Shown one piece after another: positions 1 through 51,978 of a stretch of 51,978 nt of DNA. Below the pieces are notes generated by a model. It searched no databases. It saw nothing but the letters and a program-made list of their open reading frames with translations, and was not told the origin of the DNA. Position numbers and translations under genes: made by a program. The stretch is from Spirochaetales bacterium (GTDB taxonomy: Bacteria > Spirochaetota > Spirochaetia > UBA9216), in NCBI GenBank assembly GCA_016342585.1, contig JAEINK010000035.1, positions 1 through 51,978 on the forward strand. The letters run 5' to 3'. The first letter of the stretch is position 1; the number at the start of each line of letters is the position of its first letter.

Positions 1-75
1 CGATGTTCATGCAATGGAAGCGCTTTTAAGAGTCTTTGCCGGAAACCCATTCATGGTTGGTGCTGAGTAGTTACA
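1..75. mobile_element. Left-end copy of 75-bp inverted terminal repeat (probable IS66-like element end)
   Basis: Bases 1-75 are the exact reverse complement of 51903-51977. Read from the inner edge outward, the repeat starts GTAACTACTCAGCACCAACC, and a 5' GTAA is the known hallmark of IS66-family termini. One plus-strand frame stays open from base 2 to a TAG at 68-70 (reading ...RVFAGNPFMVGAE), which could be the tail of an element-encoded protein, but I do not recognise it. My reading is that the contig breaks inside one multicopy insertion sequence at both ends. A palindromic assembly artefact is the alternative. Bases 76-146 hold nothing I can identify. Confidence 0.45.
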
Positions 76-146
76 ATATTTTTTTATTTATGCTTTCATA
101 TAAGTCTATCAGTACATAATGGATTGGGACCGTTGACAGTATCCTG

Positions 147-1148
147 TTATGCTGTCCGGAATTTTCCCATGGTTTTCAGGTTCTGGAATGGAGTCCCCCG
201 GGGGACTTCGCATCCTGCTCCGATAATATACTTAGTTACAGCCTCCATACGGCATGCCTGAAGCCGCTCTTTAATCTCCTCGGGGGATCCATCCTTGAGA
301 TCTTTAACGGGATCAATATTCCCGGCTATAGCGGGTCTGTCCCCAAGAATCTTTCTTGCATTACTTATAGAACACATGGAGTCAAGGTCGATCATATCAA
401 CATTCAGTTCGGCTATTAAAGGGTAAAGGGGATTTATATTTCCACAGATATGCAGCCTTACCAAACCGCCGGAATCATGAATACTGTCCACATATCTCTT
501 CATCCTTGGTAGAACGATTGTTCGGTAAAGATCCGGCCCGATAAGACTTGAAGCAGCATCCCCAATCCCAATAATATCTGCCCCTGCCTCTATCTGCCTT
601 TTTGCAAAAAGGATCTCCTGAGCGGTAATAAAATCCATCAAAGCTTCCACGAAGGGAGGGTCATCAAAAAAATCAAGCATGAGCCGGTTTATACCCCTAA
701 GGTCTGCGGCTTCGGCACATGGCCCTTCAACCCATCCCTCAACTATGAGATCTCCCCTGCTCTTCTTCAGAGACTCCAGGACCTTCAGCCGGTTTGCCAT
801 TCGCCTCCCATTTTCCGGGAGAATTATCCGAAGGGTAGATAATCTGCCTTTATTTTTAAGAAGAGCTTCATCCTCAAAAATGGCCTGGGGAGCATTTTCT
901 GGAATAAGGACGGATGCTCCGAGGTCCGATGCCTCGACGGCCGGATCGGAGATGGCTGAAACATGAGTTGTTCCAAATGTTTCAGCGACCTTCAGCTGGC
1001 CCCGGCATTGGATGGCGGCATTTGTTGCATACTCTCTGTACGGCACCTCTATCAGATCTGCGGCGAACATCATGGTAATCGGCATGAAGGGGATTGAGTC
1101 GATGGATTTGTTTTCCAGTAAATGGAAAAAGTTATTTTTGGGGGTCAT
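147..1148 (-). CDS. Uroporphyrinogen decarboxylase-fold methyltransferase (MtaA/CmuA type)
   Basis: A 333-aa protein of the UroD superfamily. It is most like the methylcobamide:thiol methyltransferases, which move a methyl group between a corrinoid protein and a thiol. The zinc-site pattern of that branch is visible: His233 and Cys235 in LHICGN, and Cys313 in GAGCEVPRGTP. True HemE proteins lack this His-X-Cys...Cys set. I chose the ATG at 1148 because AGGA lies 7 nt upstream; a longer frame would need a TTG at 1169 with no ribosome site. It is the last gene of a four-gene minus-strand operon. No corrinoid protein or substrate-specific methyltransferase is adjacent, so the substrate is unknown. 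Confidence 0.8.
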   Translation of the reverse strand: MTPKNNFFHLLENKSIDSIPFMPITMMFAADLIEVPYREYATNAAIQCRGQLKVAETFGTTHVSAISDPAVEASDLGASVLIPENAPQAIFEDEALLKNKGRLSTLRIILPENGRRMANRLKVLESLKKSRGDLIVEGWVEGPCAEAADLRGINRLMLDFFDDPPFVEALMDFITAQEILFAKRQIEAGADIIGIGDAASSLIGPDLYRTIVLPRMKRYVDSIHDSGGLVRLHICGNINPLYPLIAELNVDMIDLDSMCSISNARKILGDRPAIAGNIDPVKDLKDGSPEEIKERLQACRMEAVTKYIIGAGCEVPRGTPFQNLKTMGKFRTA

Positions 1149-1165
1149 TATTGTATCCTGATAGA

Positions 1166-2434
1166 TCAATCATAGCTAAAGAAATCATCCCAGCGACTAT
1201 CCAGAGTTTTTAAGGATTTTTTTAATCCCTTTACTTTGAAGCGGCCCTCCCTGTCGGGCTGTAGAAGTTCAAGCTTTTTTAATTTCATCAGGGCGTCATC
1301 ACATTCAAAATCCAGAATACAGCCATGTTTCTCCTTCATCCATGTCTCTATTTGCTCATCCAGTTCTTCTTCGGTTAAACCCTTTTCCGATAAAAATAGA
1401 AAATAGTAGGCCATGAAGGTCTCCTTGCACTCCTCTTCTTCAGCAGAATCAATGAGTGAATAGAAGACCCCGGCATTATTTACAAGGTTGCGAAAATAGA
1501 GGTTATCACTGAGTTCCTTCTGAAACTGGAATTTTTTAGATTTATATTTGCTCCACTGTTTAAAGATGAAGCCGGCTAGTGCTCCCAGGGCGGAAAAAAC
1601 GGCAATGGCTTGCCTCAGCTGATCCTCTTCTACCGTGCCCGTCACTCCAAAGTAGGCGCTTAGGATGACAAAGGCGACTATCAGGGCCGGGACAACCTTT
1701 GTTACAAGGAGGGGTACTCCCCCGGCGATGGCGGGGACAGCAAGGATGAGTTTATCCTTTAAACTCATGGTAACTTTCGAGTTCGGGAAGAGGATTTCAA
1801 GGTCTTCAAGAGGGACATCCTTAAACATTTTTATGAAAGTAACTCCGGATTTATCCGTATCTTTCTCTCCCTTCTCTCTTTTTTTTCTGGATTTTGTGTC
1901 AGCGTCTTCTTTCGGTTTTAACCTGGCGAGCAGAATTACCCTTTCGAGGATTTCATGCTCCATCGTACTCTTCTTAAGCCCGAAAAATTTAGAAAAGGTG
2001 AAGGATTCCGTTCTTCGTCCCCGGGCGTGTACCTCTACAAAGTCATATTCCTGAAAGTCTATTTTCACACTGAAACCAACCAGGGCGTTTTCATTGAAAG
2101 CCAGATCGATCTCTTCCTGGTTTATTTTGTCATAATTCGCATCATTAAGGACATCCTGCATGGTTGCAAAGAGCTCTTTGTTTGCACTATGAATCTGCGC
2201 CTCCGACACGGGGGCGTTCTTTTTCAGGTCCGGATTGATAGGGTAGTAGGAGTCCTTCAATTTCTCAAGCAATTCATGAAACTCAAAATGGAATATACTT
2301 TCGACAATGCCACATAGAAGTTTAAATTCATCTGCCTCTTTTGCGGTTTTAAATCCGGAATCCTCCAGAAGCATTCTGACAATATCTTTTTTTCGAAAGG
2401 GGATGTATCGTGCCTTCTGTACTTCATTGTTCAT
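1166..2434 (-). CDS. DUF3754/TMEM143-family membrane protein
   Basis: A 422-aa protein with the DUF3754 (TMEM143-like) architecture: an N-terminal soluble part starting with a YIPFRKKDI motif, a basic, charged linker, the segment MFKDVPLEDLEILFPN, and then MSLKDKL followed by a hydrophobic hairpin of two membrane segments around residues 225-285. The characteristic NLYFRNLVNNAGVFYSLIDSAEEEE segment follows (split here as NLYFRNLVNNAG and AEEEECKE). The function of this family is not established. The ATG at 2434 has GGAG about 7 nt upstream and is preferred over a TTG at 2476. It lies 34 bp after the osmC gene and 17 bp before the methyltransferase, so co-transcription is likely. Confidence 0.8.
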   Translation of the reverse strand: MNNEVQKARYIPFRKKDIVRMLLEDSGFKTAKEADEFKLLCGIVESIFHFEFHELLEKLKDSYYPINPDLKKNAPVSEAQIHSANKELFATMQDVLNDANYDKINQEEIDLAFNENALVGFSVKIDFQEYDFVEVHARGRRTESFTFSKFFGLKKSTMEHEILERVILLARLKPKEDADTKSRKKREKGEKDTDKSGVTFIKMFKDVPLEDLEILFPNSKVTMSLKDKLILAVPAIAGGVPLLVTKVVPALIVAFVILSAYFGVTGTVEEDQLRQAIAVFSALGALAGFIFKQWSKYKSKKFQFQKELSDNLYFRNLVNNAGVFYSLIDSAEEEECKETFMAYYFLFLSEKGLTEEELDEQIETWMKEKHGCILDFECDDALMKLKKLELLQPDREGRFKVKGLKKSLKTLDSRWDDFFSYD

Positions 2435-2468
2435 CTGTACTCCTCTATGCGGTAAAATGGGTATGAAT

Positions 2469-2870
2469 TTACTCAAAGATTATCTTTGAATTCAGTTCGG
2501 CTACTTTTGTCAGTGTATTATAAATGGAACAATATTTTTCTGCCAGCATCAATGTTTTTTGAAATTGGGTATGAGTTTTTTCATCGGTCGTATCAGCACC
2601 TTTTACAGTGTAGAGAATATCGGCTTTTTTTAGAAAAGCAGGAACTTCATCCCTCTTTTCTCCTTCGATGGTAATTGTCACAGTGCTGTATTCCAGTTTT
2701 TTCTTCCTGGCAATATCGAGGAATGTTGCATACATACAGGAAGCGAGGGCGGTGAAAAGGAGTTCATAAGGGTGCCACTCCTCTTCTCCGATTTCTAACT
2801 GGCTGCCTCTATCGTTTTTACCTTCCCCTCTAAATCCTTCTTTAAAATCTACTGTTATCCTGTTCGCCAT
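2469..2870 (-). CDS. OsmC/Ohr-family protein
   Basis: A 133-aa OsmC-like protein, near the usual length for the family. Members reduce organic or lipid hydroperoxides using two cysteines in a dimer. Both are present here: Cys45 in LASCMYATF at the start of the long central helix, and Cys114 in EKYCSIYNTL. The Ohr and OsmC subgroups cannot be separated reliably by eye; the YhfA-like spacing suggests a generic OsmC-family protein. The start has GGAG 6 nt upstream. It follows ppk2 by 20 bp in the same operon, which fits a general stress context. Confidence 0.85.
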   Translation of the reverse strand: MANRITVDFKEGFRGEGKNDRGSQLEIGEEEWHPYELLFTALASCMYATFLDIARKKKLEYSTVTITIEGEKRDEVPAFLKKADILYTVKGADTTDEKTHTQFQKTLMLAEKYCSIYNTLTKVAELNSKIIFE

Positions 2871-2890
2871 TTTGGGCTCCTTTATAAAAA

Positions 2891-3688
2891 TCAGTATTTT
2901 TCCGGGACAAAGGTCTGATCGGTTATAGGCGGTCTGATATAACCTGCATCCACCTGTCTTTTAGGGAGTTCTATTTGATTTGGAGTCAGATCCTCATAGG
3001 GGATGATACTCAGAAGGTGGGATATACAGTTGAGTCTGGCTTTCTTTTTGCTATCCGCTTTTACGACCCTCCAGGGGGCCTGCTTTATATCCGTGTGCTT
3101 CAACATGGTATCTTTTGCGATGGAGTATTCTACCCACCTTGATCGCGCTTCCAGATCCATGGGGCTTAATTTCCATCGTTTGGTGGGGTCCTCTATTCTT
3201 GCTTCAAATCGTCTTTCCTGCTCTGCATCGCTTACGGAGAACCAGTATTTTATTAGGATTATTCCTGATCGTATCAGCATGCGTTCAAAATCGGGGCAGG
3301 ATCGAAAGAACTCCTGGTACTGTTCTTCCGTGCAAAATCCCATGACCTTTTCTACCCCAGCCCGGTTATACCAGCTACGGTCAAAGAGCACCATCTCGCC
3401 GGCGGCCGGAAGATGAGGGACATACCGCTGAAAATACCATTGCGATTTTTCTTTTTCGGTTGGTGTTCCAAGGGCAACCACCCGGCAGGATCTTGGGTTA
3501 AGGCTTTGGGTAATTCTTTTTATGACCCCTCCTTTTCCAGCGGCATCACGGCCTTCAAATATAATTACCACCTTAAGACCCTTATATTTGATCCACTCCT
3601 GTAGTTTGACGAGTTCAATCTGCAGGCGAAGCAACTCTTTCTCATAGAATTTCTTGTCGAGTTTATTTTTATTCCCTTTTTCTATCAT
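2891..3688 (-). CDS. ppk2: Polyphosphate kinase 2 (PPK2 class I-like)
   Basis: A 265-aa PPK2 enzyme, which transfers phosphate between polyphosphate and nucleoside diphosphates and usually regenerates GTP or ATP. Visible motifs are the Walker A loop GRDAAGKGG (about residues 46-54), Walker B with LFDRSWYNRAGVE (about 101-113), and the arginine-rich lid region RRFEARIEDPTKRWKLS. It has one domain and typical length. The ATG at 3688 has AGAGGA six bases upstream; a GTG directly before it is less likely. It is the first gene of the operon. It adds to a phosphate theme in this window (see the PPX1-like enzyme and the phosphate transporters), though those lie tens of kilobases away. Confidence 0.93.
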   Translation of the reverse strand: MIEKGNKNKLDKKFYEKELLRLQIELVKLQEWIKYKGLKVVIIFEGRDAAGKGGVIKRITQSLNPRSCRVVALGTPTEKEKSQWYFQRYVPHLPAAGEMVLFDRSWYNRAGVEKVMGFCTEEQYQEFFRSCPDFERMLIRSGIILIKYWFSVSDAEQERRFEARIEDPTKRWKLSPMDLEARSRWVEYSIAKDTMLKHTDIKQAPWRVVKADSKKKARLNCISHLLSIIPYEDLTPNQIELPKRQVDAGYIRPPITDQTFVPEKY

Positions 3689-3795
3689 CACATATCCTCT
3701 CTCATCCTATATTATAGACTTGGTTTTTATGGAAAAGAAGGAAAAAATGAAGGATGTTTGAACTATCAGCCTTAGATTTTTCTGCAGGCCTGGGT

Positions 3796-4395
3796 TTATA
3801 ATCCGAACCCCTGCAGGATTAATGATTTTTGGTTGTTCATCAGTTCGATGAGGCTTTTATAATCAGGAGGAAATTTTCTGTTTGAGTAGTAAAGCATGAT
3901 TCCTGTTATTTGGTATTTAAGTAAGTTAAGGCAATCATCAGCCTCCTTCCCGGAAAGTCGCCCCTTCTCCACCAGTTGATCAAAACCTGAGCGGCATACT
4001 CTTCCGAAGGAATTGTTGATAAGATTTGACGTCTCCTTTAAATGGCCCACATCACCGATCCCTTCTATAAAAAAGAGTTCAAATATACCGGGATACTGAA
4101 CAAAGTAGTTTACCCAGGCAGAGATCCCTTTCTTTATTTTCTCTTCAGCAGTTTTACATCCTGAATTCATTGTTATAACACTCTCTTCGATCTCATTTTG
4201 AAAGTCTTTCACACATTCAAAGATGAGGCTGTTCATATCTTTGAAGTAGGTATAGAGGGCTGGATAGGAGTACCCCGCCCGGGAGGCTATATTTCGCGCA
4301 CTGGCGGCTTTCAGCCCTTCCCCTCTTAATATCTCCTTGGCCGATTCTAGAAAATACCCTCTGGTTCGTTCTTGCTGGATCTCACTGGCACTCAT
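3796..4395 (-). CDS. TetR/AcrR-family transcriptional regulator
   Basis: A 199-aa regulator with an N-terminal TetR helix-turn-helix (ASARNIASRAGYSYPALYTYF, about residues 34-54, given in part: GYSYPALYTYF) and a helical ligand-binding domain. The ligand is not predictable. The ATG has GGAG 7 nt upstream. The gene is divergent from the 5'-nucleotidase gene. A pair of near-palindromes 38-70 bp upstream of its start is the obvious candidate operator, so it probably represses itself. Whether it also controls the nucleotidase is unclear, because that promoter lies about 100 bp beyond the operator. Confidence 0.88.
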   Translation of the reverse strand: MSASEIQQERTRGYFLESAKEILRGEGLKAASARNIASRAGYSYPALYTYFKDMNSLIFECVKDFQNEIEESVITMNSGCKTAEEKIKKGISAWVNYFVQYPGIFELFFIEGIGDVGHLKETSNLINNSFGRVCRSGFDQLVEKGRLSGKEADDCLNLLKYQITGIMLYYSNRKFPPDYKSLIELMNNQKSLILQGFGL

Positions 4396-4432
4396 ATTTT
4401 ACTCCTCTTTCTGATCTCTATAACAAATTTGA

Positions 4433-4465
4433 TTTAACATTGTTATAATAATTAACAGTGTTAAA
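4433..4465. promoter_or_regulatory. Putative TetR operator: two near-palindromes TAACANTGTTA
   Basis: Bases 4433-4445 (TTTAACATTGTTA) and 4453-4465 (TAACAGTGTTAAA) form an inverted repeat with one mismatch and a 7-bp spacer. Each arm also contains its own near-palindrome TAACANTGTTA, and their centres are 18 bp apart. This double arrangement is typical of TetR-family operators bound by dimers. The site lies just upstream of the TetR gene starting at 4395. Confidence 0.55.
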
Positions 4466-4567
4466 TTAAGAGTAATATAAAAGATAGCTTTTGTCACCCT
4501 TTTTTACTGATTATTTACCATATTTCGATCGCTCTCCCTTTATCGTAAGGATGTCCGTCAAGAAAAA

Positions 4568-4596
4568 TTGACATTATAGGGAGGCGGGTCTATAAT
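4568..4596 (+). promoter_or_regulatory. Consensus sigma-70 promoter for the 5'-nucleotidase gene
   Basis: TTGACA at 4568-4573 and TATAAT at 4591-4596 match both consensus boxes perfectly with the ideal 17-bp spacer. The downstream gene starts at 4630 with AAGGAG at 4615-4620 as ribosome site, giving a leader of about 25-30 nt. A consensus promoter implies high or strongly repressed expression. Confidence 0.8.
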
Positions 4597-4629
4597 TTTT
4601 AAAGGTAAACAAATAAGGAGATAGACAAA

Positions 4630-6207
4630 ATGAAAAAGGTTATTATTCTTGGCTTGCTTGTAATGATGCTGATTGCACCATTAACAGCAGAGGGTGTTCA
4701 GGAGGTCGTTCCCGCAGAAGGCGATTTTGCGTTAACAATTCTTCACACAAACGATACCCATTCGCATTTGGCCGCGGATTACAAGGGGCGTTATGGAGCG
4801 GCGAAAGTTGCTTTTATGGCGGATCAAATCCGGGCTGCAAACAAAAATGTACTCCTGCTTGATGCAGGTGATTACGTGATGGGAACAGTGTATTACACTG
4901 TTTTCGGCGGCGCTGCCGAACGGGATGTCATGAATCTTCAGGGATACGATGCTATGACTCTCGGAAATCATGAGTTTGATAAAGGTGTTGACGGAATGCT
5001 TGCTTTCCTGACAGGTCTGAATACTCCTGTGGTTAATGCAAATATAGATTTCAGTGATTATCCCGCAATTGACAGACTTGTAAAACCATACATCATTAAA
5101 GATGTAAATGGAACAAAGGTCGGTATTATCGGTGCGACCCTGCCCGAAACACCCACCATTTCAAGTCCTGCCGACGGTATGGAATTCACAGATGTGGTAA
5201 GTGCGGTACAGCCTGTTGTGGATGTACTTGAAAACATGGGTGTTGAAATTATTGTTCTTTTAAGCCACAACGGTTATATGAATGATCAGGCGATTGCGGC
5301 TGGTATTGATGGTGTTGATGTTATCGTCGGTGGTCATTCACACACAAAGCTTATCGGGGATGATTATCCGGGAGTATATGAGTCCGCCTCGGGAGAGCCC
5401 ATTCTTATTGTACAGGCTTCTGAATACAATTCATATCTTGGAAATCTGACAGTCACCTTTGATGATGATGGTGTGGCAACAAGCTGGTGGGGCGCTCCTG
5501 TCCCAATGACAGCCGCTGTCGCACAAGACCCTGAAATCGCAGCATACCTGGCTGAGAAGGATGAGGAACTTGCGCCATTTACCGGTGCAATTATTGGTAA
5601 TGTAAAGACTGAACTTATCCGATCCAGAACTGAAGAGAGTAATATCGGAAACCTTATTGCCGATGCCATGCTGGCAGCCACAAAAGATAAGGGTGTTCAG
5701 ATTGCTCTGACAAATGGTGGAGGAATCCGGGCAGATATTGGAACCGGTGATCTTACGATGCAGAAATTGATGGAAGTTCTTCCTTTCGGAAACCTGGTAG
5801 CTACCTTTGAAATCAAGGGTGCTGATCTTTGGCAGGCTTTTGATCATGGAATAAATCAGGTGGAAGAGGGTGCCGGAAGGTTCCTCCATATGGCTGGTGC
5901 AAAGATGGTTTGGGATCCTGCTGGAGAACCATTTGATTATGCGACACAGACAGGTGGAAGAGTAAGAGAGATTTTTGTTCAAGACGAGAAGGGAGGATGG
6001 GCTCCTCTGGATCCTGAAGCGATTTATAAGGTTGCTGCCAACAATTATATCCGTGGCGGTGGTGATGACTTCCAGGTACTCAAGGAAAAAGCCATTAATC
6101 CTTATGATGCCGGAGCACTTGATCTTGATGTTGTAAAGAATTTTATTGCTGATATGCCTTATATCGATTATAGAACAGAAGGCAGAATTACTACTGTTGG
6201 TAAATAA
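4630..6207 (+). CDS. Secreted 5'-nucleotidase / 2',3'-cyclic phosphodiesterase family protein (UshA/YfkN-like)
   Basis: A 525-aa exported protein with an N-terminal signal peptide (MKKVIILGLLVMMLIAPLTA, residues 1-20). The metallophosphoesterase domain follows, with the dimetal motifs ILHTNDTHSH, LDAGD, LGNHEFDKG, LLSHNGY and GGHSHT. The C-terminal 5'-nucleotidase domain has NGGGIRADI and LPFGN. Such enzymes release phosphate and nucleosides from nucleotides outside the cytoplasm. There is no lipobox cysteine, so it is probably periplasmic or secreted. It has its own promoter and a terminator-like hairpin behind it, so it is likely monocistronic. UshA-like UDP-sugar hydrolase activity cannot be told from plain nucleotidase activity here. 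Confidence 0.9.
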   Translation: MKKVIILGLLVMMLIAPLTAEGVQEVVPAEGDFALTILHTNDTHSHLAADYKGRYGAAKVAFMADQIRAANKNVLLLDAGDYVMGTVYYTVFGGAAERDVMNLQGYDAMTLGNHEFDKGVDGMLAFLTGLNTPVVNANIDFSDYPAIDRLVKPYIIKDVNGTKVGIIGATLPETPTISSPADGMEFTDVVSAVQPVVDVLENMGVEIIVLLSHNGYMNDQAIAAGIDGVDVIVGGHSHTKLIGDDYPGVYESASGEPILIVQASEYNSYLGNLTVTFDDDGVATSWWGAPVPMTAAVAQDPEIAAYLAEKDEELAPFTGAIIGNVKTELIRSRTEESNIGNLIADAMLAATKDKGVQIALTNGGGIRADIGTGDLTMQKLMEVLPFGNLVATFEIKGADLWQAFDHGINQVEEGAGRFLHMAGAKMVWDPAGEPFDYATQTGGRVREIFVQDEKGGWAPLDPEAIYKVAANNYIRGGGDDFQVLKEKAINPYDAGALDLDVVKNFIADMPYIDYRTEGRITTVGK

Positions 6208-6230
6208 GTAATTTTTCAGTTATATCGTAT

Positions 6231-6268
6231 AACCCTTCGGATGGTTCATCCTTCGGAGGGTTGTTTTG
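6231..6268 (+). terminator. Probable terminator after the 5'-nucleotidase gene
   Basis: The hairpin has outer stem AACCCT/AGGGTT and inner stem GGATG/CATCC, separated by an internal loop, and is followed by GTTTTG. The T-tract is short, so termination may be partial. Confidence 0.5.
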
Positions 6269-6327
6269 TATACAGGCCTTCACACATTTTTCTTGCAAAA
6301 TGATCCATTTCCCCTGATGATAAAGGT

Positions 6328-7755
6328 ATGAAATACGATATAGCGATTATTGGTGCGGGTGTCAGTGGGGCTGCCATTGCGAGAAAACTATCCCAGTATA
6401 ATCTGAAAACTATCCTGCTTGAGAAAGAGGCAGATGTCTCCTTTGGTACATCCAAAGCAAATTCCGGTATAGTCCATGCGGGCTTTCACACCAATCAGAA
6501 ATATCTGAAATCCCGGCTTGAGATCGAGGGAAACCTGATGTTTGACAGTTTTCAACGTGAGCTGGGTTTTCCATTTAAGCGATGCGGGATAATTGTGGCC
6601 GCCTTCCGGGAGGAGGAGCTTAAGCATGTCCAGGACCTTTACCGGCAGGGGGTGGAGAATGGTGTTATCGGGATTGAGATTTGCAGCCGAGAGCGGATCC
6701 TTGATATTGAACCGAAGCTGAATCCTGATGTCATCGGTGGTCTCCACGCCCCCAACGGCGGCATTATCGAACCTTATAGATTTGTATTTTCTCTTGTTGA
6801 GTCCGCCCGGAAGAATGGGGTGGATCTTTCTGTAAACTTCTTGGTGGAGAGGGCCGAGCGGAATGGTGATTTCTACAAGATTTTCGCCGAAGGTGGAGAT
6901 TTTATCGAGGCGAAGTATGTCATTAATGCTGCCGGTCTCTATGCAGATAGAATTTCGGAGATCTTCAGGGCCGAGTCTTTTGAGATCATTCCAAGGAAGG
7001 GGGAGGAGTATCTTCTGGACCGGATGTCTCCCGCCTATCCCAATAAGGTGATTTTCCCGGTACCATCGGGCAAGTCAAAGGGGACCCTGGTGATTCCCAC
7101 CGTAGAGGGGACTATGATGGTTGGGCCTACCGCCATTGAGATAGATGATAAGGAGGATACCTCCACCAGTAAGGAACATCTTGAGCGTATCTTTGATTTT
7201 TCCAGGCGAATTGTTCCTTCTATCTCCGTGCGGGATATCATTACCTCTTTTGCCGGTCTTCGGCCCACCCTTAAGTCGGGGGATTTCTATATTGATGTTT
7301 CAAAGAAAGCTGAAAACTTTATCCAGGTAGCGGGAATCCAGTCTCCCGGCCTGACTGCGGCACCGGCCATCGGTGAATATGTTAAGGATCTGCTTAAAAA
7401 TCTGGATTGTGAGCTGGTGGAGAAAAAGGATTTCGACCCCTATATCGAAAAAGTCCCCCGTATGAGAAATTTATCTCATTACGAGTCTGAAAAAATTGTG
7501 GAAGAGAATCCCCAGTATGGGAATATCGTCTGCCGGTGTGAAAAGGTCTCCGAGGCAGAGATCGTCGAGGCCATAAAGAGGGGACATACCACCCTGGACG
7601 GGGTGAAGTTTTTCACACGGACAGGGATGGGACGCTGCCAGGGGGGCTTCTGTACCTATAAGACTATCAAAATCATTATGCGGGAAACGGGTCTCTCCTA
7701 CGAGCAGGTTACAAAACGCGGCAGGAATAGCGAAGTATTATCGAGCAGACTTTAA
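6328..7755 (+). CDS. GlpA-like FAD-dependent glycerol-3-phosphate dehydrogenase family protein
   Basis: A 475-aa flavoprotein of the DAO/GlpA-LhgO type. An N-terminal dinucleotide-binding fold (IIGAGVSGAAIARKL) is followed by SGIVHAGF and the DAO domain. A C-terminal BFD-like [2Fe-2S] domain has Cys402 and Cys404 (IVCRCEK) and Cys437 and Cys442 (RCQGGFC). With the next two genes it makes the conserved triad seen in Firmicutes and Thermotoga, normally taken as an anaerobic glycerol-3-phosphate dehydrogenase complex equivalent to GlpABC. L-2-hydroxyglutarate or another alpha-hydroxy acid is a possible substrate. There is no glycerol kinase or facilitator next to it. The ribosome site is weak (AAAGG almost touching the ATG). 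Confidence 0.82.
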   Translation: MKYDIAIIGAGVSGAAIARKLSQYNLKTILLEKEADVSFGTSKANSGIVHAGFHTNQKYLKSRLEIEGNLMFDSFQRELGFPFKRCGIIVAAFREEELKHVQDLYRQGVENGVIGIEICSRERILDIEPKLNPDVIGGLHAPNGGIIEPYRFVFSLVESARKNGVDLSVNFLVERAERNGDFYKIFAEGGDFIEAKYVINAAGLYADRISEIFRAESFEIIPRKGEEYLLDRMSPAYPNKVIFPVPSGKSKGTLVIPTVEGTMMVGPTAIEIDDKEDTSTSKEHLERIFDFSRRIVPSISVRDIITSFAGLRPTLKSGDFYIDVSKKAENFIQVAGIQSPGLTAAPAIGEYVKDLLKNLDCELVEKKDFDPYIEKVPRMRNLSHYESEKIVEENPQYGNIVCRCEKVSEAEIVEAIKRGHTTLDGVKFFTRTGMGRCQGGFCTYKTIKIIMRETGLSYEQVTKRGRNSEVLSSRL

Positions 7756-7766
7756 CAGGGGATTAT

Positions 7767-9032
7767 ATGAAAGAGTATTTCTTTGATTGTGTGGTTATAG
7801 GCGGTGGCGCCGCGGGTATGGCGGCTGCCCTGGAGGTAGAAAAATCCGGATTTAAGGTCGCTGTTGTCGAGCGGGAGGAGTGCCTTGGCGGAATCCTTCT
7901 TCAATGTATTCATAACGGTTTTGGTCTGCATGAGTTCAAGGAGGAGTTGACCGGTCCTGAATACGGTGAGAGGTTCGCCGATATGGTAGACGATTCTGAC
8001 GTGACGGTTTTTCTTGAATCGACAGTCATGGAGTTGTCTGAATCGGGAGATAATCCGGATACACATGAGGTTTGCTGCTACTCCTCTGTATATGGTGTTT
8101 TTTTACTGAGGGCCAGGACGGTAATCCTTGCTATGGGATGCCGTGAGAGAAACCGGGGAAATATAGGAATCCCAGGGACAAGGCCTGCAGGGATTATGAC
8201 CGCCGGACTTGCCCAGAGGCTTGTTAATGTGGATGGTTATATCCCCGGAAAAGATATCGTTATAATTGGATCCGGGGATATAGGTCTCATTATGGCCCGG
8301 CGAATGACCTGGGCGGGATGTAAGGTTCATGCTGTAATCGAAATTCAGCCCTACCCCTCCGGAATTACCCGAAATATTGTTCAATGTCTGGAAGATTTTG
8401 ACATTCCCCTTTACTTAAGTCATGTGGTCAGTGAAATCCGTGGTAAAGACCGGATTGAATCCATAAAGGTGACACCTCTGAAGGATGGAGCCCAGGATGA
8501 TGAAAACTCTTTCGATATAAAGTGTGATACCCTGCTCCTTTCTGTAGGCCTGGTCCCGGAAAATGAACTGTCCCGGAAGGCCGGGATCCTTCTTAATCCC
8601 CAGGGAAATGGTCCCTATGTGGATAGTTATCATATGACAAACAGAAAGGGGATCTTTGCCTGCGGGAATGTGCTCCATGTTCATGATCTTGTGGATTATG
8701 TGACCGGGGAGTCCCGATCCGCAGGATCAAGCGCTGTAAAATATCTGCAATCCAAACTATCCGGAAGGCAGGGTAATGTAAAATCCGGGTCGAATGTGCG
8801 GTATGTTGTTCCCCAGAAATTCAATTTTTCGGAAGACAACCGGTTTTATATGAGGTCCATGATCGTTAAAAACGGGGCAAAGGTGGAGGTTAAGGTGAAT
8901 AACAGTATCATTAAATCTGTGAACCACAGTCATATTCAGCCGTCAGAGATGATCAGTATTGTCCTGAAAAAAGAGGAGATTTCAAAGATCGCAGCCATGC
9001 CCGATCCCCAGCTGGAAATTTCTATCACCTAG
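7767..9032 (+). CDS. FAD/NAD(P)-binding oxidoreductase of the glycerol-3-phosphate dehydrogenase triad
   Basis: A 421-aa pyridine-nucleotide-disulphide-reductase-like flavoprotein. It has two dinucleotide-binding folds: FAD at the N-terminus (VVIGGGAAGMAAALEV) and NAD(P) in the middle (VIIGSGDIGLIMARRM). LGGILLQCIHNGFG, close to the N-terminal FAD region, carries a cysteine at the position conserved in this subfamily. The likely job is to pass electrons from the partner dehydrogenase to NAD(P) or a carrier, inferred from the triad. It begins 11 bp after the GlpA-like gene and ends 9 bp before the DUF1667 gene, a tight operon. The ribosome site AGGGG lies before the ATG. Confidence 0.85.
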   Translation: MKEYFFDCVVIGGGAAGMAAALEVEKSGFKVAVVEREECLGGILLQCIHNGFGLHEFKEELTGPEYGERFADMVDDSDVTVFLESTVMELSESGDNPDTHEVCCYSSVYGVFLLRARTVILAMGCRERNRGNIGIPGTRPAGIMTAGLAQRLVNVDGYIPGKDIVIIGSGDIGLIMARRMTWAGCKVHAVIEIQPYPSGITRNIVQCLEDFDIPLYLSHVVSEIRGKDRIESIKVTPLKDGAQDDENSFDIKCDTLLLSVGLVPENELSRKAGILLNPQGNGPYVDSYHMTNRKGIFACGNVLHVHDLVDYVTGESRSAGSSAVKYLQSKLSGRQGNVKSGSNVRYVVPQKFNFSEDNRFYMRSMIVKNGAKVEVKVNNSIIKSVNHSHIQPSEMISIVLKKEEISKIAAMPDPQLEISIT

Positions 9033-9041
9033 GAGCTTATC

Positions 9042-9398
9042 ATGGAAAAAGAGTATATCTGCATTGCCTGTCCGATTGGGTGTCACCTGAAATTGAATGT
9101 CACCGAAGACGGGGAGATGATGGTCAGTGGAAACAAATGTAAAAGGGGGGAGGTGTATGCCGTTGAGGAGTATTCTGAACCTAAGAGGGTCGTTACGGCA
9201 ACCTGTTTTATCGGTATTGAGAACTTAGAAAGACTTCCCGTAAAGAGTACAAAGCCGATTTTAAAGGATCTCATCCCTCCCCTCCTTGAGGAATTATACG
9301 CCATGAAGCTTGAACCCCCGGTTAAGAGGGGGCAGATCGTGATCGAGAACTTCAGGGGGACGGGGGTGGATCTTGTCACTTCAAGATCTGCCGGATAA
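9042..9398 (+). CDS. DUF1667 iron-sulfur protein of the dehydrogenase triad
   Basis: A 118-aa DUF1667 protein. Four cysteines near the N-terminus (Cys7, Cys10, Cys14 and Cys33, in CIACPIGC and NKCKRG) resemble the [4Fe-4S] binding domain of molybdopterin oxidoreductases. The family always accompanies the two flavoproteins encoded just upstream and is presumed to be the small electron-transfer subunit. The rest of the protein has no further motif. It is the last gene of the triad operon. Confidence 0.85.
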   Translation: MEKEYICIACPIGCHLKLNVTEDGEMMVSGNKCKRGEVYAVEEYSEPKRVVTATCFIGIENLERLPVKSTKPILKDLIPPLLEELYAMKLEPPVKRGQIVIENFRGTGVDLVTSRSAG

Positions 9399-9423
9399 GG
9401 TTTTCTTATCCAGGTGGAAATGA

Positions 9424-9445
9424 AGTAAGATCTTAAAAATTTTCC

Positions 9446-9463
<18 letters not shown>
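9424..9463. repeat. Inverted repeat AGTAAGAT/ATCTTACT overlapping the hydantoinase promoter
   Basis: Perfect 8-bp arms at 9424-9431 and 9456-9463 with a 24-bp spacer. The right arm sits between the -35 and -10 boxes of the promoter at 9446-9474, so it is more likely an operator than a terminator. There is no T-tract. Confidence 0.4.
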
Positions 9464-10932
<1,469 letters not shown>

Positions 10933-10942
10933 TTCTAAGCAG

Positions 10943-12532
10943 TTATGATGTTTTTACCGGGCAGGTGATGGATAATAGAAAACCCTGTCCGGGACTGCTT
11001 TCATGCCGTACTGTTCCCTTAAATTCCTTCAGGCGATCGGCCATCATGGTTAATCCCTCTCCCTTTGTTTTATCATCAGTGCCGGTTCCTTCATCGGCAA
11101 TAAGTAATATCAGCTTATCATTTTTAAATTGAAGAATAAGCTCAACTCTGCTTGCCTTTCCGTGTTTTACTGCATTTGTTATCCCCTCCTGACAGCATCT
11201 ATAGAGAGTCCTGGATAAGTCCGGAGAGAGAAAGGGGACCGTCCCGATCATTGTGAACTCAATTGATAGATTGATTGAAGCGTAGGATTCTACCAGACGA
11301 TATAAAGATTCTGAAAGGTTGTCACGGTTTTTATTGATATGATTTTCAATATTATCTGTATCATCCAGGCATTTCCGGCAGATCTCTGTCGCCTGAACTA
11401 CAGGCTGAAGTGCCTTGGTTGAATTATTATCAAGAAGTGATTTTGATGACTGGAGCAGAAGGATTACCTGGGTCAGGGTATGGCCCAGAAGATCGTGAAG
11501 TTCCCGCCGGGCATTATTCGTCATCTCTGTGGCCGCGAGGGCAACCCGGTTTTTATTATTTTCCTGTATTTGTCTGGCAATCTTTTTCAGCTTTTCATTG
11601 GTGGCCGCCTGTTCCCTTTGGAGTCTCCTAATCCGGGAGATATCCGATAAGTGGTAGAGTGTTTTATCATTTTTCCGGGTTTTATTCACCAGAAGATACT
11701 CCTGTTTTTCATGGGAAAAGATATTGTTTACATCGAGGTCCTTGATTCTGTCCGCCAGGTTTCTATCACCATAAAGTGTATGATCATAACTATCTTTTAT
11801 AATGATAGGATCTTCCAGTTCCATAATAATCGTATTATAGGCCATGGGAAGGACACCCAGAAAGTGGTGCCTGAAGGTAGCTGAAGAAAGAAAAAAGAGT
11901 GAGATGGCAATGGCAATAGGAGTGTAGTCAAAAACAGGTTCCAATATACCCGTTACATAAAGGATGTTGAAAAGGAGAGGGAAGAGTGCCGCCAGGGTGA
12001 GAAGCTGTTCCTGCCGGGCTATACTCCTTCTCTTTATCATCCCATAGATGAGCATTGTAATTCCGGAGAAAATCATCACATAAATGATTAAGGCATTCCA
12101 ATAAAAGAGGGGACCGAAGGTATCACCATAAAAATCAAAGGTGCTGTAAAAGAGAGAGTGAAGCGGGTTTGTAATCACAAAAATAAACGTTAAGGCGGAT
12201 AGAAGCAGGAGGGTGTAGCGGATCCCTCTGCGGGGATCTCTTCTGAAGATAAGGTAGAATACAAAGTGGAAGAAACTTACTCCGATAAAGGAAATTCCGC
12301 TATATTGGATGACCACAAATAACCAGCGAAGACTAAGGCTGGGGGCGATAGTTTTAAGTACTTTACAGGTCATCCAAATAAGTAAACAGGCCTGAAGTAT
12401 TTTATAACGTTTAAGGAGAAGAGATTTTTGAGTTCGCAGAAGAAGCCTGCAGTTGATCCATATTGTTAAGGATATGGCAATAAGATGGCAAAGCTGATGA
12501 ATGAAAATATCTTTTGCATCTATCAAACTCAT
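10943..12532 (-). CDS. Sensor histidine kinase with 7TM input (NarX/DesK-type HisKA_3)
   Basis: A 529-aa membrane histidine kinase. The N-terminal half has about seven hydrophobic segments, matching the histidine-kinase 7TM sensor module, followed by a short PAS-like region and a coiled coil. The HisKA_3 phosphoacceptor box is RRELHDLLGHTLTQ. The ATPase domain has the N-box CCQEGITNAVKHG and the G-boxes DEGTGTDDKTKGEGLTMM. It lies 10 bp behind its NarL-type response regulator. No Shine-Dalgarno precedes the ATG, and a TTG 6 bp further upstream (12538) is an alternative start. The signal is unknown. Confidence 0.88.
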   Translation of the reverse strand: MSLIDAKDIFIHQLCHLIAISLTIWINCRLLLRTQKSLLLKRYKILQACLLIWMTCKVLKTIAPSLSLRWLFVVIQYSGISFIGVSFFHFVFYLIFRRDPRRGIRYTLLLLSALTFIFVITNPLHSLFYSTFDFYGDTFGPLFYWNALIIYVMIFSGITMLIYGMIKRRSIARQEQLLTLAALFPLLFNILYVTGILEPVFDYTPIAIAISLFFLSSATFRHHFLGVLPMAYNTIIMELEDPIIIKDSYDHTLYGDRNLADRIKDLDVNNIFSHEKQEYLLVNKTRKNDKTLYHLSDISRIRRLQREQAATNEKLKKIARQIQENNKNRVALAATEMTNNARRELHDLLGHTLTQVILLLQSSKSLLDNNSTKALQPVVQATEICRKCLDDTDNIENHINKNRDNLSESLYRLVESYASINLSIEFTMIGTVPFLSPDLSRTLYRCCQEGITNAVKHGKASRVELILQFKNDKLILLIADEGTGTDDKTKGEGLTMMADRLKEFKGTVRHESSPGQGFLLSITCPVKTS

Positions 12533-12542
12533 TTCCAAGGGG

Positions 12543-13175
12543 CTAAACCAGTCCTTCTTTCAAGGCTCTAACGGCAATCTGGGTTCTGGCCTGAAGTGAC
12601 ATTTTGTTTAATATGACAGAGACCCTGTTTTTGATGGTTCCTTCCGAGCTGTTCTCCAGATAGGATATCTCTTTGTTGCTCATACCCTCGACAATATATC
12701 CAATAATTTTTAAATCCTTTGGTGTCAGTCCGTATTCGTTATCAGATGGGGAATTTTTAGCCATCAGCAGATTAGTTTTAATATAAGGTTTGATCGAGGG
12801 GTGATAGACAATCAGGCCGCCCGCAACAGCCCTTAGAGCTTTGACAAACACATCCGGTTCGATATCTTTCAGGAGAAAGCCGGCGGCTCCGATCTCCAGG
12901 GCTTTTCTCATAGAGTCCGGATTATCGAAGGTGGTGAGCAGCACAACAGGTATCTCCGGATGAGTTTCCATGATTTGTCTGCCGGTTTCAATTCCATCCA
13001 TCTTCGGCATGAAGATATCAAGAACAACGATATCGGGTTTGAATTTCTCCACTTGTTCGAGGGCTTCTATCCCGTTGGACGCTATGGAAACGACCTCAAT
13101 ATCCTCTTTTTCAGACAATAGAATTTTCAGGGATGACAGAATTAATGGCTGGTCTTCGGCTAAAACGATTTTCAT
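12543..13175 (-). CDS. NarL/FixJ-family response regulator
   Basis: A 210-aa two-domain regulator. The receiver domain has the acidic pair at the N-terminus (LAEDQP), the phosphoacceptor Asp53 (VVLDIFMPKMDG) and a conserved KDIEPD lysine. The C-terminal LuxR-type helix-turn-helix runs from GLTPKDLKII through NSSEGTIKNRVSVIL. Its start codon overlaps the stop of the upstream PAS gene (ATGA), with AAGGA close before it, so translation is coupled. Repeated 10-bp sites in the divergent promoter region at 14178-14232 are good candidates for its targets. Confidence 0.92.
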   Translation of the reverse strand: MKIVLAEDQPLILSSLKILLSEKEDIEVVSIASNGIEALEQVEKFKPDIVVLDIFMPKMDGIETGRQIMETHPEIPVVLLTTFDNPDSMRKALEIGAAGFLLKDIEPDVFVKALRAVAGGLIVYHPSIKPYIKTNLLMAKNSPSDNEYGLTPKDLKIIGYIVEGMSNKEISYLENSSEGTIKNRVSVILNKMSLQARTQIAVRALKEGLV

Positions 13176-14125
13176 AAGGATTCCTTTTTCTCTTCATACG
13201 GCAGGTTGTGAACTACTTTTCTGATTTCATTCATAACCTCCTTGCTCAGCATGATGGCTTTATTTAAATCTTCTTTTTTGGATAGTTTTGATTCTGCTAA
13301 ATCGTATAACTCCTGTTTCAATATCAGCAGATGGCTTTTTATTTTTTCGGATGCCTCTTTCAATAGTTTTTCAGAGGATTGTGATTTCGCTAATGAAACG
13401 GCTATCTTCCCCTGCCCTTTCAGCTGGTCTATCTGCTGAATAAGCTCTTTCCCTTTTTCGATCTTTCTGACAGTCAGATTATGCTCTTCGGTAAGATCTG
13501 TAAGGAAAAGCAGGTACCCCTGGAGGGTTCTTTCTCCCAATTTGCGGAATATCCACCGGTAATGGTTCTCTGTGATATCAATATTGCCACTGGAATCCTC
13601 TTTGTTAAATAATAACTCTGAGAGCGTTTTTAAGGATGCCCTATTTTGCTGGTTACTGGAAGATGCTTCGGCGGCTCGAATCAGGAAACTGTTCAGGTTT
13701 TCATTATGATAGGGTTCCAGGTGTGAGATAACCGTTTGCCCGCAGGATTGTATCCGGCCTGAAGGATCGGTTATCAGATAATACCCCCCAAGGTTTTCCA
13801 TTATCCAACTGTGAGTGGAGGCTGCATTAAAGGTTAAGACTCTTCTACCTCTTATTTTCATAATGAGGATCAAAAAAGCGGACATCCCAATGGAGACTGC
13901 AAAGATTAGAGTAGCAATGGAGAGGGCTCGTTCTACTGAGGGATAGGGGCATGTTTGTGAAAGGGGGAAGAAAAGGAGAATTCCGATACAGCATGTAATA
14001 AAGGACTTTAATAGTGTATGCCCCCCGTACTCTTTCAGATAGAGGGCCGCTGGAATTATGACGCCAAGCAGTATGATCGAAAGAGCATAAAAGAACAGGT
14101 TAGAATAGGAGTAATAGGGATCCAT
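13172..14125 (-). CDS. PAS-domain membrane protein, partner of the two-component pair
   Basis: A 317-aa protein with three hydrophobic segments in the first ~100 residues, a PAS-like domain (around NLGGYYLITDPSGRI, about residues 114-215), then a long coiled coil that ends without a recognisable histidine box or ATPase domain. It therefore looks like a sensor kinase that has lost, or never had, its catalytic half. Its stop codon overlaps the start of the response regulator, so all three proteins are likely made together. I infer an accessory sensor that feeds the 7TM kinase or the regulator. There is no ribosome site; TATTAT lies exactly 6 nt before the ATG (possible leaderless start). Confidence 0.7.
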   Translation of the reverse strand: MDPYYSYSNLFFYALSIILLGVIIPAALYLKEYGGHTLLKSFITCCIGILLFFPLSQTCPYPSVERALSIATLIFAVSIGMSAFLILIMKIRGRRVLTFNAASTHSWIMENLGGYYLITDPSGRIQSCGQTVISHLEPYHNENLNSFLIRAAEASSSNQQNRASLKTLSELLFNKEDSSGNIDITENHYRWIFRKLGERTLQGYLLFLTDLTEEHNLTVRKIEKGKELIQQIDQLKGQGKIAVSLAKSQSSEKLLKEASEKIKSHLLILKQELYDLAESKLSKKEDLNKAIMLSKEVMNEIRKVVHNLPYEEKKESL

Positions 14126-14177
14126 ACTTAAATAATAACCGGAACAGTCGAAAAATTACTATAGTTAAATTTCCTCT

Positions 14178-14232
14178 ATGACTTTAGTCACCAAAAATTT
14201 ATCTAAAGTTATGGAGTGGTGACTAAGGTTAT
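14178..14232. promoter_or_regulatory. Array of 10-bp sites (CTAAAGTYAT) in the divergent promoter region
   Basis: CTAAAGTTAT at 14203-14212 and CTAAGGTTAT at 14223-14232 are direct repeats exactly 20 bp apart. An inverted copy, ATGACTTTAG, lies at 14178-14187. TTAGTCACC (14184-14192) and GGTGACTAA (14218-14226) also form a perfect 9-bp inverted repeat. The region separates the two-component operon from the lipoprotein gene, so the sites may bind the NarL-type regulator. Confidence 0.5.
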
Positions 14233-14282
14233 TGAGTTGATAGGAATCTGCAGGGATATAGTAAAGTTTAAGAGGACAAAAA

Positions 14283-17270
14283 ATGAAAAAAACTCAAAAC
14301 CTGATTTTATTAATTTTTATGGCTGTTCTGTTTTTTGGATGTGATAACAGTACAACGACTCCCGGAGAGCAGACAAATACTGTAGCCTCTCCTGTTATAG
14401 CTCCTGAGCCGGATACGACAAATGATTATGTCGAAGTTTCAATTAGCTGTGCCGAACCTGGGGCTGTTATCTATTATACCCTTGATGGAACCGATCCAAC
14501 GGTAAATTCTACTTTGTATACTGTTCCGTTTATACTTTATGAGGATACCACTGTTAAGGCAGTGGCTGCAAAAGCGGATATGGATAATTCTGGAATTACA
14601 ATAGCCTCCTATATTGTCGTCTATAATCCTGATGGTGATGTGGATGGGGATGGATTGCTTAACAGTGAAGAACTCACCTATGGGACTTCCCTCATGTTGG
14701 CTGATACGGATGGTGATGGTTATACTGATTATGAGGAGATACGGGAGTTAGGGTTTAATTCCAGTATCGACCCCTATAAATTTAATCCATTAATTTCGGA
14801 TATCCCCGAGATCCAAATTCTGCTTACAAGTGCACCCAAGATTATCCTGAATATGGAGAGCAGTATTTCGAGTGCTACAGAAATAACCACCGGAAGAACT
14901 ACCGAAACAGCAAATACGGTTACTACATCTGAAACAACCACGAATACCACCTCAATAGAAACTTCAGTTTCCAGAAGTCGAAAAACCTTCAGTATTACCT
15001 CAAGACCCCTGGCTATGAGTCCCGTGGGAACGAATAATTATAAAACGACTACAACAAAAGAAGAGTCGTTCGCCTGGAGTGAAGAGCAGAGTCAGGAGAA
15101 CCGTGAATCCCTTTCTCAATCTGAAGCATTGAGCCAGGAGGAGGGGTTTAGATACATTGGTGGGGAGCTGAAAATGACAGTAAAATTAGTAAACTCCGGT
15201 GATATTGCATTCACCCTGGAGAGCCTGCTGTTAAGTGCCGTTCAACTGGATCCCTTCTATTATGAGTTGACCCTGCCTATTGGTAACCTTGATATTGATT
15301 CCGATTCGGTATTTCCTCCGACGACCCTGGGGCCAGGTGAAGAAATTACCAACCTTGTATTTATAAAAGATGATCTGGATTTGACCACAGCTAACGATCT
15401 GCTGGAATCAAAATCCGGTTTAATCATTGCACCCACCCTCTATGAACTGAAAAATGAAGCGGGAGTCGCCTTTGCCCATGACTTAACGGAAATTGGCGCA
15501 AGAACCGCCACGGTGATTATTGATTATGGTCCCCTGAATTCAAAGGCTCCCGAATCCTACAAGGTTGCCACAAATGGTGGTACGACTTCTATTACCATGG
15601 ATGGAATCCTAACGGATATCCTGAAGATACCTTACGTTGATGATAGTGGACTGACCAGTCTGGGGGGTGTCGAAGATGACCTTGCAAACAATAAAAGCTG
15701 GAATGTTATCCATCTCTTCACCGAGGGCGGCGTTGAAGACTATGAAGTCTACGCTAAAATTGATGAAGAATATTCGGATTTTGCCAACATCGCCATTTCT
15801 GCCGGTGAGGTTGTGCAATTTATATATATGGACGATTCGGATGGCGATGACCTGGGCGCCAGGGAAGAGGCCATCTTTGGAACTGATCCCACCCTGAGCG
15901 ATACCGATTCCGATGGTCTGGACGACGGTGTGGAAATCTATGGTATATCTGTTAGCGGTATAACCCGGGGGGATGATGCCATTCTGTATACCAGTCCTCT
16001 GGCAGACGACACGGATAATGACGGGACGGATGATAATACGGAAGTAAATGCAGGAACGGATCCCACATCACGATTTCCTATCACCAGGAATTATCCTACT
16101 GATTATGAATATATACGGGATATGGTGGTCTTTCCAGGGGGTGGCATAATTGTTGCCGGCGTTACGGATGTGGAACAGCTCTACTATGATGCTGCAGAGA
16201 CAATTCTTTATGGTCAACTTGGAACCTGGCAGTTAAAGAAATACATGGATGATGGAAATGAGGTAACAGCCTGGAGTAATACCAAAGATGGATATAATCA
16301 TCGATACACCTCTCCCTATGCCCTTGTTATGGGTTCGGATGGCGCCCTTTATGCGGCGGGTGTTATAACAGAAATGAGTAATATTGCTCATGAAGAGAAT
16401 TGGCATATTGCGAAGTATGATCCGACCGGTATCGAAATCACCACGGGGTGGCCTAAAACCATAGATTTTGATGGGGCTTCATCTTCTTCCTATCATGACA
16501 GAGCCCTGGCCATCGCTTCTTTTGAGCAGTATATTTATGTGGGTGGATATGGTCACAATAATGGGTCTACCTATGATAAGGATTGGGCCTTGAAGAAGTT
16601 TAATAGTGATGGTACGGAAGTGACCTCCGGCTGGGCAAAATTTATTGATATAAGCGAGGATGATGAGATCACTGGACTTGTAACTGATAGTGTCGGGGAT
16701 GTCTATGCCGTGGGGCACACCCAAAATATTGTCGATGCAACTTCCGGAAAGGATATCTATCTGGTAAAATATCTGGCTAATGGAACCGAAGGCTGGATCA
16801 AATCCCTTGAGTTTGTTACCGGTAAAAATGATACCGTGAATGATATCGCTATCAGTGGTGACCGGCTATTTATCTGCGGAAGTGTGGAGATGGACGATGG
16901 CTATAACACTCGCAAATGGTGGGTTAAGGCCTTTTCCCTGATTGATGGAATCGAAGATTCTTCCTGGGAATTGAGCGGTGGAGCCCAGGGAGAAAAAGCC
17001 TATGCGAATGCCATGGAAATCGATCGGCATGGTAACCTGTATCTGGCCATCCAATCTCAGCTGTCTGGCTATCCTTCTCGTTGGGCAATCAAACGGTGGG
17101 ATGCGGATAAAACTGTCAACACTGACTGGAATATTAATACTTCCGGTGATGGGGACTATCCCCGGGCTATCGCCATACGACCAAGTGGGGAGGTATATAT
17201 TGCCGGAGAAATTGCTCCCGGTTATTTTGACTCCCAGTGGCATATCAGAAAATATTACGCTGAAGAGTAG
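14283..17270 (+). CDS. Large lipoprotein with calcium-binding TSP3-like repeats and propeller-like C-terminus
   Basis: A 995-aa exported lipoprotein with a clear signal peptide and lipobox (LFFGC, Cys20). The order of regions is: a chitobiase-C-terminal/Fn3-like domain (about 36-115, with AVIYYTLDGTDPT); a thrombospondin-type-3 calcium-binding block (DGDVDGDG, DTDGDG); a Thr/Ser-rich stretch (about 190-290); a beta-rich region; further DSDGDD/DTDSDGLDDG/DTDNDGTDD repeats (about 515-600); and a repeat-rich C-terminus with recurring W-x-(I/L)-K-(K/R)-(Y/W/F) motifs, resembling a beta-propeller. The function is unknown; an adhesion, surface or toxin-like scaffold role is only a guess. GAGG precedes the ATG. 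It is divergent from the two-component operon and probably regulated by it. Confidence 0.75.
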   Translation: MKKTQNLILLIFMAVLFFGCDNSTTTPGEQTNTVASPVIAPEPDTTNDYVEVSISCAEPGAVIYYTLDGTDPTVNSTLYTVPFILYEDTTVKAVAAKADMDNSGITIASYIVVYNPDGDVDGDGLLNSEELTYGTSLMLADTDGDGYTDYEEIRELGFNSSIDPYKFNPLISDIPEIQILLTSAPKIILNMESSISSATEITTGRTTETANTVTTSETTTNTTSIETSVSRSRKTFSITSRPLAMSPVGTNNYKTTTTKEESFAWSEEQSQENRESLSQSEALSQEEGFRYIGGELKMTVKLVNSGDIAFTLESLLLSAVQLDPFYYELTLPIGNLDIDSDSVFPPTTLGPGEEITNLVFIKDDLDLTTANDLLESKSGLIIAPTLYELKNEAGVAFAHDLTEIGARTATVIIDYGPLNSKAPESYKVATNGGTTSITMDGILTDILKIPYVDDSGLTSLGGVEDDLANNKSWNVIHLFTEGGVEDYEVYAKIDEEYSDFANIAISAGEVVQFIYMDDSDGDDLGAREEAIFGTDPTLSDTDSDGLDDGVEIYGISVSGITRGDDAILYTSPLADDTDNDGTDDNTEVNAGTDPTSRFPITRNYPTDYEYIRDMVVFPGGGIIVAGVTDVEQLYYDAAETILYGQLGTWQLKKYMDDGNEVTAWSNTKDGYNHRYTSPYALVMGSDGALYAAGVITEMSNIAHEENWHIAKYDPTGIEITTGWPKTIDFDGASSSSYHDRALAIASFEQYIYVGGYGHNNGSTYDKDWALKKFNSDGTEVTSGWAKFIDISEDDEITGLVTDSVGDVYAVGHTQNIVDATSGKDIYLVKYLANGTEGWIKSLEFVTGKNDTVNDIAISGDRLFICGSVEMDDGYNTRKWWVKAFSLIDGIEDSSWELSGGAQGEKAYANAMEIDRHGNLYLAIQSQLSGYPSRWAIKRWDADKTVNTDWNINTSGDGDYPRAIAIRPSGEVYIAGEIAPGYFDSQWHIRKYYAEE

Positions 17271-17303
17271 AGTGAAGGATTGAAATCAGGGGATAAATTA
17301 TAT

Positions 17304-17345
17304 GGCTGCCTGAGGATTGTTTTATCCTTCAGCAGCCATTTTTTT
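17304..17345 (+). terminator. Rho-independent terminator after the lipoprotein gene
   Basis: A strong hairpin has outer stem GGCTGC/GCAGCC and inner stem GAGGAT/ATCCTT, followed by ATTTTTTT. It lies between convergent genes and may also stop minus-strand transcripts. Confidence 0.75.
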
Positions 17346-18216
17346 ATACAACTCCTTCAGCCCTCTCCTTGAGGTAACTGCTGAAGGAAATCTTGGGAAT
17401 ACCCCTGGCCGGTTTTGCCTTAACGGTCATCTCTTCTCCGGTGCCCGGGTGCCTTACGACTCTTGGTTTCTGAGCCTCTCTTGTTTTTATGGAGAATTTA
17501 CCAAGCTTCCCGAAGGGAACCGACTCGCCCATGATCATCCCTGTTTCTATCAATGTCATAAAATCGTCAATAATCAGCCTGGCTTCCTGTCCTGTTAATC
17601 CATGTTTTTTAGCGAGAAAACGGGTCATTGACTTCATTGTAAACTGATCGGGTATCGAACCACTCTCTATCTGCAAACTCTGGTTGTACTTCATAAAACC
17701 AGCTGTAATAAAAATGGCACTTTCCCTGATCCTTTTATCCTGCTCCTCTTCATCTAAATTCTCAGGACAGACGGCAATCAGGTAGGCGGGGCTTGTGGTC
17801 TGCACCTTTGAATTTTCCATTTTGACAGGTTGACCGGTGGAGAGAGGGGCCGCAAGACTTGCCCCTTTGCCGGTGATTATATCCGGAACTTCGGTCCGTA
17901 TTTTTATACTTGAGTACTCTATCCATCTGCCAAAATTGATATTGGTGTTTGTTAGAAAGACCGGACCGACACAGAGGATTGAACCCGAATAGGAGAGTAT
18001 CATCATTCCCCGGGTATCCTTATGTGAAATCGAGTCCACGAATTCAAGTTTAACAGCCTCTATCTGTTTCCGGAAAAGGTCCTCTTTTTGTTTCCAAACG
18101 TCCACCAGAGTCTGAATAAACTCTTTGTCATCCTGTTTTTTTTGATCTCCAGCGATTGCCATAAGGTGTTTCTGTATGGCCGTGGGTAATTCTTGCAGGT
18201 CTGTTTTGGTTTTCAT
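17344..18216 (-). CDS. Unknown signalling-like domain fused to an HU-type DNA-binding domain
   Basis: A 290-aa protein in two parts. Residues 1-180 are an unrecognised domain: a helical start, then DTRGMMILSYSGSILCVGP, then a mixed region with SPAYLIAVC. It is clearly homologous to the whole of the 179-aa protein encoded divergently at 18363. Residues 190-286 are an HU/IHF-type domain: a helical dimerisation part (KKHGLTGQEARLIIDDF), FGKLGKFSIKTR, and the DNA-binding arm with RHPGTGEE in place of the classical RNPxTGE. The arrangement suggests a DNA-binding output of the kinase/phosphatase locus beside it. AGGAG precedes the ATG at a usual distance. I know no described protein with this fusion, but have not searched. 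Confidence 0.7.
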   Translation of the reverse strand: MKTKTDLQELPTAIQKHLMAIAGDQKKQDDKEFIQTLVDVWKQKEDLFRKQIEAVKLEFVDSISHKDTRGMMILSYSGSILCVGPVFLTNTNINFGRWIEYSSIKIRTEVPDIITGKGASLAAPLSTGQPVKMENSKVQTTSPAYLIAVCPENLDEEEQDKRIRESAIFITAGFMKYNQSLQIESGSIPDQFTMKSMTRFLAKKHGLTGQEARLIIDDFMTLIETGMIMGESVPFGKLGKFSIKTREAQKPRVVRHPGTGEEMTVKAKPARGIPKISFSSYLKERAEGVV

Positions 18217-18362
18217 TTTCAGTCTCTCCTGATAATAAAATAGAGCCTTTTATAGTTAAAAACAATGTTTTTTCAAAAAAACACGGAAAAAATGGTTTTT
18301 ATTTGAAAGTGGGTGTAGGATTATGTTCGCAGCTGCTATAAAATCTATATTGGAGTGTAACA

Positions 18363-18902
18363 ATGGGTGAAAAATTCAATAGTCTTGTACCTGAAGTACA
18401 GGCACACATAAAATCGCTGGTAAGAACAGCAAAACTTGAAGATAATGATGAATCTCTGGAAATGCTTTCGGATGGCTGGCTTGAAAAACAGCAGTCCTTC
18501 TTTGAGCAGACCAAACAGCGTGAAATGGAAGAGGTTGATAATTTTAATATTGATGATCTTCGAGGAGCTCTGGTTATGACCTACTCTGGTTCCCTGATAA
18601 ATATCGGTCCTGAACAGAATGACCTGAGATCGGTTCTGTATTACAGCATCGGTCTTCGAAACGATGTCCCCGAGTCTGCCGAGGAGGACTCTTCTGTGCT
18701 GGGAAGCAGTATTGAAAAGGGGAAAACCGTTATATTTGAGAAGGGGCCGATTGCAAAGAGCAGTCCGGTTTTGTCTATTGCTGTATTTAAAGAGGAGATG
18801 GCGCTCGAACCGGAAAAGGAAGAGGAGCTCCTTGAAGAGGTTACTATGATCATTGCACAGGACTTTGCGTCTATAAATAAAACAACAATACTGGAAGATT
18901 AG
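18363..18902 (+). CDS. Stand-alone copy of the unknown domain; first gene of kinase/phosphatase operon
   Basis: A 179-aa acidic protein without signal peptide or membrane segment. It aligns along its length with residues 1-180 of the HU-fusion protein. Shared anchors are DLRGALVMTYSGSLINIGP against DTRGMMILSYSGSILCVGP, LRNDVPE against IRTEVPD, and SSPVLSIAVF against TSPAYLIAVC. No known family is recognisable; the central strands could be a PAS-, GAF- or roadblock-like fold. GGAG lies before the ATG. The phosphatase gene follows 9 bp later. I infer an adaptor, sensor or substrate within the phosphorylation module. Confidence 0.7.
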   Translation: MGEKFNSLVPEVQAHIKSLVRTAKLEDNDESLEMLSDGWLEKQQSFFEQTKQREMEEVDNFNIDDLRGALVMTYSGSLINIGPEQNDLRSVLYYSIGLRNDVPESAEEDSSVLGSSIEKGKTVIFEKGPIAKSSPVLSIAVFKEEMALEPEKEEELLEEVTMIIAQDFASINKTTILED

Positions 18903-18911
18903 AGGTTTCAA

Positions 18912-19940
18912 TTGAATAAAAACGGTGAATCCTGGCTGGGTATCCTGGGGCGTCTTGAGTCTGTACTTGAGCGCCGGGGTATCCCCGAATTATCAGAATT
19001 GCTTGAAGTACTAAGTGGCGGGATAGAAACTCTGCGGAATGAAAACCCTGTCATACGGCCGGTCGGTCGTGGCGGGTCTCCGGGTGGTCTGGTCAGGTTA
19101 AAGCCGGAATGTTATTACGTGATAATACCGGATCTTCACGGCCGGCTCGATTTCTTTCATGGAGTGATGAGCTGGACCGGATTTTCCGGCCAGCCTGTGA
19201 TTTCCGATATGGCGGAAGGCCGGGCTCAGGTTATCTGTGTGGGGGATGCCTTTCATAGTGAATCCCGGGGACGTGAGCGTTGGCAGAAAGCTTTGAAGGA
19301 GTATGCCGGAGGCTTCAAAAAGCACAAGCATATGGATAGAGAAATGGGTGAAAACCTGGGACTTCTTGAGATGATTAACCTTGTAAAAATCACCTATCCC
19401 GAACATTTTCACTTCCTTAAGGGGAATCATGAGAATATCGCCAATGAAAAGGGAGAAGGAAACTTTCCTTTTCGTAAGTATGCCTATGAAGGGGAGATGG
19501 TTAAACATTGGGTTCAGAACATTCTTGGGATGGAGGCTTTTGATTTGATCTACAGATGGGAGAAGGCTTTACCCCTTCTGGCCGAAGGAGCCGGATTTCT
19601 GGTTACCCACTGTGAGCCTGGCCGGACCCTCACTCCGGCTGAAGTCATAAACTGTTATGAGAATCCGGATGTTATATTCAACCTGACCTGGATCGACAAT
19701 AATCAGGCCGAACCGGGGAGTACTGCCGGAACCCTCAAATCTTTTGGAAAGGATATTCAGACTGGCCGGATTTTCGGTGGTCACCGGCCCGTGAAAGGCT
19801 ATTATGATCTAAGGCAGGATGGTTTGTATGTCCAGATAAATACGCCGAATGAATGGGTCATCGCCGCCTTCGGCAATATTCTTGAGTTTTTGCCGGATAA
19901 AAATATTGTTTGTTTGAAAAAGGAAGGGAACCGTGGCTAA
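18912..19940 (+). CDS. PPP-like metallophosphoesterase (putative Ser/Thr protein phosphatase)
   Basis: A 342-aa calcineurin-like phosphoesterase. The dimetal motifs appear in order: IPDLHGR (residues 72-78), VGDAFH (110-115, where PPP phosphatases have GDxxDRG), LKGNHEN (169-175), VTHCEPG (231-237) and GGHRPV (289-294). The DxHG and GNHE motifs favour a PPP-like protein phosphatase over a nuclease or nucleotidase. The start is a TTG with AGAGG six bases upstream. Its end overlaps the kinase gene by 8 bp, so the two are translationally linked and probably antagonistic. It has no signal peptide and is presumed cytoplasmic. Confidence 0.78.
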   Translation: MNKNGESWLGILGRLESVLERRGIPELSELLEVLSGGIETLRNENPVIRPVGRGGSPGGLVRLKPECYYVIIPDLHGRLDFFHGVMSWTGFSGQPVISDMAEGRAQVICVGDAFHSESRGRERWQKALKEYAGGFKKHKHMDREMGENLGLLEMINLVKITYPEHFHFLKGNHENIANEKGEGNFPFRKYAYEGEMVKHWVQNILGMEAFDLIYRWEKALPLLAEGAGFLVTHCEPGRTLTPAEVINCYENPDVIFNLTWIDNNQAEPGSTAGTLKSFGKDIQTGRIFGGHRPVKGYYDLRQDGLYVQINTPNEWVIAAFGNILEFLPDKNIVCLKKEGNRG

Positions 19941-21507
19941 GATACCGGAACAGATCGATAAATATCAGATAGAAAAGTTGATCGCCACCGGCGGAATGGG
20001 TGCCGTTTTCAAGGGCCTCCATCCTACCCTGGAGCGCTCGGTAATCCTGAAAAAGCTGACCCTTCGGGGGAATACCGGCATTAGAGAACGTTTTAAACGT
20101 GAAGCACGGATCCTCATGGATTTCAGGAATGATAATATTGTGGATGTTCAGGATCACTTTGTTGTTGGTCGAAGCCATTATATTGTCATGGAGTTTGTGG
20201 ATGGACAATCTGTCAAAGAGTTGCTGGATGAACAGAGGTACCTTGATAACTCCACGGCGGCTTATATTATTCTTCATACGGCGAAAGCCCTGGCATATGC
20301 CCATACAAAGGGTGTTGTTCATCGGGATATCAAGCCCGGAAATATACTGATCTCAAGAAATGGAGAGGTTAAACTGGCAGATTTCGGTATCGCTTCGTCA
20401 CGGGATTTGGACCCTGAAGAGGCGGATCTGACAACCGATGGGATGACACTGGGGACGCCGGCCTATATGGCTCCGGAACAGTTTGAGAACTCCCGGACTG
20501 TCGACTACCGGGCAGATATTTATTCGTTGGGGGTTATGTTCTACGAGATGCTTGTGGGCTTAAAACCCTTTCCCGGGGGGTTCTCACCCGAAACCATCAG
20601 ACTTATCCAGAAGGGGAGGTATAAGCACCCCCGGAAGATAAACCCTACAGTCTCGCCGGAATTACAGAAGATAGTTGTCTCTCTCATCCGGCCGCGGCCG
20701 GAATCCCGTTGCAACGATATCGCAGTGATCATCAAAAAGCTGGAAGCCTATCTTGGGAAGTTTAATGAGGATGATGTTCAGGCCAGGGTTTGTGCCCTCG
20801 TAAGGGAGGAGCCTTCTCCCCCCATCCGTCCCAGGAAATACTCAAGCTTAAAACTATATATCGGCAGTGGGATTATTGTTCTTATTCTGGCGGGATTGCT
20901 TACCGGTTATTTGAGTATAACCGGGGGGTATAAAAGGGTCTTTAAACCGGCGGAGTACGGGCAGATTAGACTCCTGGTTGATTCATCCATCGGACGACCT
21001 GTCACCCAGCTTTTCATCGATGATGGCGGGGCAATTCCTCCTGTTGATCGGAAGATTTGGTATTTCCCTTTTAAGGAGGGAAGCCGCAGTCTGGATCTGG
21101 TCCTGCCGGCAGGTAATTACAGAGCCAAAACAACAACCGGTGTGCGGGTGATCTGGTCTTCCTTTGTTGTCGCAGGCTGGGAAGTGGCGGGTAAAACCAC
21201 GGTTGTGCATATTGGCCGGGCCAAAGGGACCATCAGGCCGCTTGAGGTCTCTCTGGATGTTCATGACGCGGAGACTGGCTGGGATCTGATGGCAGTCGCA
21301 GAGCTTGAGGTTTTTAAAGAGGAAAAATTCCAGACCCTGGATGAGGCCGGCGAAATATTATCCGGCCGGATCCACAGGTTCCGCATTTCCGCTCCCGGGT
21401 ATTTAAGTCAGGAGTATAGCCTTAAAATCATCAGTGAAGAGTCGATTCTCCATTTTCAGGTTGATCTCCGACCGGAAATGGGAGCTGAAAAGGTTTTGGA
21501 GAATTAA
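19933..21507 (+). CDS. Transmembrane Ser/Thr protein kinase (PknB-like)
   Basis: A 524-aa kinase with a complete catalytic domain: glycine loop ATGGMGAV (18-25), catalytic Lys40, HRDIKPGN (130-137), DFG (150-152), and activation segment ending in GTPAYMAPE (174-182). One membrane helix (about 307-329) follows, then some 195 extracytoplasmic residues with no PASTA repeats and no family I recognise. GTG start, AGGAAGGGA upstream. It sits between its presumed phosphatase and two membrane proteins with FHA-type domains, which bind phosphothreonine. A membrane receptor kinase is the natural reading. Confidence 0.92.
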   Translation: MAKIPEQIDKYQIEKLIATGGMGAVFKGLHPTLERSVILKKLTLRGNTGIRERFKREARILMDFRNDNIVDVQDHFVVGRSHYIVMEFVDGQSVKELLDEQRYLDNSTAAYIILHTAKALAYAHTKGVVHRDIKPGNILISRNGEVKLADFGIASSRDLDPEEADLTTDGMTLGTPAYMAPEQFENSRTVDYRADIYSLGVMFYEMLVGLKPFPGGFSPETIRLIQKGRYKHPRKINPTVSPELQKIVVSLIRPRPESRCNDIAVIIKKLEAYLGKFNEDDVQARVCALVREEPSPPIRPRKYSSLKLYIGSGIIVLILAGLLTGYLSITGGYKRVFKPAEYGQIRLLVDSSIGRPVTQLFIDDGGAIPPVDRKIWYFPFKEGSRSLDLVLPAGNYRAKTTTGVRVIWSSFVVAGWEVAGKTTVVHIGRAKGTIRPLEVSLDVHDAETGWDLMAVAELEVFKEEKFQTLDEAGEILSGRIHRFRISAPGYLSQEYSLKIISEESILHFQVDLRPEMGAEKVLEN

Positions 21508-21519
21508 GGAAATAATAGA

Positions 21520-22398
21520 ATGACTGGAAACAAGAAAAGAATCATATATTTATTTTTAGGATTATGTGCCGGGCTGACTGGTTTCTCGGCTGTGGAGCTG
21601 CTTTCTGCGGCTGGAGTTGAATCCTATCTCTTCCTGGCGATTACTCAAGGGGCTTCTCTCGGATTGATTTTCGGTTTCATCTTTGGTTTTACCGATGCAA
21701 TCTTTTATAAAGAGTTGAAGCGGGGACTGATCAAAGCGGGGATAGCCGCCGGTCTTGGTGGTCTTACCGCCGCCGCCGCCGTGATCTTCTCTTCCCAGGG
21801 GATGCTCTGGACAGCCAACATCTTCAAGCTGGAGTATGAGCAGACCATGGGGCTCCTCTTTCCATTATGGCGGGGAGTCGGGTGGATGTTTATGGGGATG
21901 TTTATTGGCGCCGTAGATGGGATACAGCGAAAGACCTGGCGAAGGGGAGTGGCCGGGGGGCTGGGCGGTCTGGCAGGAGGCCTGCTTGGCGGTTTGATTT
22001 TTGAGTTCCTTGTACGATTTTTTCCCGAAGCAGCACTAGCAAGAGCCTTCGGTCTTATTGCCATGGGCCTTCTGATTGGCCTTTTTCTCGGGGAGTTTGA
22101 AATCCGTTTCAGTTATGCCCGACTCAGGGTTCTAAACGGTCAGCTCAAGGATAGAGAGTTTTTACTGGTTAAACCAAAGGTTTATTTAGGTGATTCCATC
22201 CATGATGATGTTTACATCCACGGATACAGGAAAATTCTTTCCGGTCTTATTTTGAGGAAAAATAGTGAGATCTATCTTGAACCGGGAGATGAGTCTCCCC
22301 TTCTTTTAAACGATGAACCCGCCGGGATCAGACAGGCCTTGAAGTATCAGGATGTGATCCAGCTTGGTGATGTGAAGCTTCTCTATCTGCCCTTATAA
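21520..22398 (+). CDS. Multi-pass membrane protein with C-terminal FHA-like domain
   Basis: A 292-aa protein. Residues 1-195 contain several hydrophobic, glycine-rich segments (GAVDG, GGLGGLAGGLLGGL), suggesting five or six membrane helices. The C-terminal ~90 residues look like a degenerate FHA fold: a strand-rich region with KVYLGDSIHDDVYI and an ending DVIQLGDVKLLYL, which resembles the GDxIxxGxxxxxF tail of FHA domains. The usual phosphothreonine-contacting residues are not evident. It is in the kinase operon, 12 bp after the kinase and 11 bp before the VWA-FHA gene. Confidence 0.6.
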   Translation: MTGNKKRIIYLFLGLCAGLTGFSAVELLSAAGVESYLFLAITQGASLGLIFGFIFGFTDAIFYKELKRGLIKAGIAAGLGGLTAAAAVIFSSQGMLWTANIFKLEYEQTMGLLFPLWRGVGWMFMGMFIGAVDGIQRKTWRRGVAGGLGGLAGGLLGGLIFEFLVRFFPEAALARAFGLIAMGLLIGLFLGEFEIRFSYARLRVLNGQLKDREFLLVKPKVYLGDSIHDDVYIHGYRKILSGLILRKNSEIYLEPGDESPLLLNDEPAGIRQALKYQDVIQLGDVKLLYLPL

Positions 22399-22409
22399 AG
22401 GAGGTCAAA

Positions 22410-23783
22410 ATGAAAAAGATACTTATTACAGGATTTACACTTTTATTTGTTTTTAATATATGGTCACAGAATATTCAGATTACCCAGGTGGATACAAACG
22501 ACCTGCTTTTCAGGGGAGAGATAAATATCTATTTCTCTCTGACGGGAACAGAGAGCAGGGAGTTATCTGTCGATGATTTTACAGTGATTGAAAAGAGTGA
22601 AGGGGAACTCGATATTGTCGGTCTGAAGAATGAACCGAACAGGGATGCGGGGATAGATTTTATCCTTCTCATAGATAATTCAGGATCCATGTATGAGGAG
22701 CGTTATGAGGGGAGCCGGCGAATTAATCAGGCCAAGCTTGCTCTTGGGTCCTTTCTGGATCAGATTGATGATTCTAAAGACCGGGTAGCCGTATACTCTT
22801 TTAATACCAGGCTTCAGGAGGTCGCTCCTTTCGGGACCGGGATACCGGATATCCACCGATCCCTGTCGGCTATTGAGGAACCTGATACCGGGATGTCCTA
22901 TACGGAACTCTATCACTCCTTGAAAGATATCCCCAAAGCCTTCCCGAAGACCTCCGGGAGACGTGCTGTGATCGTGCTCTCGGATGGCGAAAACTACTCT
23001 CTCTTTGAACATGCGGAAATAAAACATGAGGACTGGGGTGAATCCCTGGTTGATCCGGAAGAAATTGTACTCTCCTATTACGAGGCGGGGATTACCCTGG
23101 ATGGAATAAACCTGTCTGATCAGATGGATGCTAATCTGGCGGAGATCTGCCGTGAGAGTGGCGGGAAATTTCACGATGTTCGGACTACCGAAGCAATAAG
23201 CGGGGTGTATTCTGATATTCGTGAGAAGATTACAAACGAATACCAGATTACTGTGAAAGCTCCTCCCTTGCAGAACCCCAGCGGGGTGATCGAACTTGCA
23301 TATAAGGGGAAGCAGGATAGTCGTATTCTGGTCGTTCCCACCCTCTTCGGAGGGGTTTCCAGGCTGCCTGTTATAATTCCCCTTATAATCCTGATTATTG
23401 GCCTTGCCGGGGTGGGAATCCTCTATTATCTCCCTTTTGAGAAACCGGTAAAGGGTGCCCAGATACAGGCCCTCGATTCAAATATGACTATAGCTCTGAA
23501 TAATGAGGTGACCGTAATTGGAGCCAGTAGAGAGGCTGACTTCACTATGGCCGGTAATCCCGGTATTGAGGCAGAGCACGCAACGATTGTTCATGATGAG
23601 AATGCTGCTACCTTTATTCTAAGCAGTAAAAGGCCTGTGCGGGTTAACAATAAAAAAGTCCGAAAACGGAAACTGACTCCGGGAGATGTGATTCAGATTG
23701 AAGGCAGTACTATTATTTTTGATGCGCCGGAACCCCAAAAGTCTAAAGCGGGTGCTAAGGTTCAAAGTACAAAAGCTACTTAA
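22410..23783 (+). CDS. VWA-FHA membrane protein
   Basis: A 457-aa protein with a signal sequence (residues 1-19), a von Willebrand A domain from about residue 82 with intact MIDAS start (LLIDNSGSM, Asp89-x-Ser91-x-Ser93), a membrane helix (LPVIIPLIILIIGLAGVGIL), and a C-terminal cytoplasmic FHA domain. The FHA domain shows VIGASREADF, EAEHATIVHD, VNNKKV and LTPGDVIQIEGSTIIFD. The topology places VWA outside and FHA inside, so the protein could link an external ligand to phosphothreonine binding. Strong ribosome site (AAAGGAGG). It is the last gene of the operon and overlaps the convergent kinase-like gene by 4 bp. Confidence 0.85.
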   Translation: MKKILITGFTLLFVFNIWSQNIQITQVDTNDLLFRGEINIYFSLTGTESRELSVDDFTVIEKSEGELDIVGLKNEPNRDAGIDFILLIDNSGSMYEERYEGSRRINQAKLALGSFLDQIDDSKDRVAVYSFNTRLQEVAPFGTGIPDIHRSLSAIEEPDTGMSYTELYHSLKDIPKAFPKTSGRRAVIVLSDGENYSLFEHAEIKHEDWGESLVDPEEIVLSYYEAGITLDGINLSDQMDANLAEICRESGGKFHDVRTTEAISGVYSDIREKITNEYQITVKAPPLQNPSGVIELAYKGKQDSRILVVPTLFGGVSRLPVIIPLIILIIGLAGVGILYYLPFEKPVKGAQIQALDSNMTIALNNEVTVIGASREADFTMAGNPGIEAEHATIVHDENAATFILSSKRPVRVNNKKVRKRKLTPGDVIQIEGSTIIFDAPEPQKSKAGAKVQSTKAT

Positions 23784-24601
23784 AGGTAATTTAGCATCAA
23801 GCCGATGGCCTGGTTTTTATAGCTGTCACCAAAAAGATTCAGATGGTTTAGAATGTGATAAAGTTTGTACAGATCGAGCCTGCTCCGCCAACCTTCCTTG
23901 AGGGGGTAGGTTTCATTATAGGAACGATAAAATTCTTCGGTAAATCCTCCGAAAAGGAGAGTCATTGCCAGCTCAAGTTCCCTGTGACCACGGTATGCTG
24001 CAGGATCTATCAGCACGGGTTGGCCTTTTTCATCGGCTATGACATTTCCCGCCCAGAGATCCCCGTGAATCAGACAGGGGGCTTCCTTTGAACTCTCAAG
24101 GAGATCGGGAATCCTCTTTCGTAATTTATTATAGGTTTCCCGGACCTTTATATCTCCGGAAAGTTCTACCTGAAAATCGAGACGGTTTTCAATGTAGAAC
24201 TCTATCCAACTCTTTTTAAAGGTATTTTTCTGTTCTGTTGAACCAATGTAGTTATCCTCGTAGAACCCGAATTCGGTATTGGTATCGGAGGTTTTGCGAT
24301 GAAGCCGTGCAAGTTCGTTTCCCAGCCGGTTTTGAAAATCCCGGGATTTTGCTGCCTGAGGAATATAGTTCAGCACCAGAAAGTGGTCATTATATTTGAT
24401 GACTGCCGGAACCGAAATACTCCTTGATTCAGAAAGGGCATTTATACCGTGAGCCTCTTTTGGGGCCACACCGGCTTTGGAATAATGTTTTATAAAATAA
24501 TCGCAGGTTTTCGTTTTTACCCTTGCGCAGCTACCTATGCAACCTCCGGAAAGGGGCGTCGTTGAAATAATATTATCATTTATTAATGAGCTATAGTCCA
24601 T
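23780..24601 (-). CDS. Fructosamine kinase family protein
   Basis: A 273-aa member of the fructosamine/ketosamine-3-kinase family, which phosphorylates sugars attached to amines so that the adduct falls apart (protein deglycation). The APH-like catalytic loop is LIHGDLWAGNVI, followed by the metal-binding LIDPAAYRGHRELELAM. N-terminal lysine and ATP-loop features are weaker. It overlaps the upstream phosphatase gene by 11 bp; pairing of fructosamine kinase with a low-molecular-weight phosphatase is common in bacteria. AAGGA precedes the ATG. Confidence 0.88.
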   Translation of the reverse strand: MDYSSLINDNIISTTPLSGGCIGSCARVKTKTCDYFIKHYSKAGVAPKEAHGINALSESRSISVPAVIKYNDHFLVLNYIPQAAKSRDFQNRLGNELARLHRKTSDTNTEFGFYEDNYIGSTEQKNTFKKSWIEFYIENRLDFQVELSGDIKVRETYNKLRKRIPDLLESSKEAPCLIHGDLWAGNVIADEKGQPVLIDPAAYRGHRELELAMTLLFGGFTEEFYRSYNETYPLKEGWRSRLDLYKLYHILNHLNLFGDSYKNQAIGLMLNYL

Positions 24602-25067
24602 TGTTCCTTTTTAATTCCATAAGGAGCCCCCGGCAGCTGTCGTCCAGTATATTCAGAACCTCTTCGAATCCGGAATCTCCCCCATAATATGGATCGGGAA
24701 CATCTATTTTCTGATATCCGGAAGAAAAATCGGTCATCATTTTTACCTTCTCATAATATTCACCATGTCGGTCCATGGCAGTAATGTCCCTGTAGTTACT
24801 CTTGTCCATGGCGATAATAATATCAAACTCTTTAAAGTCATCTTTTCGGAATTGCCGTGAACGGGAAGTCAGTCGGATATTTCTTTTGGCGGCATGCTTA
24901 CGCATCCTGCTGTCGGCGGCCTCTCCCACATGGTAGGCTGATGTTCCTGCGGAATCGATAAAGAAGTTCTCCTCCAACCCCTCCTCTTCAACAAGGGCTT
25001 TAAAAACGCCTTCACCGGAAGGACTGCGGCAGATATTTCCAAGACAGACAAACAATATATTAATCAT
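24591..25067 (-). CDS. Low-molecular-weight protein-tyrosine phosphatase
   Basis: A 158-aa cytoplasmic phosphatase with the P-loop VCLGNICRSP at residues 6-15 (catalytic Cys7, Arg13) and the general-acid loop VPDPYYGG. The length is typical. In this setting it may hydrolyse a sugar phosphate from deglycation rather than phosphotyrosine. No Shine-Dalgarno is visible. TATAAA lies exactly 6 nt before the ATG, suggesting a leaderless transcript. Confidence 0.92.
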   Translation of the reverse strand: MINILFVCLGNICRSPSGEGVFKALVEEEGLEENFFIDSAGTSAYHVGEAADSRMRKHAAKRNIRLTSRSRQFRKDDFKEFDIIIAMDKSNYRDITAMDRHGEYYEKVKMMTDFSSGYQKIDVPDPYYGGDSGFEEVLNILDDSCRGLLMELKRNNGL

Positions 25068-25131
25068 ATACTATTTATATCAGGGATAAGGGCCTGACGA
25101 AAGGTCTTTAAAAAGAATATTGCTATTCAAA

Positions 25132-26433
25132 TTATCGTATCCATACAACAGGTTCTATTAATGTATTAATATCTTCTGAGTTTAGAAGATGATATATCAG
25201 ATTCTGAAAGTCATTATCATTATACTGGTTTTCAATGGTGTTTTTTAAACATTCGGGATTAATAATATTCAGAAATTCAAGACCGGATGTAAGTTCAATT
25301 AACTTCTCCCTTCCATATTTTTTGAATACCCCCCCGGAATCCCGATAGAAACTATCCTCAGCCAGTATACTTCTTCTTACGGGCAGCATTCCTCCTGGAC
25401 TCATATGTAACCAGGTTGTATAGACATCTTTCCTGAACAGAAAACGAACCAGCTTTTCCTGCGCTATTTTAATATTCAGGTCTTCACTTTTAAAAAGTCC
25501 TAAACCTGAAATGCTGCCGAAGGATGATGGTCTGGTACCCGTCAGGGTTGTGACCATTCCGGTATTCTTTAATAAATCAGGTGAGAATTCGGCTCCATCC
25601 AGATCGGGAAAATTATTATCTGTAAGTGAATTTTGAGCCACTTCGGATAAGGCAAGATCATCCATCAGATGGGTTGAATAAAATAGCAGAGCTGCTCTGT
25701 TTTGAAAATAATAATCTCTTGTTCGCCAGTCATTTTCCCCGGGGGGCGTATAAGCAATCAGTGTTTTATAAATATTCAGGGCTTCGATAAGAGGCTCCTT
25801 AGGGAAAAAGCAACCCCGATTATCAAAATCGATTTCCACTCCGATTGAATCTGCTATCTGTAGAAAGCACTGCATAGTGTATAGGTCATTTTTAGAACCC
25901 ACAATATTACCATGCACCCCCTCGTGGAGGTTTTTGAAATATTCCCCTGCTTTTAGTAATGAGGTGATGTTATAAGGTGGTTCCAACCCTTCTGATTCAA
26001 ACCAGTCATTTCTATACCAGATCACCTGCAACCAGGCTGAGTATGGAATCCCATAGTAACCTTCAGTGAGGTTAAAAGCTTTCAATCCTCCTGTATAAAA
26101 GTCTTCAATTCCAATATCCATAAGAATTCTGGATGTCAGCTCCTGATTTATCAGACTCTTATTTGATAGGCGGGAAAGGAGGAGGGAGTCAGCCATTATC
26201 ATATGAGGTAATAGACCGTTTTTACCAACTGAAATTTCTTCGGTGCTGTAACTATCTTCAAAGGGGAGAAGGTTTACTTTTATATCAGGATTATATAATT
26301 CAAATGCATTGAACAGGTATCGGATAACTGCTTTTCTTTCAGGATCATTGTTTGAGCTGTAAAAATTTAAATTCACTTGGGCAGTCAGCAAAAAACAGGT
26401 TGTCAGGTAGAGGATGGATAAAATCTTTTTCAT
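25132..26433 (-). CDS. Orphan extracellular solute-binding protein coupled to adenylate cyclase
   Basis: A 433-aa exported protein of the family-1 ABC sugar-binding type: signal peptide (MKKILSILYLTTCFLLTAQ), then an alternating binding-protein fold with GYYGIPYSAWLQVIWYRNDWF and a C-terminal part ending MSPGGMLPVRRSIL. There is no lipobox cysteine, so it is periplasmic rather than anchored. The ATG at 26433 shares one base with the stop of the adenylate cyclase (TAATG) and has AAGGA upstream. No permease or ATPase is nearby. A role as ligand-presenting partner of the cyclase sensor is inferred, not shown. Confidence 0.75.
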   Translation of the reverse strand: MKKILSILYLTTCFLLTAQVNLNFYSSNNDPERKAVIRYLFNAFELYNPDIKVNLLPFEDSYSTEEISVGKNGLLPHMIMADSLLLSRLSNKSLINQELTSRILMDIGIEDFYTGGLKAFNLTEGYYGIPYSAWLQVIWYRNDWFESEGLEPPYNITSLLKAGEYFKNLHEGVHGNIVGSKNDLYTMQCFLQIADSIGVEIDFDNRGCFFPKEPLIEALNIYKTLIAYTPPGENDWRTRDYYFQNRAALLFYSTHLMDDLALSEVAQNSLTDNNFPDLDGAEFSPDLLKNTGMVTTLTGTRPSSFGSISGLGLFKSEDLNIKIAQEKLVRFLFRKDVYTTWLHMSPGGMLPVRRSILAEDSFYRDSGGVFKKYGREKLIELTSGLEFLNIINPECLKNTIENQYNDNDFQNLIYHLLNSEDINTLIEPVVWIR

Positions 26434-28562
26434 TATTTCCTTCTTAATATTCGGATGCCAGTCCAATCTTCCGGAGGGGGAGAGGCGAGTAATTCAACAC
26501 ATGACTTTTTGAAGGATAGCAACGCACGATCCTCAGGTCTGATAGGTGATGCTTTTTGAAAAAATGATAAAGCATTCATCCATTCACCCTTGTAGTATGA
26601 ATTAAAACCTTCGGTAAACAGTTCTGCAAAATCTTCCTCTTCATTTTTTACTTCAGATTTATATCCTATTAGCTCGTATATTGCTTGAGGTACAGTTTTA
26701 CCCTTTACGATAATATTCTCAAGAGGACGATAGAGAAATCGGGAATCAATCTTTTCTACGACCGAATCACCAATAATGATATTTGTTCCATACAATTTGT
26801 TAATACTTTCCAGTCTGCTGCAGCTGTTTACTGAATCTCCTATTGCGGTATAATTCATCCTGTCCATTGAACCCATATTGCCAACAACAGCCTGTCCTGT
26901 ATTTATACCCATCCTGGTGAAAAACGCAGGCACTCCTTTCTCAGTCCACATGATATTCATCTCTGCCAATACATTCTGTATTGCAATACCGGCCTCACAG
27001 GCATGTACGGCATGATTCGGATCATCCATAGGCGCATTCCAGAATGCCATAACAGCGTCTCCAATAAACTTATCGATTGTACCCTCTTTTAATCTGATTT
27101 CTCTCGATAGGACTTCGAAATAATCGGAAAGTCTTTTCATAAGATTTTCCGGAGTGGTATTCTCTGCTATGCTTGTGAATCCCTCAATATCCGAGAAAAG
27201 AAAAGTGAGCTCTTTTGAGACTCCTCCAATGGATACCTCCTGTCCCGACTTTATGAGCTGCTTAACAAGTTTTGATGGAACATACCGGTTGAAAGACCTC
27301 AAACCTCTTTTCATTGATGTCATTTCGGTAGACAATCCATGAATCTCGGTTATCCGGCTGGCTACAGCGATGTCATCAGAAAGATCAAAATTTCCGATTT
27401 TTCCCGCCTCTATAACGAGTTTATTCAATGGAAAACTTATCTTGCGCGAAATAATATATATTATCGGGAAAGCCATAAGTACTATGAGAATCGAAATTAT
27501 TGCAGTATTTTTGGCAGTTCGTTCGACCGGACCGAGGATGAACTTTCTACTAATGGCATGAAAGAGATATTCATTATTACTATATTTCTCGGGAAGACTT
27601 TTGACCTGGACTAAATATTGGTCCCGGCCGGTCTTCAGGATGAATTTCATTTCCGGGAGAAGAGGTTTTTCTTCCAGATATTCAAGAAAACCTCTAATTT
27701 CAGGGATTGTAAAATCTGATAATTTGGGCATGTTTATTCCATTGTCCGGATTGAGAGATGCTGGAAAAGCCGTAAGGTTTAAATCGGAATTAAATATAAA
27801 AATGGTATCCGAAGAGTCGTTAGTTAATTCCTCGAGGAACCATGCCATCTCATCTAAAAGAATATCTGCTCCGAGAACGCCGGAGACTTTTCCATCGATT
27901 TTTCTGGATATGGTCAGTCCCATTTTTTTTACATTAGAAAACATATAAGGATCGGTTTTAACACTTCCATCGGCTTCCTGTGCATTGATATACCAGGGCC
28001 GTTTACGTGGATCATAGCCCGTATAATTCTGCTTTATGGAACCAATAGTCTGATGGGCCTTATTCAAAAATTTCCAGAGTCTTACTGGTTCTGAATTTTC
28101 TTCAGTTGTAAATTGGCGTAATATCCCGTACTGAGCCTCCCTCGGAGCACCCACCGAATCTTGCAGCTGGGATCTGGACCTTCCCTCAAAAGAGAGAATT
28201 TCATAGAAATCACCATCATTGTAACCTATATACAGGATCTGAATCTGTGGGTAGGATTTCATGGTATTAATAAGAAAGTTCTCTGCAGGATGGTTTTGTA
28301 GAGTTGGTTTTTCACCAAGTATAGGCAGGTCGACAGCCTGATCGGTAATGTAGAGGAGAGGCTCATAAAGATTCTCTATTTTCATAAAAACCTGTTGAGA
28401 AGCCTTATCCATTAATTGATCGGCCGTTGTTAAAGCAGATTTTGTGTTTCTAAAATATGTAACACTGATGATTACACTCATTAAGACTAAAAGTGCTACC
28501 GAGAAAACTGTAAAGATAGTAAACTTGATTGAATAAAGTGTTTTTTTATTACTTTTGAGCAT
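26433..28562 (-). CDS. Membrane adenylate/guanylate cyclase with dCache sensor
   Basis: A 709-aa class III nucleotide cyclase. An N-terminal membrane helix is followed by a large extracytoplasmic Cache-type domain (about 40-335, with KRPWYINA and KTDPYMFS, typical of dCache), a second helix (AIISILIVLMAFPIIYIISR), a HAMP-like linker and the cyclase domain. Metal-binding aspartates are in FLFSDIEGFTSI and DKFIGDAVMAFWNAP. The TAIGDSVNSCSRLE stretch carries the nucleotide-site aspartate (D in IGDSVN), which favours ATP. A TPR-like tail ends the protein. TTGCTA-16 bp-TATAAT lies just upstream, with only 6 nt between the -10 box and the ATG and no ribosome site. Confidence 0.9.
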   Translation of the reverse strand: MLKSNKKTLYSIKFTIFTVFSVALLVLMSVIISVTYFRNTKSALTTADQLMDKASQQVFMKIENLYEPLLYITDQAVDLPILGEKPTLQNHPAENFLINTMKSYPQIQILYIGYNDGDFYEILSFEGRSRSQLQDSVGAPREAQYGILRQFTTEENSEPVRLWKFLNKAHQTIGSIKQNYTGYDPRKRPWYINAQEADGSVKTDPYMFSNVKKMGLTISRKIDGKVSGVLGADILLDEMAWFLEELTNDSSDTIFIFNSDLNLTAFPASLNPDNGINMPKLSDFTIPEIRGFLEYLEEKPLLPEMKFILKTGRDQYLVQVKSLPEKYSNNEYLFHAISRKFILGPVERTAKNTAIISILIVLMAFPIIYIISRKISFPLNKLVIEAGKIGNFDLSDDIAVASRITEIHGLSTEMTSMKRGLRSFNRYVPSKLVKQLIKSGQEVSIGGVSKELTFLFSDIEGFTSIAENTTPENLMKRLSDYFEVLSREIRLKEGTIDKFIGDAVMAFWNAPMDDPNHAVHACEAGIAIQNVLAEMNIMWTEKGVPAFFTRMGINTGQAVVGNMGSMDRMNYTAIGDSVNSCSRLESINKLYGTNIIIGDSVVEKIDSRFLYRPLENIIVKGKTVPQAIYELIGYKSEVKNEEEDFAELFTEGFNSYYKGEWMNALSFFQKASPIRPEDRALLSFKKSCVELLASPPPEDWTGIRILRRK

Positions 28563-28568
28563 ATATAA

Positions 28569-28596
28569 ATTATAATCAGTCTTGATGAATTAGCAA
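28569..28596 (-). promoter_or_regulatory. Probable promoter giving a leaderless adenylate cyclase mRNA
   Basis: On the minus strand TTGCTA (28596-28591) and TATAAT (28574-28569) are 16 bp apart. Exactly six bases separate the -10 box from the ATG at 28562, so transcription should begin at or next to the start codon. Confidence 0.55.
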
Positions 28597-28629
28597 GCGA
28601 TTTTTTTATAATTATATTACAGGACCACT

Positions 28630-29373
28630 ATGAAAAAAAGAATAAACCTTTTTTTATTAGGTTTGATCATTGGCGTTGTTCTCCTTCTGATTGGTTTATT
28701 ATTAACATATAAATTCTCATCTATAAGGTCAGGGTTTCTCAGTCCGTTTAAAGCAGCTGCTGATTCAGAAGTTGTGGTGGAACCATCAGATAAACCTGAT
28801 ATCGAAGATATTATCGATGAAAAGTCAGGCTTTTTCATAGAGCTGGCTAAAGCCGCAGAGGCTCGAACCCGGGAGAAGATCACCTATGATGGTTCATATG
28901 TGTCGATTAATTATCCAAACGGAGATGTTGATCCGTCTAAAGGGGTCTGTACCGACGTTATAATAAGAACCTATCGAGTATTTGGAATTGATCTTCAGGA
29001 ATTGATACATCTTGATATGAAGTCAAATTTCTCGAAATATCCGAACATATGGGGAAGTGTCTCTACAGATACAAATATCGATCATCGTAGGGTTCCCAAT
29101 CAGATGACCTATTTCAAGCGCAAGGATGCTTCCCTGCCCCTTTCCGATCTACCTGCTGATTATTCTCCCGGAGATATTGTGGCCTGGGATTTGGGAAGAG
29201 GGCTTATGCATATCGGAATGGTATCCACCAGGATATCAGACCGCACCGGCAATCCTTTGATAGTTCATAATATCGGAGGTGGTCCAAAGCTGGAGGATTG
29301 CCTGTTTAGATTCGAGGTCATCGGCCACTTCAGGTACTATGAAAAGGGAGAAACCGAATTAAACTCTGAATAG
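28630..29373 (+). CDS. DUF1287 protein with N-terminal membrane anchor
   Basis: A 247-aa protein with one N-terminal membrane helix (about residues 8-29), an acidic linker and a DUF1287 domain. The domain shows GVCTDVIIRTYRVFGIDLQ (candidate catalytic Cys), the DHRRVPNQMTYFKR segment, PGDIVAWDLG and HIGMV (candidate His). DUF1287 is thought to belong to the NlpC/P60-like papain fold, so a cell-wall or amide hydrolase acting outside the membrane is plausible but unproven. AGGA precedes the ATG. It is divergent from the adenylate cyclase. Confidence 0.8.
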   Translation: MKKRINLFLLGLIIGVVLLLIGLLLTYKFSSIRSGFLSPFKAAADSEVVVEPSDKPDIEDIIDEKSGFFIELAKAAEARTREKITYDGSYVSINYPNGDVDPSKGVCTDVIIRTYRVFGIDLQELIHLDMKSNFSKYPNIWGSVSTDTNIDHRRVPNQMTYFKRKDASLPLSDLPADYSPGDIVAWDLGRGLMHIGMVSTRISDRTGNPLIVHNIGGGPKLEDCLFRFEVIGHFRYYEKGETELNSE

Positions 29374-29410
29374 CTATATTTAATGTATAAAAAAGATGAA
29401 GATTCCTATC

Positions 29411-29440
29411 TTGACAAAATAAGTTAAGTTGACTTAATAT
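29411..29440 (+). promoter_or_regulatory. Promoter with embedded palindrome; leaderless TetR gene
   Basis: TTGACA (29411-29416) and TAATAT (29435-29440) are 18 bp apart. The palindrome TTAAGT-TG-ACTTAA (29424-29437) fills the spacer and runs into the -10 box, an ideal site for repression by the TetR protein encoded next. The ATG at 29447 follows the -10 box by six bases and has no ribosome site. Confidence 0.6.
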
Positions 29441-29446
29441 TTAATC

Positions 29447-30082
29447 ATGACTAAAGAAATAGGTTTGAGAGATAAGAAGAAAGGCCTTCTGAGACTGGAG
29501 ATCCTCGAGACTGTAACTGAACTGATGAAGGAAAATCATTTCGAAGATATCAAAGTTAAAGAAATCTGCAGCATGGTTAATATTTCGGAAGTAACCTTTT
29601 TTAAGTATTTCAAGAAAAAGGAAGATCTCCTTCTTTTTTATATGCTAGTCTGGAATTACAGGCGTGAAATGAGTATAGCAAGGCTGGTCAGGGAACAGGG
29701 TAAAATTGGAATATATAGTATCTTCCATGATACTGCTTCGACGGAGCTTGCTCTGGAGATTTTATTGGCCTTTATCACTTATGTTTCCAAACTCACCGAG
29801 AGGCCTGCCGGACTTGTTCTTGAAGATTATGAAAAGCTCCTGCTTTTCGATATGGGTGAGATTATCACACCACTCTCATTGGACGATCAGATTGTCATGC
29901 ACCTGCAGGAGGCTGTTGATTCGGGGGAACTGCCGAAGGAAATAGATATTCATAAAACCAACAACTTAATAAGCAGTATTTATTACGGTACACCTCTGGT
30001 AGCTCATATGACAGGTATTTCTCTGGAAAAGCTTTATATTGAGAATTTAGACAACATTTTTAATTTGAAGGCAGGAGCATGA
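29447..30082 (+). CDS. TetR/AcrR-family transcriptional regulator
   Basis: A 211-aa regulator with an N-terminal TetR helix-turn-helix (VKEICSMVNISEVTFFKYF, about residues 41-59) and a helical effector domain of unknown ligand. The palindrome inside its own promoter suggests autorepression. The alpha/beta hydrolase gene begins 1 bp after its stop, so the two form an operon and the hydrolase is the likely regulated target. Confidence 0.88.
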   Translation: MTKEIGLRDKKKGLLRLEILETVTELMKENHFEDIKVKEICSMVNISEVTFFKYFKKKEDLLLFYMLVWNYRREMSIARLVREQGKIGIYSIFHDTASTELALEILLAFITYVSKLTERPAGLVLEDYEKLLLFDMGEIITPLSLDDQIVMHLQEAVDSGELPKEIDIHKTNNLISSIYYGTPLVAHMTGISLEKLYIENLDNIFNLKAGA

Positions 30083-30083
30083 A

Positions 30084-31022
30084 ATGATGATGGATGAATA
30101 CTTTTCAATAATCATAAATGATTCCACCCAATGGCTGGCCATAAGAGGTGATAAGAATAAACCTGTGCTTCTCATACTTCATGGAGGCCCGGGGACTCCC
30201 AGTATGAATCTTTTCCGTAAGTGGAATAAACCCCTGGAAAAAGATTTTCTTGTTGTTACCTGGGATCAGAGAGGGACTGGCCGATCCAATTCAAAGGATT
30301 TGGACCGGGACAGCTTGACTATAAATCAGCTTGTGGAAGATACCTGCTCTCTCACCATATATCTTAAAGATCAATATAAAAAGGATAAAATATATCTGAT
30401 GGGGCATTCTTTCGGTACAACACTGGCTTTGAAGACAATTATTCGATACCCGGATGATTATGCTGCCTATTTCGGTATATCACAATTTGTTAATGCATCG
30501 AAAAATGAATCAAGCTGTTACGATTGGCTCCTGCATGAGGCAGAAGCAAGAAATGATAAAAAAGGATTGAAGATGCTTTTATCTGTTGGCAGGCCTGTGG
30601 ATGGATTTTATAAATCCGGCTTAAAAGGTACTGTTAAGGTAAAGCAGCTAGTCGGCAAATACAAGGGAGATTCATTGGGCAAAAGTTCTACCTTTGCAGT
30701 TCTCCTTAACCTGCTGATTTGTAAGGAATACCGGGGGAAGAATCTTGGTCGGGCACTAACGGGGATCAATCTATCCTTGAGTACTATTGGTTATGATCTA
30801 AAGGGGATCGATTTTCCGATGGAGATAAAAAAATTCAGTATGCCTCTCTTTTTTTTCTCAGGTCGTCATGACAGGCTAACTCCTCAGCACCTCCTCTGGG
30901 AGTATTATGAGAAGATTACAGCCCCTGAAAAGAGGCTCTTTATATTTGAAGAATCTGCACATAGCCCTCTATGGGAAGAGAGTGATAAATTCCATCAGAT
31001 TATTCATGAACTAATGGTTTGA
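30084..31022 (+). CDS. Alpha/beta hydrolase (proline iminopeptidase-like)
   Basis: A 312-aa alpha/beta hydrolase. The oxyanion region is LILHGGPGTPSM, the nucleophile elbow GHSFGTT, and late catalytic residues are likely the Asp in SGRHDRLTP and the His in EESAHSPLWEES. HGGPG and the helical cap are typical of the prolyl aminopeptidase (peptidase S33) group, but the group is broad and the substrate cannot be read from sequence. GGAG lies before the first of three consecutive ATGs. It is in an operon with the TetR regulator. Confidence 0.85.
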   Translation: MMMDEYFSIIINDSTQWLAIRGDKNKPVLLILHGGPGTPSMNLFRKWNKPLEKDFLVVTWDQRGTGRSNSKDLDRDSLTINQLVEDTCSLTIYLKDQYKKDKIYLMGHSFGTTLALKTIIRYPDDYAAYFGISQFVNASKNESSCYDWLLHEAEARNDKKGLKMLLSVGRPVDGFYKSGLKGTVKVKQLVGKYKGDSLGKSSTFAVLLNLLICKEYRGKNLGRALTGINLSLSTIGYDLKGIDFPMEIKKFSMPLFFFSGRHDRLTPQHLLWEYYEKITAPEKRLFIFEESAHSPLWEESDKFHQIIHELMV

Positions 31023-31085
31023 AATATTCATCTTTACCCCTATACTGAGTAGTCGGACTTATAATTGGTATCAGGAGTATTTTTA

Positions 31086-32864
31086 TTGAGATTCTTTAAT
31101 TACAAATTAAACAGAGAAATTCTATTTGCGTTCTTTTTGATTATTGCTATCCCTGGAATCTGTTCGTTTTGGGTAAATTACTACACTTTAAATAATACAA
31201 TGCGACTCAGTACGGAGGACCGCCTTCGGGAAGGTGTTTCGTTGTATTTTAATGAATTTAAAATGATCGAGGATAAGTGCCTTACTATCGTTTCCTCCTA
31301 TTCCAAAAAGGAGTTCATTGTTGAACGTTTGATCAATGATGATACAGTCGGGTTTGAAGAGGAGCTCATTGATTTTTATGAAATGAACCTTGTCGATATT
31401 ATAGAAATTGAAGATTTTTCCGGAAAGGTTATTTTTCGGGGACATAATCCGGAATTAGCAGGTGATATAAAAAGTGATCAATGGGTGATTCAGGAAGGTC
31501 TTGAAGGAAAATCAAATGTTTCTTTTGAATACGGCCAGTCAGGGTTTGCCATACGGGCGGTAGCACCCATAAATCATGAAGGCGAGATTATAGGCCTATT
31601 TATGACGGGAGAATTATTCTCTGAAGAGTTTGTTGAAAAATTAAAGACTTTGACTCTCCTTGATAATGGAATTTATCGAGAGGATAAAAAAATTGTCGCC
31701 ACTTTCGATGGACTGGATATTCTGGCTAATGATTCGATCTCCATGCTTAAGAAGGGAGAATCTGTATTCTTAAAAAATGAAAAGATAAATTCTAAACTTT
31801 ATACAATAATTCTTGAACCTATTTTCTTGCGGGACCAATATTGGGGGGCAGTATGCCTGGGGATTTCAAATACTGATAGTCAAAGGCTTTATAATTATTC
31901 AAATAAACAGATTACTTATATCGTTCTCATTGGATTTTTTATCGCGCTTTTGATTTATTTTTTCCTGGCACGGAATATTAATAATTCCCTTGTTAAAATC
32001 ATAACTGGAATATCAAATTACAGTTTTGATCACAGCAATGAAGAGATCCATCTTGATAGAAGAGATGAGTTTGGAATCATTGCTGATAACTTCAATACCT
32101 TAATCCAAAGAGTTGATTTATATAATGAAAGGATTAATCGGCTCCAAAAAGACTTACTTAAATCGACAAGGCTGGCCACCGCTGGTCAGGTTGCTGCTAG
32201 TTTAGCTCATGAGATTCGAAACCCATTGAGTTCGATTAAAATGATGACACAAATAATAAAGTCCCGTAATTTGACTGATCCATCCTCAACTGAAGAAATA
32301 GATATTATTTTGGAAGAGATTGATCGCATTAATTCCAAGGTAAAAGAACTACTTGAACTTGCACGACCGAGCAGGATGCATTTTATTAAACAGGATATTC
32401 GCACTGTCATCGAGAGCGTTCTAAGGTTATGTGGGGCGATAATAGAGGGAAATGAAATTGAAGTAACAACCGATTTTGATCAAAATTTACCAGATATCAA
32501 AATAGACAGTGAAAAGCTTAGAATTGCTTTTATGAATATTATTGTGAATGTTGTACAGGCGATGACCGATGGCGGAAATTTAATATTAAAATGTAAATAT
32601 GAAAAGCAAGAGCTATATATTCAGATCTGTAATACAGGAGATATCAAAGAACTTCCTTTGGATGAAGATCTTTTCAAACCCTTTTTTACAACAAAAAAAG
32701 AGGGTACCGGTTTAGGATTGGCTATTTCCAAACTCATTATAGAACGTCATAAGGGAACTATCAATATATCAAAAGAGGGGCGGTTGATATGTTTTAATAT
32801 TGTACTCCCTGCTAAGTTGGATAAAGAGGAGGCTGTATTTTATGGCTGGGATTCTGATAATTGA
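31086..32864 (+). CDS. NtrB-type sensor histidine kinase with extracytoplasmic sensor
   Basis: A 592-aa kinase. An N-terminal membrane helix is followed by a ~240-residue periplasmic sensor (Cache-like), a second helix (TYIVLIGFFIALLIYFFLA), a HAMP-like linker and a HisKA domain with H-box SLAHEIRNPLSS (His375). The ATPase domain carries the N-box NIIVNVVQAM and G-box TGLGLAISKLIIERHKG. I chose the TTG at 31086 because AGGAG lies 8 nt upstream; a TTG at 31065 is the longer option. It overlaps the sigma-54 regulator gene by 23 bp, so the two are a cognate pair. Confidence 0.88.
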   Translation: MRFFNYKLNREILFAFFLIIAIPGICSFWVNYYTLNNTMRLSTEDRLREGVSLYFNEFKMIEDKCLTIVSSYSKKEFIVERLINDDTVGFEEELIDFYEMNLVDIIEIEDFSGKVIFRGHNPELAGDIKSDQWVIQEGLEGKSNVSFEYGQSGFAIRAVAPINHEGEIIGLFMTGELFSEEFVEKLKTLTLLDNGIYREDKKIVATFDGLDILANDSISMLKKGESVFLKNEKINSKLYTIILEPIFLRDQYWGAVCLGISNTDSQRLYNYSNKQITYIVLIGFFIALLIYFFLARNINNSLVKIITGISNYSFDHSNEEIHLDRRDEFGIIADNFNTLIQRVDLYNERINRLQKDLLKSTRLATAGQVAASLAHEIRNPLSSIKMMTQIIKSRNLTDPSSTEEIDIILEEIDRINSKVKELLELARPSRMHFIKQDIRTVIESVLRLCGAIIEGNEIEVTTDFDQNLPDIKIDSEKLRIAFMNIIVNVVQAMTDGGNLILKCKYEKQELYIQICNTGDIKELPLDEDLFKPFFTTKKEGTGLGLAISKLIIERHKGTINISKEGRLICFNIVLPAKLDKEEAVFYGWDSDN

Positions 32865-34233
32865 TGATGAGATTAATATAATAAAGAGTTTTATGGCTCT
32901 TTTGTCAGCCGACCATGAGGTGTATAGTGCTGCTAACTCCCGTAAGGCTATGGAGCATCTTCATGAAAATAGAATTGATTTTGTATTTCTTGATTACAGT
33001 CTGGCCGGAGAGAATGGGCTGGATGTCCTTAAAGAGATAAAAAAGGTTCAGCCCGATTTGTATGTCGTAATGATTTCCGGTCATGGAGATTTTGAAGTCA
33101 TAATACAGGCCATGGCTATAGGGGCCTACGATTATCTGGAAAAACCTCTGGATATAGATAAAATACAGATGCTTCTGAAACGGGCAATGAAATCGAAAAA
33201 ACTGAGTAATGTTGTAAGTTTCATCACCGAGGAACAAAAAAACACTTACAGCTTAAATCGAATCATTGGAAAATCCGAGTCTATACAGGATATTTTTAAA
33301 CAGATTGGCCTCCTTCTAAATCAGGATGTAACGGTACTTATCACAGGGGAAAATGGAACTGGAAAGGAGTTGGTCGCCAGAACCCTTCACTACAGCAGTT
33401 CCCGTAAAGAAGAACCTTTTGTGGCGGTTAACTGCTCGGGTTTAACGGAATCACTTTTAGATAACGAATTATTCGGGCATGAGAAACAGGCCTTTACTGG
33501 TGCCGATTCAAGGGTGAAAGGAAAGTTTGAGACGGCGGGTGAAGGAACAATCTTCCTTGACGAGATTGGGGAGATGCCCCTTTCATTTCAGGTTAAGTTT
33601 TTGCGTGTGCTCCAGGAGCGCGAATTTCATAGGCTCGGGGGAAGCAGGAGCATAAAATTAAAGGCAAGGATAATTACCGCTACCAATGTTGATTTAGAGA
33701 AAGAGGTTGAAACAGGGGGCTTCCGACGGGATCTTTTTTATAGGGTCAATGTAACACGGATAAAGCTTCCCTCTCTTCGTGAACGAAAAGAGGATATTCC
33801 TTTACTGCTGGATCACTTTGTTAAAGAGGCAAATATCAAGATTAACAGGAAAATTGCGGGTGCAAGTGAAGCTGTTATCGGAAAACTGGAAGAGTATGAC
33901 TGGCCCGGGAATATCAGGGAGCTGGAGAATACGATTACAAATATGTGCATAAATACACATGGTTCGATAATACGTTCTTCGTCGATTCCTGATTATATAA
34001 TGACTAAAAAGAGAGATATTGAAGGGACAGCTCTCCTTGATACTTTTGTCTCTCATTATCTGGAGGAAAACGAAGGTCAGGAAAATCTACTGCCTGGTAT
34101 TTTTTCTGATGTGGAGCAAAAAATGATTGATCTACTGATAGAAAAATTTGGAAACAATAAAACACGCATTGCATCGGTTCTTGGGATCAGTCGTGTCACC
34201 CTTGCGAAAAAAATGAATAAATCTGATTTGTAA
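32842..34233 (+). CDS. Sigma-54-dependent response regulator (NtrC family) with variant GAFTGA loop
   Basis: A 463-aa regulator: receiver domain with phosphoacceptor Asp51 (VFLDYSLAGENG), AAA+ domain with Walker A GENGTGKE (169-176), Walker B GTIFLDEIGEM and arginine finger region FRRDLFYRVN, and a Fis-type helix-turn-helix (NNKTRIASVLGISRVTLAKKM). The sigma-54 contact loop reads QAFTGA (216-221) where the family has GAFTGA. The ATG at 32842 has AGGAGG upstream and is preferred over a longer frame from 32800. A sigma-54 promoter lies right after this gene, so the phosphate-transporter operon is its probable target. Confidence 0.92.
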   Translation: MAGILIIDDEINIIKSFMALLSADHEVYSAANSRKAMEHLHENRIDFVFLDYSLAGENGLDVLKEIKKVQPDLYVVMISGHGDFEVIIQAMAIGAYDYLEKPLDIDKIQMLLKRAMKSKKLSNVVSFITEEQKNTYSLNRIIGKSESIQDIFKQIGLLLNQDVTVLITGENGTGKELVARTLHYSSSRKEEPFVAVNCSGLTESLLDNELFGHEKQAFTGADSRVKGKFETAGEGTIFLDEIGEMPLSFQVKFLRVLQEREFHRLGGSRSIKLKARIITATNVDLEKEVETGGFRRDLFYRVNVTRIKLPSLRERKEDIPLLLDHFVKEANIKINRKIAGASEAVIGKLEEYDWPGNIRELENTITNMCINTHGSIIRSSSIPDYIMTKKRDIEGTALLDTFVSHYLEENEGQENLLPGIFSDVEQKMIDLLIEKFGNNKTRIASVLGISRVTLAKKMNKSDL

Positions 34234-34298
34234 AAATATTTTACACTCTTGTTAAAATGCTGATCAATAATCGCTCTCAAAGATATCAATTAGTTGTT

Positions 34299-34311
34299 TA
34301 TTACGGTAATA
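34299..34311. promoter_or_regulatory. Palindrome TATTAC-G-GTAATA, possible enhancer site
   Basis: A perfect 6-bp-arm palindrome lies about 60 bp upstream of the sigma-54 promoter. It is short for an enhancer-binding site, but it is the best dyad in this 176-bp gap. Confidence 0.3.
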
Positions 34312-34370
34312 GGTTTTTGTAACTCCTTATTTTATCGGAAGTTAGAGATTTAACCACAGCTTCTTCAAGT

Positions 34371-34385
34371 TGGTATGGAAATTGC
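34371..34385 (+). promoter_or_regulatory. Sigma-54 promoter (-24/-12)
   Basis: TGGTAT-N5-TTGC matches the -24/-12 consensus TGGYAY-N5-TTGC, with GG and GC in the required spacing. Transcription would start near 34396. TGGAGG at 34397-34402 gives the ribosome site for the ATG at 34410, so the leader is very short. Confidence 0.72.
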
Positions 34386-34409
34386 ATTGTTTTATCTGGA
34401 GGCCCTTAA

Positions 34410-35138
34410 ATGGATAACAGGCTAAAACCAGACTGTAAAAAATATAAGCAAAATATTTTTGGTAACAAAAAGTTTCTTAAAAAAAAGGTGAACCGTAATA
34501 TCTTTTCTGGTTTGAATACTTACAATACCTATATGAATAAAAAATCTGATAGTAATTTTTTGAATTTTGATGAATCCAACGGATCTCTTGTTTCAGTATT
34601 GAAACGTCTATCTACTTATATTCATGATATTTCCAGGATTGTTCCTGGTGGTAGTTATCACGATATAAACCTGGAGGCAAGGATGAATATTAAGAAATAT
34701 GAATCTCTCACTGTCCTGTCTCATGATTCCCAATATGATTTTAAACCAATAAATAAAAATATTATTGCGATCTTTCAGGTTGTAACCACTATTTATAAGA
34801 TATTTATCCAAATACAAGATCAATTAAATAAAAATCTATCAGGTTTTTACTCTATAATTACCAAAGAACGATTGTGCATTGAACAATTGTACTTATTTTT
34901 CAATGTTCTTTTTAATGATTACAAGGTAAACTTAGAACTACTTTCATCCTGGAAGAGAAGTTGTTATGATTATGAAACTCTTCTTTCAGATTGTATTGAT
35001 TCTCAGGAGCTGCTGTTAAATGGAGGCCTCTCTGTAGAAATTCTGGATTTACTTCAGGATGTAAATGAAAAAAACAGTTTATTAAAAACTTATCTTGGTC
35101 CATTTTTCTCGGCTGCTGCTGAATTAGATGAACAATAA
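34410..35138 (+). CDS. Hypothetical helical protein in the sigma-54 operon
   Basis: I do not recognise this 242-aa protein. The N-terminus is strongly basic and asparagine-rich (residues 1-50), and the rest appears helical with coiled-coil character, without membrane helix or signal peptide. The gene is AT-rich compared with its neighbours. It has a good ribosome site and a sigma-54 promoter directly upstream, and the Na/Pi cotransporter follows 35 bp later. A PhoU-like regulatory helper of the transporter is a guess from context only. Confidence 0.65.
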   Translation: MDNRLKPDCKKYKQNIFGNKKFLKKKVNRNIFSGLNTYNTYMNKKSDSNFLNFDESNGSLVSVLKRLSTYIHDISRIVPGGSYHDINLEARMNIKKYESLTVLSHDSQYDFKPINKNIIAIFQVVTTIYKIFIQIQDQLNKNLSGFYSIITKERLCIEQLYLFFNVLFNDYKVNLELLSSWKRSCYDYETLLSDCIDSQELLLNGGLSVEILDLLQDVNEKNSLLKTYLGPFFSAAAELDEQ

Positions 35139-35173
35139 ACTATCAAAAATATAATCAACTTAGGATGCGTACT

Positions 35174-36823
35174 ATGACAATTTGGAATCTATTTACCCTC
35201 TTTGGAGGGCTCGCCATTTTTCTTTTTGGAATGATGGAGATGAACAAACATTTGACAGCGATTGCCAGTGGCAAAATGAAATCAATAATGATGACATTAA
35301 CCCGGGGAAAGGTCCGTGGATATTTAACCGGGCTGGGGATTACCGCAATAAATCAATCCTCTTCTGCCACCACTGTTCTGGAAGCGGCATTAGTCGGAGC
35401 AGGGCTTATGACATTTCAGCAGAGTCTGGCTGTAACTCTTGGAGCTGAACTTGGGTCTACCCTTCTTCCTCAGCTGGTCGCTTTTCCCTCAATTACTAAA
35501 TTCGCCACCTTGCTTGTGGCATTGGGATTTATAGTTTCTTTAGTAGCCAAGACGAAAAGGAATCGACATATAGCAATGACGATTTTTACATTCGGGCTGC
35601 TCTTTTTGGGCATGGATATGATGTCTTCGTCATTAAAACCCCTTCGAACTTATGAGCCTTTTATTCTGCTTATGAAAAATGTAGAGACACCTATTCTTGG
35701 TATACTGCTGGGACTTGTTTTTACAATGATAATTCAATCTTCCGGAGCTACAACTGGAATTACAATTGCCATGGCCATGGCCGGGACAATCTCCCTCGAG
35801 CAGGCTATTCCTATCAATCTGGGTGCTGCCGTAGGCACTTGCATCACGGCGGTATTAGGCAGCCTCACACTTAACTGGGAAGCTAAGCGATCTGCCTATA
35901 TACATGTTGTTTTTCAGATGATAGGTGTTGTCTGGGTATTTATTCTATTGATGATCCCATATCAGGGTGAGCGACTTTATATTTGGGGCATAAAATGGTT
36001 CTGCTTTAAGGTTCTTCGAACCGAAAGTCTTGCCAGACAAATTGCCATGGCTTTCACGTTCATGCCGGTTATCAACCATTTCATAGTCTTTCCCTGCTTG
36101 AACATTATCGTAAAGGTTTTTAATAGGATCTTCCCCGAGAGAGAGGAAGATAAACCCTTTGGTGCCATTTATATCAAGGAAAAACATATTGCCCAGAGTG
36201 TTGATTTATCATTAATGATGGTAAAGAAAGAGATTATGCGGGTAGCCGAATATATTCAGGTAATGTTGCTGGAAACAAAATCGGCATTCAGAAGTAAAGA
36301 CACCAGGGTCATAGATAATATTCAGGAGATGGACTCGAAGGTGGATATACTGCACCAGATTATAATTTCTTTTCTGGCCAAGCTTTCTCAGGAAGAGTTG
36401 ACCGAAATAGAGTCCCGGAAATGTATGAATTATATGTACATTCAAAATGAGCTGGAATCAATCGGAGACATTGTTGATAAAAATATTATGATTCTTGCCT
36501 CCAAAAAGATAGATCAAAACCTTAAATTTTCAGAAGAAGGTTTTTTTGAACTGGAAAAACTACTTCGTAAGTTAAACAAGAACTATAAAAAACTTTTTAA
36601 TGCATTATTGAATGATGATAAGGTTCTCGCAAAAAAAATAAGCAAGAATTATAAAAATAAGGAAGAGGAAAAATATAAAAAGCTCCATATAAAAAGGCTG
36701 CATAAGGGCCTTGAAGAATCGTTGGCTACATCTTCTGTTCATCTGGATCTAATCTCTTATTTTTCCAGGATTAATGGGCAAATTGCTTATATTGCGGATC
36801 GTATTCTTTGGATTAAAGAATAA
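35174..36823 (+). CDS. Na/Pi cotransporter family protein with PhoU-like C-terminal domain
   Basis: A 549-aa membrane protein of the NptA/YjbB type. Two Na/Pi-cotransporter repeats carry the QSSSATT (near residue 63) and QSSGATT (near 195) signature motifs within about nine membrane segments. A helical, charged C-terminal domain (about 350-549) resembles PhoU and is common in this family. It moves inorganic phosphate with sodium; direction (uptake or efflux) is uncertain. The ATG at 35174 has TTAGGA 8 nt upstream; an ATG at 35165 is too close to it. Expression is probably sigma-54 dependent through the upstream promoter. Confidence 0.88.
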   Translation: MTIWNLFTLFGGLAIFLFGMMEMNKHLTAIASGKMKSIMMTLTRGKVRGYLTGLGITAINQSSSATTVLEAALVGAGLMTFQQSLAVTLGAELGSTLLPQLVAFPSITKFATLLVALGFIVSLVAKTKRNRHIAMTIFTFGLLFLGMDMMSSSLKPLRTYEPFILLMKNVETPILGILLGLVFTMIIQSSGATTGITIAMAMAGTISLEQAIPINLGAAVGTCITAVLGSLTLNWEAKRSAYIHVVFQMIGVVWVFILLMIPYQGERLYIWGIKWFCFKVLRTESLARQIAMAFTFMPVINHFIVFPCLNIIVKVFNRIFPEREEDKPFGAIYIKEKHIAQSVDLSLMMVKKEIMRVAEYIQVMLLETKSAFRSKDTRVIDNIQEMDSKVDILHQIIISFLAKLSQEELTEIESRKCMNYMYIQNELESIGDIVDKNIMILASKKIDQNLKFSEEGFFELEKLLRKLNKNYKKLFNALLNDDKVLAKKISKNYKNKEEEKYKKLHIKRLHKGLEESLATSSVHLDLISYFSRINGQIAYIADRILWIKE

Positions 36824-36828
36824 ATTCA

Positions 36829-36857
36829 AAAAGGGCTGCCCATTACAGGTAGCCCTT
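36829..36857. terminator. Bidirectional terminator between Na/Pi transporter and tctA
   Basis: An 11-bp stem (AAAGGGCTGCC with GGTAGCCCTTT, one G-T pair) with a 7-nt loop separates convergent genes. T-rich sequence follows on both strands, better on the minus strand (TTTTTGAATTT). Confidence 0.7.
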
Positions 36858-36882
36858 TGTTGTTTGCAGCAGGTTGGTTTAA

Positions 36883-38397
36883 TTATGAAGAGCTGCTTTG
36901 ACTGTTCTGAAGTTTTTCCTTTTTCCCTGCTTTATAGGTCTGATAAAGAGGAACTCCGAAAGAGAGTATGGCAAGTAAAAGCAGGATTATACTTACAGGC
37001 CTTGTAAAGAAAATATTATATCCACCCATAATTACTGCTCTTCTGAAGTTTGTTTCCGCCAGCTTACCCAGTACCATTCCCAGTACGATTGGTGCTCCAG
37101 GATAACCGTATTTCTTTAGGATCCAACCTGCAATACCAAAACCTATACAGGTGGCTACATCAAAGAACGAGTAGTGTACGGCGAAACTTCCAATGATCGA
37201 TACGGCAAGGATAACGGGGAGAAGTACTTTTTTGGGAATGACAGTAACTTTTATCCACAGCCTGGCACCAAAAAGCCCAAGAACGAGCATGACTATATTG
37301 GCAATTAATAATGCAGCAAAAAGTGAATAAATAATATCCGGTCGCTCGGTAAAGAGCAGTGGGCCCGGGACTATATCGTGGATCATCAAAGCACCGACGA
37401 GAACCGCTGTTGTGGCACTTCCAGGAATTCCCAAAGCCAGGAGGGGAACCAGTGCTCCTCCTACCGAGCTGGAGTTTGCTGCTTCTGCGGCTGCTACCCC
37501 TTCGGGGTTCCCTTTTCCAAAGGTCTCCGGATGTTTACTGGTTTTCTTGGCAAGATCATAGGAGAGAAAGGCCGCTATCGTAGCTCCGGCTCCCGGGAAA
37601 ATTCCGATCAGGGTTCCCATAATGGATGACCTGATAATCGAGACTTTTAGCTTCCAGTAATCCCCGACACTTGGCCACTTGGTTTTCTCAAATTTTGTTT
37701 CCGCTCCCTTTTCCAGTTTATACTCTTCAATTTTCGAAAATACTTCACTTAAAGCGAAAAGCCCTATCAGTGCCGGGATTAATGAAAACCCGTCAAAGAG
37801 TTTGTATGTACCGAAAGTGAATCTTTTCACTCCTGAAAATGGGTCAATTCCAATAGTATTTATCAGGAGTCCTATCATGGCGGCCAGGAAGGCTTTTGCC
37901 CAGTTTTTACCTCCCAATGAGGCTACGGTTGTGAGGCCGAATACAGCCAGAGCAAAATATTCTGCAGGATGCAATTTAACTGCCAGACGGGCAAGAGGAA
38001 CCGAAAAGAATATTAAAATGATAGTCCCGATTATTCCCCCCACTGTAGAGGCTACCAATGAAGTTCCGAGTCCTATACCGGCTTTTCCCTGCTGTGTCAG
38101 CGGATATCCATCGAAGGCTGTTACAACAGCTGATGGGGTTCCCGGTGTGTTGATCGTAACCGCTGTAATGGAGCCGCCATAGTTTGCCGCAATATAAATT
38201 GAAACAAGGAGGATGAGGGCAACCTGAGGAGACAGACTGTAGGTGAATGGGACCAGAAGAGCCACTCCCATCGAAGGGGAAAGACCCGGCATTGCTCCCG
38301 CCAGTATTCCCAGGATGACGCCAGCGACTATTGCAATAATTGGCTGGATACCTGCCAGGTATCCAAATCCCTGAAAAAGATTAGATAGTAATTCCAT
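36883..38397 (-). CDS. tctA: Tripartite tricarboxylate transporter large permease TctA
   Basis: A 504-aa protein with about eleven to twelve membrane segments and the TctA signatures GILAGAMPGLSPSMGVALL near the N-terminus and FPGAGATIAAFLSYDLAKK with NPEGVAAAEAANSS in the middle. It forms the channel of a secondary transporter that takes carboxylates handed over by a periplasmic binding protein. AGGAG precedes the ATG. It is last in the order uncharacterised gene-tctC-tctB-tctA. Confidence 0.93.
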   Translation of the reverse strand: MELLSNLFQGFGYLAGIQPIIAIVAGVILGILAGAMPGLSPSMGVALLVPFTYSLSPQVALILLVSIYIAANYGGSITAVTINTPGTPSAVVTAFDGYPLTQQGKAGIGLGTSLVASTVGGIIGTIILIFFSVPLARLAVKLHPAEYFALAVFGLTTVASLGGKNWAKAFLAAMIGLLINTIGIDPFSGVKRFTFGTYKLFDGFSLIPALIGLFALSEVFSKIEEYKLEKGAETKFEKTKWPSVGDYWKLKVSIIRSSIMGTLIGIFPGAGATIAAFLSYDLAKKTSKHPETFGKGNPEGVAAAEAANSSSVGGALVPLLALGIPGSATTAVLVGALMIHDIVPGPLLFTERPDIIYSLFAALLIANIVMLVLGLFGARLWIKVTVIPKKVLLPVILAVSIIGSFAVHYSFFDVATCIGFGIAGWILKKYGYPGAPIVLGMVLGKLAETNFRRAVIMGGYNIFFTRPVSIILLLLAILSFGVPLYQTYKAGKKEKLQNSQSSSS

Positions 38398-38412
38398 ATA
38401 AATAGCCGCTCC

Positions 38413-38976
38413 TTAACCGAAGATCCACTCTATTAAACGACCTCTGGGCAGAGGTACATAGAGAAGACGATAAAATGCAAAGTAAGAAAAAAGGATCCAT
38501 CCTGCAGAGAGGGTAATCATAACTCTCCACCGTCTGTACGAAAGAAAATACATACTTCCGATAATATAGATAACAGTCGCCAGGCTATATCCTATTATCT
38601 GCATGATATATATATAAAAGATAGTCATTCCAATGATGATTGCGACTTTACCTGTATGACCCCAGCCTGGATCTTCCTGTTCATGACCCAGTAAACCCCT
38701 TATGAATAAAAAAGTGCTTAACCCGAATATGCCAAAAAGCCATAAAGCCGGGACAACCCCCGGCCCCACCACATCTCCCTTATCCGGAAATCCAAGAACC
38801 ATTATCCCAAATATCAGGGCAGCTTCCATAAAAAAGAGGGGGAGAAGTATCCTTCCTGCAAATTTTCTTTTTGATGATCTAATTATAATAAATAAGGATA
38901 CAAGGAAAATAACGGCCATTACTGCTGTTATAATCCACAACCCGGCACCTTTTCCGAAAAATTTAATTAATTCCAT
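38413..38976 (-). CDS. tctB: Tripartite tricarboxylate transporter small subunit TctB
   Basis: A 187-aa protein with four main hydrophobic segments in the TctB arrangement. Sequence conservation in this family is low, so the call rests on size, topology and its place 15 bp before tctA and after tctC. It is required with TctA for transport in characterised systems. Confidence 0.85.
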   Translation of the reverse strand: MELIKFFGKGAGLWIITAVMAVIFLVSLFIIIRSSKRKFAGRILLPLFFMEAALIFGIMVLGFPDKGDVVGPGVVPALWLFGIFGLSTFLFIRGLLGHEQEDPGWGHTGKVAIIIGMTIFYIYIMQIIGYSLATVIYIIGSMYFLSYRRWRVMITLSAGWILFSYFAFYRLLYVPLPRGRLIEWIFG

Positions 38977-39024
38977 AAAATTCCTGCTGTATCGAAAATC
39001 TTAGATTCCTGTAAAACAGAACAA

Positions 39025-39050
39025 GATGGAAAATACTGAGATTTTCCATC
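39025..39050 (-). repeat. Perfect hairpin in the tctC-tctB gap
   Basis: A 10-bp perfect stem (GATGGAAAAT/ATTTTCCATC) with a 6-nt loop lies in the 106-bp gap after tctC. No strong T-tract follows on the minus strand. It probably stabilises the tctC end or partly terminates, raising binding protein over permease, a pattern common in transporter operons. Confidence 0.5.
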
Positions 39051-39082
39051 GAGTGCTGTTTTCTTAAAATTATAAGGACGTA

Positions 39083-40027
39083 TTAACGAGCGGCTTTGTA
39101 GGCATCATAATCATTCTGCACAAGCTCGTTGAATTCGTCTCTGGTTTTATGAACTATCATATTCCCCATCGGCTCATATGCTGCAATCCAATCGGGATCA
39201 TTTGTTACTTTTTCGAAAATATCATCATACCATTCAATGATGTTGTCGGGAGTTCCCCTCTTAACAGCAAAACCTCTCCACATAACCTCGTTCTCTAAAC
39301 CATCCAATCCGAGTTCTTTAAAGGTTGGTACATCAGGGAATTGAGGAAGTCTTTCTTCTGTACAAATTCCGGCAATCATGAAATCGGGTTTTCCGATGAT
39401 TTCTCCGGGATTTCCCGTATAGGTTATACCCTGCTCTCCCAGGAGTGCTGCTTTGGCTTTTCCTCCGCTCGAAAAAGGGACCCAGCTTGCTTCAATACCG
39501 GCAGCTTTCCAGATAGCCTGGGCTGTAACATGGTCAAGTCCACCTGCGGCAGGCCCGAGCCACAACTGAGAGCCTCCTTTGGCTTTAGCATCGGCTACTA
39601 CCTGTTCCCAGGTGTGAACAGGATTGTTGATATTTGTAATAACACATTCGGGATCTATCTGCATCAGTGATATCCAGTCGAAGGTCATGGGATCCAGTTC
39701 GGAATCTGTTGTTACAAGCTTGGATATGTTTGATTTTGTCATATACATTAAGGTGTATCCATCCGGATTAGTAGTGGCTACATACTCCATAGCGACAATC
39801 CCGCCTGCACCGGGTTTGTTTTCTACTACAAAGGTTGCATCTGTATATTTGCTGGCAATATCTGTGAATTTTCTGGCAAGAATATCACCGGCTCCACCTG
39901 GATCCAGATATACAACTAACTTAATAGGTTTTGATGGAAATGCAGCTCCATCATCCGATTGTCCTCCAGAGTAAACTGCAAGAGATATAATACCTAACAG
40001 TACGAAAATAAATAACGCTTTTTTCAT
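39083..40027 (-). CDS. tctC: Tripartite tricarboxylate transporter substrate-binding protein TctC
   Basis: A 314-aa Bug/TctC-type periplasmic binding protein. After the signal peptide (about residues 1-20) come the family motifs LVVYLDPGGAGDILARKF, VVENKPGAGGIVAMEYVA and NPDGYTLMY. The typical lipobox cysteine is replaced (VYSGGQ), so the protein is probably free in the periplasm. The substrate is a carboxylate of unknown identity. The ATG at 40027 has AAGGAG 6 nt upstream. It follows the uncharacterised gene by about 20 bp. Confidence 0.92.
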   Translation of the reverse strand: MKKALFIFVLLGIISLAVYSGGQSDDGAAFPSKPIKLVVYLDPGGAGDILARKFTDIASKYTDATFVVENKPGAGGIVAMEYVATTNPDGYTLMYMTKSNISKLVTTDSELDPMTFDWISLMQIDPECVITNINNPVHTWEQVVADAKAKGGSQLWLGPAAGGLDHVTAQAIWKAAGIEASWVPFSSGGKAKAALLGEQGITYTGNPGEIIGKPDFMIAGICTEERLPQFPDVPTFKELGLDGLENEVMWRGFAVKRGTPDNIIEWYDDIFEKVTNDPDWIAAYEPMGNMIVHKTRDEFNELVQNDYDAYKAAR

Positions 40028-40048
40028 CACAAACTCCTTGTTTATTTT

Positions 40049-40633
40049 TTAACTGAGCAAATTGGATTGGCTCAGTTTAATTGCACTTGTATAACTTTTA
40101 TTCTCCCTTCCTTCAATTCCCAGATGTATAAGTGTTTTTTTTATGAGCTGGGCATCCGGATCTTTTACTGCTATTGAAACAATACTTTCTCCATCTATCC
40201 GTAAATCAGCCTTTTCTACAATACAATCCCTGATATCATAAATATGGATTACTTTATCTATTTTAGAGAGTATAAGTCTGCTGTTCCTTTTTACTATCTG
40301 AATAAACTCTTCTTTTTTATACTCTTTTTCTGTTAGACTCGGCATTGAAAGCCTGAAAAGCTTATATACACTTTTTATTTCTTCGATATTTATGGGGAAT
40401 TCAAATTTAGACTCTGGTAACCACTGTTCTAAACCATCCGCATTTACCTGATGAAGGCGATCTATTATCAGTATACCCTCCTGAATCCTGAAACAATCTT
40501 CTGCAATGGTTGAAATGATATATATATCGGAACTTTCTATTCTGATAGTCCTTTGCCAAATATTCAGATCTACCTTTAAAGGAATTTCTTTACCGAAAGT
40601 TCTCCATTCCCAATCTGGTATTATACCACTCAT
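40049..40633 (-). CDS. Uncharacterised protein, paralogue of the 44697 product (possibly CYTH-like)
   Basis: A 194-aa protein homologous to the product at 44697-45338. Shared blocks are WRTFGKE against FRTFGRE, SSDIYIIS against SEEIYIVS, FRIQEGILIIDRL against TKIRGGKMDIKTF, and DGLEQWLPESKFEFPI against DGLEQWNPLMKGEFPI. The alternating charged strands (IYIxS, KIRxGxxDIK) recall the CYTH/triphosphate-tunnel fold that handles triphosphate or polyphosphate, but the ExExK signature is not clear, so this is tentative. The ATG at 40633 with AAGGA is preferred over 40681. It leads the tctCBA operon. Confidence 0.6.
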   Translation of the reverse strand: MSGIIPDWEWRTFGKEIPLKVDLNIWQRTIRIESSDIYIISTIAEDCFRIQEGILIIDRLHQVNADGLEQWLPESKFEFPINIEEIKSVYKLFRLSMPSLTEKEYKKEEFIQIVKRNSRLILSKIDKVIHIYDIRDCIVEKADLRIDGESIVSIAVKDPDAQLIKKTLIHLGIEGRENKSYTSAIKLSQSNLLS

Positions 40634-40680
40634 AAAATTTTCCTTATAAATATAATGCGGTAAATACTCTGACCTGTACA

Positions 40681-40717
40681 ATCAAACTTAATTATATATT
40701 GCATAAAAAGGTTTGAT
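40681..40717. repeat. Inverted repeat ATCAAAC/GTTTGAT between divergent genes
   Basis: Perfect 7-bp arms at 40681-40687 and 40711-40717 lie in the gap between the uncharacterised gene (minus) and the DHH gene (plus). It may be an operator for either operon. Confidence 0.35.
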
Positions 40718-40775
40718 AGTTAATTCACTTTCCTAAACTCATGATTGAGATGATAATGATTCAGAGGAGAAATAA

Positions 40776-41855
40776 ATGAGTAAGGATATGATTTCGTTCC
40801 TTGAGGAACTAAAAAGCAATTTTTCATATGATAAGCCTGTTACTGTTGTTATGGGTAATGAAGCCGCAGATTTGGACTCAATGGTCTCTGCCGTCACCTG
40901 TGCATGGTACTTATATTTAAGTGATGCCTCGTCGAATCCTTTTCCACTTATAAATATTCCCAGAGCTGATTTTAAGCTGAGAACGGAAGCGGTATTCCTT
41001 TTTAATGAGGCCGGAGTGAATCTTGATCTGTTGATGTTTGCAGAAGATATAGATCTTTTACGACTGAAAGAGTCGGGTAACCTGAAGTTGGTTCTCGTAG
41101 ATCATAATAAAATTGGCAGTGATCAGGAAAATCTGATAGATACTGTTACCGGAATAATTGATCATCATGCGGATGAGAAAACTTATCCTTCGAGCGCAGA
41201 TGTAGATATAAGACCCGTCGGTTCGGCTTCAACTATTATTGCAGAATCTTTTCTGAAAAACCAAAGCAATTCTATCACAACCCCTTTGTGCACCCTTCTT
41301 CTTGGAACAATTTTACTTGACACTGTTAATCTGGATCCTGCGGCCGGAAGAGTTACGGATGACGATGAGAAGGCTGCGGCAGCAATTGTTAAAATTACTG
41401 GTCTTGATCAGAAGATACTCTTTGATAAGCTTCAGTTTGAAAAATTTAATGTGTCTTCCCTGGGGAGCTATGATTTACTTCGAAAAGATTATAAGGAGTG
41501 GCAGTTTGGTTCCGTAAAATGCGGGATAGGCGCTGTACTTCAACCGATAGAGAAATGGATCCAGAAAGATCCTGATATATCCAAAGCCTGTGATCGGTAC
41601 CTTTCCGAACGAAATCTTGATATTCTCTTTGCAATGAATGCTTTTACAGCACCTGAGTTTACACGGCAGTTGGTGGTTTATATTAAGGATGAAGCTCTTC
41701 GTTCCCGTACCATTGACTTTCTTGAGACTACAGAGATGGGGCTTGAAAAGCTGGATATTGATAATGAAGGAAGTTGTCTGTTCTATAATCAGAAAAATCT
41801 CGGGATTTCAAGAAAGAAACTTCAACCACTTTTAAAAGATTTCTTTGAAAAATAA
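40776..41855 (+). CDS. DHH-family phosphoesterase, PPX1/Prune-like exopolyphosphatase or pyrophosphatase
   Basis: A 359-aa two-domain DHH-DHHA2 protein. Motifs are MGNEAADLDSMVSA near residue 26, VLVDHNK (DHN as in yeast PPX1 rather than DHH) and GIIDHHADE, followed by LLGTILLDTVNL and the DHHA2 domain. The GNEAADLDS start is typical of PPX1 and Prune, which remove phosphate from polyphosphate or small phosphate esters using metal ions. AGAGGAG precedes the ATG. Its neighbours, a CYTH-like candidate and phosphate transport genes, support a polyphosphate role. Confidence 0.85.
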   Translation: MSKDMISFLEELKSNFSYDKPVTVVMGNEAADLDSMVSAVTCAWYLYLSDASSNPFPLINIPRADFKLRTEAVFLFNEAGVNLDLLMFAEDIDLLRLKESGNLKLVLVDHNKIGSDQENLIDTVTGIIDHHADEKTYPSSADVDIRPVGSASTIIAESFLKNQSNSITTPLCTLLLGTILLDTVNLDPAAGRVTDDDEKAAAAIVKITGLDQKILFDKLQFEKFNVSSLGSYDLLRKDYKEWQFGSVKCGIGAVLQPIEKWIQKDPDISKACDRYLSERNLDILFAMNAFTAPEFTRQLVVYIKDEALRSRTIDFLETTEMGLEKLDIDNEGSCLFYNQKNLGISRKKLQPLLKDFFEK

Positions 41856-41863
41856 CTATATCA

Positions 41864-41885
41864 GTACCGGGCTTAAGTCCGGTAC
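41864..41885. terminator. Probable bidirectional terminator hairpin
   Basis: GTACCGGGCTT/AAGTCCGGTAC form a near-perfect palindrome between the convergent DHH and LysR genes. Flanking T-tracts are weak on the plus strand and better on the minus strand. Confidence 0.5.
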
Positions 41886-41901
41886 AATTTAATTGAGTCT
41901 T

Positions 41902-42834
41902 TCAAATGCAATCAGGACCATTTTCTCTTATAAACTCTTCCTGTTTTTCAGGGTTAAAAATAAAATTATGGAAGGCTTTAACTGTCGGGGATAAATCACG
42001 ATTTTTGTGATGAATAACAATTATGTATCTATGAAAAGGAACATCTTCAATTTCGAGAGAATGAATCCAGTTGGAATTAACTTCCCTTTGCACATCAAGG
42101 GTACTGAAAAAAGCTACTCCCAGGTTTCTCTCCACCATTGATTTTGTCATGATTGTACTGTCGATTTCATATTCAATATTAAATGGAATAGAGAATTTTC
42201 GGAATAATTTATCCAGGCCTTGTCGTGATACCGTGTTTTTAAGAGAAACGATGAGGGGTAAATTTGATAATTCACTGACGCTTATACTTTTCTTTTTGGC
42301 TAATGGGTGGTTTTTACTTACACCGATTACAATTTTATCCTTGTAAAGGATGTGTTCAATTAATTCGGGTTTATTAATTTTGGAATCGCTGTTAACCACA
42401 ATGCCCAGATCAAACTTATTCTGTTTTATAGAGTCTATGATCTCAGCTGATTTTAGCACCTGCATGGAAAAGGAAACCTCAGGAAATTCGGTTTTGAATT
42501 TAGATACATAGGATGGCAGAACCCTGGACCCGGAGAGGCCACTGACTCCGATTTTTACAATACCATCTTTAGCGTCTTTGAGCATATCAACTGCAAAATG
42601 AGACTCATCATATGTATCGAGAATGTTTTTGGCGAAGGTTAACAGGACCTCTCCTGATTGGGTTAACTTTGTTTTTCTGCCGACCCTGTCGAATAGTTTT
42701 GTTTTATACTCATATTCGAGTTCCTTGACCTGAGCACTTACTGCCGGCTGAGTTAAAAATAAAATTTCGGCCGCTCTGCTGAAGCTTCCGAGTTTGGCAA
42801 CAGTATAGAAAGATTTAAGTTTATATAAATCCAT
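41902..42834 (-). CDS. LysR-family transcriptional regulator
   Basis: A 310-aa LysR regulator. The N-terminal winged helix has SFYTVAKLGSFSRAAEILFLTQPAVSAQVKELE (helix-turn-helix around residues 8-40; motif LTQPAVSAQVKELE), and the C-terminal effector domain is complete. Most like the CysB/CysL/CbbR group by length and N-terminus. It is divergent from the DUF47-PiT operon, with an ATC-N9-GAT LysR motif between them. It therefore probably controls that operon and itself. The effector is unknown. Confidence 0.92.
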   Translation of the reverse strand: MDLYKLKSFYTVAKLGSFSRAAEILFLTQPAVSAQVKELEYEYKTKLFDRVGRKTKLTQSGEVLLTFAKNILDTYDESHFAVDMLKDAKDGIVKIGVSGLSGSRVLPSYVSKFKTEFPEVSFSMQVLKSAEIIDSIKQNKFDLGIVVNSDSKINKPELIEHILYKDKIVIGVSKNHPLAKKKSISVSELSNLPLIVSLKNTVSRQGLDKLFRKFSIPFNIEYEIDSTIMTKSMVERNLGVAFFSTLDVQREVNSNWIHSLEIEDVPFHRYIIVIHHKNRDLSPTVKAFHNFIFNPEKQEEFIRENGPDCI

Positions 42835-42860
42835 TTCATGTTTCCCCGAGGTAAGAAGTT

Positions 42861-42877
42861 TATCCTATATAAAGATA
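42861..42877. promoter_or_regulatory. Candidate LysR box TATC-N9-GATA
   Basis: TATC (42861-42864) and GATA (42874-42877) form a dyad containing ATC-N9-GAT, the classical LysR-type T-N11-A recognition pattern. It lies in the gap between the lysR gene and the transporter operon it probably regulates. Confidence 0.55.
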
Positions 42878-42967
42878 GATTATACCTTCAATAACTATAT
42901 TTGATTAGACTAAATGTTTCAACGATTTTATGATTATATAACCGTCAAGAGATTCAGGAGAAGTACC

Positions 42968-43612
42968 ATGTTATTTAACCGGGCAAAATCCATTGAAAAC
43001 AATATTGATAAGTACTTAGAAAATCTTATTAAAGCGAATTTGATTTTTGAAAAATCGATAACTGCTTATTTTGAATTAAAACAGGAATATTTCGAACAAA
43101 GAACACTTGAAATTGAAAAACTTGAAAGTGAAAGTGATGAAATCAGGAGGGATATAAAATACACCCTTTATAAAGAGCTCCTGATTCCGGATGCTCGAGG
43201 GGATGTTCTCGGCCTTCTTGAAACCCTGGATAATGTCTTCGATACAATTGAAAAGGTCATGGTTAGATTCTCCATCGAGAAACCAATAGTGTGGCCGGAG
43301 TTAAGTGATGATTTTATAGAGCTTACCAAAGCATCGTCCCAATGTGTCTCTGAATTGGTCTCCGCATCGAGAGCATTTTTCAGAGAGATTTCGAAAGTTC
43401 CGGATTGTCTTGTGAAGGTCCATTTTTGGGAGCATGAAGCCGATAAAATCGAAGAACGCATAATGCGCAAGGCTTTTGATGGGGATTTTATTGATAAGTT
43501 CAGCCTGAAGGTACATATGAGATATTTTGCAGAAAGAATTTCAATGCTAGCGGATGAGGCGGAAGACGTGGCCGATCGTCTCGATATTTACACCATAAAA
43601 AGAAGTATATAA
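42968..43612 (+). CDS. DUF47 (PhoU-like) protein, partner of PiT transporter
   Basis: A 214-aa all-helical DUF47 protein, distantly related to PhoU. Conserved elements are the ESESDEIRRDI segment, DARGDVLGLLETLDNVFDTIE and HFWEHEADKIEERI, which supply acidic metal-binding residues. Such proteins are encoded next to PiT transporters and are thought to regulate them. The ATG at 42968 with AGGAG 8 nt upstream gives the usual N-terminus; an ATG at 42914 would add 18 residues. The PiT gene starts 11 bp after its end. Confidence 0.88.
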   Translation: MLFNRAKSIENNIDKYLENLIKANLIFEKSITAYFELKQEYFEQRTLEIEKLESESDEIRRDIKYTLYKELLIPDARGDVLGLLETLDNVFDTIEKVMVRFSIEKPIVWPELSDDFIELTKASSQCVSELVSASRAFFREISKVPDCLVKVHFWEHEADKIEERIMRKAFDGDFIDKFSLKVHMRYFAERISMLADEAEDVADRLDIYTIKRSI

Positions 43613-43623
43613 GCAGGGAGCTG

Positions 43624-44676
43624 ATGATAAGTGTAATAATCTTTCTTTCAAGTGGACTGTTTTTAGGCTGGTCTCTGGGGGCTAATGACGCCGCAAACGT
43701 ATGGGGTACGGCTGTTGGAACTCGAATGGTCAGCTTTAGGAAAGCCGCGGCCTTATGCAGTGTTTTTGTAATTCTCGGAGCGGTGATCAGCGGAAGCGGT
43801 GCTTCTCATACCCTTGGAAAGCTAGGAGCAATCAGTGAGCTGGCAGGGGCCTTTACGGTCGCCCTTTCTGCGGCTCTATCGGTATTCTGGATGACAAAAG
43901 CCGCCCTCCCGGTCTCAACTTCTCAGGCAATAGTAGGATCTATCATTGGCTGGAATCTATTTTCCGGATCTGAAATAGATTATAGAGCATTAACAAAGGT
44001 TGTGGGAACCTGGGTCTTTTCTCCTGTACTATCCGCCGTCTTTGCTATAATTCTGTATTTCATAATTACCGGCATCTTAAAAAGATCAAAGATACATCTT
44101 ATTCGCCTGGATGGATTAACAAGAGCACTATTGCTGGCTGCGGGGGCATTTGGCTCATACAGTCTTGGTGCCAATAACATTGCTAATGTTATGGGTGTTT
44201 TTGTTAATAGTGCCTCCGGTTTGTTTACTGATATATCCATGGGTAATCTTGTGAAATTTACAGGAGTTCAACAACTCTTCCTGTTGGGAGGAGCGGCAAT
44301 TGCTATTGGTGTTTTTACATATTCCAAAAGGGTTATGATGACTGTTGGTTCCGGCATATACCAGCTTTCGCCTATTACGGCATTCATTGTTGTATTGTCA
44401 AGTTCAATTGTATTATTCCTTTTCGCGTCCAAGGGACTCCAGGGTTTTTTAGTCTCTCGCAATCTACCCTCTTTTCCTCTTGTCCCGGTTTCCAGTTCTC
44501 AATCGATTGTAGGGGCTGTAATTGGTATTGGTATAGCCAAAGGAGGAAGAAATCTTAATCTAAAAATATTGGGAAGGATTAGTATCGGATGGGTCGCCAC
44601 TCCAGTAATTTCAGCAGTGGTTACTTTTATCGCATTATTCATAGTCCAGAATGTGTTCAGTCAGGTTGTATATTAA
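43624..44676 (+). CDS. pit: PiT-family inorganic phosphate transporter
   Basis: A 350-aa membrane protein with about ten hydrophobic segments and the two inverted PiT signatures: GANDAANVWGTAVGTRMVS near residue 20 and GANNIANVMGVFV near residue 181, each with P(V)S(T)SQ(A/S)IVG repeats later. These proteins move metal-phosphate with protons or sodium; some relatives carry sulfate. Co-encoded with DUF47 and an uncharacterised protein, downstream of a LysR-type regulator. Confidence 0.92.
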   Translation: MISVIIFLSSGLFLGWSLGANDAANVWGTAVGTRMVSFRKAAALCSVFVILGAVISGSGASHTLGKLGAISELAGAFTVALSAALSVFWMTKAALPVSTSQAIVGSIIGWNLFSGSEIDYRALTKVVGTWVFSPVLSAVFAIILYFIITGILKRSKIHLIRLDGLTRALLLAAGAFGSYSLGANNIANVMGVFVNSASGLFTDISMGNLVKFTGVQQLFLLGGAAIAIGVFTYSKRVMMTVGSGIYQLSPITAFIVVLSSSIVLFLFASKGLQGFLVSRNLPSFPLVPVSSSQSIVGAVIGIGIAKGGRNLNLKILGRISIGWVATPVISAVVTFIALFIVQNVFSQVVY

Positions 44677-44696
44677 ATAAATACTAAGGAGATAAT

Positions 44697-45338
44697 ATGA
44701 GCAAGCCAAATTTAGAAGTCGGGGCAATTTCTGATCCCCGTTTTGAGTTCAGAACATTTGGAAGGGAGTTTGACGCTGCCTCTGAAAGGATGGCAAGATT
44801 ATCAGTACCCGTTCCAGAGAAGGTCTGGGAACGAAGTTCAGAAGAGATCTATATTGTTTCTGCTACAAACGACAAAAACAATACAAAGATTCGTGGTGGA
44901 AAAATGGATATAAAAACATTCATTCAGGAAAAGGATGGTCTTGAGCAGTGGAACCCCCTGATGAAAGGTGAGTTTCCAATCTCCAGAGATGTTCTTGAGA
45001 ATGAGGTTTTTCCTGCCTTCGCTGTGGATATGCCCGCCCTGGAAAAAGAGACATATACTCTGGATGAGTTTTTAACGATGGTCAGATCGAATGATTTGTT
45101 AAAGGCTGTTCGTGTGGAAAAACAGAGATTTGGATACATGGTTAATGACACAATTTGTGAAGTGGCCAATGTGTGGATAAATGGCGCAAAACTGGTATCA
45201 ATCAATTCAGAATCGACAGTACTCGAAGATATTCTTAAAACAATGAAAGATGTCGGTGTGGATAACTTTGAGAATATCAATTACCTGCAAGCTGTAAAAC
45301 GGGTTATTGGGATGATTGATAAACCCTTTGCCACATAG
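44697..45338 (+). CDS. Uncharacterised protein, paralogue of the 40049-40633 product (possibly CYTH-like)
   Basis: A 213-aa soluble protein and third gene of the DUF47-PiT operon, 20 bp after pit. It is homologous to the first gene of the tct operon (see 40049-40633), with best conservation across residues 17-94: RFEFRTFGREF, SSEEIYIVSATND, TKIRGGKMDIKTF, DGLEQWNPLMKGEFPI. No signal peptide or membrane helix. The pattern hints at a CYTH/tunnel-type beta barrel that binds phosphate chains, but this is inference. Position in a phosphate-transport operon fits a phosphate or polyphosphate role. Confidence 0.65.
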   Translation: MSKPNLEVGAISDPRFEFRTFGREFDAASERMARLSVPVPEKVWERSSEEIYIVSATNDKNNTKIRGGKMDIKTFIQEKDGLEQWNPLMKGEFPISRDVLENEVFPAFAVDMPALEKETYTLDEFLTMVRSNDLLKAVRVEKQRFGYMVNDTICEVANVWINGAKLVSINSESTVLEDILKTMKDVGVDNFENINYLQAVKRVIGMIDKPFAT

Positions 45339-45371
45339 GCAGATAAAGAGTGCTTTTGAAATTTTAGTAAT

Positions 45372-45400
45372 AAAGGGCAGCCTGTTGGCTGTCCTTTTTT
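45372..45400 (+). terminator. Rho-independent terminator of the DUF47-PiT operon
   Basis: GGGCAGCC/GGCTGTCC stem (one G-T pair) with a 4-nt loop followed by six T. It ends the plus-strand operon before the convergent Ehr operon. Confidence 0.85.
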
Positions 45401-45419
45401 GTCCTACCCGATTATCTGT

Positions 45420-46223
45420 TCAATGAATTCGTCCCAGAATTCTGAGGAGTCCATCCAGGATTGTCAGGGGGTTGGGAGGACAGCCCGGGATGAAGAGGTC
45501 CACCGGAATAATCGTATCCACTCCGCTTCCTGTTTCATCATGATCTGAAAATAATCCACCCGAAACAGCACAGCTACCCACGGCAATGACTATCTTTGGT
45601 GAGGGTATGGCTTCATAGGTTTTTAAGAGGGCCTCTCGCATATTATTTGTGACGGGTCCCGTGACCACAAGGCCGTCGGCATGTCGCGGTGACGCCACAA
45701 ACTTTATTCCGAACCGGTCAAGATCCCATCCTATTGTTCCCAGGACATTAATATCCGCCTCGCAGGCGTTACAGCCTCCGGCGCTCACTTGCCTCAGTTT
45801 TAAAGACCGTTTGAAAATTCTCAAAATTTCCGCCCTGAGTTTTTCAGCACGTTTTAACTCTTCAGATTCACAGATAATAAGCCCTTTACGATCTGTGGCC
45901 GCCATCCGGAAATCTTTTGTGAAGACAAGAGAATCATGTTCGCAGGCTTCCGCACATTTTCCGCAGAATATGCATTTTCCAAGATCAATCAGGAGTCCTG
46001 TGTTTTTGGCGTCTGAATTTTTTATGCCTGATTTTTTATTTTGAGATATGGCATCCACCGGACAGATCTCCATGCAGGCTGTGCAGCCGGAAACACATTT
46101 AGATCGATCGATTTTCGGTACCCCTAAATACCTTTCCGGAAGGGGGGGAATGGTTTTGGGAAATTTTATGGTTCTGTGTTTCTGAAAAAATCTTGCTCTT
46201 AATGCCTTTATCATAACTCTCAA
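45420..46223 (-). CDS. Ferredoxin-NuoB fusion subunit of Ehr-type complex (HyfA/HycF + HyfI/HycG-like)
   Basis: A 267-aa iron-sulfur protein in two parts. Residues 38-100 are a 2x[4Fe-4S] ferredoxin domain (Cys43/47/50/54 and Cys84/87/90/94). Residues 140-267 are a NuoB-like domain with Cys151 and Cys154 (GGCNACE), Cys218 (GSCAVSGG) and Cys248 (PGCPPNP), the ligands of the cluster nearest the catalytic subunit. In formate hydrogenlyase these are separate proteins. It follows the large-subunit gene by 16 bp. The start is uncertain: TTG at 46223 has GAGG close by, and ATG at 46214 lacks a good ribosome site. Last gene of the operon. Confidence 0.85.
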   Translation of the reverse strand: MRVMIKALRARFFQKHRTIKFPKTIPPLPERYLGVPKIDRSKCVSGCTACMEICPVDAISQNKKSGIKNSDAKNTGLLIDLGKCIFCGKCAEACEHDSLVFTKDFRMAATDRKGLIICESEELKRAEKLRAEILRIFKRSLKLRQVSAGGCNACEADINVLGTIGWDLDRFGIKFVASPRHADGLVVTGPVTNNMREALLKTYEAIPSPKIVIAVGSCAVSGGLFSDHDETGSGVDTIIPVDLFIPGCPPNPLTILDGLLRILGRIH

Positions 46224-46239
46224 TAATCCTCAATAAAAT

Positions 46240-47727
46240 TTATAGATCAAAACCGCAGTATGAAAGATTAAAACTTTTATTGCATACCGGGAAATCAGAT
46301 ATCTCTTCACCTCTCAACGCCAGGGATAAGCCCAGCCAGTTGTGAAAAGAGGGGTCGACTATTTTGTACTGCTTAAAACGACCGGAACTCTCTGTGACAG
46401 CCGCATGGCAGACCTCTCCCCGCCACCCTTCAATAAAGGATATGGCCAGAGAATCGGGTGCGAGACTTTTATTAATGGTTTTCAGGGTTTCACCTTCAGG
46501 GAGTTCCTTTAGGAGTTTTTCAATAAATTTGATCGACTCCTGAACTTCGAGCCACCTTACATAGGCTCTGGAATTAACGTCACCCCTCTCGGCTGTGGAT
46601 ACGGGGATGAAGGAGAGGTGGTAATATCCCGAGGGGTGATCCTTGCGGATATCCCTTTGGCAACCACTGGCCCTGGCAGCAGGACCCACCATACCAATCC
46701 TGTTGGCGGTTTCCCCGGATACTGTTCCGGTGGCATCAAACCTGGCCAAAACCGAAGGGGAGTCCCAGAGCAGGGCGGCGGCGTTCAAAAAATCTTTCTT
46801 CCCCGCATCGAGCCGTTTAAGGAGTTCGGTTTTTATACCATCATCGATATCCATGCTGGTTCCCCCGGGGCAGACAAGATTCCTTCCAAATCTGTTTCCG
46901 CAAAGGAGGGCACTCATATTAAGAAACTCCCCTCTTATCCTTCCACAGTAAGAGGCTGTAGGCAGATAACCCACATCGCCCGAAAGGGCACCAAGATCGC
47001 CAATATGATTGGCACAGCGCTCGAGCTCCAGGGCGATGGCCCGGATAGCCTCCGCCCGGGCGCTGATCCTTGTTTCTGTGAATGTTTCAAATATCTGGCA
47101 GTAAGCCATGGTGTGAGCTATGGTGGAATCCCCGGCTGTTACCCCGATTTTTAAAAGGGTATTTTTCGCGGGTCCTGCCGCAATGGCTTTTTCGATCCCC
47201 CTATGCTGAAATCCGTGGGATGTCTCCAGGTGGTATACCGTTTCGCCATGGCATTGAAACCGGAAATGACCCGGTTCAATTATTCCTGCATGTACCGGAC
47301 CTACGGCTACCTGGTGGACATCCGGGCCTTCCATTCTAAAGAAATCCATACTTTCCACTTGACCCCTGGGGAACCTGACGGGTTTAAGCCATGGGTGTCC
47401 CCCGGGCATGATACCGGATTGCTCGTATATTTCCCGTTCAAACAGGTGAAATTGCTCATCTTCCGTTGAAAGGGATCGGAATGTATTGTTTTCGACTTTC
47501 AGGCATAAAGCCCGGCTTACACCCTGGTGATCATCCGATAGGATCATCATGAGTCTTGATCCTGATCCCTTATTGATCATCGAAAAGAAGGCGTTACAAC
47601 GCCAGCCCTCTTGCGTTAACTCCAGCACCGCATTGCGGAAATCTCCTTCCGCCAGAAGGGGAATCTCGCTTAGGGGGATCATCTTATTGTATTTTACGGT
47701 TATTCCTTTATTCAAATTCCTGCTCAT
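46240..47727 (-). CDS. NuoC-NuoD fusion large subunit of Ehr-type complex, lacking NiFe ligands (HycE/HyfG-like)
   Basis: A 495-aa protein. Residues 15-125 form the NuoC part (FEREIYEQSGIMPGGHPWLKP); the rest is the NuoD/hydrogenase large-subunit part (HGFQHRGIEK, SGDVGY). In NiFe hydrogenases two CxxC motifs hold the metals. Here the first is replaced by IGVTAGDSTIAH (194-205) and the second by VDPSFHNW (457-464), so no NiFe site can form. The ending has isolated cysteines (CNKSFNLSYCGFDL). This is the defining trait of energy-converting-hydrogenase-related complexes, whose electron partner is unknown. ATGA overlap with the upstream antiporter-like gene. Confidence 0.85.
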   Translation of the reverse strand: MSRNLNKGITVKYNKMIPLSEIPLLAEGDFRNAVLELTQEGWRCNAFFSMINKGSGSRLMMILSDDHQGVSRALCLKVENNTFRSLSTEDEQFHLFEREIYEQSGIMPGGHPWLKPVRFPRGQVESMDFFRMEGPDVHQVAVGPVHAGIIEPGHFRFQCHGETVYHLETSHGFQHRGIEKAIAAGPAKNTLLKIGVTAGDSTIAHTMAYCQIFETFTETRISARAEAIRAIALELERCANHIGDLGALSGDVGYLPTASYCGRIRGEFLNMSALLCGNRFGRNLVCPGGTSMDIDDGIKTELLKRLDAGKKDFLNAAALLWDSPSVLARFDATGTVSGETANRIGMVGPAARASGCQRDIRKDHPSGYYHLSFIPVSTAERGDVNSRAYVRWLEVQESIKFIEKLLKELPEGETLKTINKSLAPDSLAISFIEGWRGEVCHAAVTESSGRFKQYKIVDPSFHNWLGLSLALRGEEISDFPVCNKSFNLSYCGFDL

Positions 47728-49214
47728 ATTCTAATCCCCTTTTCAACGATAACGGCCGCACCCTCAAGAAAATTCATCATCCCCGGTGGTACCCAGAACC
47801 CAAGAAGCAGGAAGGCGGCAATACAAATGTATATGATTAACCGATTGGAAAATCTAACCTTTTCCAGGCCTGTTGAATTATTAATGCCGGGTTTAAAAAT
47901 CATATCAAGAACATATTTAAGCATGCTTATGAAGATGGCGATTGTTCCCATCATGAATAATGTGAACAGCACATATCTTTTTCCATTAAATGCCGTCTCA
48001 ACGATCATGAACTCACTCATGAAAATAGAAAACGGGGCGACTCCCATGAGGACCAGCATGGAAATAAGGAATGCACCTCCCCATATGGGCATTCTGCGGA
48101 AGACCCCTGTTATCTTTCTCATATCCCGGGTTCCATAGGTGTGGATTATAGAACCCGATGAGAAGAAGGCCAGTATCTTCGACAGGGAGTGGTTCAGGCT
48201 GTGGAAGAGAGCTGCCGTGGTTCCTGCACCCCCGAGACCCAGTCCGATGGCGATAATTCCGATGTGCTCAACACTGCAGTATGCCAGGAGTCTTTTTACA
48301 TCATGTTGAATCGGAATAAAGACCGCTGCAAATAGCAGGGAGAGGAACCCCAGGAGGATGAGGATCGAATGAGCATCACCGCTTTCCCCCATGGAACCTT
48401 CGACTATGGGAAGGTATCTCATAATTACAAAGAGGGCCACGTTCAACATGACTCCCGAGAAAACGGAGGATACGGGAGTCGGGGCCTGACTGTGAGCGTC
48501 CGGAAGCCAGGTATGCATGGGCGCAAGCCCCGCCTTGGTTCCAAAACCAACCACAATGAAAATAAAAGCAAAAAGCATCAAATCGGGGTTCAGGTGCGAA
48601 GCGTGGAGGCTTAAACCGCTGAAGGTATTCATGCTGGCAGTATCGGTAAATTCTCTCCCAGCTGCCGCCACAAGGATTGTTCCAATGAAGGCAAGGCCTA
48701 TCCCGATGGAGCACACAAGAAGGTATTTCCACATGGCCTCCAGGGAGAGTGAATCTGATTCGGAAATAATAAGGAAGGTTGATAGAATCGTCGTCGCCTC
48801 AATGGCCACCCAGGTAAGACCGATATTATTGGATAAGATCACAATCATCAGCATCAGCTGAAAAGCCTGCCAGAGCATGGAGAACCTCTGGAAATGAAAA
48901 ACCGACTGAACTCCTTTCGCCCGGGCTTTTTTAAAATAGTCCTGCATGTAGATTCCGGAGCTCAGGAAAACCAGGTTGATAAGGAAGAGGTGGTAGAGTG
49001 AAAGTTTATCAACAATGAAGGTTTCACCAAAAAACAGGAAAGCTCCATTTCTGTGAAGGGCGATGGTAAAGTATATTGAGAGGAGCGATACAAGCAGGGA
49101 GCTCCATAAAGGAATTCGGATCATTTTTTTCTGATCGATCAATTTAAGGGGAATTAAAATCCCTGTAAGGAAGGTTCCTGTAATTGCTATTGAAATAAGT
49201 TCTGTCGGAATCAT
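47724..49214 (-). CDS. Antiporter-like membrane subunit (HyfF/NuoN-like)
   Basis: A 496-aa proton-translocating-type subunit with about fourteen membrane segments. The core carries KAGLAPMHTWLPDAHSQAPTPVSS and the HDVKRLLAYCSVEHIGIIAIG stretch, including the conserved functional Lys/His residues of Mrp/NuoN-type half-channels, and the membrane Glu in WVAIEATTILS. It starts in an ATGA overlap with the HyfE-like gene and ends in an ATGA overlap with the large subunit gene. Confidence 0.88.
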   Translation of the reverse strand: MIPTELISIAITGTFLTGILIPLKLIDQKKMIRIPLWSSLLVSLLSIYFTIALHRNGAFLFFGETFIVDKLSLYHLFLINLVFLSSGIYMQDYFKKARAKGVQSVFHFQRFSMLWQAFQLMLMIVILSNNIGLTWVAIEATTILSTFLIISESDSLSLEAMWKYLLVCSIGIGLAFIGTILVAAAGREFTDTASMNTFSGLSLHASHLNPDLMLFAFIFIVVGFGTKAGLAPMHTWLPDAHSQAPTPVSSVFSGVMLNVALFVIMRYLPIVEGSMGESGDAHSILILLGFLSLLFAAVFIPIQHDVKRLLAYCSVEHIGIIAIGLGLGGAGTTAALFHSLNHSLSKILAFFSSGSIIHTYGTRDMRKITGVFRRMPIWGGAFLISMLVLMGVAPFSIFMSEFMIVETAFNGKRYVLFTLFMMGTIAIFISMLKYVLDMIFKPGINNSTGLEKVRFSNRLIIYICIAAFLLLGFWVPPGMMNFLEGAAVIVEKGIRI

Positions 49215-49861
49215 TTATTCAACCTCTCCAGGGACTCTGAGTTCACCGAATCAAAATACAGATGAATGTGTGTTACAGCCACTACCATGATCACGATACC
49301 CGCCAGAAGATCCAGGAGTATCCCAATTTCAATGAAGAGGGGCTGTGATGATGCTATGGAAATTCCAAGGATAAACCCGGCATTCTCAAAAACAAGGTAG
49401 CCGATTATCTGGGCTATGATATTTCTCCTGGTGGCAATAATAAACATCCCGATGATTATCGAAGCAAAGGCTGCTGCCGTATTGAAAGAGGATACACTTA
49501 AATACATGAAGGGTAGTTTCTTTATAAAATAAAAGGATCCATAGGAAATGAGCAGGCCGAAAATAACCGACCATGAATATCCCACATAGGGGTGGAGTTC
49601 TTTTTTTGTCAGTACATTCCTTGTTACCTTTCGGAGATAATGAGGAATTATAAATCCCTTTATGGCGATGGATATGATTGCCAGGATCAGGAGTTCAACA
49701 ATCTTTCCCGCCTCGCTCGGGATGAAGAGGGGGAGGAGACTTAAGACGACTCCCTGGAATGTGACCCCCCTTATCATGGCTCCGGTCCTGCTTGATCCAA
49801 GAAGAAAAATATTACTGAGTACGATTAATAATGATAGAAGAATGAGTATATTATATTGCAT
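49211..49861 (-). CDS. HyfE-like membrane subunit
   Basis: A 216-aa hydrophobic protein with about six membrane segments, including the NuoK-like part with the FENAGFILGISI motif (buried Glu) near residue 159. The size and position between the HyfC-like and HyfF-like genes match HyfE of hydrogenase-4-type complexes. It starts 3 bp after the HyfC-like gene ends. Confidence 0.82.
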   Translation of the reverse strand: MQYNILILLSLLIVLSNIFLLGSSRTGAMIRGVTFQGVVLSLLPLFIPSEAGKIVELLILAIISIAIKGFIIPHYLRKVTRNVLTKKELHPYVGYSWSVIFGLLISYGSFYFIKKLPFMYLSVSSFNTAAAFASIIIGMFIIATRRNIIAQIIGYLVFENAGFILGISIASSQPLFIEIGILLDLLAGIVIMVVAVTHIHLYFDSVNSESLERLNK

Positions 49862-49864
49862 TTA

Positions 49865-50779
49865 TTACCACACAAAAAAGTTACTGAAGGATAGAAAGAA
49901 TCCCAGGAAAGCGATTATTCCCGAGCTGAAGAGAAGCTGGGGGACCTTTGGTAAAGACGAACGGGCCAGAACCGATTCTACGACGCCTACTATCATGGAG
50001 ATAAGGAGTACCGATAGAATTGTCACTGCGAAATATATTCCCGGGGAAAGGGCTGTAACCGGAAGTAGGATTTTCACGATTATCAGCGAAAACAACCAGA
50101 GCTTTATAGCGGCCGCCCATTCAAGGAGGGCGAGCCCCGGACCGCTGTTATCCAGGATCATGACTTCGTGGATCATGGTCAGTTCCAGATGAGTGTTCGG
50201 GTCATCAAAAGGGAGCCTTGCATTTTCCGCCAGCATGACAATGAATAGGGGGATGGCGGTCAGGGCCAGTATTATCCAGTTTTTTCCTGTTTCCGTACTT
50301 ATGGCTTCCGTAAAACTCTCTGCGCCATTCAGTCTTAATATCGTCAGCATGGCAATGAAGATAACCGGTTCGGCCATGGCAGAGAAGAAGACCTCTCTGC
50401 TTGCTCCCATTCCCTCAAAGGGTGAACCCGTATCCAGGGCGGAGATGACCAGGAAAAATCGCCCCAGTCCAAGAAGGTAGAAGAGGAGGATGAAATCTCC
50501 GGTGAAGGATATATATCCGCCCCCGGGGAGTATGGGGACAAAGATTACCGCCGAAAGGCTTGTTACAAATATTATGACCGGGCTTATTAGAAAAACAAGG
50601 GTTGTTGTCCTGCTTACCAAGGTCTGTTTCCTGAACAAGCGGTAAAGATCAAAATACATCTGCAGGAGGGGCGCCCCCTTTCTCCCCGCAAAGAGGGCTT
50701 TTATTCTGTTTATGATGCCGCAGAGGAGGGGGGAAAACAGGAGGGCAACAGCCAGAGAGAATAGTAAATTTATAATCAT
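49865..50779 (-). CDS. HyfC/NuoH-like membrane subunit
   Basis: A 304-aa NuoH-family protein, the membrane anchor that connects the iron-sulfur arm with the antiporter-like subunits. Visible motifs are GRKGAPLLQMYFDLYRLFRK near residue 30, GASREVFFSAMAEP, and LPFDDPNTHLELTMIHEVM with the acidic residues typical of the HycD/HyfC branch. The ATG at 50779 overlaps the upstream stop codon (ATGA) and has GGAA 8 nt upstream; a longer frame to 50863 is not supported. Confidence 0.9.
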   Translation of the reverse strand: MIINLLFSLAVALLFSPLLCGIINRIKALFAGRKGAPLLQMYFDLYRLFRKQTLVSRTTTLVFLISPVIIFVTSLSAVIFVPILPGGGYISFTGDFILLFYLLGLGRFFLVISALDTGSPFEGMGASREVFFSAMAEPVIFIAMLTILRLNGAESFTEAISTETGKNWIILALTAIPLFIVMLAENARLPFDDPNTHLELTMIHEVMILDNSGPGLALLEWAAAIKLWLFSLIIVKILLPVTALSPGIYFAVTILSVLLISMIVGVVESVLARSSLPKVPQLLFSSGIIAFLGFFLSFSNFFVW

Positions 50780-51903
50780 ATTAAGAACTTCCATATAATG
50801 AGTATCAGGACTGTCAGGGCGATGTACAGGACATAAATTCCCGCTTTTCCACACTGAAACCATCTGAGTAAGGCCAGTCCTTTATCTAAAACCTGAATGA
50901 TTTTGATAAAAACGCCCGATAAAAACCAGTCTTCAACCCGGGTTTTCAGGTGCCACGATTTCTGTGGAAATATTTTTTCATCCGCGTGCAGCTCTTTCCG
51001 GGCTGCCAATAAGGAGCCGAACCTCTCTGTTATGGGGGCCGTGAAGGAGGACCCGGTGTACTGAACAGATGCATCACCCCCGGAGATACCACAACCCCAG
51101 GTTTCCGATTGTACAACCGCCTTACCCCTGACTTTCAGCCTGTAGATGAAAAAACAGATAATCATGGCCCCCAGTATAAATCCAAGGATGAGGCTGAGGG
51201 TTGAAGTGATATCCTTTAATTGAAGAAAGGCCGGCAGGATCGCTTCTCCTGTAAGAAGGAGGATTGGTCTCTCCAGGAATGACAGTACAAGGAAGCTTGC
51301 CATACCGATGAGTACAATGAGTGGTATCAGAAAAATCATCCCCGTCTTCATCATCCCCGGGACAGGAAGTATTTCGGTCAAGGACTCTGTTCTTCCTCTT
51401 CCCAGGAAAACAGTACCGAACAGCTTGGTAAAACCTGCGGCGGCGAGTCCGCCGGTGAGGGCCAGGGATAATATTGCCAGGGCAGAAACCATGGGCAGGA
51501 TAGCCCCTTCCGAACTGACCGCGCCGATTATAGCTCCTGCGTAAATGAAGAGTTCACTTATAAAACCGTTGAAGAGGGGAAGACCGGAGATTGCCAGAGA
51601 ACCAAGGAGAAACAGGGTCCCTGTTAAGGGCATTTTTTTTAAGAGGCCACCCAGTTTATCTATTTCTCCGGTTCCCGTCTCTCTTATGATCGCCCCGGCT
51701 CCCAGGAAGAGGAGACCCTTGAAAAGGGCATGATTCAGAACATGGAGGAGTGCCCCGGCAAAACCGAACAAGGCGATTCGAGGATAATCGAAGGATACTC
51801 CTGCCACACCGAGACCCATGCCGATCATGATGATCCCTATATTCTCCACACTGCAGTAAGCCAGGAGTTTCTTTATATCTTTCTGTCCTATTGAAAAAAG
51901 AAT
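50776..51903 (-). CDS. HyfB/HycC-like antiporter subunit, 5' part missing at element junction
   Basis: The 375 C-terminal residues of a NuoL/HyfB-type subunit begin inside the conserved stretch ILFSIGQKDIKKLLAYC, which lies mid-protein in the family. The C-terminus has the HyfB hallmark WGCGISGGDASVQYTGSSF. Upstream of 51903 the sequence becomes the 75-bp terminal repeat, whose translation in this frame does not resemble the family. A start codon within the repeat (TTG at 51942) is therefore false. Either the gene is disrupted by an insertion sequence in this strain, or the assembly joined the repeat wrongly. It is the first visible gene of the Ehr operon. Confidence 0.8.
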   Translation of the reverse strand: MLFSIGQKDIKKLLAYCSVENIGIIMIGMGLGVAGVSFDYPRIALFGFAGALLHVLNHALFKGLLFLGAGAIIRETGTGEIDKLGGLLKKMPLTGTLFLLGSLAISGLPLFNGFISELFIYAGAIIGAVSSEGAILPMVSALAILSLALTGGLAAAGFTKLFGTVFLGRGRTESLTEILPVPGMMKTGMIFLIPLIVLIGMASFLVLSFLERPILLLTGEAILPAFLQLKDITSTLSLILGFILGAMIICFFIYRLKVRGKAVVQSETWGCGISGGDASVQYTGSSFTAPITERFGSLLAARKELHADEKIFPQKSWHLKTRVEDWFLSGVFIKIIQVLDKGLALLRWFQCGKAGIYVLYIALTVLILIIWKFLI

Positions 51904-51977
51904 GTAACTACTCAGCACCAACCATGAATGGGTTTCCGGCAAAGACTCTTAAAAGCGCTTCCATTGCATGAACATCG
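51903..51977. mobile_element. Right-end copy of 75-bp inverted terminal repeat (probable IS66-like element end)
   Basis: Exact inverted copy of 1-75. It abuts the truncated HyfB-like gene at 51903, which fits an insertion into that gene. Only one side of the insertion is visible, so the 8-bp target duplication expected for IS66 elements cannot be tested. Confidence 0.45.
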
Positions 51978-51978
51978 T

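Follow-up and report, generated by a model that had tools for sequence, protein, structure and literature searches.

A conserved spirochaete operon that may connect a membrane Ser/Thr kinase and phosphatase to an HU-type DNA-binding protein

INTRODUCTION

Can a bacterial kinase and phosphatase pair act on the chromosome through a nucleoid-like protein encoded next to them? This question is raised by a locus in contig JAEINK010000035.1 of a Spirochaetales bacterium, of which we analyzed a stretch of 51,978 nucleotides (hereafter, the window). There, a phosphorylation operon stands divergent from a gene whose product joins the domain encoded by the first operon gene, here called DOM, to an HU-type domain (DOM-HU). 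The initial annotation interpreted this layout as a relay in which an envelope signal reaches an HU-like protein by phosphorylation. We found no description of such a module in the open-licence literature, searched by title and abstract opening.

RESULTS

The operon and the divergent DOM-HU gene recur across the spirochaete phylum

The operon lies on the forward strand and comprises five tightly spaced genes (gaps of 9, -8, 12, and 11 bp by ORF coordinates). In order, these encode an acidic stand-alone DOM protein (18363-18902, 179 aa), a predicted PPP-like metallophosphatase (18912-19940, TTG start, 342 aa), a membrane Ser/Thr kinase of the Hanks type (19933-21507, GTG start, 524 aa), a multi-pass membrane protein whose FHA-like tail is degenerate (21520-22398, 292 aa), and a protein in which a VWA domain is followed by one TM-like stretch and a C-terminal degenerate FHA domain (22410-23783, 457 aa). 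DOM-HU is encoded on the reverse strand (17344-18216, 290 aa), with DOM at about residues 1-180 and the HU/IHF-type DNA-binding domain at about 190-290. The 146 bp between the DOM-HU and operon starts (18217..18362) were considered as the site of a clear promoter, a candidate that we rejected given only 9-of-12 promoter-like matches there.

In a phylum sample of 392 genomes, DOM was found in 46, and in 38 of these, spanning 18 family labels, it immediately precedes the phosphatase and/or kinase gene (36 genomes in one count, plus G293 and G166 from other searches). The same holds for 60 of 79 named loci, drawn from the best 80 of 91; this set overlaps the phylum sample, so that the two counts are not additive. 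Cultured carriers include Alkalispirochaeta alkalica DSM 8900 and Salinispira pacifica. Whether DOM occurs mostly at kinase loci or away from them had been fixed beforehand as a point on which the proposal would turn, and it is found mostly at kinase loci. DOM-HU stands divergent beside the operon in 19 of the 38 operon genomes and in 51 of the 79 named loci (again from the best 80 of 91), in agreement with the expectation that the fusion gene would be conserved there in relatives. Gene maps were drawn with a simple ORF picker. Since the arrangement recurs across the phylum, which chance would not produce, the five-gene operon and its divergent neighbor are real and conserved, as initially annotated from the window and now seen in the ORFs, the Pfam matches, and the relatives. 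In addition, distances of the HU, DOM, phosphatase, and kinase proteins correlate with one another (r of 0.74-0.84) over 50 of 64 loci, near-duplicates having been removed.

The linkage has exceptions. Of the 38 operon genomes, 7 encode DOM-HU at a distance from the operon and 10 yielded no DOM-HU, several assemblies being incomplete. Therefore, the HU protein cannot be the sole output of the operon. Likewise, no phosphatase gene lies between DOM and the kinase in genome G023 and in nine named-locus maps.

DOM is shared by the first operon gene and an HU fusion

The stand-alone DOM protein has no match in Pfam (E ≤ 1), NCBIfam, or PADLOC. Its composition is acidic (17 K+R vs 37 D+E), and its structure model is confident (pLDDT 91); comparison of this model with the PDB gave no clear fold match, which does not in itself prove a new fold. 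The stand-alone protein is 28% identical to the N-terminal part of DOM-HU (E = 3.9e-17), and the alignment contains invariant residues common to both, which bears out the earlier reading that one domain is shared by the two genes.

The C-terminal half of DOM-HU matches Pfam PF00216 (5.1e-14, 52.7 bits against a cut-off of 22.4), as anticipated for a fusion to an HU-type domain. It carries the DNA-binding arm and the arm proline of the HU fold, and the arm is conserved. We therefore classify this half as a member of the HU/IHF superfamily with predicted DNA-binding activity. A tree was built from 170 distinct rows, for which DOM-HU and long DOM proteins were trimmed to their first 200 aa; in it, the DOM portions of DOM-HU cluster as a single group (71 rows, support 99). 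The tree label DOM_helical was assigned from length and nothing else, so that it covers both start-site variants and a true C-terminal extension. In one protein search, the query alignment (A3) included HU fusions, and accordingly all of the matches listed (120 of 297) carry an HU domain. The genome from which the window derives also encodes an ordinary HU, on contig C92. Stand-alone HU paralogs were considered as operon partners and rejected, as maps of 17 such loci lack the operon genes. Separately, one stand-alone HU paralog was seen near the operon in genome G174.

The kinase has the conserved residues of its family and the predicted phosphatase is probably diverged

The kinase matches Pfam Pkinase (PF00069; 2.9e-50, 171.6 bits, above cut-off) and has the catalytic lysine, HRD and DFG motifs, and family score of a Hanks-type Ser/Thr kinase. 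Specifically, K40, H130-R131-D132, N137, D150-F151-G152, T172, and T175 are conserved in at least 85% of 37 kinase rows. A simple hydropathy scan gives one TM-like stretch (304-333) with a C-terminal part beyond it. This layout of a cytosolic kinase domain, one TM stretch, and an outside part resembles that of the PknB/PASTA kinases; unlike those, the operon kinase matches no PASTA family in Pfam and reaches 248 bits against the NCBIfam PknB_PASTA cut-off of 450, so that its description as a kinase without PASTA repeats stands. No other Pkinase match occurs in 11 of the 25 operon genomes that were searched; here and for FHA domains below, the genome searches covered a hand-picked 25 of the 38.

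PPP enzymes bind their metal ions through a motif set of GDxH, GD, GNHE, and two later histidines. All of these are present in the product of the second operon gene and its relatives (D74, H76, D112, N172, H173, H233, and H291 in 56/56). The protein has no Pfam match at E ≤ 1, and a profile search of the PDB brought up PPP enzymes alone, with weak matches (E of 0.003 at best, over about 30 residues). These results suggest a diverged, PPP-like metallophosphatase.

The operon FHA folds mostly lack the pocket residues that small FHA proteins retain

The initial annotation assigned phosphothreonine binding to the FHA domains of the operon, a role that their sequences argue against. The tail of the 292-aa protein (203-287), which follows TM-like stretches between residues 7 and 197 (simple hydropathy scan), has only a Yop-YscD_cpl match in Pfam, below cut-off (E = 0.012). 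The 457-aa protein matches VWA_2 (1.3e-12) and FHA (8.2e-7), both above the Pfam cut-off, and has a single internal TM-like stretch (306-344, hydropathy scan), with the VWA domain predicted to lie outside. Among relatives of the VWA-FHA protein, both the pocket arginine and the pocket serine are absent (each 0/33), and among those of the membrane FHA protein they occur in 2/31 and 8/31, respectively. Because these residues are mostly missing, we rejected the operon FHA domains as phosphothreonine readers, and both folds are probably structural. The two membrane FHA genes are fused into one in 4 of the 38 operon genomes. The map label MFHA, which derived from weak profile matches, also fell on stand-alone FHA proteins, and a separate profile was added later.

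A likelier phosphothreonine reader, judging from its pocket residues, is a separate small FHA protein. In the window's genome, its gene lies on contig C117, unlinked to the operon; relatives of this protein (52-55% identical) are encoded directly behind DOM-HU in two genomes, and 11 of the 38 operon genomes have a small FHA gene next to DOM-HU or DOM. The pocket Arg, Ser, and Asn are intact in 25 of 25 such proteins, the Arg having been used to place the rows, and the C117 copy also has all three. An acidic-(x)-Thr motif precedes the FHA domain in 39 of 49 small FHA proteins, compared with a shuffle mean of 9.7 and a highest value of 20, the rows being related; in this count, a wrong stretch was scored for row L224_7, and L099_27 was missed for the same reason, the two errors running in opposite directions, although both rows do carry the motif.

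These features are consistent with a different explanation of the locus, in which the kinase has the small FHA protein as its real target and its output, working as a GarA/OdhI-like switch with perhaps a metabolic role, and DOM is a side branch. Indeed, in family f3, FHA, phosphatase, and kinase genes occur together without DOM in 8 of 8 loci fetched. Against this, DOM is the first operon gene and co-inherits with the kinase, and 4 of the 25 operon genomes searched have no Pfam FHA match, including the 100% complete G374 of the window's own family. In a fifth of the 25, G370, the sole FHA match is the operon's own degenerate domain. As these five genomes show, a small FHA reader is not essential. 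A separate genome-wide FHA search did not list the window's own degenerate FHA domains and can therefore miss domains of this kind. We consider this explanation improbable. In 7 of the 79 named loci (from the best 80 of 91), DOM is divergent from an FHA-LuxR gene.

DISCUSSION

We propose, at roughly even confidence, that these genes, conserved among spirochaetes, work as one module: a Ser/Thr kinase-family membrane protein and the predicted PPP phosphatase that opposes it would set the state of DOM proteins, one of them fused to HU, and an envelope signal would thereby reach the chromosome, altering its structure or gene expression. In this mechanism, the ectodomain of the VWA protein, of the kinase, or of both would sense the envelope, and the two membrane FHA proteins would scaffold the kinase instead of reading phosphothreonine. 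The acidic stand-alone DOM and DOM-HU may exchange partners through their shared domain, a step suggested by that sharing and by the charge difference. The kinase and phosphatase would thereby set the partner of DOM-HU and hence its DNA binding, the signal running from kinase through DOM to HU. In many genomes, the small FHA protein, with its acidic-Thr N-terminal motif in a GarA/OdhI-like layout, would probably act as the phosphothreonine reader, and at some loci the neighbor of DOM is instead an FHA-LuxR regulator.

A bolder form of this proposal is possible but distinctly more tentative. DOM may be a new spirochaete signaling domain with a fold not among the solved structures, whose invariant K42, S75, S77, R99, and S134 would fit binding to a phosphorylated partner. 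It would then link two enzymes, a Hanks kinase and a diverged PPP phosphatase, with the chromosome by either of two alternative outputs, the HU nucleoid protein or an FHA-LuxR regulator, in a dedicated kinase-to-nucleoid pathway of an undescribed kind.

The strongest competing explanation, which we nevertheless regard as unlikely, is that the envelope is the main site of action of the operon, in the manner of type VI secretion system (T6SS) threonine phosphorylation: the kinase and phosphatase, together with an FHA scaffold, would switch a membrane machine, and DOM-HU would serve only as a local transcriptional regulator. A membrane location is predicted for three of the five operon proteins, and the VWA domain of one of them is predicted to lie outside; the divergent position of DOM-HU is the usual one for a local regulator; and 17 of the 38 operon genomes either lack DOM-HU or have it unlinked to the operon. 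However, DOM-HU persists where it is unlinked to the operon, DOM pairs with FHA-LuxR away from the operon, and no other machine gene recurs beside the operon in the maps, whose flanks were not annotated gene by gene. The T6SS pathway itself was rejected, as a search of the window's genome for the sheath family VipB gave no match, consistent with the lack of T6SS genes noted initially. PppA of that pathway is a PP2C-type enzyme, whereas the phosphatase here is PPP-like. The pathway (PpkA, PppA, Fha, and TagF) is similar in bringing a kinase, a phosphatase, and an FHA protein together at the membrane, and DOM and the HU fusion have no counterpart among the components outlined in PMC10482370.

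An anti-phage defense system around the Ser/Thr kinase is very improbable: the kinase does match the PADLOC models PD-T4-6 (1.4e-74) and mad6 (2.4e-72), but kinase models match one another broadly, PADLOC matches none of the other five proteins, NCBIfam MAD6 reaches 153 bits against a cut-off of 460, and fixed gene order with co-inheritance is unlike mobile defense islands, and we rejected both PD-T4-6 and MADS.

Returning to the proposed relay to the chromosome, its parts recall several described systems. In the archaellum regulatory network of Sulfolobus, as outlined in PMC6509490 and PMC7472852, FHA and VWA proteins (ArnA and ArnB), the kinase ArnC, and the phosphatase PP2A control gene expression, and the solved structure of ArnA identifies its FHA domain as a phospho-reader. 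The comparison is one of workings only: both operon FHA folds here lack the pocket, the kinase and VWA protein are predicted to be membrane-bound, and DOM and the HU fusion are added. The self-binding FHA proteins GarA/OdhI and DgcB (PMC6733907; PMC2784874) are small and carry a tail Thr motif before the FHA domain; this likeness applies only to the separate C117 gene, for which self-binding is putative, and not to the operon FHA folds. Finally, phosphorylation of Deinococcus DrHU at Thr37 (PMC9900698) illustrates HU phosphorylation as a means to alter DNA binding; unlike DrHU, the HU domain here is fused to a domain that is encoded in a kinase operon.

If the proposal is correct, many spirochaetes would have a kinase system that alters nucleoid structure or transcription according to the state of the envelope, acting through a domain without a match in the family libraries searched (Pfam, NCBIfam, and PADLOC). 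Since the kinase, its opposing phosphatase, and the HU target are often neighbors, and the kinase is in many of the genomes searched the sole Pkinase match, kinase control of an HU-type protein would become genetically testable. It would also give a concrete function to seek in so far uncharacterized spirochaete genes.

A compact locus of six genes, two of which share one domain

ORF calling and Pfam searches placed six genes at 17344-23783, with the composition first described. Five lie on one strand in the order DOM (an undescribed domain), phosphatase-like protein, membrane kinase, multi-pass membrane protein carrying an FHA-like tail, and VWA-TM-FHA protein; successive genes are spaced 9, -8, 12, and 11 bp apart. 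Divergent from them, across 146 bp, is DOM-HU, whose first ~180 residues are the same domain as DOM (E=3.9e-17, plus alignment), fused to an HU-type DNA-binding domain. The tight operon and divergent fusion sharing DOM, as claimed in the initial annotation, are thus borne out. Between DOM-HU and the upstream gene, an inverted repeat followed by a T run (17304-17346, found by eye) looks like a terminator and is absent from the listing of the sequence scan. At the other flank, a fructosamine kinase family gene overlaps a low-molecular-weight protein tyrosine phosphatase family gene (23780-25067, minus strand), convergent with the operon.

DOM has no family match in Pfam, NCBIfam, or PADLOC. Its AlphaFold2 model (mean pLDDT 91) comprises four helices, the last of them long, and eight strands, with no clear match in the PDB. 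Eleven residues, including K42, S75, S77, R99, and S134, are invariant across 71 rows. Stand-alone DOM is acidic: its net charge over 180 residues has a median of -17 in 88 rows (range -29 to 7). HU-fused DOM is less so (median -4.5; 72 rows, range -20 to 10).

The operon and the HU fusion are conserved in spirochaetes

DOM is present in 46 of the 392 genomes sampled from the phylum. In 38 of these 46, spanning 18 family labels, DOM is immediately followed by the phosphatase and/or kinase in the same orientation; 36 of these operon genomes were read from gene maps, and G293 and G166 (contig edge) from profile-search positions. The eight other DOM-positive genomes are G001, G015, G016 (contig edge), G060, G067, G074, G214 (contig edge), and G380. 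At a threshold of at least 130 bits, the phosphatase occurs in 42/46 DOM-positive versus 54/346 DOM-negative genomes. Of the 38 operon genomes, 19 (including G293) have DOM-HU next to DOM in divergent orientation, two have it at the opposite operon end (G039, G061), and seven have it elsewhere or on another contig (G053, G087, G130, G166, G322, G349, G361). It was not found in ten (G023, G033, G044, G054, G068, G131, G139, G168, G174, G253), where some assemblies are incomplete; in G044, a contig begins with an HU fragment.

A one-genome-per-species collection, which overlaps this sample, yielded 79 distinct loci (the best of 91), 78 of them spirochaete-titled and one titled Neomarinimicrobiota MAG. 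Among these best 79 of 91, DOM is followed by phosphatase or kinase in 60, DOM-HU is divergent in 51, and DOM adjoins an FHA-LuxR gene in 7. DOM therefore sits mostly at kinase loci, and the HU fusion is conserved beside the operon in many relatives, both as the initial annotation had expected. The Neomarinimicrobiota-titled contig (L158, 7.9 kb) holds a complete operon, by either transfer or mis-binning.

In a quick tree, the DOM halves of DOM-HU (71 rows) are set apart by a branch with support 99, and the DOM genes beside FHA-LuxR likewise form their own group with support 99 (7 rows). For HU, DOM, phosphatase, and kinase, the pairwise distances are correlated (r 0.74-0.84 over 50 loci; 0/999 permutations as high), as genes inherited together would show.

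DOM, the enzyme pair, and candidate FHA readers occur in several combinations

In family f3, which is probably Treponema-type, all eight fetched loci have FHA-phosphatase-kinase without DOM. Elsewhere (loci L161, L163, L165, L175, L176, L181, L183, L071), DOM paralogs are divergent from FHA-LuxR (GerE) regulators with no adjacent kinase operon; three of these proteins (L161, L163, L071) were scanned by Pfam. In L078, L083, L085, and P0121, DOM is joined to a different C-terminal extension of ~100 residues. These varied contexts indicate that DOM, the phosphatase-kinase pair, and the putative FHA reader have been combined in several ways, mostly near phosphorylation genes or DNA-binding domains; the exceptions, with neither nearby, are the DOM genes of L049/L130, L068, L078, and L081-L087. 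Stand-alone spirochaete HU proteins (L188-L204), most with Lys/Ala-rich N-terminal tails, strongly match the HU half of DOM-HU, and the 17 loci read show no operon linkage.

The enzymes retain their key residues

Catalytic and activation-loop residues of the kinase are conserved in an alignment of relatives. It is the sole Pkinase match in 11 of the 25 operon genomes searched, a chosen subset of the 38, and the other 14 have 2 to 11 matches; in the window's genome, the sole other match is partial, within a 1718-aa frame. The phosphatase residues D74, H76, D112, N172, H173, H233, and H291 are kept in 56/56 relatives. Since a profile search of the PDB gave weak similarity to solved PPP enzymes and Pfam gave no family match, the PPP assignment is motif-based.

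Another contig of this genome encodes a further member of the phosphatase family, 42% identical (G000 C75:40958-41869; L089:8899-9897), in a 19-kb stretch free of kinase, DOM, and FHA matches. In genome G023, the kinase is immediately followed by a gene for an NgoPII-type restriction endonuclease (L152:9602-10456; 6.6e-106), and the operon there lacks the phosphatase.

A separate small FHA protein is the candidate phosphothreonine reader

Phosphothreonine reading by the operon's own FHA domains, proposed initially, is not supported: the pocket Arg is present in 0/33 VWA-FHA and 2/31 membrane-FHA proteins, and the pocket Ser in 0/33 and 8/31, respectively. Both proteins are likely scaffolds, a role also ascribed to the YscD-type FHA fold.

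An FHA search across the window's genome, which the operon's degenerate domains escape, returned one match, a 124-aa stand-alone canonical FHA protein (contig C117:34215-34586; L001:1348-1722) whose N-terminal tail contains an AETI motif. It is the likely candidate reader. In G334 and G293, the relatives nearest to it in sequence (52-55% identity) are encoded immediately behind DOM-HU, and small FHA genes adjoin DOM-HU or DOM in 11/38 operon genomes. An acidic-(x)-T motif occurs in the pre-FHA tail of 39/49 small FHA proteins (shuffle mean 9.7, highest 20 in 1000 shuffles), where the shuffle is no strict test because the rows are mutually related; the FHA-LuxR linker carries the motif in 6/7. 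A tail motif before FHA is the layout that OdhI, GarA, and DgcB have in common with most small FHA proteins here (excerpt of PMC6733907). Genome G374, 100% complete and in the same family as the window's genome, carries both operon and DOM-HU with no Pfam FHA match, and G256, G130, and G139 have the operon with no such match; the system can thus do without the small FHA protein.

A proposed signalling route

The gene combination is real and conserved, and its gene content, conservation, and residues are the established part of the mechanism. We infer that the kinase would receive an envelope signal by way of its ectodomain or of the VWA protein. Together with the phosphatase, the kinase would control how far DOM proteins are phosphorylated, whether directly or via the small FHA protein, and acidic DOM and DOM-HU may exchange partners through their shared domain. 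The output would lie in the DNA binding of HU or, in loci that have one, of an FHA-LuxR regulator.

Control of HU by phosphorylation has precedent (excerpt of PMC9900698). Overall, the system comes nearest to the archaeal Arn network, alike in logic, not in parts, as excerpts of PMC6509490 and PMC7472852 portray it. No description of this gene combination turned up in the literature searched. Altogether, the module is best placed within Hanks-kinase signalling, with the undescribed domain DOM as its newest part.
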